Part shown: positions 1 through 33,375 of the stretch, piece by piece
Numbering within the stretch: the first letter of the stretch is position 1
How the letters are laid out: each line of letters starts with the position of its first letter
Assembly (NCBI GenBank): GCA_023489435.1
Contig: JAMDCA010000002.1
Span: 1-33,375 of the forward strand
Direction: 5' to 3'
DNA length: 33,375 nt
Origin: Thermoplasmatota archaeon
Lineage (GTDB): Archaea; Thermoplasmatota; Thermoplasmata; Thermoplasmatales; Thermoplasmataceae
Notes under the pieces: model-generated
What the model was told of the DNA's origin: nothing
Database searches by the model: none
Seen by the model: only the letters and a program-made list of their open reading frames with translations
Position numbers and translations under genes: made by a program

Positions 1-2
1 AT

Positions 3-1667
3 GGTTCACCTCAACTTAGCGCAAACCAGACAATGGCAGAAAATGGATCGCTTTTGTACACACCCATAGGCAACTCTCAGCGTATTTCACAGCTGCAGCC
101 GGGCACAACCCCATTTTATGATGTCGCTTCAGTAACTGCGGGTCTTGGCACCACCGCAAAGCTGTTCACTGAGACCCATAATGCAACAGGGTACTACCTC
201 AATGAATTCGGAATATATCCCTCACTGCACCAGGTATGGAGCACCATGTTGTCACACACTGTTAAGCCTGGCAAAATAAGCTATTACGGCTCGTACTTCA
301 CCAGTGAAAGCGGCACTTCCGTAGTGGTATCGGTGGGAAACCAGACAAGGGAATATTCCGCGGCCTCAGGTTCAATGGTATGGAACAAAACTTTTGCATC
401 CCCTGTTACCCTGAATGCACCATACATTCCATCAAAGTACCAGTTCCAGCAGAGTTCCTCTAACTCAGTGTTTGTAGCAACTGCCAACAACAATGTTTAT
501 GGAGTATCTCTGTCCAATGGAAGTGCATACAAGGTTCTCAACACCACTCAACCTGTTCTATACCTTGACAGTTCTCCAGGCAGCTCAGGCTTCCCTTCCA
601 CATTTGTAACAGAGACGGCCAACCATGCGTACCTCACCGCAGTCAATTCTAGCGGATCTCTTGTTACCTCAGAATTCAGCCTCATATCCGGGCATGGCTC
701 ATACAGTGTGCGGCCTATATATGACAAGTCTGCTGCAACATACATCTTCGGCACAAACCAGGGATTCCTCATATCCATGAAGACTCCCATATCAGGTTAT
801 CCTTACACATGGTCAGCTACCCTTTCACATAAGGGCAATATGACAAACCCGCTGCTGTTCTACGACGCAAGCACAGGCAGGGACGAGATAGGCATCATAT
901 CACAGGCAGGTTACATGTATGCATACGATGCAACGGCACATGACCTCAACCCGATTCCTCCGACTCTGCACACCCCAACAGGAAATGTGTTCCTGTTCGG
1001 GACAAACATTGATGGCCAGGATGTATTCAGCCAGTTCATCCAGAGTTTTGGCATAGACTGGGAAATTGGCCTCTCCATCGGTTTTGCGGTTCTGGTCATA
1101 GGATTGTTCGTAGCCATGATTGTGGGGTATATGGGTGGAGTCATTGGCAGCTTCTTTGAGACAGTTTCCCTGACCATATTCCTTATACCTGGGCTGGCAC
1201 TGTTAATTGCGCTGGCATCAGTCCTGGGATCCGGATACCTGACACTGATATTCATCGTAACGGTCATATCTTGGCCATTCACCACTTTCACGCTCATAGG
1301 CCTGGTACGCCAGATAAAGTCCAGGGCCTTCGTGGAAGCAGCTAAACTTTCAGGAGCGAGGACACCGGCCATTCTCAGAAGGCATATAATGCCCAACATA
1401 CTCCCGCTTCTGCTCTACCTGCTCGCCATATCCATAAGTGGAGCAATAGCTGGAGTCTCAACGCTGCAGTTCCTTGGCATAGCACCTCTGACTGCTGCAA
1501 CGTGGGGTGGAATGCTGTCGCCCATGCTCGGAAACTTCTTCCTGGCTGTGAGGGCTCCCTGGTGGGTCCTTCCCCCGTCCATAGCACTGACCATGTTCAT
1601 CTTTGCCTTCATCTTCGTATCCAGGGGAATGGATGAAGTAGCCAACCCAAGGTTGAGAAGGAGATAA
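3..1667 (+). CDS. Oligopeptide/dipeptide ABC transporter permease (DppC/OppC type) with large extracellular beta-propeller-like insertion, 5' partial
   Basis: The frame is open to the left edge, so the true start and the first membrane helix lie outside the window. The first ~320 visible residues are rich in Ser, Thr, Asn, Gly and aromatics with repeated short beta-strand patterns (for example YSAASGSMVWNKT and VYGVSLSNGSAYKV), resembling PQQ-like propeller blades. From about base 985 the sequence becomes a typical OppC permease: a FGTNIDGQDVFSQ stretch matching the family's GTDxxGRDVxSR motif, then about five hydrophobic helices and an EAA loop (EAAKLSGARTPAILRRHIMPN-like, near base 1335-1400). 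In ordinary DppC only about 50 residues separate helix 1 from the GTD motif, so the propeller region is an insertion exposed outside the cell. The ATPase gene follows after 5 bases, so the two form an operon importing peptides. The permease call is firm; the propeller call rests on pattern only. Confidence 0.85.
   Translation, partial: GSPQLSANQTMAENGSLLYTPIGNSQRISQLQPGTTPFYDVASVTAGLGTTAKLFTETHNATGYYLNEFGIYPSLHQVWSTMLSHTVKPGKISYYGSYFTSESGTSVVVSVGNQTREYSAASGSMVWNKTFASPVTLNAPYIPSKYQFQQSSSNSVFVATANNNVYGVSLSNGSAYKVLNTTQPVLYLDSSPGSSGFPSTFVTETANHAYLTAVNSSGSLVTSEFSLISGHGSYSVRPIYDKSAATYIFGTNQGFLISMKTPISGYPYTWSATLSHKGNMTNPLLFYDASTGRDEIGIISQAGYMYAYDATAHDLNPIPPTLHTPTGNVFLFGTNIDGQDVFSQFIQSFGIDWEIGLSIGFAVLVIGLFVAMIVGYMGGVIGSFFETVSLTIFLIPGLALLIALASVLGSGYLTLIFIVTVISWPFTTFTLIGLVRQIKSRAFVEAAKLSGARTPAILRRHIMPNILPLLLYLLAISISGAIAGVSTLQFLGIAPLTAATWGGMLSPMLGNFFLAVRAPWWVLPPSIALTMFIFAFIFVSRGMDEVANPRLRRR
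1658..1663 (+). promoter_or_regulatory. Shine-Dalgarno site for the ATPase fusion
   Basis: AAGGAG lies inside the last codons of the permease gene, 9 bases before the ATG at 1673. It fixes that start and suggests translation of the downstream cistron from the same mRNA. Confidence 0.7.
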
Positions 1668-1672
1668 TTCAA

Positions 1673-3967
1673 ATGACAGACAGAAACAACAGAAAGACAG
1701 GACAGACCCTTGTGGAGGTGGATAACCTCTCAGTTTCTTTCGCAACCGCAGACGGAAACGTAAATGCCCTGAATGACGTAAGCTTCGATATCAGGGAGGG
1801 AGAGATCCTGGGAATCATTGGTGAAAGCGGCTCTGGGAAATCCACCCTGGCTCTCTGCCTCATGTCCCTTCTTCCAGACAATGCAAACGTAACAGGCAGC
1901 GTAAGGTTCAGGGGAGAAGCAGTAACTGATGCAGAAAATTCAGGCAGGGCCTACTTCAGGATGTCCAGAAAGAAAAGGATGCTTCTTGACCAGAGGCTGG
2001 CCACCATGAGATGGAAGGAAATATCCATGGTTTTCCAGGGTGCCATGAACTCTCTGAATCCTGTATATTCCGTGAGGAAACAGCTAAGGGAAGTATTCCA
2101 GATTCACACTGACCTCTCAATCCAGGAAATCGACAAAAGGATAATGGAAACAAGCAGGGTCGCAGGTTTCAACACAAAATTCCTGGATTCCTACCCCCAT
2201 GAACTCAGTGGGGGGATGAAGCAAAGGGCAGTCATAACCATGGCACTCGCCCTGGATCCGGTTCTTGTAATTGCTGACGAACCAACCACGGGCCTTGATG
2301 TCATCACCCAGGCGAAGATTATACGTGAATTGAAGGAACTCAGGGAATCTGGAAAGATAAGGTCCATGGTAATAATTTCCCACGATGTTGGGGTGGTATC
2401 ACAACTGGCAGACAGGGTTGCTGTGCTCTATGCCGGAAGGCTCATGGAAATAGGAGCTCCAGAAGATATATACCTGCATCAGGGAAACCCTTATTCAAAA
2501 GCCCTCATTGAAAGCTACCCCTCCATCAGGAATACCCGCAGGAAGGTAACTGGAATACCAGGCTCCGTTCCTGATATGCTTAAGTTGCATGATGGCTGCT
2601 ACTTTACAGACAGGTGCTCCATTGCCAGCGACGTATGCCACAGGGAGAAACCGCCATTTGTGGACCTTGGGCCCGGGCACTTTAGCCTCTGCCACTTCGC
2701 CAAGGACTTTTATTCCAGGTCAGAGGGGCTGAAGGTCAACGTGGATGAGACAGGAAGCGACAGTTTCTTCTCAAAGCCACACAGCAAAGAACTGCTCATG
2801 AAGGGGGACAAAGTCACAAAATACTTTACCCATACCAGCAGCCAGCTGGCTGGCCTGTTCTCCAGGAGTGGGGAAAAGATAGTCAGGGCCGTCGACAAGA
2901 TCGACCTTGAACTCAACCGGGGAGAAATCATCGGGGTTGTGGGCGAGAGCGGATCCGGCAAGACAACCCTTGGCAGAACGTTCCTCCTTTCACACAAACC
3001 CACGAGTGGTTCCCTTGTGTTCTATCCAAACGGCAAGGACTTTATGGAAATGGAGGAAAGGCGGGGCAAAAAACACACTGGGGATGAGCAGGTCGGAGTA
3101 AGTTCTGAGGAGTTTGCGGAGATTGCACTTCACCAGATAAGGGAAAGCACTGCGCATTTCAGGCACTTCAGGAGGAAGGCCCAGCTCATATTCCAGGATC
3201 CTTACGATTCCCTAAACCCCAAGATGACCATCATGGATATAGTTGCAGAACCGATCTATGCTAACAAGGCTTACAAATCATATGACGAAGTGGTCGAGAA
3301 GGTAACTGAAGCCCTGGAAACTGCAAACCTGAAACCTGCCGTGAACTATCTCAACAGGTTCCCACATGAACTTTCAGGCGGGGAAAGGCAGAGGGTTTCC
3401 ATAGCAAGGGCGCTCGTTCTGAGGCCTGATTTTCTGGTAGCAGATGAGCCCATATCAATGCTTGACGTTTCCATAAGGGCAAACATCATGAACCTGCTCA
3501 TCAACCTGAGGGATGAGTTTGGTATGGCCATTATGTATATTTCCCACGATATTGCCTCGGCAAGGTATGTTTCCGACAAGCTTGCAGTCATGTACCTTGG
3601 GAAACTGGTTGAATACGGGCCATCGGAGGAAATAATCTCAAAACCTCTGCATCCGTATACAAAGGCACTCATCAATGCTGTGCCCATCCCGGATCCAAAC
3701 TGGGCGTCAATTGACCTGAAGATTCGGGGAGAGATAGGAAATTCCATAGATGTCGTTCCCGGCTGCAGGTTCTATGACCGTTGCGCTTACAGGAAGGATA
3801 TATGCAAAACGGATGAGCCGCCTGCAAGGACAGAACATGGGGTAACTTACTTCTGCCATTTCGACCAGAATGGCCTCATAGAGGAACCAGAAGAGCATCC
3901 AGAGGACGAAGGCGGATTGGAACAGGAAAATATGGTTGAGGAGTCAAACACATCAGATGGGCAATGA
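1673..3967 (+). CDS. Oligopeptide ABC transporter ATPase, DppD-DppF fusion (two nucleotide-binding domains)
   Basis: A 764-residue cytoplasmic ATPase that energises the adjacent peptide permease. Two full ABC domains are visible. Domain 1 has Walker A GESGSGKST (50-58), Q-loop Q122, signature LSGGM (178-182), Walker B with D202-E203 and an ISHD H-loop. Domain 2 has Walker A GESGSGKTT (424-432), Q-loop Q508, signature LSGGE (567-571), Walker B with D591-E592 and an ISHD H-loop. Each domain is followed by a Cys-containing oligopeptide-transporter C-terminal motif (CYFTDRCSIASDVC; CRFYDRCAYRKDIC). DppD and DppF are usually separate proteins of about 330 residues each. Domain 2 has about 30 extra, mostly charged residues between Walker A and the Q-loop (roughly 445-490), and domain 1 about 14. 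The substrate is inferred from family only. A small membrane protein gene overlaps the 3' end. Confidence 0.93.
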   Translation: MTDRNNRKTGQTLVEVDNLSVSFATADGNVNALNDVSFDIREGEILGIIGESGSGKSTLALCLMSLLPDNANVTGSVRFRGEAVTDAENSGRAYFRMSRKKRMLLDQRLATMRWKEISMVFQGAMNSLNPVYSVRKQLREVFQIHTDLSIQEIDKRIMETSRVAGFNTKFLDSYPHELSGGMKQRAVITMALALDPVLVIADEPTTGLDVITQAKIIRELKELRESGKIRSMVIISHDVGVVSQLADRVAVLYAGRLMEIGAPEDIYLHQGNPYSKALIESYPSIRNTRRKVTGIPGSVPDMLKLHDGCYFTDRCSIASDVCHREKPPFVDLGPGHFSLCHFAKDFYSRSEGLKVNVDETGSDSFFSKPHSKELLMKGDKVTKYFTHTSSQLAGLFSRSGEKIVRAVDKIDLELNRGEIIGVVGESGSGKTTLGRTFLLSHKPTSGSLVFYPNGKDFMEMEERRGKKHTGDEQVGVSSEEFAEIALHQIRESTAHFRHFRRKAQLIFQDPYDSLNPKMTIMDIVAEPIYANKAYKSYDEVVEKVTEALETANLKPAVNYLNRFPHELSGGERQRVSIARALVLRPDFLVADEPISMLDVSIRANIMNLLINLRDEFGMAIMYISHDIASARYVSDKLAVMYLGKLVEYGPSEEIISKPLHPYTKALINAVPIPDPNWASIDLKIRGEIGNSIDVVPGCRFYDRCAYRKDICKTDEPPARTEHGVTYFCHFDQNGLIEEPEEHPEDEGGLEQENMVEESNTSDGQ

Positions 3968-4364
3968 GGATATGGAGGAGCCCCTGATTCAGCCAGATAA
4001 GGCAATGGAACTGAGGGGCATATCCATACGTATCATGCTCCAGATGTCAATCCCTTTCATTTTTCTCCTTTTTATTCTGATAATCCTTTCCGTGGCTCTG
4101 CAATTATTAAAAGGCCCATCCTATTCCGGGCCCATGCCGGTGATCATAATTATAACCGGGGTCGTCGTAGCATTCTTCGGCGCTTTCTGGGATTTCGGCG
4201 CAAAGAGATATCTTTCTGACATATCACAGCACAGGGAAAAAATTACGGATGACGATATAGTTTACATCAACAGGCAACAGCTCTTCCTGACACTGATATT
4301 TTTCGGCATTGCAGGGCTATATGTTCTCAGCGCCTTCCTGATTTATTATTTTGTGGTTTCCTGA
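3957..4364 (+). CDS. Small membrane protein, three predicted helices, unknown function
   Basis: About 135 residues from the ATG at 3957; an in-frame ATG at 3936 and one at 3972 are alternatives. A GAGGAG stretch ends 13 bases before 3957. All starts at or before 3957 overlap the ATPase stop codon (3965-3967), which suggests translational coupling and membership of the peptide-transporter operon. An acidic N-terminus is followed by three hydrophobic segments (around IPFIFLLFILIILSVAL, PVIIIITGVVVAFFGAFW, and LTLIFFGIAGLYVLSAFLI). The last residues are hydrophobic, so the C-terminus sits at the membrane. I recognise no family. It may be a transporter accessory or simply co-transcribed. It converges on the tricorn gene with a 21-base gap containing a small TTCCT-GAAAA-AGGAA hairpin (4358-4372). 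Confidence 0.7.
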   Translation: MGNEDMEEPLIQPDKAMELRGISIRIMLQMSIPFIFLLFILIILSVALQLLKGPSYSGPMPVIIIITGVVVAFFGAFWDFGAKRYLSDISQHREKITDDDIVYINRQQLFLTLIFFGIAGLYVLSAFLIYYFVVS

Positions 4365-4385
4365 AAAAGGAATTGGGGGAGAGAG

Positions 4386-7300
4386 TTACTCCTTGAAATC
4401 CACCTTTTCGTTATATTTTGCCAGCATGTCGCTGATAACTTCAAGGCCTTTCTCCATCTGAGTGTCGAACCCTGAGCGCCAATCCTCAGGGGCGTTCTGC
4501 ACAGGAATTGTGGGATCCGTTCCGTAATTCTCCACGCCATAGCCGACATCCTTGAACCAGAAGGCGAACTGCGGCTGGGTTACAATGGTCCCATCAACAA
4601 GCCTGTGCCTCGGGTTGATCCCAACAACCCCTCCCCATGTTCTTGCCCCCACAACGGGGCCAAGGTTCATGAGCTTGAAGGTATGGGTGAATATATCCCC
4701 GTCCGAACCTGCGTTTTCATCGCTGAGAGCCACCATCGGGCCATTCACGGAGTATGACGGATAAGGTTCAATCTCTCCGCGCCTTGGCTTGTCGTAACCC
4801 ATTCTCCTCTTGGCAAGTTTCTCAAGCAGCAGCTGAGAAACGCTTCCTCCACCGTTGTACCGGACGTCCACTAAGAGTGCATCCCTCTTTGACTCAATAG
4901 GATACTGCCTCGTAAATTCAGCAAATCCATTGAATCCCATATCTGGGATGTGTATGTAGCCCACCCTGTCTCCGGTTTTACTGTGGACATACTCCCTGTT
5001 TTTCTCCACCCACTCCCTGTACCTCAAGTGCTTCTCGTCTGTCATGGTCTTCAGGTAGGTGGTGAATTTCTGGCTTCCCCTGGCTACACCAAGTGCAACA
5101 ATCTCATCCGCATGGTTCAGGAGGGCCTTCTCAGGGCTAGTTTCCCTGCCAATGGCCATGTTGTTTACGCTCTCAATCACATCCCCTTCCCTGAGCGGGA
5201 CCGTTGCAAGATATGCAGGTGATTTCTCGCCGTCATTGGAAAGGTTGGCCTTCAGCACGTTTGAAACCACGTACTTTCCATCCCTGAACACAAGATCAAG
5301 GCCCAGCCTTCCAACAGGCAGGGACTGGGAGGACGAAAGGTCGCCACCGATTTCATAAGAATGGGAGGTCCTGAATTCACCCTGGAATTCCCTCATGAGG
5401 TCAGAGAGCTCGAACCTGGTGGATATTCTGCCCAGGAGGTCATCATATTTCCTGAAGGCAGAAGAGAAATCTTTCATGAGCTTATCTTCGCTCCAGTAAT
5501 TCTCCTGTACAAGCCGTTTCGCTTCCCCGTACATCTGCTTCCATTCCAGTTCCTGCTGTATCCTCACCTTGATGCGCCTGAAGTCGAATTTCTCCTCCTT
5601 CCTGCCATTGTTCTGAGGCTTGATGTCAAGATGGAAAAGGTTGGACTCTGCATCCCTGAACGCAATTATGCTGCCATCTCCTGAGATCCTGTAATCTGCA
5701 ACGCTTTCCCTGACAACTGAGGCCTCTCCGGTGAATGGATTCACCCTGAGGAGCTTCCCGCTTCTCAGGAGCTTGCTGAAAAGGTAATACTTGGACATGC
5801 CCTCAACCGGGAAATCAAGCACAAGCAGGTCTTCGCCTGCAGCCCTCAGGAAATCATAGTCCGCAGCCTTTACAGAAAGAGCCTTCTGCCTCTCCATCAG
5901 CGAATCGACGGGATAGTTGCCCTCTTCCTTCTGCGCAACAAATGCCTCAGGAAGGTTCTCCAGCTTCAGGGAAGCCCTGAAATTCATTGGCACTGCTGTT
6001 ATGACGGTTGTGACAGGGAATGAAAGGTCAAAGACAATGTTGTCGGAAACCGGGTCGAGGCTTCTTGTGGAAAGGAAATAAATGAAGTTCCCGTCTCCGG
6101 AGAATACCGGGGAGAAATCTGTGGATCCAGACTCAGTGAGCCTTGAAGCCTTCTTCTCTTCAGTTGAGTAAATCTTGACAATGCTTGCCGGCCCTCTTCC
6201 CAGGGACTGGTGGAGTTCAGGATATGAATAAAGCGCGTATTTTCCATCGGGAGAAATACTGATCTCTGAAATTATTCCAGCATCGCTGTGGTCCACAGCA
6301 TTTGGAACAGCATTCTTTCCCTTTGAGAGGTCCAGGGAAAACAGATCTCCCCTGTTGTTGGAAAACATTGCCATGTCACCCTTCTGGTTAACAGCCAGGC
6401 TTTCGATGATTCCGTTGCCAACAGGTATCCTTGTGGAAGTCCTCTCCGCAAGGTTCCTGATGTAAATGTCCTCCTCCCCTTCCCTATCTGAGGCATAGAG
6501 GAAGTGGCTCTCCCCCAGATAAGTAGGAAACCGGACATGCTCCCCAGATCCACCAATCTCAAGGACTGCACCGCTCTTCAGCGTGGTTGCGAATCCAACT
6601 CCCCTGCTCACCAGAGATATGGCTTTCCCCGGCCGGTCCAGGCTGTAGTCCTCAAAGTACTTCTGTGCATCAACAAACCTGTCAGGCAATGCAGAGGGGG
6701 CTGAAAGGAATCTCACATCCAGCTTCCTGCTCTCGCCCTTCTCCGGATCGAAGAGGTATATATCGCCCGCAGACTGGAATACCACCATTTTGCCATCGCT
6801 CCTGGCATTTCTCACGTAATAATCCTTGAACTGGGTGTGCTGCTTCATGCCCTTGCCGTCCATGTCCACAGAATGCAGGTTTCCTGTGCCTGAAATATCA
6901 GAGACAAAATATATCCTGCCTGAAAGTAGGAAAGGTGAAGAAAGGTGCTGCCCAAGATCCACTATCTTCTCAAACCTGCCTTTCTCCCCGCCTCTCCATA
7001 TTACTCCCGCAGTTCCGCCTCTGTAGCCTTTCCAGTGTGGCTGGTCATTGGCATGCCTTGCAATGACCACATTCTTTCCTGAGAACATTATGGCCGAAGC
7101 AGGCCCGTAATTGAGGTGATTCAGTGGCCCACCCTCAAGGGGTACTGTGTAGAGCTCGGTCATGGCCCCGAATGGCCTGTAAGTGTCAGTGGAAATCACG
7201 AGTTCGTTTTGTGGAGTCCACCCTGCTATATCTGTATACATTCTCCTGCTGGTGCTCCTCCCTGAGAGGTAGGTAAGCCTTGTGAGTTTCCCGCCAGCAA

Positions 7301-7523
7301 GCTGGAGGGAATAAATGTCGGCTGAGCTCCCGTCCTCCCCGACTTCAACCCGAAATGCAACGTATTTTCCATCCGGCGAGAACCGGGAACTGGTAATTAT
7401 TCCAAGGCCAGATGTGAGCCTTACTGCGGGGGCCTCAAGATCCTCAAGGAGCCAGAGGTCGTCATTCCAGATGAAAGAAATCCTTTTGCCAGAAATGTCC
7501 GGTGAAGAAAGATATCGCTTCAT
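4386..7523 (-). CDS. tri: Tricorn protease
   Basis: A 1045-residue cytosolic serine protease that trims peptides released by the proteasome and forms large hexameric assemblies in Thermoplasma. The N-terminal two thirds show repeated beta-propeller patterns (SPDGKYVAFRV, SPDGKYALYSY), matching the six- and seven-bladed propellers; then come C1, a PDZ-like domain (roughly 735-830, RLGLDLVFRDGKYVV onward) and C2. With a constant offset of 25 from the T. acidophilum protein, every active-site residue is found: S720, H721 (Ser745, His746), nucleophile S940 in NAGSDGD (Ser965), D941 (Asp966) and E998 in VEN (Glu1023). Length is close to the 1071 residues of T. acidophilum, so the gene looks intact. 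The ATG is 24 bases from the centre of a TATA-like box, so the mRNA is probably leaderless. Known partners F1, F2 and F3 are not in the window. Confidence 0.97.
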   Translation of the reverse strand: MKRYLSSPDISGKRISFIWNDDLWLLEDLEAPAVRLTSGLGIITSSRFSPDGKYVAFRVEVGEDGSSADIYSLQLAGGKLTRLTYLSGRSTSRRMYTDIAGWTPQNELVISTDTYRPFGAMTELYTVPLEGGPLNHLNYGPASAIMFSGKNVVIARHANDQPHWKGYRGGTAGVIWRGGEKGRFEKIVDLGQHLSSPFLLSGRIYFVSDISGTGNLHSVDMDGKGMKQHTQFKDYYVRNARSDGKMVVFQSAGDIYLFDPEKGESRKLDVRFLSAPSALPDRFVDAQKYFEDYSLDRPGKAISLVSRGVGFATTLKSGAVLEIGGSGEHVRFPTYLGESHFLYASDREGEEDIYIRNLAERTSTRIPVGNGIIESLAVNQKGDMAMFSNNRGDLFSLDLSKGKNAVPNAVDHSDAGIISEISISPDGKYALYSYPELHQSLGRGPASIVKIYSTEEKKASRLTESGSTDFSPVFSGDGNFIYFLSTRSLDPVSDNIVFDLSFPVTTVITAVPMNFRASLKLENLPEAFVAQKEEGNYPVDSLMERQKALSVKAADYDFLRAAGEDLLVLDFPVEGMSKYYLFSKLLRSGKLLRVNPFTGEASVVRESVADYRISGDGSIIAFRDAESNLFHLDIKPQNNGRKEEKFDFRRIKVRIQQELEWKQMYGEAKRLVQENYWSEDKLMKDFSSAFRKYDDLLGRISTRFELSDLMREFQGEFRTSHSYEIGGDLSSSQSLPVGRLGLDLVFRDGKYVVSNVLKANLSNDGEKSPAYLATVPLREGDVIESVNNMAIGRETSPEKALLNHADEIVALGVARGSQKFTTYLKTMTDEKHLRYREWVEKNREYVHSKTGDRVGYIHIPDMGFNGFAEFTRQYPIESKRDALLVDVRYNGGGSVSQLLLEKLAKRRMGYDKPRRGEIEPYPSYSVNGPMVALSDENAGSDGDIFTHTFKLMNLGPVVGARTWGGVVGINPRHRLVDGTIVTQPQFAFWFKDVGYGVENYGTDPTIPVQNAPEDWRSGFDTQMEKGLEVISDMLAKYNEKVDFKE

Positions 7524-7540
7524 TATTCACTATAAGTGTT

Positions 7541-7553
7541 CAAATATATAATT
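7541..7553 (-). promoter_or_regulatory. TATA-like box of tri
   Basis: On the minus strand the sequence reads AATTATATATTTG, centred 24 bases before the tri ATG at 7523, the spacing expected for a leaderless archaeal transcript. A small dyad CACT-ATA-AGTG (7528-7538) lies between the box and the start codon. Confidence 0.6.
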
Positions 7554-7676
7554 TATTCCAGAAAGCGGATGGCCAGCATAACAAAAGCGCCAATGGCGGG
7601 CTGCACCTGCCTTTCAACCCTCAGACACATGGATGACAATACAAAGTTATGAATCATTTCGGCATATAGCTCTCCA

Positions 7677-9341
7677 ATGAAATTTTCTGAACCAGGAAAG
7701 ATCGGCGATCTTGAGATCAGGAACAGGATAGTCATGGCTCCTATGATTTCCAACCTTGGGAATCCTGACGGGAACACAAATGACAACCACATCGCTTACC
7801 TTGAAGAAAGGGCAGCTGGAGGAACGGGGCTGATCATCACCGAATACACTTACATAAACAGCACCAACTCAAGAGGCTCAAGGAATGAAACCGGAACATA
7901 CAATCCTGATTTTATCCCGAAATTCAGGAGACTCACTGACCGCATCCACTCCCACGGCGCCAGGACATTCATGCAGCTGGTGCATGCTGGAGGCAAGGCA
8001 TTTCTGGACACAAACAGGGAAGGGCCTATGGCGCCAACCTCCACAGATTATGTGGGATACATGCCAAGGGAAATGACCATTGAAGACATCGAGAGCGTTG
8101 TAAAAGACTTCGTCAGGGGAGCAAAGTTTGCTTCCAACGCACAGTTCGACGGAATAGAGCTCCACGGAGCTCATGGATACCTCATTCAGGAATTCCTCTC
8201 ACCTGCACTCAACAGGAGGACAGACAAGTACGGCGGATCCCTTGAAAACAGGCTCAGATTTCCACAGGAGATCATAGAAGCAGTGAAGTCTGAGGTGAAA
8301 TTCCCGGTTGGAATCAGGCTGAGCCTCTACGAGGACGACCCCGACGGTTACACACCGGATTACGGCCTTAAGGTGGCCGAATCCCTTAAAGGCATAGATT
8401 ACGCACATTTCTCAGCGGGAAGGTTTGCGCCACCCGGTTCATCCTCAGCATTCTACGGCGAGAAGGCACACATCGCAGCTAAGCTTCCAAGGAAGCCCAG
8501 GGTCACCTCCATCGTAGTAGGCTCCGTAACAGGGCCTGCAGACGCTGAGAAGGTGCTGGAGAAATCCGACTTTGTTGCTGTTGGGCGTGCACATCTCGCA
8601 GATGCTTATTTTGCTGAAAAACTCCTGAGCAATCCTGAACTTGTCAGGCCATGCATCAGGTGCAACCAGGCATGCAGGGATCTGGGATTCGGGGAAGTCA
8701 GGTGTACCGTGAATCCGGATGTGGGATATGAGCTCAGAAAGGTGCAGATTCCCGGCAACACGGGCAGGATAAAGATTGTGGGAGCCGGGATAAAGGGGCT
8801 GGAAGCAGCTCTCACAGCTGCCAAGGCCGGCATGTCGGTAACAGTTTACGACATGAGGGACAGCATAGGAGGGCAGGTCCTTGACTATTGGGACCCAAAG
8901 AAGAAGGAAGAGTTCGGCAACCTCATAAATTACTACGGAAATGCTCTCCGGAATTTCGGGGTGAAGTTCGAGCTGGGAAGCAAATACACAGGATCAGATG
9001 CGCTTTACTGCCTTCCCGATGTGTCATATCCGGAACTGCAACCATCAGGGACCGTAAAAATAGATTCCAACGTTTACCAGTATCATGATGTTGCACTGAA
9101 ACTCGCCTCAAACCACAAGGTCATAATGTCAAAGAGGAGCCTTACAAGCCTTGACCGTGTCAGGGTGCACTCCTATGTTGAGGCTGCAACTAAGGCAGGC
9201 ATAGAATTTGTCGAGAAAATTGAGGGAAAGCCTGATGTGGAAAAGAACCAGAGGCTTCAGTACGACATCAGGGCTGCAATGATATCAGGCAGGGAAGCAC
9301 TGAAAAACTACCTGGACCATAATTCTAGGGCTCATCTCTAG
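7677..9341 (+). CDS. Old yellow enzyme / 2,4-dienoyl-CoA reductase family flavoprotein with reduced C-terminal domain
   Basis: A 554-residue NADH:flavin oxidoreductase relative. Residues 1-~320 form the FMN TIM barrel, with the family signature GAHGYLIQEFLSP and KYGGSLENR following at about 164-190. An iron-sulfur cysteine set is at C326, C329, C333 and C343. A dinucleotide-binding start (IVGAGIKGLEAA, about 363-374) opens the FAD domain. Full family members such as FadH have about 640-670 residues and a second Gly-rich NAD(P) loop; here the corresponding region (about 465-520) is shortened and shows no GxGxxG. So electron input may differ from the standard enzyme, or the domain may be vestigial. 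Substrate cannot be told: enoate, dienoyl-CoA and amine-oxidoreductase relatives share this layout. The ATG matches the usual N-terminus (MKFSEPGKIGDLEIRNRIVM). The last 17 bases overlap kptA tail to tail. Confidence 0.88.
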   Translation: MKFSEPGKIGDLEIRNRIVMAPMISNLGNPDGNTNDNHIAYLEERAAGGTGLIITEYTYINSTNSRGSRNETGTYNPDFIPKFRRLTDRIHSHGARTFMQLVHAGGKAFLDTNREGPMAPTSTDYVGYMPREMTIEDIESVVKDFVRGAKFASNAQFDGIELHGAHGYLIQEFLSPALNRRTDKYGGSLENRLRFPQEIIEAVKSEVKFPVGIRLSLYEDDPDGYTPDYGLKVAESLKGIDYAHFSAGRFAPPGSSSAFYGEKAHIAAKLPRKPRVTSIVVGSVTGPADAEKVLEKSDFVAVGRAHLADAYFAEKLLSNPELVRPCIRCNQACRDLGFGEVRCTVNPDVGYELRKVQIPGNTGRIKIVGAGIKGLEAALTAAKAGMSVTVYDMRDSIGGQVLDYWDPKKKEEFGNLINYYGNALRNFGVKFELGSKYTGSDALYCLPDVSYPELQPSGTVKIDSNVYQYHDVALKLASNHKVIMSKRSLTSLDRVRVHSYVEAATKAGIEFVEKIEGKPDVEKNQRLQYDIRAAMISGREALKNYLDHNSRAHL

Positions 9342-9347
9342 AATTTT
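9321..9347. terminator. Bidirectional hairpin holding both convergent stop codons
   Basis: AATTCTAG (9321-9328) and CTAGAATT (9338-9345) are perfect 8-base complements around a 9-base loop, followed by T residues on the plus strand. The left arm contains the kptA stop (9325-9327 read on minus) and the right arm the stop of the flavoprotein gene (9339-9341). Because of the symmetry both proteins carry Asn-Ser-Arg near their C-terminus. A role in ending both transcripts is inference. Confidence 0.55.
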
Positions 9348-10074
9348 CCCTGTTGAGCTTTCTCTCCATCCTTCCCCTTACCCATTTTATTTCTTTCTGC
9401 TCTTCAGGAGTGAGCTCAAACTGGTCGGTCATTTTCTCCCCCACAAACTCCGGGGGTATCTCTTTTACGAGAAATACGTCATCGGTTGCCCTGTAGGTCT
9501 GCCTTCCAGACTCCCTCAGGCCGTCAATGTCAATTTCCACCACAGTGGGGGAATCGATATGGAACATACCTGAGACATAGGCCTGCCTTGGGGTCAGGGA
9601 AAGGTGTATCCAGCTCTTGTCTGATGGGCTGATTCCAGTTTCCCGTATGAATTCAAGCTCCTCCTCGGTTGTCTGGTAGTACAGTTTTGAAGGGACATCA
9701 TCTGTGGGAAGGTCATCCATGTTCACGGGAATGGTATGCCCGTAGGCTGCACGAATCTCATGATCGCTGTTGACCTGGTATCTCTGCTTCGGGTCAGTCA
9801 TGGCCAGTGCTTCAATGTGGAAGGGAGTGAGCCAGTAGAAATTCTTTCTCTGAGCCTTGATCACAGGCACGATGTTGTATATCCTCACCCAGCCATGGTC
9901 ATCAAGCTTCACGCCATAGTTCTCAGGGAAATGCCTGAGCATCCCGGCAATAATTCTTCCGACGCCCTCTATTTCGCTTTCCCTCATGAGAAGCTTTCCC
10001 TGGTTGCCGCATGCCGGACATTCCGGGCCACGGAATGCTCCATGGCTCATGCAGTTCTTCAATTCATTCGCCAT
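9325..10074 (-). CDS. kptA: RNA 2'-phosphotransferase KptA/Tpt1 with N-terminal zinc ribbon
   Basis: A 249-residue enzyme of the Tpt1 family, which moves an internal RNA 2'-phosphate to NAD, giving ADP-ribose 1''-2'' cyclic phosphate and nicotinamide. An N-terminal zinc-binding set (C8-x2-H11, C19-x2-C22) is followed by the catalytic core: the LRH motif (R47-H48), LDDHGWVRI, and EIRAAYGHT with the NAD-contacting Arg. The C-terminal part has the family pattern SLTPRQAYVSG and VVEIDIDGL. The gene starts 3 bases after the prs stop, so the two are co-transcribed; a GGGGGATGAG stretch sits just before the ATG. The substrate in archaea is uncertain because archaeal tRNA ligation does not normally leave a 2'-phosphate; repair or modified RNA ends are possible. 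Confidence 0.9.
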   Translation of the reverse strand: MANELKNCMSHGAFRGPECPACGNQGKLLMRESEIEGVGRIIAGMLRHFPENYGVKLDDHGWVRIYNIVPVIKAQRKNFYWLTPFHIEALAMTDPKQRYQVNSDHEIRAAYGHTIPVNMDDLPTDDVPSKLYYQTTEEELEFIRETGISPSDKSWIHLSLTPRQAYVSGMFHIDSPTVVEIDIDGLRESGRQTYRATDDVFLVKEIPPEFVGEKMTDQFELTPEEQKEIKWVRGRMERKLNRENSRDEP

Positions 10075-10077
10075 TAC

Positions 10078-10941
10078 CTACTCATCCCCCGCAAGTGCTC
10101 TTGAAATATCGCCTGCAACAGAGATCAGGCTGTGGTCCCCATCGATGGTGTCTGATACGGCAAGAAGATCGACCAGAGGCTCAATGATCTTGTCTGAATC
10201 CTTGGCGAAGACCCCATGGACAGCACTGACGCTGATCCTTGATGCACCGTTGTCCTTGAGAAGTTTTACAGCTTTAATAATTGTTCCACCGGTGGAAATG
10301 ATATCATCCACAATGAGTATGGATTTTCCTGAAAAGTCTATCTCTGGAAGGTGCATTTCAACGGTTCTTGCGTCAATCCTCTTCTTGTTGATGTAATAGG
10401 CAGGTATTGAAAGGATCTCCGCCATTTTCTTTGCCCTTCCGTATCCTCCATCGTCCGGTGAAAGTATGAGGTCAATTTTCATGTCCCTGAAATATTCGCT
10501 GGAAGTCCTTATCACGCTTAGGTTATCCAATGGGTGTGATGCAAAACCAATGGTTTCCTCATCGTGCATTTCCACGCAAATGATCCTGTCTGAGAAATTC
10601 TCAATGGCCCTGGTCATGACCTTTGACGAAACGGGTTCCCCCGGCTTGTAGACCATGTGCTGCCTGGAGTATCCGAAATAAGGGAGCACTGCAGTGACAT
10701 GTGAAGCTCCCGCTTCCCTGGCTGCATTCAGGAGGAACAGAAGTTCAACAAAATCCGCATCGCTCCTCGTGTTTCCAATGACTGCAACTTCTGCCCCCTT
10801 TGTATCCGTCAGTATCCTGACATACATTTCCCCGTCGGGAAACCTCTTTCTCTCAACATCAGCAAGAGTGGCCCCCATTTCCTTTGCAACCTTGGCAGCA
10901 AGACCCAAGGAAGAACCTGCCGGGACTATTATCATAATCAC
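10078..10941 (-). CDS. prs: Ribose-phosphate pyrophosphokinase (PRPP synthase)
   Basis: A 287-residue cytosolic enzyme making PRPP from ribose 5-phosphate and ATP for nucleotide and His/Trp synthesis. Visible family marks are RRFPDGE-like KRFPDGEMYVR, YFGYSRQ, the metal-binding EMHDEET, SPDDGGYGRA, KKRIDARTVEM and the PRPP loop VDDIISTGGT. The short length and these motifs resemble the class described from Thermoplasma volcanium. Two starts are possible: GTG at 10941 and ATG at 10935 (giving MIIVPAGSS). A TTTAAA box centred 24 bases before the GTG favours a leaderless start there, though the ATG fits the homologues' N-terminus slightly better. First gene of a prs-kptA operon; the two share no obvious pathway except nicotinamide nucleotide supply, which depends on PRPP. 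Confidence 0.95.
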   Translation of the reverse strand: MIMIIVPAGSSLGLAAKVAKEMGATLADVERKRFPDGEMYVRILTDTKGAEVAVIGNTRSDADFVELLFLLNAAREAGASHVTAVLPYFGYSRQHMVYKPGEPVSSKVMTRAIENFSDRIICVEMHDEETIGFASHPLDNLSVIRTSSEYFRDMKIDLILSPDDGGYGRAKKMAEILSIPAYYINKKRIDARTVEMHLPEIDFSGKSILIVDDIISTGGTIIKAVKLLKDNGASRISVSAVHGVFAKDSDKIIEPLVDLLAVSDTIDGDHSLISVAGDISRALAGDE

Positions 10942-10960
10942 TTTCCTTATGGTGCGTATG

Positions 10961-10970
10961 GTTTAAAGGT
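10961..10970 (-). promoter_or_regulatory. TATA-like box of prs
   Basis: TTTAAA at 10962-10967, centred 24 bases before the GTG at 10941. A short dyad GTGCG (10952-10956) and CGCAC (10976-10980) flanks it symmetrically; with 5-base arms this may be chance. Confidence 0.5.
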
Positions 10971-11010
10971 TTATTCGCACTATCTGGATTCAAATGCCGC
11001 TTTCAATGAA

Positions 11011-11018
11011 TTTATAGG
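11011..11018 (+). promoter_or_regulatory. TATA-like box of ilvE
   Basis: TTTATAGG centred about 26 bases before the ATG at 11040, giving a predicted leaderless mRNA. The prs box lies about 45 bases away on the other strand, so the two genes share one short divergent control region. Confidence 0.6.
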
Positions 11019-11039
11019 AAAGATTGGGTTCCAATAAAC

Positions 11040-11951
11040 ATGGAAAACTCCAGGGTATGGTTCGACGGAAAGATAACTGGATACAACGACGTCAAGGTTC
11101 CACTTCTTACCCACTCACTGCAGTACGGTTCCGGGATTTTTGAAGGAATCAGGGCATACGATGCAGGTGGAAATGCTGCAATTTTCAGGCTCGAAGAGCA
11201 TGTTGACCGGTTTATGCGATCTGCACGCATATACAGGATGGGCCTCAGATCAACAAGGGATGAGATCATGCAGGGAATCATCGACGTGGTCAGGGAGAAC
11301 AAGTACAAATCCTGTTATCTCAGGCCATTCGCTTTCTTCAATGATGACAGTATCTCCCTGCAGACCAAAGGAAAGAAGGTCAGCGTGGCAGTTGTAGGAG
11401 TTCCGTACAACAATTACTTTGGAGACACCTCAAACAAGGGTGTTACCTGCAAAGTGGCAGGCTGGAGGAGAATCAACTCAGATATCCTGCCCATACAGGC
11501 AAAGGCCAGCGGAAACTACCTGAACTCGGTGGCAGCCATTGGCGAAGCCGATGCTGCAGGATTCGATGAGGCAATACTGCTTTCCAGGAACGGATATATA
11601 GCTGAGGGCCCGGGAGAGAATATTTTCCTCGTGAAGGACGGCAAGCTTGTCACACCAGGCCTTGAATCAGACATTCTTTTTGGGATCACCAGGTTCTCAC
11701 TTATTGAACTGGCAGGCAAAATGGGCATCGAGGTCACAGAACGCCAGATACACCGGGATGAGCTTTATACCTGTGATGAGGCATTCTTCTGCGGCACTGC
11801 AGCCGAAGTCACTCCCATAGTGAATGTTGATGGCATCACCATCGGCGACGGCAAACCCGGGCAACTTACAGAAGAGATTGGAAAGAAATTCATGGGTGTT
11901 GTATCGGGCAGGGACAAGGAATACCTGCACTGGCTTACCTTTGTCAAATGA
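11040..11951 (+). CDS. ilvE: Branched-chain amino acid aminotransferase
   Basis: A 303-residue fold-type IV PLP enzyme that exchanges the amino group between Leu/Ile/Val and 2-oxoglutarate. Visible marks are the N-terminal WFDGK and HSLQYGSGIFEGIRAY, the PLP lysine K155 in QAKASGNYLNS, GEADAAGFDEAILLSRNGYIAEGPGENIFLVKDG, and the cofactor-phosphate region FCGTAAEVTPI. Length and ends match the family. It could serve either synthesis or degradation of branched-chain amino acids; the surrounding peptide-degrading genes fit a role in both. D-amino-acid aminotransferase and aminodeoxychorismate lyase are relatives, but the GIFEGIRAY and GPGENIF motifs favour IlvE. Confidence 0.94.
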   Translation: MENSRVWFDGKITGYNDVKVPLLTHSLQYGSGIFEGIRAYDAGGNAAIFRLEEHVDRFMRSARIYRMGLRSTRDEIMQGIIDVVRENKYKSCYLRPFAFFNDDSISLQTKGKKVSVAVVGVPYNNYFGDTSNKGVTCKVAGWRRINSDILPIQAKASGNYLNSVAAIGEADAAGFDEAILLSRNGYIAEGPGENIFLVKDGKLVTPGLESDILFGITRFSLIELAGKMGIEVTERQIHRDELYTCDEAFFCGTAAEVTPIVNVDGITIGDGKPGQLTEEIGKKFMGVVSGRDKEYLHWLTFVK

Positions 11952-11958
11952 TGGAAAC

Positions 11959-11975
11959 CTGCATGGAAAATGCAG
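11959..11975 (+). terminator. Hairpin after ilvE
   Basis: CTGCAT-GGAAA-ATGCAG is a perfect 6-base stem with a 5-base loop, beginning 7 bases after the ilvE stop. There is no T-run directly after it, so a terminating role is uncertain; it could act in mRNA stability. Confidence 0.35.
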
Positions 11976-11991
11976 CCCCCATCCAGCTGAA

Positions 11992-12020
11992 GGTACAGGA
12001 CTGTACCAAATAATATTTAT
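11992..12020 (+). promoter_or_regulatory. Palindromic operator candidate and TATA-like box of the small membrane gene
   Basis: GGTACAG-GA-CTGTACC (11992-12007) is a perfect 7-base inverted repeat with a 2-base centre. It is followed 4-5 bases later by an A/T-rich TATA-like AATATTTAT (12012-12020), about 32 bases before the ATG at 12049. The dyad occupies the BRE/upstream position, where a bound repressor or activator could control TBP/TFB loading. Confidence 0.5.
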
Positions 12021-12048
12021 TACAAATCAAAAGTAACGGAACGATTTC

Positions 12049-12375
12049 ATGCCCAGAAGATCAGAATCAATACTTGGAACATTTGGAGGAGTAATCGGGA
12101 TCATAATTGGGGTCCTCTCTTTCATAATCAGCGGAATTGAGTCAGTAGTAAGGCTGCATTTCCAGAATGCAGTTGTAAATTCAATAATCATGGTTGTTGT
12201 GGCATTCGTAGCACTCTTTGGAGCCGGCATCACCAGAAGGGACAGGCTTGTGGGCGGCGTTGTAATGGTTTTTGCCGCAATCCTGGGATTCGCCCTTTTC
12301 GATGGATTCTACCTTATCTCAAGCATAATTGTGCTTCTCGCGGGAATCATCGCACTTGTGGAGCACTTCAGATAG
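12049..12375 (+). CDS. Small multi-pass membrane protein, unknown function
   Basis: 108 residues, basic start (MPRRSES), then about four hydrophobic stretches: residues ~10-30 (GTFGGVIGIIIGVLSFIISG), ~44-60 (SIIMVVVAFVALFGAGI), ~68-84 and ~88-104. The Gly-rich first helix resembles small DUF4064-like membrane proteins, but I cannot assign a family. The gene has its own TATA-like box with a strong palindrome before it and a T7 run 12 bases after the stop, so it seems to be a separately regulated single-gene unit. Confidence 0.75.
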   Translation: MPRRSESILGTFGGVIGIIIGVLSFIISGIESVVRLHFQNAVVNSIIMVVVAFVALFGAGITRRDRLVGGVVMVFAAILGFALFDGFYLISSIIVLLAGIIALVEHFR

Positions 12376-12387
12376 AGTTATCAACCA

Positions 12388-12394
12388 TTTTTTT
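12388..12394 (+). terminator. T-run terminator after the small membrane gene
   Basis: Seven consecutive T residues begin 12 bases after the stop at 12375, followed by more T/A-rich sequence. Archaeal RNA polymerase commonly ends transcription on such oligo-U tracts without needing a hairpin. Confidence 0.5.
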
Positions 12395-12450
12395 GTAATT
12401 TATTATTACTGATCATCATATTTTCCATATTTTACGGCTTCTGTGTCAAA

Positions 12451-12460
12451 ATCTATTTAT
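12451..12460 (+). promoter_or_regulatory. TATA-like box upstream of the flavin reductase gene
   Basis: CTATTTAT centred near 12457 predicts transcription from about 12482. The next ATG (12489) opens a six-codon frame ending in a TGA (12507-12509) that overlaps the in-frame ATG at 12506. The mRNA thus may carry a short leader rather than being leaderless. Confidence 0.4.
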
Positions 12461-12571
12461 GACACATTAAATACCATCATCAGGATCAATGGCTGCAACG
12501 CAAGAATGATCCGGAAGCAATATCTCCGGAGCGTTGGCAAGCCAATGTTCCGGGAAACTGGAGAACTATCA

Positions 12572-13063
12572 ATGCCTGCTGAAATTCAAGACAATGGCCT
12601 GAGGGAAATCCTGAGAAGATACCCCACCGGTGTAACAATAGTAACTGCCCTTCTGGACGGAAAGCCCTGGGGAGGCACCATGAATTCCTTCACCTCCGTA
12701 TCACTGGATCCGCCCCTCGTTGCCATCTTTGTAATGGAGAAAGGCAGAACCACAACGGCGATCAACCAGACTAAAAAATTCGTGGTGAACATCCTGAAGT
12801 TCAACCAGGAAAAGGAGGCAAAACAGTTTGCAAGCGACAATGTTCCCGACAAGTTCCTGGATGTTCCATATAGGGAAAGCAGCAACGGCATTCCCATCAT
12901 TGAAGGTTCCCTGGGATACATAGAATGCGATCTGTACGAGGCAACCAAGGTCTCAGACCACATTATGTTCCTCGGGAAAGTAACCAGATCAGAGGTTACC
13001 ATGGACGAGGAAGCCCTGATCTTTTACAGGCGTGCATTCAGGAGTTTCACCGGAACGGCCTGA
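12572..13063 (+). CDS. Flavin reductase domain protein (FMN-binding split barrel)
   Basis: 163 residues from the ATG at 12572. Members bind FMN and reduce flavin with NAD(P)H, or support partner monooxygenases. Family marks are LRRYPTGVTIVTA, GGTMNSFTSVSLDPPLVAIFV, FVVNIL, and the C-terminal DHIMFLGKV with YYRRAFR-like FYRRAFRSF. The start was chosen because the domain begins about 10 residues in and a GGAGAA stretch lies 8-13 bases upstream; in-frame starts at 12545, 12506 (ATG) and 12443 (GTG) would add 9, 22 or 43 residues without recognised homology. It stands alone, so the partner or substrate is unknown. Confidence 0.88.
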   Translation: MPAEIQDNGLREILRRYPTGVTIVTALLDGKPWGGTMNSFTSVSLDPPLVAIFVMEKGRTTTAINQTKKFVVNILKFNQEKEAKQFASDNVPDKFLDVPYRESSNGIPIIEGSLGYIECDLYEATKVSDHIMFLGKVTRSEVTMDEEALIFYRRAFRSFTGTA

Positions 13064-13084
13064 AATCCGTCTGTCTGATTCAGG

Positions 13085-13732
13085 TCATAGCAATATGTCC
13101 CTTTCAGAGGGAACTCTTATGAAATTTATGAGATTGAAGGGATTTGAGAGAAGATTATCCCTCATTTTTGGCCTTCCTGACTTCCTCATGTAATATTTTG
13201 AAATATGTTTCATGGCCCTCATTTCATATGAAAGAAGGTCGGACAGCTTCTTCTCCGTATGTTCTGAGTCGAATCCAATTGTAACAGTAAAATTGAACCT
13301 CCCCCGGTATCGCCTGCCACTGCCACCGGACCTGACGGAAACACAATACCTGATTACCGCCGTCCTGTCAACTGCAGTGTAATCAAGTATGTTCCTCACA
13401 AAACCGGGATGGTAAAACTCCTTCTTCCTGAGGTTGAGGATGGAATTTTTCAGTATCACGGAATTGTTTCCTCCAACCTCTGGCAGCTGGGAATCCTCAA
13501 AAACCGCACCATACATCCTGGAGAAGAACGCCTCCATCATCTCAAGATTCCTTGTGCTCTCTGACGCTATGAAGAACCGGGTCTGGAACTGTGAGCTCTG
13601 GGCGAAGAACATGTTCTGGGTATACGGCTCTGGAAGCAGAAGCCTGCATTTTTCCCTGTAAAGCATGGAGTCGGTCCTTATTTCCCCGGCTGGAAACAAT
13701 ATTTCCCTGGTAAAGATGCTTCTGGGCTCCAT
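13085..13732 (-). CDS. Orphan protein of unknown function (215 aa)
   Basis: The frame is open further upstream, but the ATG at 13732 is best supported: a TATA-like AAATTTTATT on the minus strand is centred about 26 bases before it, and the S9 peptidase promoter occupies the region beyond. The protein has no signal peptide or membrane helix. It starts MEPRSIFTREILFPAGE, has strand-like stretches (TRFFIASES, TAVIRYCVSVRS, RGRFNFTVTIGF) and a basic C-terminal third (KHISKYYMRKSGRPKMR). The order of elements, including a FFIASES...EAFFSRMYG segment and a final NLINFIRVPSERD, faintly recalls N-terminal regions of HerA/VirB4-like ATPases, but no ATPase part is present. I do not assign a function. 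Codon use looks like the neighbours and the frame is uninterrupted. Confidence 0.65.
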   Translation of the reverse strand: MEPRSIFTREILFPAGEIRTDSMLYREKCRLLLPEPYTQNMFFAQSSQFQTRFFIASESTRNLEMMEAFFSRMYGAVFEDSQLPEVGGNNSVILKNSILNLRKKEFYHPGFVRNILDYTAVDRTAVIRYCVSVRSGGSGRRYRGRFNFTVTIGFDSEHTEKKLSDLLSYEMRAMKHISKYYMRKSGRPKMRDNLLSNPFNLINFIRVPSERDILL

Positions 13733-13753
13733 GTCCAGGGATTGCCCATTTCC

Positions 13754-13806
13754 CAATAAAATTTGCACTGTGGCCCCCACTTTTTCCGAGCGCAGCAATA
13801 AAATAC
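13754..13806. promoter_or_regulatory. Divergent promoter pair between the orphan gene and the S9 peptidase
   Basis: On minus, AAATTTTATT (about 13754-13764) is centred 26 bases before the ATG at 13732. On plus, AATAAAATAC (13797-13806) is centred 26 bases before the ATG at 13827. The matching spacings support both starts and rule out the longer open frames that run through this region. Confidence 0.55.
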
Positions 13807-13826
13807 AACACCGGGCTAAGGTCCTC

Positions 13827-15671
13827 ATGGGGAAGGAACACACCGTTGAGCAGTACCTGAAGCTAATGAACATCTCATCTGTCATCCTGGACAGGAGCGG
13901 GGAAAAAATCGCGCTTGAAGTCTCAAGGACATACCATGAGAAGAAGAACCCAACTGAAACGGCAGTTATTGTTTATTCTGCAAAGGAAAAGAAGCCCATC
14001 CTGGAACTGAGGGAGCCAAACGTGAGAAAATACTCACCCATTTTCAACAGCGACGGGAACAGGATTGCTTATCTGGAAAAGGCTGAAGAGAAGCATTCCC
14101 TTGTGATCCACAATCTCACTGAGAATATTTCGGAAAAGGTGGAGCTCGATGGTGATCCTGTCCAGATCCAGTGGCATGGCAACTCCATTCTCATACTGAA
14201 GAATGATCCTGCAAACCCGGAACTGAAGAAGAAGCATGATGAAGGCCTGGACGGAACATTCTTCGAGGAGGAAGAGCCATACTGTTCCCTGTACCAGTAC
14301 ATCCCAGGGTCCGGTTTCAGGAAGCTTACTGAAAACATCCAGGTATGGGAATTCGATTCAGTGGGAAATACTGCGGTCCTCATAGCATCCAGTGATCCTT
14401 ATGAATGGTCATGGTTCAGGTCAAAGCTTTATTCTCTCGCATTGGAGGAAAAGAAACTGTCCCTGATTTACGATCCGGGATTCAGGAGCCTTGCGAGGCC
14501 AAAGATTTCTCCTGATGGCTCAAGTGTGCTGTTTGCAGAGTCTCTGAGAAGCGACCATGGCCTCACCATGGGGGATATCATAAGGTACTCCCTGAAGGAC
14601 GGGAGCCATGCCAACCTCACGGAAGGGCACAGGAGAAGCTACTCAGATATGGCCTGGATAGACAACTCAAAGATTGCCACCCTATGGCTGCAGCAGGGAA
14701 TTTTCGGCATATCAGAGTACGACGGGAATTTCAGGGACATATGGCAGGGCACGGGCACTGTGCTGTCAGGATTCAACCCAGGTTTCTCCTTCTCATCGGG
14801 AAAATATGCTTTTGGCTACTCAGATGGCAATAACCTGTCTGAGCTGTACATCATGGGTCATGACGCAAAACCTGAGAAGGTGAGCAACATCAACAGCGGC
14901 CTTTCAGATCTGGAGAAGTATCCGGCTGAAGTGGTCAAGTGGAAAGCGGAGGATGGAATGGAAATCTATGGGATTCTCAGATCGCTTGGGCCGGAAAAAC
15001 CCTTAGTGGTTTACGTGCATGGCGGCCCGACATCAGCTTCAACCATTTCCTTCATAGACAGGAGCACAGTTTACCTTGGGGCCGGCTTCTCGGTATTCTC
15101 CCCAAATTACAGGGGAAGCACCGGGGCTGGCAGGGAATATGCAGAGGCAAACCGCGGGGATATGGGAGGAAAGGACTTCACCGACATCATGTCAGGAATT
15201 GAAAGCCTGAGGAAATCCGGAAAGCTGAAAACCACAAAGATCTTCATTGTGGGTGGTTCATACGGAGGATTCATGGCATCATGGGCAGTAACCCAGACCA
15301 ACCTGTTCACTGCTGCAGCCGGCCTCTTCGGGATTGCAGACTGGTTCAGCTTCCACGGGACAAACTTCGCCCCGGACTGGGACCGCATCCATTACGACGA
15401 CGATCCTTACACCGGGAAGCTGTTCAGCAAGTTTTCGCCCATAAGGTATATTTCCAACGTCACGACGCCCATCATCCTTATGCACGGGCTCAACGACCCG
15501 TGTGTTCCGGTGTCCCAGTACCACCAGTTCTACAGGGCCCTGAAAGACCACGGGAAAACAACAAGGCTCCTGCTCTTTCCAAGGGAGGGCCATGGCTTCT
15601 CTGAGAAAAAGCATATTGAACAGTATATCACGGAAACCATAAACTGGTTCAGGAAATACCTGGATCAGTGA
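13827..15671 (+). CDS. S9 family serine peptidase, acylaminoacyl-peptidase type
   Basis: 614 residues; the frame is open to 13665, but the ATG at 13827 fits the TATA spacing and the homologous N-terminus (VEQYLKLMNISSVILDRSGEKIALEVSR). The first ~380 residues form a beta-propeller that gates access (repeats such as SPDGSSVLFAE, SPIFNSDGNRIAYLE). The last ~230 form an alpha/beta-hydrolase: HGGPTSAS oxyanion region, nucleophile S478 in GGSYGG, D557 in HGLNDPCVP and H589 in REGHGFSE, so the triad is complete. Such enzymes cut short peptides, some from blocked N-termini, in the cytosol. No signal peptide is present. Together with tricorn it would help finish peptide breakdown. It ends 7 bases into the convergent aminotransferase gene (TCA-G-TGA shared stop region). 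Confidence 0.93.
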   Translation: MGKEHTVEQYLKLMNISSVILDRSGEKIALEVSRTYHEKKNPTETAVIVYSAKEKKPILELREPNVRKYSPIFNSDGNRIAYLEKAEEKHSLVIHNLTENISEKVELDGDPVQIQWHGNSILILKNDPANPELKKKHDEGLDGTFFEEEEPYCSLYQYIPGSGFRKLTENIQVWEFDSVGNTAVLIASSDPYEWSWFRSKLYSLALEEKKLSLIYDPGFRSLARPKISPDGSSVLFAESLRSDHGLTMGDIIRYSLKDGSHANLTEGHRRSYSDMAWIDNSKIATLWLQQGIFGISEYDGNFRDIWQGTGTVLSGFNPGFSFSSGKYAFGYSDGNNLSELYIMGHDAKPEKVSNINSGLSDLEKYPAEVVKWKAEDGMEIYGILRSLGPEKPLVVYVHGGPTSASTISFIDRSTVYLGAGFSVFSPNYRGSTGAGREYAEANRGDMGGKDFTDIMSGIESLRKSGKLKTTKIFIVGGSYGGFMASWAVTQTNLFTAAAGLFGIADWFSFHGTNFAPDWDRIHYDDDPYTGKLFSKFSPIRYISNVTTPIILMHGLNDPCVPVSQYHQFYRALKDHGKTTRLLLFPREGHGFSEKKHIEQYITETINWFRKYLDQ

Positions 15672-16729
15672 AGCTTTTTCAGGTAGGAGTCCAGGGCATC
15701 AAGCGTCTCCCTGAACTTCTGAGGTTCCTCAGTGAAGCAGAGCCTGAAGCTCTTGCCCACACCAAAATAATCTCCAGGGCAGATAAGGATCTTCTCCTTT
15801 TCCAGGGCTCCTCTGCAGAACTCTTCCGAACTCAGATCATAATCGTACCTGACCAGGCCGTATGAACCGCTTCTGGGTTCATCCCAATGAAGGTCTCCGT
15901 GTGCCTTCATGTAAGAACGTAAATACTCCAGGTTGGGTTCAAGGATGCTCCTTGCCCTCTTAATGAACCAGTCCCTCTTATGGAGAAACTGCCCTGCTAT
16001 CCAGAGCGGGAATTCCGGGTTCCTGATGCCGGTTATATTCCTGAGGTCCCTGAGCATATTCACCACCTCAGCGGGAGCAACGATCCATCCCACTCTCAGG
16101 CCGGAAAAACCGTAGAATTTTGTCAAGCTGCCATTGATTATGATTTCCGGGGAGTTTTCATAGAAGCTCTTCGGCCTCTCCTGGAAAGTGAATTCAAGGA
16201 ATGCCTCGTCGGCGTACATGAACCCGCCCTTCCTGAACTGCCTCTCCCTGATTCCCTTGAGGAATTCAGGGTCATGAAGGTTCCCGGTGGGATTGTTTGG
16301 ATTTGAAAAGAAGAACGCTTTTGGCCCGGATCTGGCCGCCATCTTTTCCTCTATGGCGTCAAATGGTGCAATCACAGTATCCAGTTCCATGTTCTGCGGA
16401 ACGTTGAAAATAGGCTCGTACTCTGGCTGCCCTATGAAAACGGGAAGGTGCTTTGCCCGGGCAACCATGCTGAGAAGGCTTATGCTCTCTGATCCTCCGG
16501 TTGTAAGGAAAACATTCTCCTCAGGGAAGCCATAGAGTTCGCAGAGCCTTTCCCTGAAGTAGTTCTTTGGGTCAATATGGTCCCTCTTCATGTCTGCCAG
16601 TGAGGTATTGATTCCAAGGGCTTCGAAATCAGGCTCATTGAGGCCACTGCTTGAAAGGTTGTGCTTCGCCTGGGTGTAATGATCCTCTATCCACCTGATG
16701 AGCTTCTGCTCCATGGGATATTCAGGCAT
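15665..16729 (-). CDS. Class I/II PLP aminotransferase, histidinol-phosphate aminotransferase-like
   Basis: 354 residues from the ATG at 16729 (MPEYPMEQKL). A GTG at 16738 overlapping the upstream TAG by one base is an alternative; the longer open frame lies inside the epimerase gene. Family marks are TTGGSESISLL (cofactor phosphate), PEYEPI, FFFSNPNNPTGN, YADEAFLEF, the PLP lysine K204 in GSLTKFYGFSGLRVGW, and FRLCFTE with the substrate-carboxylate Arg. The closest general type is HisC and its relatives, including threonine-phosphate decarboxylase and aromatic aminotransferases, so the substrate is open. It is co-directional with and essentially abuts the epimerase gene, implying co-transcription. 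No other histidine gene is nearby, which weakens a strict HisC assignment. Confidence 0.87.
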   Translation of the reverse strand: MPEYPMEQKLIRWIEDHYTQAKHNLSSSGLNEPDFEALGINTSLADMKRDHIDPKNYFRERLCELYGFPEENVFLTTGGSESISLLSMVARAKHLPVFIGQPEYEPIFNVPQNMELDTVIAPFDAIEEKMAARSGPKAFFFSNPNNPTGNLHDPEFLKGIRERQFRKGGFMYADEAFLEFTFQERPKSFYENSPEIIINGSLTKFYGFSGLRVGWIVAPAEVVNMLRDLRNITGIRNPEFPLWIAGQFLHKRDWFIKRARSILEPNLEYLRSYMKAHGDLHWDEPRSGSYGLVRYDYDLSSEEFCRGALEKEKILICPGDYFGVGKSFRLCFTEEPQKFRETLDALDSYLKKLH

Positions 16730-16737
16730 ATGTGCCA

Positions 16738-17688
16738 CTAAAGCCCCATCTGGGAGATAGTTTCCCCGGTGGCCTGGACCACAGCCCCGTCGCTGTCGTA
16801 CCTGTTCTTCCATCCGGTGGCGGATAGTTTCCCAATCCCAAGCTGGGCAATCTTGACGTCGCCCTTCCAGCCCCTGCCATTGATACCGCCTGTGTAGTTG
16901 TATTTCACATCCTTCAGGCCCATCTCTGACACAACGATGTCAGCAATTCTTGAAACTGAAGTGGTAAGGGGGTTCCCAAGGTTGTAAATGTCAGTTTTCG
17001 GCGATTTCTCGTGGACATAAATCATGGATTTCACGCAGTCCTCCACATACAGGTAAGACTTCCTCTGTGTCCCGTCCCCAAGGATCTCAAGCTCACTGCT
17101 GTTTTTCTGCAGTTTCCTGATGAAGTCAAATATGACACCGTGGGTGGAATTCTTCCCAACTATGTTTGCAAACCTGAAGACCGTGCCCTTTATTCCATAA
17201 TAGTGTGAGTATGCAGTGATGAAGCCCTCGCAGGCCATCTTGGAAGCACCATAGCTGGATATGGGCATGTATGGGCCATAATCTTCAGGCGTGGGCATGA
17301 CTGAGGCTTCACCATAAACTGTGGAACTGGATGCAAAGAGGATTTCCTTAACCTCTTTCTTCCTCATGTATTCAAGGAGGCTGAATGTTCCCTCCACATT
17401 GTTCTGAAAATCCACTGAAGGGTTCTCTGCCCCGTTCCTTACGTCAGAGTTGGCTGCAAGGTGAATGACCACATCTACACCATCAAGGCCTGGGACAGAG
17501 TGCAGATCATTTATGTCTCCCCTGATGAATTTGAAATTTCCTGAGCTTTTGAACGGTTGGACATATCTCTCATCCACATTGGAAAGGTTGTCCAGTGCTA
17601 TGACCTCATTGTCCTGTATAAGCGTTTCAACCATGTTTGAGCCAATAAATCCTGCTCCGCCTGTAACAAGTATCTTCCTTCCCTTCAT
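16738..17688 (-). CDS. NAD-dependent sugar-nucleotide epimerase/dehydratase (GalE-like extended SDR)
   Basis: 316 residues. NAD is bound by the loop GGAGFIG (10-16); D33 lies at the end of strand 2. The catalytic set is SSS (120-122, in FASSSTVYGE) with Y146 and K150 in SYGASK. The C-terminal substrate part carries FRFANIVGKNSTHGVIFDFI and GDGTQRKSYLYVEDCV, typical of UDP-glucose 4-epimerase and related enzymes that supply sugars for surface glycans. An AAGGAGG Shine-Dalgarno 9 bases before the ATG fixes the start. Downstream, the aminotransferase gene begins at or within a few bases of the stop, so the pair is an operon. Substrate (UDP-Glc, UDP-GlcNAc or dTDP-sugar) cannot be told from sequence. 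Confidence 0.92.
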   Translation of the reverse strand: MKGRKILVTGGAGFIGSNMVETLIQDNEVIALDNLSNVDERYVQPFKSSGNFKFIRGDINDLHSVPGLDGVDVVIHLAANSDVRNGAENPSVDFQNNVEGTFSLLEYMRKKEVKEILFASSSTVYGEASVMPTPEDYGPYMPISSYGASKMACEGFITAYSHYYGIKGTVFRFANIVGKNSTHGVIFDFIRKLQKNSSELEILGDGTQRKSYLYVEDCVKSMIYVHEKSPKTDIYNLGNPLTTSVSRIADIVVSEMGLKDVKYNYTGGINGRGWKGDVKIAQLGIGKLSATGWKNRYDSDGAVVQATGETISQMGL

Positions 17689-17697
17689 TGAGAGGTT

Positions 17698-17704
17698 CCT
17701 CCTT
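17698..17704 (-). promoter_or_regulatory. Strong Shine-Dalgarno site of the epimerase gene
   Basis: AAGGAGG on the minus strand, 9 bases before the ATG at 17688. It is one of the few near-complete Shine-Dalgarno sites in the window; most first genes appear leaderless. It fits a cistron translated from a leadered or polycistronic mRNA with the upstream MFS gene. Confidence 0.65.
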
Positions 17705-17746
17705 CTGACACAGGGTTATTTTTCAGGGGCTGTTAAACTTTCGGCG

Positions 17747-18895
17747 CTAAACTCTGTATGTCCTGTATCTTGCAAAAAACGCAAGGTCATATGCAATCTT
17801 TATGAGTGCAGCCGAGAAGAACACCCCTTCCGGGAACACCTCGAACAGTAGGCCTGCAATGCCCGGACCTGGAATCTGCAGGCCGTTTCTCACACCGAGG
17901 AAAATTGAATTCCCTGCAACCCTGGCATCGCTTGGAATCATGGTGTTCACCAGGCTGTCCCTGGGCGGAACATCCATCTGGCTGGTGGTCTGCCTGATAT
18001 ACAGGAAGACTTCGCTGATGAGAAGGCTGTGGAAAAGCGGAACAAAAAAGAGCATTACGTTGCTGAACAGGTGCGTGTAGACCATGGTCCTCACGAGCCC
18101 TATTCCTCTGGAAATGTGTCCGGAAAGGATAACGGAGATTGCTGTGACTATATTGACGATGACGAATATCAGCCCTGCCCCTGAGAGGCTTATGCCATAA
18201 ATCACCTTGAACCACAGGGTGATTATCGCAGTGTTCACAAGGCCACCCCCAAGGGAGTCCACAGAAAATAGTGCTGCAAGCGTTTTCACGTTCCTTCTTA
18301 CCTCGGGATCTGCTATGGCCTGCTTCTGTGCCGCGGGCTTGAGGTCCGGGAACCTGAGCCAGAGGTATATTGCCACCTGGAGAAGCGATACCAGGAAATC
18401 AATGAGGAATATGGTCTCAAAGCTCACACCGGTATCAAAGAACAGGAAGGCGCTGGCAATGGCACCGCTGGCATAGGAAGCGAAGTTGTACACGGAGAAC
18501 ATCATGGTTTTCCTGTGCTGGTCCTCTATGGAAAGGCTTATGGTGTACTGTTCAAGGGACTGGTTTGTGGTGAGATCCCTGCCCGCAAAGGAAAGTGCAC
18601 CCACGGCCATTGAGAGCATGAGGAAGTAGATGTCATTGCCAATGTACAGTATGAGCAGCGACAGGCTGAACAGCCCCGAAAGCATGGCAAGCTTGGTCTT
18701 TATCCTCATCTTCGCTGCGGTGAAAAGGTAAAGGAAAAGTGTAGAAACTCCAAGGCTCACAAGCACAATAATGGAAGTGTCAAGGGCACTGTATCCGAGA
18801 AATGAAACATAAAATGGAATGGATATTGCAAGCGACGAAAATATGAACGACCGAACGGCCTTGGCCAGTGAAAGCATGGGTCCGGGTCTGGGCAT
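17747..18895 (-). CDS. MFS transporter
   Basis: 382 residues with 11-12 predicted membrane helices and no long soluble part. A short basic loop (AKMRIKTKLA) follows helix 2, and a larger loop (about 190-205, PDLKPAAQKQAIADPEVRRN) splits the two halves. The late QTTSQMDVPPRDSLVNTMIPSDAR stretch is typical of a subgroup of archaeal MFS proteins with a conserved P-R motif between helices 10 and 11. The substrate is unknown. It lies 50 bases after the double-HTH regulator gene and 58 before the epimerase gene, all on the minus strand, so the regulator may control it. The ATG at 18895 was kept; M7 is an alternative. Confidence 0.85.
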   Translation of the reverse strand: MPRPGPMLSLAKAVRSFIFSSLAISIPFYVSFLGYSALDTSIIVLVSLGVSTLFLYLFTAAKMRIKTKLAMLSGLFSLSLLILYIGNDIYFLMLSMAVGALSFAGRDLTTNQSLEQYTISLSIEDQHRKTMMFSVYNFASYASGAIASAFLFFDTGVSFETIFLIDFLVSLLQVAIYLWLRFPDLKPAAQKQAIADPEVRRNVKTLAALFSVDSLGGGLVNTAIITLWFKVIYGISLSGAGLIFVIVNIVTAISVILSGHISRGIGLVRTMVYTHLFSNVMLFFVPLFHSLLISEVFLYIRQTTSQMDVPPRDSLVNTMIPSDARVAGNSIFLGVRNGLQIPGPGIAGLLFEVFPEGVFFSAALIKIAYDLAFFARYRTYRV

Positions 18896-18945
18896 GCACT
18901 GGCATCTCCCGGTGGTTGTAAAATTGTTTGTTTTTCACAGGGATT

Positions 18946-19722
18946 TCAGGTGAAGAACTGATATTCGTAGAGTACCATCACATCTGCATTCCTGTCCACA
19001 GACCTGACTCTGGATATGCTATCCCTTGCACCCTTCAGGTTTTCTGAGTAGCAGAAAAGCACACCCGCTGTAGCGTCCCTGATGGCAAAGATGGTCTGAG
19101 GCTCTAGCAGCTTGGTAACAGCATCCACGGCATGGGAGAAGATTGAGTATATGACCACATCCCCGCCGGACAGGTCTATCTGGGACACCACTCCAATGAG
19201 GCGGTTCTTGAGGAGGAGGTTAAGCCTGCGCTTCACTGTCATATATGGCAGATCCAGCTTTGCAGCAATGTCCGTTACCGGCATCCTCGGGTCCCCCCTC
19301 ATGAGCCTGATGATCTCCATGTCATTGCTGTTAAGGTTCATTCCAACCTGCGCAGTGGGAGGAAAATACTTCATGACGGGATCTCCAAGTTCCCTGCCTG
19401 CTGCAGCAATCTTCTCTTCCACATCCTCCATCCTGTCTCCCCTGAAGCCGTAGAGGGTGATTTCCTCCAGGCATCTGGTGATGAACGACACTCCCCCGTT
19501 ATATTGCCTGTCTGACTTGAATGCGGCAAATCCCTCCACCTGTCCGGCAATCAGTGGGCTTTCAATGAGGGAGTATCCCTTGATGACCCCGTCCGATATG
19601 AGCCGGTTAATCCTGTAACCTAAGGTCTGTGCAGATATCCCAACATTCTGTGCTATCTGCCTCTGGGAGATCCTTCCGTCCCTGAGGAGGTTGAAAAGAA
19701 TCCTCTTGTCCACCTGATCCAT
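18946..19722 (-). CDS. Lrp/AsnC-type transcription regulator with two HTH domains
   Basis: 258 residues made of two similar halves. Residues 1-50 are an AsnC-type winged HTH (VDKRILFNLLRDGRISQRQIAQNVGISAQTL... pattern), followed by a ligand-type region to about 125. A second HTH at about 131-178 (MEIIRLMRGDPRMPVTDIAAKL..., MTVKRRLNLLLKNRLI) is followed by another 80-residue region ending LYEYQFFT. Standard Lrp proteins are about 150 residues with one HTH and one RAM domain, so this is a tandem version. Siroheme decarboxylase-type AhbA/B proteins share the fold, but no heme genes are nearby, so a regulator is the better guess. It is divergent from egtB, and an inverted repeat lies just before its ATG. 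Likely targets are itself, the MFS gene and possibly egtBD. Confidence 0.82.
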   Translation of the reverse strand: MDQVDKRILFNLLRDGRISQRQIAQNVGISAQTLGYRINRLISDGVIKGYSLIESPLIAGQVEGFAAFKSDRQYNGGVSFITRCLEEITLYGFRGDRMEDVEEKIAAAGRELGDPVMKYFPPTAQVGMNLNSNDMEIIRLMRGDPRMPVTDIAAKLDLPYMTVKRRLNLLLKNRLIGVVSQIDLSGGDVVIYSIFSHAVDAVTKLLEPQTIFAIRDATAGVLFCYSENLKGARDSISRVRSVDRNADVMVLYEYQFFT

Positions 19723-19728
19723 TTTGGC

Positions 19729-19760
19729 CTGCCAGCAGATAGATTTGGCAGTATTATTTA
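19729..19760. promoter_or_regulatory. Control region between the Lrp-type regulator and egtB
   Basis: CTGCCA (19729-19734) and TGGCAG (19746-19751) form a perfect 6-base inverted repeat with an 11-base spacer, starting 6 bases before the regulator ATG on minus. GTATTATTTAC (19751-19761) directly beside it can serve as TATA-like box for egtB, predicting transcription from about 19782. An operator used for autoregulation is inference. Confidence 0.4.
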
Positions 19761-19845
19761 CATTCTGTTTAGCCGGGGAACTTGGAAAAGATTATGACCA
19801 ATGATAGCCATGGAATGGTGCAGAGTGCCCAGAGGGGCTGTAATT

Positions 19846-21123
19846 ATGAATGACGCAGGACCAGAAAGAATTCTTGACGCTCAGGGCATACTGGCAGAAT
19901 TCCTCAGGACCAGGAATCTTACCACGGAGCTGTGTGCTCCTCTCCACAGGGATGATTACATGGTCCAGGCCACCAGGGATACAAGCCCTCCAAAATGGCA
20001 CCTGGGGCACACAACATGGTTCTTTGAGAAATTCATTCTCAGGCAATTCTCCAGGAACTACAGGCCATTTGACGAGAAGTTTGACTATATTTTCAATTCC
20101 TATTACGAGACTGTAGGGGAGTTTGTCCCCAAACCCTCAAGATCAACGATCTCCCGGCCTTCCCTTGAATCTGTGCTTGACTATCGGAAACAGGTTGAGG
20201 AGTCAATGGCGGAACTTCTCAATGAGCAGGGCGATAACCTTGAAGCCCTGAAGAGGGCGGAACTGGGCATCAACCATGAACAGCAGCACCAGGAGCTGCT
20301 CCTCATGGATATCAAGAGAAACTTTTACCAGTCACCATACCGGCCTGCATATGCAAAGGGCAGGAAACCTGTTTCTGCAGGCAGGGGAGAAGATTTTATA
20401 AGTTTCAATGAACAGACTGCCCAGATCGGATTCCAGGGCAAAGGGTTCGCCTTTGACAATGAAATGCCGGCTCACCGTGAACTTGTGCCCCCCTTCTCCA
20501 TATCAAGCCGCCCTGTAACAAACGGGGATTTCGTTGCATTCATAGAGGATGGCGGATACAGGAAACCACAATTCTGGCTTTCTTCAGGCTGGGAATGGCG
20601 GCTGGAAAACCAGGCCGCAATGCCACTGTACTGGGAAATGGAAAACGGGAACTACGGGCATTTCACCTTTTATGGCATGCAGGACCTGGACCTAAATGAG
20701 CCGGCAATGCACATTTCATACTACGAAGCAGACGCCTACGCAAGATGGGCAGGCGCAAGGCTCCCAACTGAGCCACAGTGGGAGGTTTCAGTGGGTTCAC
20801 AGGGCTGGGATGAAAAAAACTGGCTCGAAACGGGATATTTTGCCCCGTTTTCAGGCAAGGAAACTTCCGGAATCACCGGCATCGGCAACGCATGGGAATG
20901 GACCCTGAGTGCTTACCTGCCATATCCCGGATTCAGGCCAATTGAAGGCTCTCTTGGCGAATACAACGGGAAATTCATGTCCGGGCAGATGGTGCTCAAG
21001 GGGGCAAGTTTCTGTACTCCAAAGGGCCACTCCAGGGTATCATACAGGAACTTCTATGCACCCGGAAGCCGTTGGCAGTTCTCCGGCATGAGGCTTTCAA
21101 GGGATGGGCCAGATGGGCAATAA
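19846..21123 (+). CDS. egtB: Ergothioneine biosynthesis sulfoxide synthase EgtB
   Basis: 425 residues from the ATG at 19846. EgtB is a non-heme iron enzyme joining trimethylhistidine (hercynine) to a thiol with O2. The N-terminal DinB-like domain carries the three iron-binding histidines: H55 in WHLGHTTWFFE and H144/H148 in HEQQH. The C-terminal formylglycine-generating-enzyme-type domain is seen from about 190 (FDNEMPAHRELVPPFSISSRPVTNGDF) through WAGARLPTEPQWE, GNAWEWTLSAYLPYPGF, and GASFCTPKGHSRVSYRNFYAPGSRWQFSGMRL. The start was chosen from an AGAGGGG stretch about 10 bases upstream and the family N-terminus; ATG at 19801 or 19810 is possible. egtD overlaps its 3' end. No egtA, egtC or egtE is nearby, which suggests direct use of cysteine rather than gamma-glutamylcysteine, but this is inferred from absence within one window. 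Confidence 0.93.
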   Translation: MNDAGPERILDAQGILAEFLRTRNLTTELCAPLHRDDYMVQATRDTSPPKWHLGHTTWFFEKFILRQFSRNYRPFDEKFDYIFNSYYETVGEFVPKPSRSTISRPSLESVLDYRKQVEESMAELLNEQGDNLEALKRAELGINHEQQHQELLLMDIKRNFYQSPYRPAYAKGRKPVSAGRGEDFISFNEQTAQIGFQGKGFAFDNEMPAHRELVPPFSISSRPVTNGDFVAFIEDGGYRKPQFWLSSGWEWRLENQAAMPLYWEMENGNYGHFTFYGMQDLDLNEPAMHISYYEADAYARWAGARLPTEPQWEVSVGSQGWDEKNWLETGYFAPFSGKETSGITGIGNAWEWTLSAYLPYPGFRPIEGSLGEYNGKFMSGQMVLKGASFCTPKGHSRVSYRNFYAPGSRWQFSGMRLSRDGPDGQ

Positions 21124-22066
21124 TTCAATCACAGACCTGAAGCCAAAGCTCTCTGACTTCAGGACGGAGGTCCTGCAGGGCCTTATGAAGAATCCCAAGG
21201 AAACACATCCAAAATTTCTCTACGATGAAAGGGGTTCAAACCTTTTTGACCGGATTACCGGCCTTGAAGAATACTACCCAACCAGGTCTGAAATAGAGAT
21301 ACTTGAGAAACAGGGTCTCGGTATCGCGGATTACATAGGTGAACGGTCAACAATAATAGAACTTGGAGGAGGCAATGGGTCCAAAGGCTCAATCCTTTTG
21401 AGATCAGTGAGGTCTCCCACTGAATACATACTTGTGGATATTTCCAGGGATGCTTTGGAGCTTGCAGTGGAGAACATTTCCTCAAAATATCCGGGCCTGC
21501 AGGTAAAGGGAGTCTGTGCTGACTACACCAATTATGATGTAATGGCTGGCCTTGGAATAGCTGGAAGGAAGAGCATTGTTTTCCTGGGATCAACCATCGG
21601 AAACATGGAACCCGGGGAGGCTTCACAATTCATTGCCAACTGCAGGAAAATTATGTCAGGTGGAGATACCCTGACCATCGGAGTGGACCTGAAAAAGGAT
21701 ACGGGAAAGCTTGAGAGGGCTTACAACGATTCAAGCGGCATAACAGCTGAGTTCAATGAAAACCTCATTGAACGGATTAACAACACCTTCGGATGCCATA
21801 TAGAAAAGTCTGCATTCCGGCACCATGCTTTTTACAACGCAGAGAAGGGAAGGATTGAGATGCACCTGGAAAGCACAAAAGACCAGGCAATATCTCTTGA
21901 CGGCGTGGCCGTGAATTTCCGGAAAGGAGAGACCATACACACTGAAAACTCATACAAGTATTCCCTGGCCGACTTCGTGAAAAAACTTGAGGACGCAGGG
22001 CTGGGAAGTGTTGTCTACTGGACGGACTCCGGAGGCAATTTTGCACTTTTCTCAGCCAAGGCATGA
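21104..22066 (+). CDS. egtD: L-histidine N-alpha-methyltransferase EgtD
   Basis: 320 residues. EgtD uses three SAM to turn histidine into hercynine, the first step of ergothioneine synthesis. Family marks: PKFLYDERGSNLFDRIT and LEEYYPTRSE, the SAM loop IIELGGGNGSKGS, FLGSTIGNMEPGEA with N167, and GETIHTENSYKYS with E281 and S283. N167, E281 and S283 match Asn166, Glu282 and Ser284, which hold histidine in the mycobacterial enzyme. The SAM loop (GGGNGSKG) differs from the common GSGTSxKT. The gene overlaps egtB by 20 bases (or 11 if M4 at 21113 is used), a strong sign of translational coupling and a shared pathway. Dyphthine- or other histidine methyltransferases are unlikely given the retained histidine-binding residues. 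Confidence 0.94.
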   Translation: MGQMGNNSITDLKPKLSDFRTEVLQGLMKNPKETHPKFLYDERGSNLFDRITGLEEYYPTRSEIEILEKQGLGIADYIGERSTIIELGGGNGSKGSILLRSVRSPTEYILVDISRDALELAVENISSKYPGLQVKGVCADYTNYDVMAGLGIAGRKSIVFLGSTIGNMEPGEASQFIANCRKIMSGGDTLTIGVDLKKDTGKLERAYNDSSGITAEFNENLIERINNTFGCHIEKSAFRHHAFYNAEKGRIEMHLESTKDQAISLDGVAVNFRKGETIHTENSYKYSLADFVKKLEDAGLGSVVYWTDSGGNFALFSAKA

Positions 22067-22090
22067 AGTATTGAATTTTCCGCTCACAAA

Positions 22091-22100
22091 GGTTAAAGTC
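22091..22100 (+). promoter_or_regulatory. TATA-like box of the Nudix gene
   Basis: GGTTAAAGTC is centred about 25 bases before the ATG at 22121 but only 13 before the ATG at 22109. The spacing favours 22121 as the real, leaderless start. Confidence 0.45.
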
Positions 22101-22120
22101 AATTCAGCATGGAAGATTGC

Positions 22121-22603
22121 ATGAAGGAAGAGGTCAGCAGCGGAATAGTGGTTTTTCAGGAGGAGAAAGGCACGAGGAAATACCTGCTTCTTAACAGGAG
22201 AGAAGGTTTTCTTGATTTCCCAAAGGGCCACATAGAGGAGGGAGAATCAGAAGAGGTAGCTGCTGAAAGAGAAACACTCGAGGAAACAGGGCTCAGCGTG
22301 AAACCTGTCTCCGGGTTCAGGAAGGAATCGGATTACTGGTTCCGCGCACATATCAGGACTTCAGAAGATAAGGAAGAATCAGTTTCCCAGTATGCACAGA
22401 AACGCGGAAGGGGGGAACTCATACACAAGAAACTGGTGATGTTTCTTGGCAGGGCACTGGAAAATGAATCACCAAGAGTATCCATTGAGCACACCGGATT
22501 TCAGTGGCTAGATTATGGGCAGTGCATGTCCAAACTCAGGTATGAGAACCAGAGAGAACTTCTGGAAGAAGCTGAAAAATTCCTCTCTGCGCACAGCAAC
22601 TGA
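22121..22603 (+). CDS. Nudix hydrolase (MutT / diadenosine-polyphosphatase type)
   Basis: 160 residues from the ATG at 22121 (MKEEVSSGIVVF); an in-frame ATG at 22109 would add four residues. The complete Nudix box is at 36-58: GHIEEGE, then RETLEETGL, that is G-x5-E-x7-RE-x2-EE-x-GL, which binds the metal and cleaves nucleoside diphosphates linked to another group. The short first strand pair (SSGIVVFQEEKGTRKYLLLNRREGFLDFPKGH) resembles Ap4A hydrolases, so removal of dinucleoside polyphosphates or oxidised nucleotides is likely. A charged insertion after the box (about 80-100, RTSEDKEESVSQYAQKRGRG) is unusual. It follows egtD by 54 bases with its own promoter, so a direct role in ergothioneine synthesis is not implied. 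Confidence 0.9.
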   Translation: MKEEVSSGIVVFQEEKGTRKYLLLNRREGFLDFPKGHIEEGESEEVAAERETLEETGLSVKPVSGFRKESDYWFRAHIRTSEDKEESVSQYAQKRGRGELIHKKLVMFLGRALENESPRVSIEHTGFQWLDYGQCMSKLRYENQRELLEEAEKFLSAHSN

Positions 22604-22611
22604 AAATTGTG

Positions 22612-23205
22612 TCAGAACTCCCTGTGCATGATGCCATTGGCAATGGTGTAAGAATGCTCTGCCTTTATATCCGGCAGAGAGTGGGCGACCAGAATGACAT
22701 CTGCCTTCAGGGAACCCGAAAGTATCCTGATTTCATCCATAACCGTTGCTGGATCACTGAGGTTTGACAGCGCCTCATCAATCAGGACCGCCTCGGGCCT
22801 CCTGTAGAATGCTGTGGCAAGGGAAACGCGTATTCTCTGGCCCATGCTCAGGTTTCCCACCTTGCCCTGGAAATCTATCCCGAAACTCTCCTTCAGTTCC
22901 CTGATCCTCTCCTGATCCATGTCAGGCTTTCCAGGGAAGGCAATATGCCTCTCCACTGAGAGGTTTCCAATGAATGAACCCGGCGCAATGTGGACTATTC
23001 CGCGCTTCTGCACCTCCAGTTCTGTAACATCCCTTCCATTGACCCTTATGGTTCCGGACTGAAGCGGGGCGAATCCTGCCAGGGCATTGAGAAATGTGGA
23101 TTTTCCTGCACCGTTCTCGCCTGAAAGTGATATGATGCCCCCGTCATGGAAGCTTGCACTGAGCCTGAATTCCCCCTGTGCAAGGGTAAACTCAGCTTCT
23201 ATCAT
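22612..23205 (-). CDS. wtpC: Tungstate/molybdate ABC transporter ATPase, short form with altered motifs
   Basis: 197 residues, the ATPase of the wtpABC-like operon. Walker A is GENGAGKST (29-37), Walker B AVLIDE (139-144) and the H-loop H175 in VAHS. Two parts depart from the family: the signature reads LSMGQ (119-123) rather than LSGGQ, and at the Q-loop the sequence is HIAPGSFIG (72-80), with a Pro where the Gln is expected. The protein also lacks the C-terminal TOBE/regulatory domain of ModC/WtpC, which are about 340 residues. The start codon directly follows the permease stop (TAG-ATG), so the two are coupled. It may be a slow or regulated ATPase, or another ATPase could substitute. Confidence 0.82.
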   Translation of the reverse strand: MIEAEFTLAQGEFRLSASFHDGGIISLSGENGAGKSTFLNALAGFAPLQSGTIRVNGRDVTELEVQKRGIVHIAPGSFIGNLSVERHIAFPGKPDMDQERIRELKESFGIDFQGKVGNLSMGQRIRVSLATAFYRRPEAVLIDEALSNLSDPATVMDEIRILSGSLKADVILVAHSLPDIKAEHSYTIANGIMHREF

Positions 23206-24027
23206 CTACTGCCTGCCTCCCGGAAAATCCCTTCGCCTGTTCCTGTAACCCAGGTTCCCTCCTCCCACGAACCTGATGGCTATGACTATGGCTAGCGAGA
23301 ACAGTATCATGAGGGCCGAGGAAGTCACAGCGACTCCGGGCCCAAGATATCCGTATGACTGGTAAATTTGGACGGAAACTGCCTGGGCTCCGTTGAATGG
23401 GTATGTGAGTACATAGTTGGCAATGATGGCCACGGACCCGTATTCGCTCATGGCCCTGCTCATGGCTGTCAGGCTGGAGGATATGATTTCCCTGGATGCG
23501 CCTGGAACCAGAACTGAGTAGAGCACCTTCATCCTCGATGCTCCAAGCGACATGGCAAAATTCTCAGGCTCAACCGGGGAAGAAGCGAATACAGACTGCG
23601 CAGACCTGAGGTAAATGGGCATGGCAACAAAGCTGAGGGCAAGCACAAGGCCCTGGAGCGTGTTGAAAAGCCCGAACCCGATTGAAGTCAGCAACCTTCC
23701 AAATGGGGTAAGTGGGCTTCCAATGAACAGGAAGGCAATTCCCACGATGGGATGCGGAATGGATGCAGGCAGGTCAGAAACGGCCTCCCACACTGCATGT
23801 GTCTTCCTTGACAGCTCGAATGCCAGTGGCGTGAACACAAGGAATATGATAAGCGCCGCCAGTGCTGAGGAAAAAATAGTTACGCCTATGGACAGAAAAA
23901 CAGTTCTGCTAAGCCCCAGGGCAGAGTGGAAAACCACAAACCCGTAGTAAAGGATGAAAATAATGGGCACTGCCGTAATGGCAACGGAAACCAGAGATAT
24001 GGCCCATACCCAGTCCTTTCCCTTCAT
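23206..24027 (-). CDS. wtpB: Tungstate/molybdate ABC transporter permease
   Basis: 273 residues with six predicted membrane helices, the usual ModB/WtpB number. The cytoplasmic EAA loop is seen as ENFAMSLGASRMKVLYSVLVPGA, which docks the ATPase. LPASIPHPIVGIAFLF and SRAMSEYGSVAIIANY are typical of molybdate/tungstate/sulfate permeases. The C-terminus is basic (RNRRRDFPGGRQ). The gene starts 18 bases after the binding-protein gene, a gap that holds a GGAGAAAGGAG ribosome site, and ends adjacent to the ATPase start. Context with the WtpA-type protein makes tungstate or molybdate the likely cargo. Confidence 0.9.
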   Translation of the reverse strand: MKGKDWVWAISLVSVAITAVPIIFILYYGFVVFHSALGLSRTVFLSIGVTIFSSALAALIIFLVFTPLAFELSRKTHAVWEAVSDLPASIPHPIVGIAFLFIGSPLTPFGRLLTSIGFGLFNTLQGLVLALSFVAMPIYLRSAQSVFASSPVEPENFAMSLGASRMKVLYSVLVPGASREIISSSLTAMSRAMSEYGSVAIIANYVLTYPFNGAQAVSVQIYQSYGYLGPGVAVTSSALMILFSLAIVIAIRFVGGGNLGYRNRRRDFPGGRQ

Positions 24028-24045
24028 TGCTCCTTTCTCCTGTAA

Positions 24046-25074
24046 CTAGATGGATCCAGCTGAAGTAATTTTTCCCTGGCTGAGCAGGCCTGATATGGGA
24101 GACGGCACCGGAGTGTCATTGAAAAGAAGCGGCTTTGCAATGGGAACAAGCCCGAATGAAGCCATTTCAGCGTTGTGCGTCACCACAAAAACCGTGAAGT
24201 TCAGGGATGCAGCTGTATCCGGCCCATTACCCGCAAGGCTGGTCACGAGAAGCAGAATGGGGGATCCTGAGGCAGGGCCCGTTGCTGTGCTGTATGAAAA
24301 ACTTGAGTAGAACCCATCCATGGAAGCATTTCCGAAATTGGTGTAATTGGAAAGCTCCATATATGGAAGCCCGTCGGAAACTGCCACAGACTTGTATATG
24401 AAGAGGAATTGTATATTTCCGGTTGTGAGCGGGGTAACCAGCTCTGCAGCGCTTGTGCTGTTTGAGACACCGCCACTGGCAATTATGGAGGACGTGAACT
24501 TTGTCTCATTTCCGGCATAAAGTTTTCCTGCGATCTCAAGGGAAATCCAGCCCCTCAGGCCTGCAGGATCACTGCTGGGATTGGAAATGCCCACCTTGAC
24601 CTTCCCCGAAGTCAGGTTATCATAAGCTGAAGTGTAGTTCTGTGTACTGTTTGCCTTGAGGCCTGCACTGAACTCCTTCACTATGCTGTTCACCAGGGCA
24701 GTGTGAGTCGAATTGGAATAAGCCAGCACCAGCTGATCCGATGCAAAGGCAATGGCCCAGCCTGAGTATCTTGAACCAAGGTATGACTGGTTATAGGAGC
24801 TCTTAGAAACAGATACGAAGGCATTGGCAGGAACACCCTGGCTGATCTCACGGGCATCTGTAAAGGATCCGCCGCCCTTGGCATTCAATACACTGAAGCC
24901 CGATGCATTGTGGTATCCGGAAAGCAGGTAGTTAGTCTCAGGCACATAGGCATCGGCGGAGAAAACTATCAGGGGGCTTTCGCTGTTTGAAACGTAATGG
25001 CTATAGCCTGCATAAGCGGCAATTCCCACTATGACGATGGCAGCAATCAAGGCACCCGCCTGCTTTGTCCTCAT
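24046..25074 (-). CDS. wtpA: Tungstate/molybdate-binding protein (WtpA/ModA family), membrane-anchored
   Basis: 342 residues. An N-terminal hydrophobic segment (about 7-24, GALIAAIVIVGIAAYAG) serves as signal or anchor and the rest is extracellular and rich in Ser, Thr and Asn. The mature part opens with LIVFSADAYVPETNYLL and has KGGGSFTDAREISQG, SGWAIAFASDQLVLAYSN and KVKVGISNPSSDPAGLRGW, corresponding to the WtpA pattern (LIVFxAGSL, F/I-RFAxNxMVIAY, GxSxPxxDPxGYR). The family binds tungstate or molybdate. It is first in the wtpABC-like operon and divergent from a Tfx-family regulator, whose relatives control molybdenum-dependent genes. A TATA-like TTTTATATTT box is centred about 25 bases before the ATG. 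Confidence 0.88.
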   Translation of the reverse strand: MRTKQAGALIAAIVIVGIAAYAGYSHYVSNSESPLIVFSADAYVPETNYLLSGYHNASGFSVLNAKGGGSFTDAREISQGVPANAFVSVSKSSYNQSYLGSRYSGWAIAFASDQLVLAYSNSTHTALVNSIVKEFSAGLKANSTQNYTSAYDNLTSGKVKVGISNPSSDPAGLRGWISLEIAGKLYAGNETKFTSSIIASGGVSNSTSAAELVTPLTTGNIQFLFIYKSVAVSDGLPYMELSNYTNFGNASMDGFYSSFSYSTATGPASGSPILLLVTSLAGNGPDTAASLNFTVFVVTHNAEMASFGLVPIAKPLLFNDTPVPSPISGLLSQGKITSAGSI

Positions 25075-25093
25075 GCTCTGCCAATGGCATCCG

Positions 25094-25146
25094 AAATATA
25101 AAACATTGTTTAAAACAATACAAATGTAAACATTATTATTTTACAT
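25094..25146. promoter_or_regulatory. Shared wtpA/tfx promoter with two dyad operators
   Basis: The 88-base divergent gap holds a minus-strand TATA-like TTTTATATTT (about 25094-25103) for wtpA. Beside it is a perfect palindrome ATTGTTT-A-AAACAAT (25105-25119). Further on, ATGTAAA (25124-25130) and TTTACAT (25140-25146) form a 7-base inverted repeat with a 9-base spacer that encloses and overlaps the TATA-like region of tfx, about 25 bases before its ATG. The dyads sit where a regulator would block TBP/TFB binding on each side; Tfx is the obvious candidate. Confidence 0.6.
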
Positions 25147-25162
25147 CAGGTTATGAATCATC

Positions 25163-25588
25163 ATGGCCCAAGATGAGAAATTACCCAGAAACCTCTTCCT
25201 GTCAAGCAGGCAGATCCAGATCATGAAACTGAGGCAGGAGGGCTATTCCACGGAAGGGATCGCACGGGAGATTGGCACCACAAGGCAGAACGTCTCAATC
25301 CTCGAGAAGAGGGGCCACAGGAACCTGGAGAAAGCCATCCGGACCCTCAACGCAGTAAGGGAGTTGAAACTGTCCCACGAGGTGCATATCGAAGGCAATA
25401 TCCATGTCCTGGATGCAGTGAAGGAGATCATCGACAGGGCTGACAAGCTCAACATAAGGCTGAACGACAACCTCATTGGCCTCATGACCCGGCTCAAGAT
25501 GGCTGTGGAGAGAAACCTGAAGAACGGCATAATCCAGAAGGCAATAGACATACTGATTTTTCAGGATGGAAGCGTCCAGTTCACCTGA
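25163..25588 (+). CDS. tfx: Tfx-family DNA-binding regulator
   Basis: 141 residues. The N-terminal HTH (about 13-58, FLSSRQIQIMKLRQEGYS, IAREIGTTRQNVSILEKRGHRN) and the following AIRTLNAV segment match the Tfx family. In Methanothermobacter, Tfx binds the control region of the molybdenum formylmethanofuran dehydrogenase operon. The C-terminal half (about 70-141, HVLDAVKEIIDRADKLNIRLNDN) is helical and probably senses a ligand or mediates dimers. Lying head to head with the tungstate/molybdate transporter operon, it is a strong candidate for its regulator, perhaps sensing molybdate or tungstate directly. The ATG follows a TATA-like box by about 25 bases. Its stop overlaps the convergent MFS gene by 8 bases. 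Confidence 0.9.
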   Translation: MAQDEKLPRNLFLSSRQIQIMKLRQEGYSTEGIAREIGTTRQNVSILEKRGHRNLEKAIRTLNAVRELKLSHEVHIEGNIHVLDAVKEIIDRADKLNIRLNDNLIGLMTRLKMAVERNLKNGIIQKAIDILIFQDGSVQFT

Positions 25589-26846
25589 ACCTTATGGTTC
25601 CGCCTGAAGGGCTGCCAGGCGGCTTCAGCCTGAACAGCAGGGAGTAAAGCTGGAGAGGGGCTCTTCCCCTTACATCCGGTTCCCTGAGTTTCAGGAACAG
25701 AAGTGATGAAAGGAACCTTCCTGCGAACACTATGAGGTATCCGTAAAGCAGAGCCTCATAAAGTGGAAGGCCGGTCATAAGGTAGGACAGCAGGTATCCT
25801 CCGGTCAGTGCCCCGGCAAGGTACATCAGCCCGTTGAAGCCGTTTATGATGGAAAGGTACTCTGCCCTCTGCTTCTCCGGCACAATGTCAAGCACATACG
25901 AATTCATGACGATGTTCTGTATGCCTCCAATAACGCCGCTGTAGACCTCAAGCATTACAAAGTCAGGAAAAGTTCTCGAGAATGCATAGATGAGAGGTAT
26001 CCCGCTGAGCAGTAACCTGTTGAGGAAAATAAGCGGGGGCCTCTGGATCCTGTCCGTGATCCTGCCCAGGATAAACTGGACGATGATGGTTGACCCGATG
26101 GAAGCAATTGTGAGGAATGCCACATCTGTAAGGGTGAAATGCATCACAAGAACCATTGTGATTGGGAACATTGGCCAGGCCATTGACCAGAAATATCCCT
26201 GGGTATTCATGGCGATGAGGTAGTTGAAGAACATGGGTTCATTCCTGAGGTTCTTCAGGGTCTTCAGGATGCTTCCCACGACCTTGGTGGAATGCCTTGT
26301 CTCCTTTATCCTCCCCATAAGGATGGCGCTTATGGCATAGGAGCCTGCAGCGGCAAAGAATGCAATTGTAATGTCAGAATTCACATGGCCGCTGAACAGG
26401 AAAGTCATGGCAAGCAGTGATACCAGAGTTCCAACTGAGCTCAGATTGTTGATGATTGCAAGAAAACGCCCTCTAACGTTTGATTCTGTCTCATCTGCAA
26501 TGAGTGAGAACCAGTTCACCGTTATCATGGCGGCGAAGAAGGACACGAGGCCGTAGACTAAAATTAGCTCCAGGGGTGTGTCCACCACACCAAGAAAATA
26601 CCAGAGGATAGCCAGGATTATGCTTCCTGCAACCAGGAAAGGCCTTCTCTGCCCGACCTTGTCGCTTATCCTGCCCCAGAGGATCTGCCCTCCATTTCCC
26701 AGGGCATTTGCAGTGGACTGGAGCCATCCCATTTCAATGGCAGTCGCTCCAAGGAAGACACCGTAAACTCCAACAAAGGATGAGGCTGCAGTGGCTCCAA
26801 CTGCAATGACAATGGATCTGATGGCCAGGATGTTCTTGTTAAGCAT
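25581..26846 (-). CDS. MFS transporter
   Basis: 421 residues from the ATG at 26846 (MLNKNILAIRSIVIAVGATAAS); the longer open frame would need a TTG at 26885. About 12 hydrophobic helices are seen. The loop after helix 2 carries the MFS motif ILWGRISDKVGQRRPFLV, with a second copy ILGRITDRIQRPP in the second half, and helix 4 bears the WFSLIADETESNVRGRFLAI stretch of drug-efflux-type proteins. The central loop is short. Substrate unknown. The 3' end overlaps tfx by 8 bases (stop region GTTCA-CC-TGAAC, 25579-25590), and a GAACC-TTAT-GGTTC hairpin (25587-25600) lies within the last codons and could end tfx transcription. Confidence 0.88.
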   Translation of the reverse strand: MLNKNILAIRSIVIAVGATAASSFVGVYGVFLGATAIEMGWLQSTANALGNGGQILWGRISDKVGQRRPFLVAGSIILAILWYFLGVVDTPLELILVYGLVSFFAAMITVNWFSLIADETESNVRGRFLAIINNLSSVGTLVSLLAMTFLFSGHVNSDITIAFFAAAGSYAISAILMGRIKETRHSTKVVGSILKTLKNLRNEPMFFNYLIAMNTQGYFWSMAWPMFPITMVLVMHFTLTDVAFLTIASIGSTIIVQFILGRITDRIQRPPLIFLNRLLLSGIPLIYAFSRTFPDFVMLEVYSGVIGGIQNIVMNSYVLDIVPEKQRAEYLSIINGFNGLMYLAGALTGGYLLSYLMTGLPLYEALLYGYLIVFAGRFLSSLLFLKLREPDVRGRAPLQLYSLLFRLKPPGSPSGGTIRFR

Positions 26847-26901
26847 AATTGCCAGTTCTGAATTTTCCAGTTTATTCCAGCACAATAAATGAAACTTTGT
26901 G

Positions 26902-26926
26902 GTGCTGCCTACAGCACGTTTTTAAG
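26902..26926 (+). promoter_or_regulatory. Operator-like dyad and TATA-like box of the SDR gene
   Basis: GTGCTG-CCTA-CAGCAC (26902-26917) is a perfect 6-base inverted repeat directly followed by TTTTTAAG (26919-26926), centred about 25 bases before the ATG at 26948. The dyad overlaps the BRE position. Confidence 0.5.
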
Positions 26927-26947
26927 GGAAATAACAAATACATGCCC

Positions 26948-27865
26948 ATGAAGGCTCTTGTGCTGGGCGGAACAGGATTTATAGGCAGGAGGCTGGCAAG
27001 CAACCTTCTCTCAGGCGAAAACGAGGTAACACTTGCAACTTCAGGCAAATCTCCCACACCATTCGGAGATAAAGTTTCAACACTGGTCGTGGACAGGTTC
27101 AGCAGGAACAGCCTGATGGAGGCATTTTCAGGGAATACATATTTCGATGTGGCAATTGACACCATCGGGTACAGGTCCCTCGATGTGAAGAACTCCATGG
27201 ACGCACTGGACGGGAAGATTGGAAAATACGTTTACATTTCCAGCGCTGCGGTGTACCGTGGAAACAGCGGAACCCTAAGCGAGGAAAGCTTTGATCCAGG
27301 AAAGATTGAAAACAAGGAGCCAGGGATCGAAAAGGCATACCATGAGGGGAAGCAGATGTCTGAAGCCTACATTCTGGAACAAGCACCAGTGCCATATGCA
27401 ATTGCAAGGTTTCCAAACGTCCTTGGCTACGATGACAGCACCATGAGGTTCCAGGACCATGTGTCAAGGATCATCAACGGTGAGGAATTCAGCTTCCAGG
27501 AGCCAGAGGGAAGAAGAAACTGCGTATGGGTGGAGGACGCTGGAAATTTGCTTGCATGGCTATCCACAACAAGCAATGTGGGAATATACAACGGGGCTTC
27601 CCCTGATGCCATGAAGGCAAGTGAACTGGTCGGGAGGATGGCTGAAGCTCTCGGAACCACGGCAAGAATATCCCATGGGCACGAAAAATCAAACTCACGC
27701 TATTCCGCAACAACAGACTTTGTACTCAGCGTCAAAAAGGCTGAAGGAAAGGGATTCAAATTCCATCCAACAGGCGAATGGTTGGGTGAGGAAACAAGGT
27801 TGGCAAAGGAGCATGGAAAACTGTCCCCCAACTCGCAGGATTATTCTGATAAACTCTTTCCATGA
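26948..27865 (+). CDS. NAD-dependent epimerase/dehydratase-like extended SDR
   Basis: 305 residues from the ATG at 26948 (MKALVLGGTGFIG); ATG at 26942 adds two residues, and the open frame to 26849 is not supported. The cofactor loop is GGTGFIG (7-13 region), followed by YISSAAVY and Y131-x3-K135 (YHEGK) as catalytic pair. The rest (IARFPNVLGYDDSTMRFQDHVSRI, VWVEDAGNLLAWL, YNGASPDAMKASELV) resembles the atypical SDR group that includes CSP41-like proteins. Substrate unknown; sugar nucleotide is one option. It has its own promoter with a dyad and is followed 37 bases later by the pdxA-family gene, which also has a TATA-like box. Confidence 0.86.
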   Translation: MKALVLGGTGFIGRRLASNLLSGENEVTLATSGKSPTPFGDKVSTLVVDRFSRNSLMEAFSGNTYFDVAIDTIGYRSLDVKNSMDALDGKIGKYVYISSAAVYRGNSGTLSEESFDPGKIENKEPGIEKAYHEGKQMSEAYILEQAPVPYAIARFPNVLGYDDSTMRFQDHVSRIINGEEFSFQEPEGRRNCVWVEDAGNLLAWLSTTSNVGIYNGASPDAMKASELVGRMAEALGTTARISHGHEKSNSRYSATTDFVLSVKKAEGKGFKFHPTGEWLGEETRLAKEHGKLSPNSQDYSDKLFP

Positions 27866-27877
27866 TGCCCTGCGGGA

Positions 27878-27888
27878 ATTATAATAAC
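27878..27888 (+). promoter_or_regulatory. TATA-like box of the pdxA-family gene
   Basis: AATTATAATAA centred about 27883, 20 bases before the ATG at 27903 and 26 before the in-frame ATG at 27909. The spacing fits a leaderless start at 27909 slightly better. Confidence 0.45.
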
Positions 27889-27902
27889 CCTTTCAACCTG
27901 AC

Positions 27903-28877
27903 ATGAATATGAGCTGTAAGGTTGGCGTCACGCTTGGCGACCCTGCAGGCATAGGCCCTGAAATAGTGGCCAAGTCACTTTCAGCCCTGCAGGAAAACAG
28001 CAGGGATATAATGCTCATAGGCAACAGGAGAAACTTCTCACATGTGCTGGAAGAACTTGGCATTGGGAATGAAATTGCCTCAAAATTTCAGTTCATGGAT
28101 ATCAACCCTGCAACAGGAAATATCCCTCCGGGAAAGGTATCTCCCATTGCCGGGGACATTGCGGTCAAGAGCATAGAGGCTGCAGTGAAGCTTGCAATGG
28201 AGGGCCAGATAACAGGCATATGCACTGCTCCCATAAACAAGGAGGCAATAATTCAGGCAGGATCCAGATATATCGACCACACTGAAATGCTGTCCGGACT
28301 TACAGGTTCATCAGAGGTCACGACTGTTTTTGAAACCCGGAAACTGAGGATCCTTTTCCTGAGCAAGCACCTGTCCCTGAAACAGGCAATAGAATCCATA
28401 ACAGAAGGATCAGTGAGAAAATACATCGGCCTTTCGGACCTTGCACTTAAGATGCTTGGGGTGGAAAACAGGAAAATAGCTGTGGCCGCCCTCAATCCAC
28501 ATGGGGGAGAAAATGGCCTCTTCGGTTCAGAAGAGAAAGACATACTTGTGCCGGCCATTGAAAAAGAGGCTTCCCGGTATGATGTGAGCGGGCCCTACCC
28601 TGCTGATTCGGTTTTTCACAGGGCAGCGGAAGGAGAATTCGGAATTGTCCTGTCACTTTTCCACGATCAGGGACACATAGCAGCCAAGATGTATGATTTC
28701 CACAGGACAGTGAGCATGAACATCGGGCTTCCTTTTCTCAGAACATCCGTTGATCATGGAACTGCATTTGAAATCGCCGGAAAATGGATAGCCAACGAGA
28801 CAGGCATGGCAGAAGCAATAAAAAAGGCCCTGGCGTATTCTGGAAAATACCGAGAGAACTATCTCGGAAAAACATAG
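27903..28877 (+). CDS. pdxA: PdxA-family 4-phospho-hydroxyacid dehydrogenase
   Basis: 324 residues. PdxA oxidises 4-phosphohydroxy-L-threonine with NAD in the DXP-dependent route to pyridoxal phosphate; the related PdxA2 acts on 4-phospho-erythronate or threonate. Family marks are VTLGDPAGIGPEI at the start, substrate-binding H126-T127 in DHTEML, and the three metal-binding histidines H156 (SKHLSLKQA), H200 (LNPHGGENG) and H285 (VDHGTAFEIAGK), all aligned with those known in E. coli. Archaea normally make PLP with PdxS/PdxT and lack the other DXP-route enzymes, and no pdxJ or sugar-acid kinase is nearby, so a PdxA2-like or other role is more likely than PLP synthesis. The start may be ATG 27909. 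Confidence 0.9.
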   Translation: MNMSCKVGVTLGDPAGIGPEIVAKSLSALQENSRDIMLIGNRRNFSHVLEELGIGNEIASKFQFMDINPATGNIPPGKVSPIAGDIAVKSIEAAVKLAMEGQITGICTAPINKEAIIQAGSRYIDHTEMLSGLTGSSEVTTVFETRKLRILFLSKHLSLKQAIESITEGSVRKYIGLSDLALKMLGVENRKIAVAALNPHGGENGLFGSEEKDILVPAIEKEASRYDVSGPYPADSVFHRAAEGEFGIVLSLFHDQGHIAAKMYDFHRTVSMNIGLPFLRTSVDHGTAFEIAGKWIANETGMAEAIKKALAYSGKYRENYLGKT

Positions 28878-28921
28878 GATTCAGCATTTCCATGAAATAA
28901 TGCTTCAGGAAAGATGAGAAA

Positions 28922-29686
28922 ATGGCGGACGAAAGAGGTGGCAGGTTCACCGGAAGAACCGGGAATTACTCTAGGGGTAGGCCGGGTTATCCAGATGAGA
29001 TTATTGAGTATCTAATAAAAGAGGGGGCCATTGGCACCGGTTCCCTGATTGCAGATGTGGGATCAGGAACCGGAAAACTTTCCAGGCTGTTCCTGAAGCA
29101 TGGGTTCAACGTCAAATGCATAGAACCCAATCCTGAAATGAGAGAACAGGCCCAACGGGATCTCATGGGGTTCTCCACGTTTATCTCCATTGACGGTACA
29201 GCAGAGAATACGGGCCTTCCCGACCACTCTGTGGACCTCGTGACCGCCGGTCAGGCTTTCCACTGGTTTGATCCTGTGGCTTCAGGGAAGGAATTCAGCA
29301 GAATACTGAAACCTGGAGGTAAAGTTGCATTGATCTGGAATGATCGGGTCCAGAGCTCCGGGAGCTTCAATGAGGAATACGAGAGGATATGTTCCACATA
29401 CAGCAACGGCTATCACAAATCCGGTAGCATGAGCCTGGACAGGGCAGCGATCGGGAGATTCTTTGGGGGAAAGGAAAAGGAACATTCAATGGAAAACAGC
29501 CAGAAAATGGACCTGAACGGCATCAGGGAAAGATATTTCTCCGCATCCTATGCCATCGGAACCGAAGATGCACGTTTTGATGCTCTGATCAAGGAAATTG
29601 AAAGTGCCTATTCCCGCCACCAGAAGGATGGCTATGTTACAATGAATCATGTAACAAGGCTTTTCCTTGGGATGCCAGACGTCTAG
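28922..29686 (+). CDS. SAM-dependent class I methyltransferase
   Basis: 254 residues. The start (RFTGRTGNYSRGRPGYPDEIIEYL) is typical of a small-molecule methyltransferase group often annotated as Methyltransf_11/25. Motif I is LIADVGSGTGKLS (42-54), then the acidic strand KCIEPNPEM, the GTAENTGLPDHSVDLVTAGQAFHWFD segment (motif II) and LKPGGKVALIWNDR (motif III). The substrate is unknown; the FHWFD motif is frequent in trans-aconitate-like and quinone-related enzymes. It follows the pdxA-family gene by 44 bases with AGGAAAGATGAG just before the ATG, so co-transcription is likely. A T6 run lies 3 bases after the stop. Confidence 0.9.
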   Translation: MADERGGRFTGRTGNYSRGRPGYPDEIIEYLIKEGAIGTGSLIADVGSGTGKLSRLFLKHGFNVKCIEPNPEMREQAQRDLMGFSTFISIDGTAENTGLPDHSVDLVTAGQAFHWFDPVASGKEFSRILKPGGKVALIWNDRVQSSGSFNEEYERICSTYSNGYHKSGSMSLDRAAIGRFFGGKEKEHSMENSQKMDLNGIRERYFSASYAIGTEDARFDALIKEIESAYSRHQKDGYVTMNHVTRLFLGMPDV

Positions 29687-29688
29687 AA

Positions 29689-29694
29689 TTTTTT
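29689..29694 (+). terminator. T-run after the methyltransferase gene
   Basis: Six T residues begin 3 bases after the stop at 29686, next to an AATT. It would release RNA polymerase before the 217-base gap that precedes threonine synthase. The gap itself holds no gene I can support. Confidence 0.4.
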
Positions 29695-29903
29695 ACTGGA
29701 ATACACAAGGTCCCAATTGCACCAAGCGTGATGGAAAACCCTGCAGCAGCAATAATACATGCTTCGTTTCAAGAAATGAGATGGAGGCATTTTAATTCCT
29801 TATTAGTTAGTACTGATTTCTGTATATTTCTGGGAATCCTGGAAGAACTCTCAAACGCAATAACTTAATACTATCTTTCTTAACATAAGACGGAACACTG
29901 GCC

Positions 29904-31121
29904 TTGACAGACACGAAGTCAACCTTAAGATGTACGAACTGCGGAACCGGTTATGGACTGGACAGGATGAACTACACCTGTGACAGATGTTACGGACTTC
30001 TGGAAGTAATTCACCACGATATTAAGGATACCTGGATTGATGGTAACAGGGAAGGCGTATGGAGATACAAACCTCTCATATACCCCGGGATAGAAGACAA
30101 ATTCATAGTAACCATGGGTGAAGGCAACACCTATCACCATAGAAGCCAGAAAGTCTCCCAATGGGTCGGAATGGATGAAATCTTCATGAAGCAGGAGGGG
30201 AATAACCCAACAGGCAGTTTCAAGGACCGGGGAATGACCGTTGCAGTATCAGAAGCCAGGAGGCTGGGTGCTGAGGCCACAATATGTGCATCCACAGGAA
30301 ATACATCAGCCTCGTCAGCAGCCTACAGTGCAATGGGGGGACTGACCAGCTATGTTCTAATACCTCAGGGTAACGTTTCCAGATCCAAACTGGCTCAGGC
30401 AGTGGCTTACAACTCAAAGATCGTAAATGTACCTGGTGATTTCGACCGGGCCATGGATACTTTGAGGCAGGCAGTAAAAACCGATCCTAGGCTTTACATG
30501 ATGAATTCAATAAATCCGTGGAGGCTGGAAGGCCAGAAATCAATAACATTCGAAATTATGGAGAAACTGGGCCATGTGGACTTCATATCAGTGCCAGCCG
30601 GAAACCTCGGCAATACTGCCGCAATGGGAAAGGCCCTGTCTGAACTGAAATCAATCGGTGCACTTGACGAAATTCCCAGGATAATCTCTGTGCAGGCTGA
30701 GGGAGCCAATCCGTTCTACAGGTTCTGGAAGGGGATGACCAAATCTGTGGTTCCGGTAAAGGCGGACACCATTGCAACAGCCATTAAGATTGGGAATCCT
30801 GTAAACTGGAAGAAAGCCATTAAGGCCATAAATTTCAGCAATGGGATTGTAACATCTGTTACCGATGAAGAAATAATGTCAGCAAAGGCGGTAATAGATG
30901 CTTCAGGAATAGGTTGCGAACCTGCATCTGCAGCTTCCGTTGCGGGTGTCAGGAAACTTCTGCAGGAAGGTTCCCTGGACAGGAAGGACAGGGTAGTTTC
31001 CGTTCTCACGGGAAACATCCTGAAAGATATTGATGCCATAAAGGGAACTGCGGGGGAACTCACATTTCAGGATCTCATGGATATGGCAGAAATACCTGCA
31101 TCTAAGTCCGTTATTCCGTAG
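29904..31121 (+). CDS. thrC: Threonine synthase
   Basis: 405 residues from a TTG at 29904. It converts O-phosphohomoserine to threonine with PLP. The N-terminal zinc ribbon C10-x2-C13-x12-C26-x2-C29 begins only nine residues after the TTG, so a later ATG (M22) would destroy it; that is why the rare start is chosen. PLP lysine K107 lies in NPTGSFKDRGM, followed by CASTGNTSASSAAYSA, the cofactor-phosphate region SVPAGNLGNTAAMGKAL, and GCEPASAASVAGVRKL near the end. TTAACATAAG (about 29880-29889) is a weak TATA-like sequence. Length and domain order match archaeal ThrC. A zinc ribbon also occurs in some ThrC-like cysteate or threonine-dehydratase relatives, but the motifs favour ThrC. Confidence 0.93.
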   Translation: MTDTKSTLRCTNCGTGYGLDRMNYTCDRCYGLLEVIHHDIKDTWIDGNREGVWRYKPLIYPGIEDKFIVTMGEGNTYHHRSQKVSQWVGMDEIFMKQEGNNPTGSFKDRGMTVAVSEARRLGAEATICASTGNTSASSAAYSAMGGLTSYVLIPQGNVSRSKLAQAVAYNSKIVNVPGDFDRAMDTLRQAVKTDPRLYMMNSINPWRLEGQKSITFEIMEKLGHVDFISVPAGNLGNTAAMGKALSELKSIGALDEIPRIISVQAEGANPFYRFWKGMTKSVVPVKADTIATAIKIGNPVNWKKAIKAINFSNGIVTSVTDEEIMSAKAVIDASGIGCEPASAASVAGVRKLLQEGSLDRKDRVVSVLTGNILKDIDAIKGTAGELTFQDLMDMAEIPASKSVIP

Positions 31122-31511
31122 CGTCCAGATCGGTATTCTGCTTGGCAGCAGGAATTATTGCGAACAAAATCGTCTCGCGTACCCTGTCAAAGACTTCATA
31201 GGATTATCAACTTATTTTCATACATGCTCATTCCATCTGAATACAGCGATATACTTCAAATGCGGCAATCCGGACCTGTATCCACGATCACCCGCACAAA
31301 ACCAGGAAGAACCATTATTTGAAGGGAACGTTAACCAGGAAACTTTCGGCAGTGCTTATTGCAGGCACGCTTGCAGTTGTAGTTGTTGCGGTCGCTATAT
31401 CAGTTCCCTGTACATAAGAAGGGCAGGCAGGTCTCCATTATTATTGGCAGGCCAGCCAATTCAGGAAACATCATCTAAAAGAATAAAAAGGAGAAACTGT
31501 ATAGGCAACCA
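31122..31511 (+). other. 390-base gap between threonine synthase and the MFS gene
   Basis: No RNA gene or recognisable coding region is visible. One short frame at 31319-31417 (TTG start, 32 codons) encodes a basic start followed by a hydrophobic stretch (TRKLSAVLIAGTLAVVVVAV) and looks like a signal peptide or the start of a lost secreted protein. Closer to the MFS start is a dyad and a TATA-like box, listed separately. Confidence 0.4.
31443..31491 (+). promoter_or_regulatory. Dyad and TATA-like box upstream of MFS gene
   Basis: ATTGGC-AGGCCA-GCCAAT (31443-31460) is a perfect 6-base inverted repeat with a 6-base centre. GAATAAAAAGG (31481-31491) is centred 26 bases before the ATG at 31512. 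The dyad lies about 20 bases before the box, a position more typical of an activator site. Confidence 0.45.
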
Positions 31512-32747
31512 ATGGAAGCCGTTTCGGCAGAGAAGCAAGGCAGTCCCTGGCTGAACAGGAACGTGCTTTTCCTTTCCCTTTCAGCATTCTTTGCGGATAT
31601 GGGCTATCAGGCGGTGACAGCCATTTTCCCGCTCCTCATAATAATAAAACTCGGTGAACCCGCCTACGACTATGGAATCCTCCTTGCATTGAGCTTCGGC
31701 ATCGGGTCAGCAGTCTCCATTCTTGGGGGGAGGATGGGGGAAAGGTTTGGCAAGAAACCTATGGCGTTGCTTGGAAACCTGCTCATCCCACTTATGTCGG
31801 TGAGTGTCCTGTTCCAGAACATTTACATCCTTGGCGCATTGTTTGTTTTTGGCTGGTGGGCCAGGTATTTCCGGACTCCTGTGAGGAGGGCATGGATGGT
31901 GGAGGTTTCTGACAGGAATTACCAGCCCAAGATATTCGGCTTCCTTCACGCACTGGATGTGGGTGGAGGCCTGATAGCTGTTTCTTATGCAATAATACTG
32001 GTTATCCTCGGAACACCACTTGATGACATCATCCTCATTACAGCAATTCCAATTCTTGTCTCATCCCTCATGCTTGCACTGGCAGGTACAGAAAAACACC
32101 AGACATTCAAATCCATGCAGAAGGAGGAGGCGAACAAGCAATCTTCCAGCGAACATGAAGAAGATTCCAGGAAAAACACATTTTTCTTCAGGATACTCCT
32201 TCTCTCCGCGACACTTTTCGGATTCAGCTATTACGCCCTGGGATTTCCAATCGTAACAGTGGCGCAAACCCACGGCGGATATGCCTACGGAATCCTCACT
32301 TTTGGCATATACCTGGGCATTTCTGCACTCTCGGGTTTCACTCTTGGCTCCATCAGGGGAAAGAAACCACTAAGGACTCTCTGGACCCTTGGATATGGCC
32401 TCGCAGGTGTAGGATCACTCATCATCGGCCTTTCCTACCTCTTTGGCTCCAGCCTCTTTGTTTTCTACACAGGGGCAGCACTCCTGGGATTCTCCACAGG
32501 CTCAGTGGAAACATTTGAGCCAGTACTGACCACTTTACTGGCAAAATCAAGGCAGATATCATCGAGAATGTCATGGCTGAGCTCCAGCAGGGCACTTGGG
32601 CTGTTTGTATCAAACATAACCATGGGGTTCCTCTTTGTCCTTGGCCAGTTTTATTCCTACTTCTATGCATCTGCCACTGCAATTATTGCCGCTGCCCTGC
32701 TTGCGGCCCTTGAAATACTTAGGGGAAAGAGCATGAACCTGAAATAA
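31512..32747 (+). CDS. MFS transporter
   Basis: 411 residues, about 12 predicted helices. The start MEAVSAEKQGSPWLNRNVLFLSLSAFFADMGYQ is usual for the family. Motif A is in GGRMGERFGKKPM after helix 2, and WWARYFRTPVRRAWMVEVSD between helices 4 and 5 is conserved in a proline-rich subgroup of archaeal and bacterial MFS proteins. A hydrophilic loop (about 192-225, KSMQKEEANKQSSSEHEEDSR) divides the halves. The second half has PVLTTLLAKSRQISSRMSW in place of the related motif. The substrate is unknown. The gene has its own promoter and no co-directional partner closer than 86 bases. Confidence 0.87.
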   Translation: MEAVSAEKQGSPWLNRNVLFLSLSAFFADMGYQAVTAIFPLLIIIKLGEPAYDYGILLALSFGIGSAVSILGGRMGERFGKKPMALLGNLLIPLMSVSVLFQNIYILGALFVFGWWARYFRTPVRRAWMVEVSDRNYQPKIFGFLHALDVGGGLIAVSYAIILVILGTPLDDIILITAIPILVSSLMLALAGTEKHQTFKSMQKEEANKQSSSEHEEDSRKNTFFFRILLLSATLFGFSYYALGFPIVTVAQTHGGYAYGILTFGIYLGISALSGFTLGSIRGKKPLRTLWTLGYGLAGVGSLIIGLSYLFGSSLFVFYTGAALLGFSTGSVETFEPVLTTLLAKSRQISSRMSWLSSSRALGLFVSNITMGFLFVLGQFYSYFYASATAIIAAALLAALEILRGKSMNLK

Positions 32748-32753
32748 GGCATA

Positions 32754-32814
32754 TGCTGGCCTGCAGCACAGCAGGTTATAGAAGTTATATTCGGCACCGA
32801 TTCAGTTTATATGG
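32754..32814 (+). promoter_or_regulatory. Promoter region of the M13 peptidase gene with upstream dyad
   Basis: TTTATATGG (32806-32814) is centred 25 bases before the ATG at 32834, predicting a leaderless mRNA. Upstream, TGCTG-GCCTG-CAGCA (32754-32768) is a 5-base inverted repeat starting 6 bases after the MFS stop. It could end the MFS transcript or bind a regulator. Confidence 0.5.
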
Positions 32815-32833
32815 TATTACTAAATCTGGAAAG

Positions 32834-33375
32834 ATGAATAATAGAGAGGGAACGGTCAGTAACCATGGCAATGGCAGGACATACAGGTTTTCAGTCGAAC
32901 ACATGGACACTTCTGCTGACCCTCTCACAGACTTTTACAACTATGCAGCCGGAACCTGGATTGCAAATAACCCGGTTCCTTCAGACAAGTCCAACAGGGG
33001 TTCGTTTGAGGAACTCATGGAAAGGAACCTGGAGGACCTTGGGCAGATCCTGAAGGACTGCCAGGACATATCTGAGAAAAGCACATCCGGGATCGAATCC
33101 AAACTGGGCAGGTTCTACAGGTCTGTCATGGATACTGATTCATTGGAGGGTGCCCGTCTTTCACCCATTGAACACCTTCTGCATAGCCTTGACAGTGTAT
33201 CCAACCTGACTGAACTCAGGGATTTCCTCTCCCAGCTCCACCTCTCAGGGCAGGGCGCACTTTTCAGGCCGTACTCAAGCCCTGACAAGAAGAACAGTGA
33301 AATCTATGCCTTCTATCTGTCACAGGGAGGCCTCGGGCTTCCAAACAGGGACTATTACCTTTCTGACAATTATAA
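32834..33375 (+). CDS. M13 (neprilysin/PepO) family metallopeptidase, 3' partial
   Basis: The frame runs from the ATG at 32834 off the right edge without a stop; about 180 residues are visible. DPLTDFYNYAAGTWIANNPVPSDKSNRGSFEEL is the hallmark N-terminus of M13 peptidases, followed by the expected helical region (LGRFYRSVMDT, LRDFLSQLHLSGQGALFRP, FYLSQGGLGLPNRDYYL). The HExxH zinc site lies beyond the window. M13 enzymes of animals are membrane-anchored and outside the cell; here no signal peptide or helix precedes the domain, so the protein should be cytosolic like bacterial PepO. It would cut oligopeptides, matching the other peptidases here. The start is set by the TATA-like box 25 bases upstream. 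Confidence 0.9.
   Translation, partial: MNNREGTVSNHGNGRTYRFSVEHMDTSADPLTDFYNYAAGTWIANNPVPSDKSNRGSFEELMERNLEDLGQILKDCQDISEKSTSGIESKLGRFYRSVMDTDSLEGARLSPIEHLLHSLDSVSNLTELRDFLSQLHLSGQGALFRPYSSPDKKNSEIYAFYLSQGGLGLPNRDYYLSDNY

Follow-up and report, generated by a model that had tools for sequence, protein, structure and literature searches.

The tfx gene and its wtp-like neighbours

The window (the whole 33,375-nucleotide stretch analysed here) comes from a Thermoplasmata genome assembled from a metagenome, whose closest named relatives are likewise metagenome-assembled genomes (MAGs). As an earlier note on this DNA had described, a tfx gene (25163–25588, + strand) and an operon of the wtpABC type lie head to head across a spacer of exactly 88 bp (25075–25162). 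The operon, on the − strand, encodes a WtpA-like, membrane-anchored molybdate/tungstate-binding protein (24046–25074; PF13531), a WtpB-like permease (23206–24027) and a WtpC-like ATPase of 197 amino acids (22612–23205; PF00005, 77.6 bits). Among specific NCBIfam models, the first product matches WtpA best and the second tungstate_WtpB. We refer to the operon as wtp-like because all three subunits score well under the equivalog cut-offs (WtpA, 79 against 355 bits; WtpB, 106 against 340; WtpC, 59 against 440); judged by these matches, it is a diverged relative of WtpABC.

Protein Data Bank (PDB) matches of the window WtpA are AF_0094, MJ1186, MA_0280 and PF0080. The operon resembles WtpABC of Pyrococcus furiosus in its A-B-C gene order, in its anchored binding protein and in the retention of the equivalent of Asp160 (D169), the residue that sets the tungstate selectivity of WtpA (PMC10221389). 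It differs in that the Glu218 equivalent is lost (Ala209, with Glu211 nearby), that the ATPase is short and lacks a TOBE domain, and that every subunit is below its cut-off; metal coordination by the window WtpA may thus differ from that of the Pyrococcus protein. A profile search did not find PF03459 (TOBE) in the window WtpC, and both the position of this gene and its short length are conserved in relatives. Trans-inhibition through TOBE is therefore not expected, and transcriptional control may count for more. The Q-loop region of the ATPase (IVHIAPGSF) looks atypical.

The tfx product has 141 amino acids and combines a sigma-r4-like helix-turn-helix (HTH) with a TFX_C domain, scoring above the cut-offs of both TIGR00721 (80.2 bits; cut-off, 60.25) and PF14601 (TFX_C, 50.5 bits; cut-off, 27). 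Its PDB profile matches are EnfR (8hno) and Tfx (1nr3). The Tfx protein characterised in most detail, EnfR (TON_1525) of Thermococcus onnurineus, is a repressor that protects a DNA site (PMC10570040), and its DNA-contact residues R35, R43, R44 and T55 align with R41, K49, R50 and T61 of the window Tfx. An AF2 model of the window protein (pLDDT 87) was searched with Foldseek, and the sole matches at E<0.001 were the EnfR chains 8hno/8hnp (probability 1.00); the domains agree, with a difference in their relative placement (TM about 0.50, 7.5 Å rmsd). Profile searches gave no match to a LysR-type HTH or a TOBE domain in the window Tfx. An MFS transporter gene (25581–26852) is convergent with tfx, the two overlapping by 8 bp, and this neighbour is retained in several genera of the family.

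A candidate operator over both promoters

Both dyads that had been reported in the spacer are present letter for letter: ATTGTTT-A-AAACAAT (25105–25119) and ATGTAAA-N9-TTTACAT (25124–25146). Their assignment of one dyad to each promoter holds for the tfx side, where the second dyad is conserved, contains the core operator described below and has its centre 28 bp before the tfx ATG, around the TATA-like stretch of that gene. It does not hold for the wtpA side, where the symmetry of the first dyad is peculiar to this genome: it is broken in congeners with Tfx proteins that are 82–94% identical, and just the GTTTA half is conserved. What is conserved, in place of a separate dyad for each promoter, is a single candidate operator of three half-sites in fixed register, GTTTA(C)-N12/13-GTAAAC-N6/7-GTTTAC, spanning both core promoters.

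In the window, the half-sites of this operator lie at 25108–25112, 25126–25131 and 25139–25144. The core, GTAAACATTATTATTTTAC (25126–25144), comprises the half-sites GTAAAC and TTTAC and is conserved in the spacers of two Thermoplasmata families. The third half-site, GTTTA, is 18 bp from the central GTAAAC and beside the wtpA TATA-like region. Sigma-70-type promoter scans are not meaningful in archaea, and the promoters were placed by TATA-like sequence. The probable tfx TATA element, ATTATTAT (25132–25139, + strand), is within the core operator, 24–31 bp upstream of the tfx ATG, a spacing that fits a leaderless start. The probable wtpA element (25094–25103, − strand; AAATATAAAA on the + strand) is about 25 bp upstream of the wtpA ATG.

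Aligned spacers, in which we chose the [GT][TC]AAAC anchor as position 0, share blocks of TTTA at −17, [GT][TC]AAAC at 0 and (G)TTTAC at +12/13. The TTTA block was seen in 16 representative spacers, and an A/T block at −29 to −22, on the wtpA TATA side, is also conserved. The 12-position inverted repeat matches at a mean of 10.1 of 12 positions, compared with 7.7 in dinucleotide shuffles (the highest of 400 shuffle means was 8.35), and the 33-kb window has a single copy of the pattern GTAAA-N8..10-TTTAC, where shuffles predict 0.04. In the second Thermoplasmata family, a left half of TCAAAC is accompanied by a right half of TTTGA, a joint change that would be expected of a dimer site; coevolution of this variant with the recognition helix was considered and rejected, as the helix is almost the same in that family. 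The right half-site has no clear form in two members (G013 and G385). The outer and central half-sites are 18–19 bp apart in Thermoplasmata and 20 bp apart in haloarchaea. The G+C-rich tfx–wtpA spacer of archaeon YF1.bin89 holds a perfect 12-bp palindrome, GTAAACGTTTAC, with half-sites that abut and are not 6 bp apart.

We also searched for a wider Tfx regulon within the window's family, in 18 genomes with Tfx and 20 without it. Genome-wide matches to the operator were near the level of a reversed-pattern control and fell mostly within genes, and no second target emerged. The intergenic matches with identified neighbours adjoin unrelated genes (for SAICAR synthetase, ribosomal protein L18e and a CBS protein).

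Distribution of the gene pair and of molybdenum enzymes

The window's family was surveyed in 37 genomes: 17 encode Tfx together with a strong WtpA homologue (E<1e-80) and 20 encode neither, a perfect co-occurrence, counted over related genomes that do not represent independent events. Presence and joint absence alternate even within the window's own genus. The two genes are head to head in all Tfx genomes of the family but one, G021, in which an IS5-family transposase gene sits between wtpA and tfx (L071, 2501–3667; G021:C1). The operator motif remains on the tfx side there and has been lost from wtpA, a natural uncoupling of the pair. In G035, the contig ends inside tfx, and the wtpA piece carries the tfx N terminus in the expected place. 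The head-to-head pair recurs in another member of the family (G213) and at all six Tfx loci of the second Thermoplasmata family, and G315 has a tfx with neither wtp genes on the stretch read nor the operator motif. In a single MAG, WY2.bin136, three contig ends (L057, L058 and L069) break inside tfx; two of them share the same C-terminal part, reflecting strain variants or an assembly fork.

The earlier note had also raised the prospect that tfx and wtp genes are neighbours across archaea, and among the genomes reached this is so in several archaeal phyla. At seven of seven haloarchaeal plasmid loci examined (by annotated records, tblastn and protein families), tfx faces a WtpA/WtpB-like ABC operon, and each of the seven spacers has a TCAAAC-N6-GTTTGA-type repeat, TCAAA[CT]-N6-[GA]TTTGA. 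A count over 468 kb of loci gave 36 matches to this degenerate pattern, true copies included, so the chance of a match is below 0.01 per 100-bp spacer. In Halalkalicoccus jeotgali, MocA-like and moeA genes are on the opposite side of tfx. In the bathyarchaeote Candidatus Hecatella orcuttiae, tfx faces modABC across a spacer with GTTTAC-N12-GTAAAC-N6-GTTTAT, the operator architecture of the window's family beside a different transporter. At three further bathyarchaeotal loci (L061, L062 and L063), tfx is directly upstream of genes for a molybdenum hydroxylase (MoCoBD) and its FAD subunit; tfx itself is preceded by GTAAAC or GCAAAC and, another 30 bp upstream, by GTTTAC/CTTTAC. At another (L064, 1020–3200), tfx and the genes of a FecCD/Peripla_BP_2 ABC importer point away from each other; the importer may be a further one for molybdate/tungstate, of the MolBCA-like type.

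In the window genome, three genes are of the MoCoBD type and two of the DMSO-reductase type, and no AOR was found. Molybdenum-enzyme families are present in 17 of 17 Tfx genomes and AOR in two (G016 and G018), and molybdate is therefore probably the main cargo; a dedicated tungsten-enzyme system was rejected on the same AOR count. ModE-like proteins, none of which reaches the curated cut-off, are encoded by 13 genomes of Tfx-less sister families, and a congener without Tfx has a weak one; the same survey found none in any Tfx-bearing genome. Tfx and ModE-like proteins are thus complementary in their distribution in this order. This agrees with the earlier proposal of Tfx as the counterpart of ModE, although only as regards function, given that the two are not homologous: on its domain content, the window Tfx may work like ModE, yet is not a ModE.

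Proposed regulation of molybdate and tungstate uptake by Tfx

Taken together, these genomic patterns suggest that Tfx is a dedicated, autoregulated local regulator of molybdenum/tungsten oxyanion uptake that functionally replaces ModE, a reading to which we assign a probability of roughly 0.7. Tfx would most likely act as a metal-dependent repressor. A Tfx dimer would bind the GTAAAC-N6/7-GTTTAC inverted repeat and further Tfx would contact the third half-site, GTTTA(C). Because the TATA-like stretch of tfx is enclosed by the core repeat, and that of wtpA directly adjoins the third half-site, Tfx on the DNA would get in the way of both promoters. When intracellular molybdenum or tungsten (as the oxyanion or a derived cofactor) is sufficient, bound Tfx would keep TBP and TFB off the DNA; when metal is scarce, Tfx would release it, and wtpABC and tfx would be expressed together. 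We infer that Tfx very likely binds the candidate operator and that the signal is likely molybdenum or tungsten.

Known systems bear on this proposal in different ways. Tfx of Methanothermobacter (MTH0916, PDB 1nr3), associated with fmdECB, belongs to the same protein family and is likewise tied to a molybdenum system, and tungstate represses transcription of its gene (PMC3087415). There, tfx precedes a molybdenum-enzyme operon and Tfx binds downstream of the promoter of that operon, whereas the window tfx is opposite a transporter operon, with a candidate operator that extends over both promoters. EnfR is alike in family, fold, DNA-contact residues, the 18-bp length of its site and the presence of GTTTAC in the minimal site (AATCTTTTTGTTTACATT, which contains GTTTACATT), although the half-sites are arranged differently within those 18 bp (PMC10570040). 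EnfR also differs in controlling a carbon monoxide dehydrogenase (CODH) cluster, with no molybdenum or tungsten link reported (PMC10570040), so a link to these metals is not general among Tfx proteins. As with ModE and bacterial modABC, the window would hold a regulator that controls molybdate uptake locally through a palindromic operator, here predicted from conservation. It differs from ModE in its lack of homology, LysR-type HTH and TOBE domain, and in a regulator gene that is divergent and, we propose, autoregulated.

The main rival on mechanism, which we consider unlikely, is that Tfx represses its own gene and activates wtpABC, binding upstream of the wtpA BRE and TATA box and recruiting TFB or TBP when metal is scarce; one and the same complex would close the tfx promoter. 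Archaeal activators usually bind at or upstream of the BRE, which is where all of the sites lie as seen from wtpA, and the core repeat encloses the TATA region of tfx only. Against activation, EnfR is a repressor, and Pyrococcus WtpA was detected at very low and not at high tungstate, which was read as negative feedback by an unnamed factor (PMC10221389). Repression of both promoters by Tfx is our best guess and appears more likely than activation of wtpA. A less probable alternative concerns the cargo: the transporter might carry another oxyanion (for example, sulfate) sensed by Tfx, and the system would then not be a molybdenum/tungsten switch. The sub-cut-off score of the window WtpA, its missing Glu218 equivalent and the control of a CODH cluster by EnfR would all suit such a role. 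They are to be set against the retained tungstate-selectivity Asp, the molybdenum enzymes of all 17 Tfx genomes, and the occurrence of Tfx next to fmdECB, modABC, wtpABC-like, molybdenum-hydroxylase and Moco-maturation genes in separate lineages.

It is more doubtful still that the conserved blocks are mere BRE and TATA elements of back-to-back promoters, with Tfx acting elsewhere, even though GTAAAC is at the place of a BRE for a leaderless tfx (about −37 to −32) and GTTTA likewise for wtpA. Across 170 other gene starts in related DNA, GTAAAC is found at −50 to −20 in one and the fuller pattern in two, and we conclude from these counts that the motif is not a general promoter element. In addition, the pattern is rare genome-wide and mostly within genes, the right half-site is downstream of the TATA region, and the halves change jointly in the second family and in haloarchaea.

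Repression of both promoters in response to molybdenum or tungsten remains the reading that we prefer. We put forward more tentatively, as somewhat short of an even chance, that Tfx is itself the archaeal sensor of these metals, with TFX_C binding an oxyanion or pterin cofactor through a fold unrelated to TOBE, and that it forms an ancient, cross-phylum module with a three-half-site operator in place of ModE. The Tfx family and a molybdenum-linked Tfx are already known. What appears to be new is the pairing with a transporter, the operator and how widely the two occur, as neither a link of Tfx to wtp or mod genes nor this operator was found in the literature searched (most subscription journals lay outside its scope).

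Regulation of molybdenum and tungsten uptake in archaea that lack ModE is not settled in that literature, and what was known of Tfx came chiefly from a single methanogen operon and a single CODH cluster. The results supply a concrete candidate operator, a cross-phylum gene pairing and culturable haloarchaea that have both. Because the same gene pair and the same repeated DNA signal recur in distant archaea, our comparison suggests that Tfx is a widespread archaeal control of molybdenum and tungsten uptake, a job done by ModE in bacteria. If this is true, Tfx regulons would be readable from genomes, and TFX_C would be a candidate for a new class of molybdenum/tungsten sensor.
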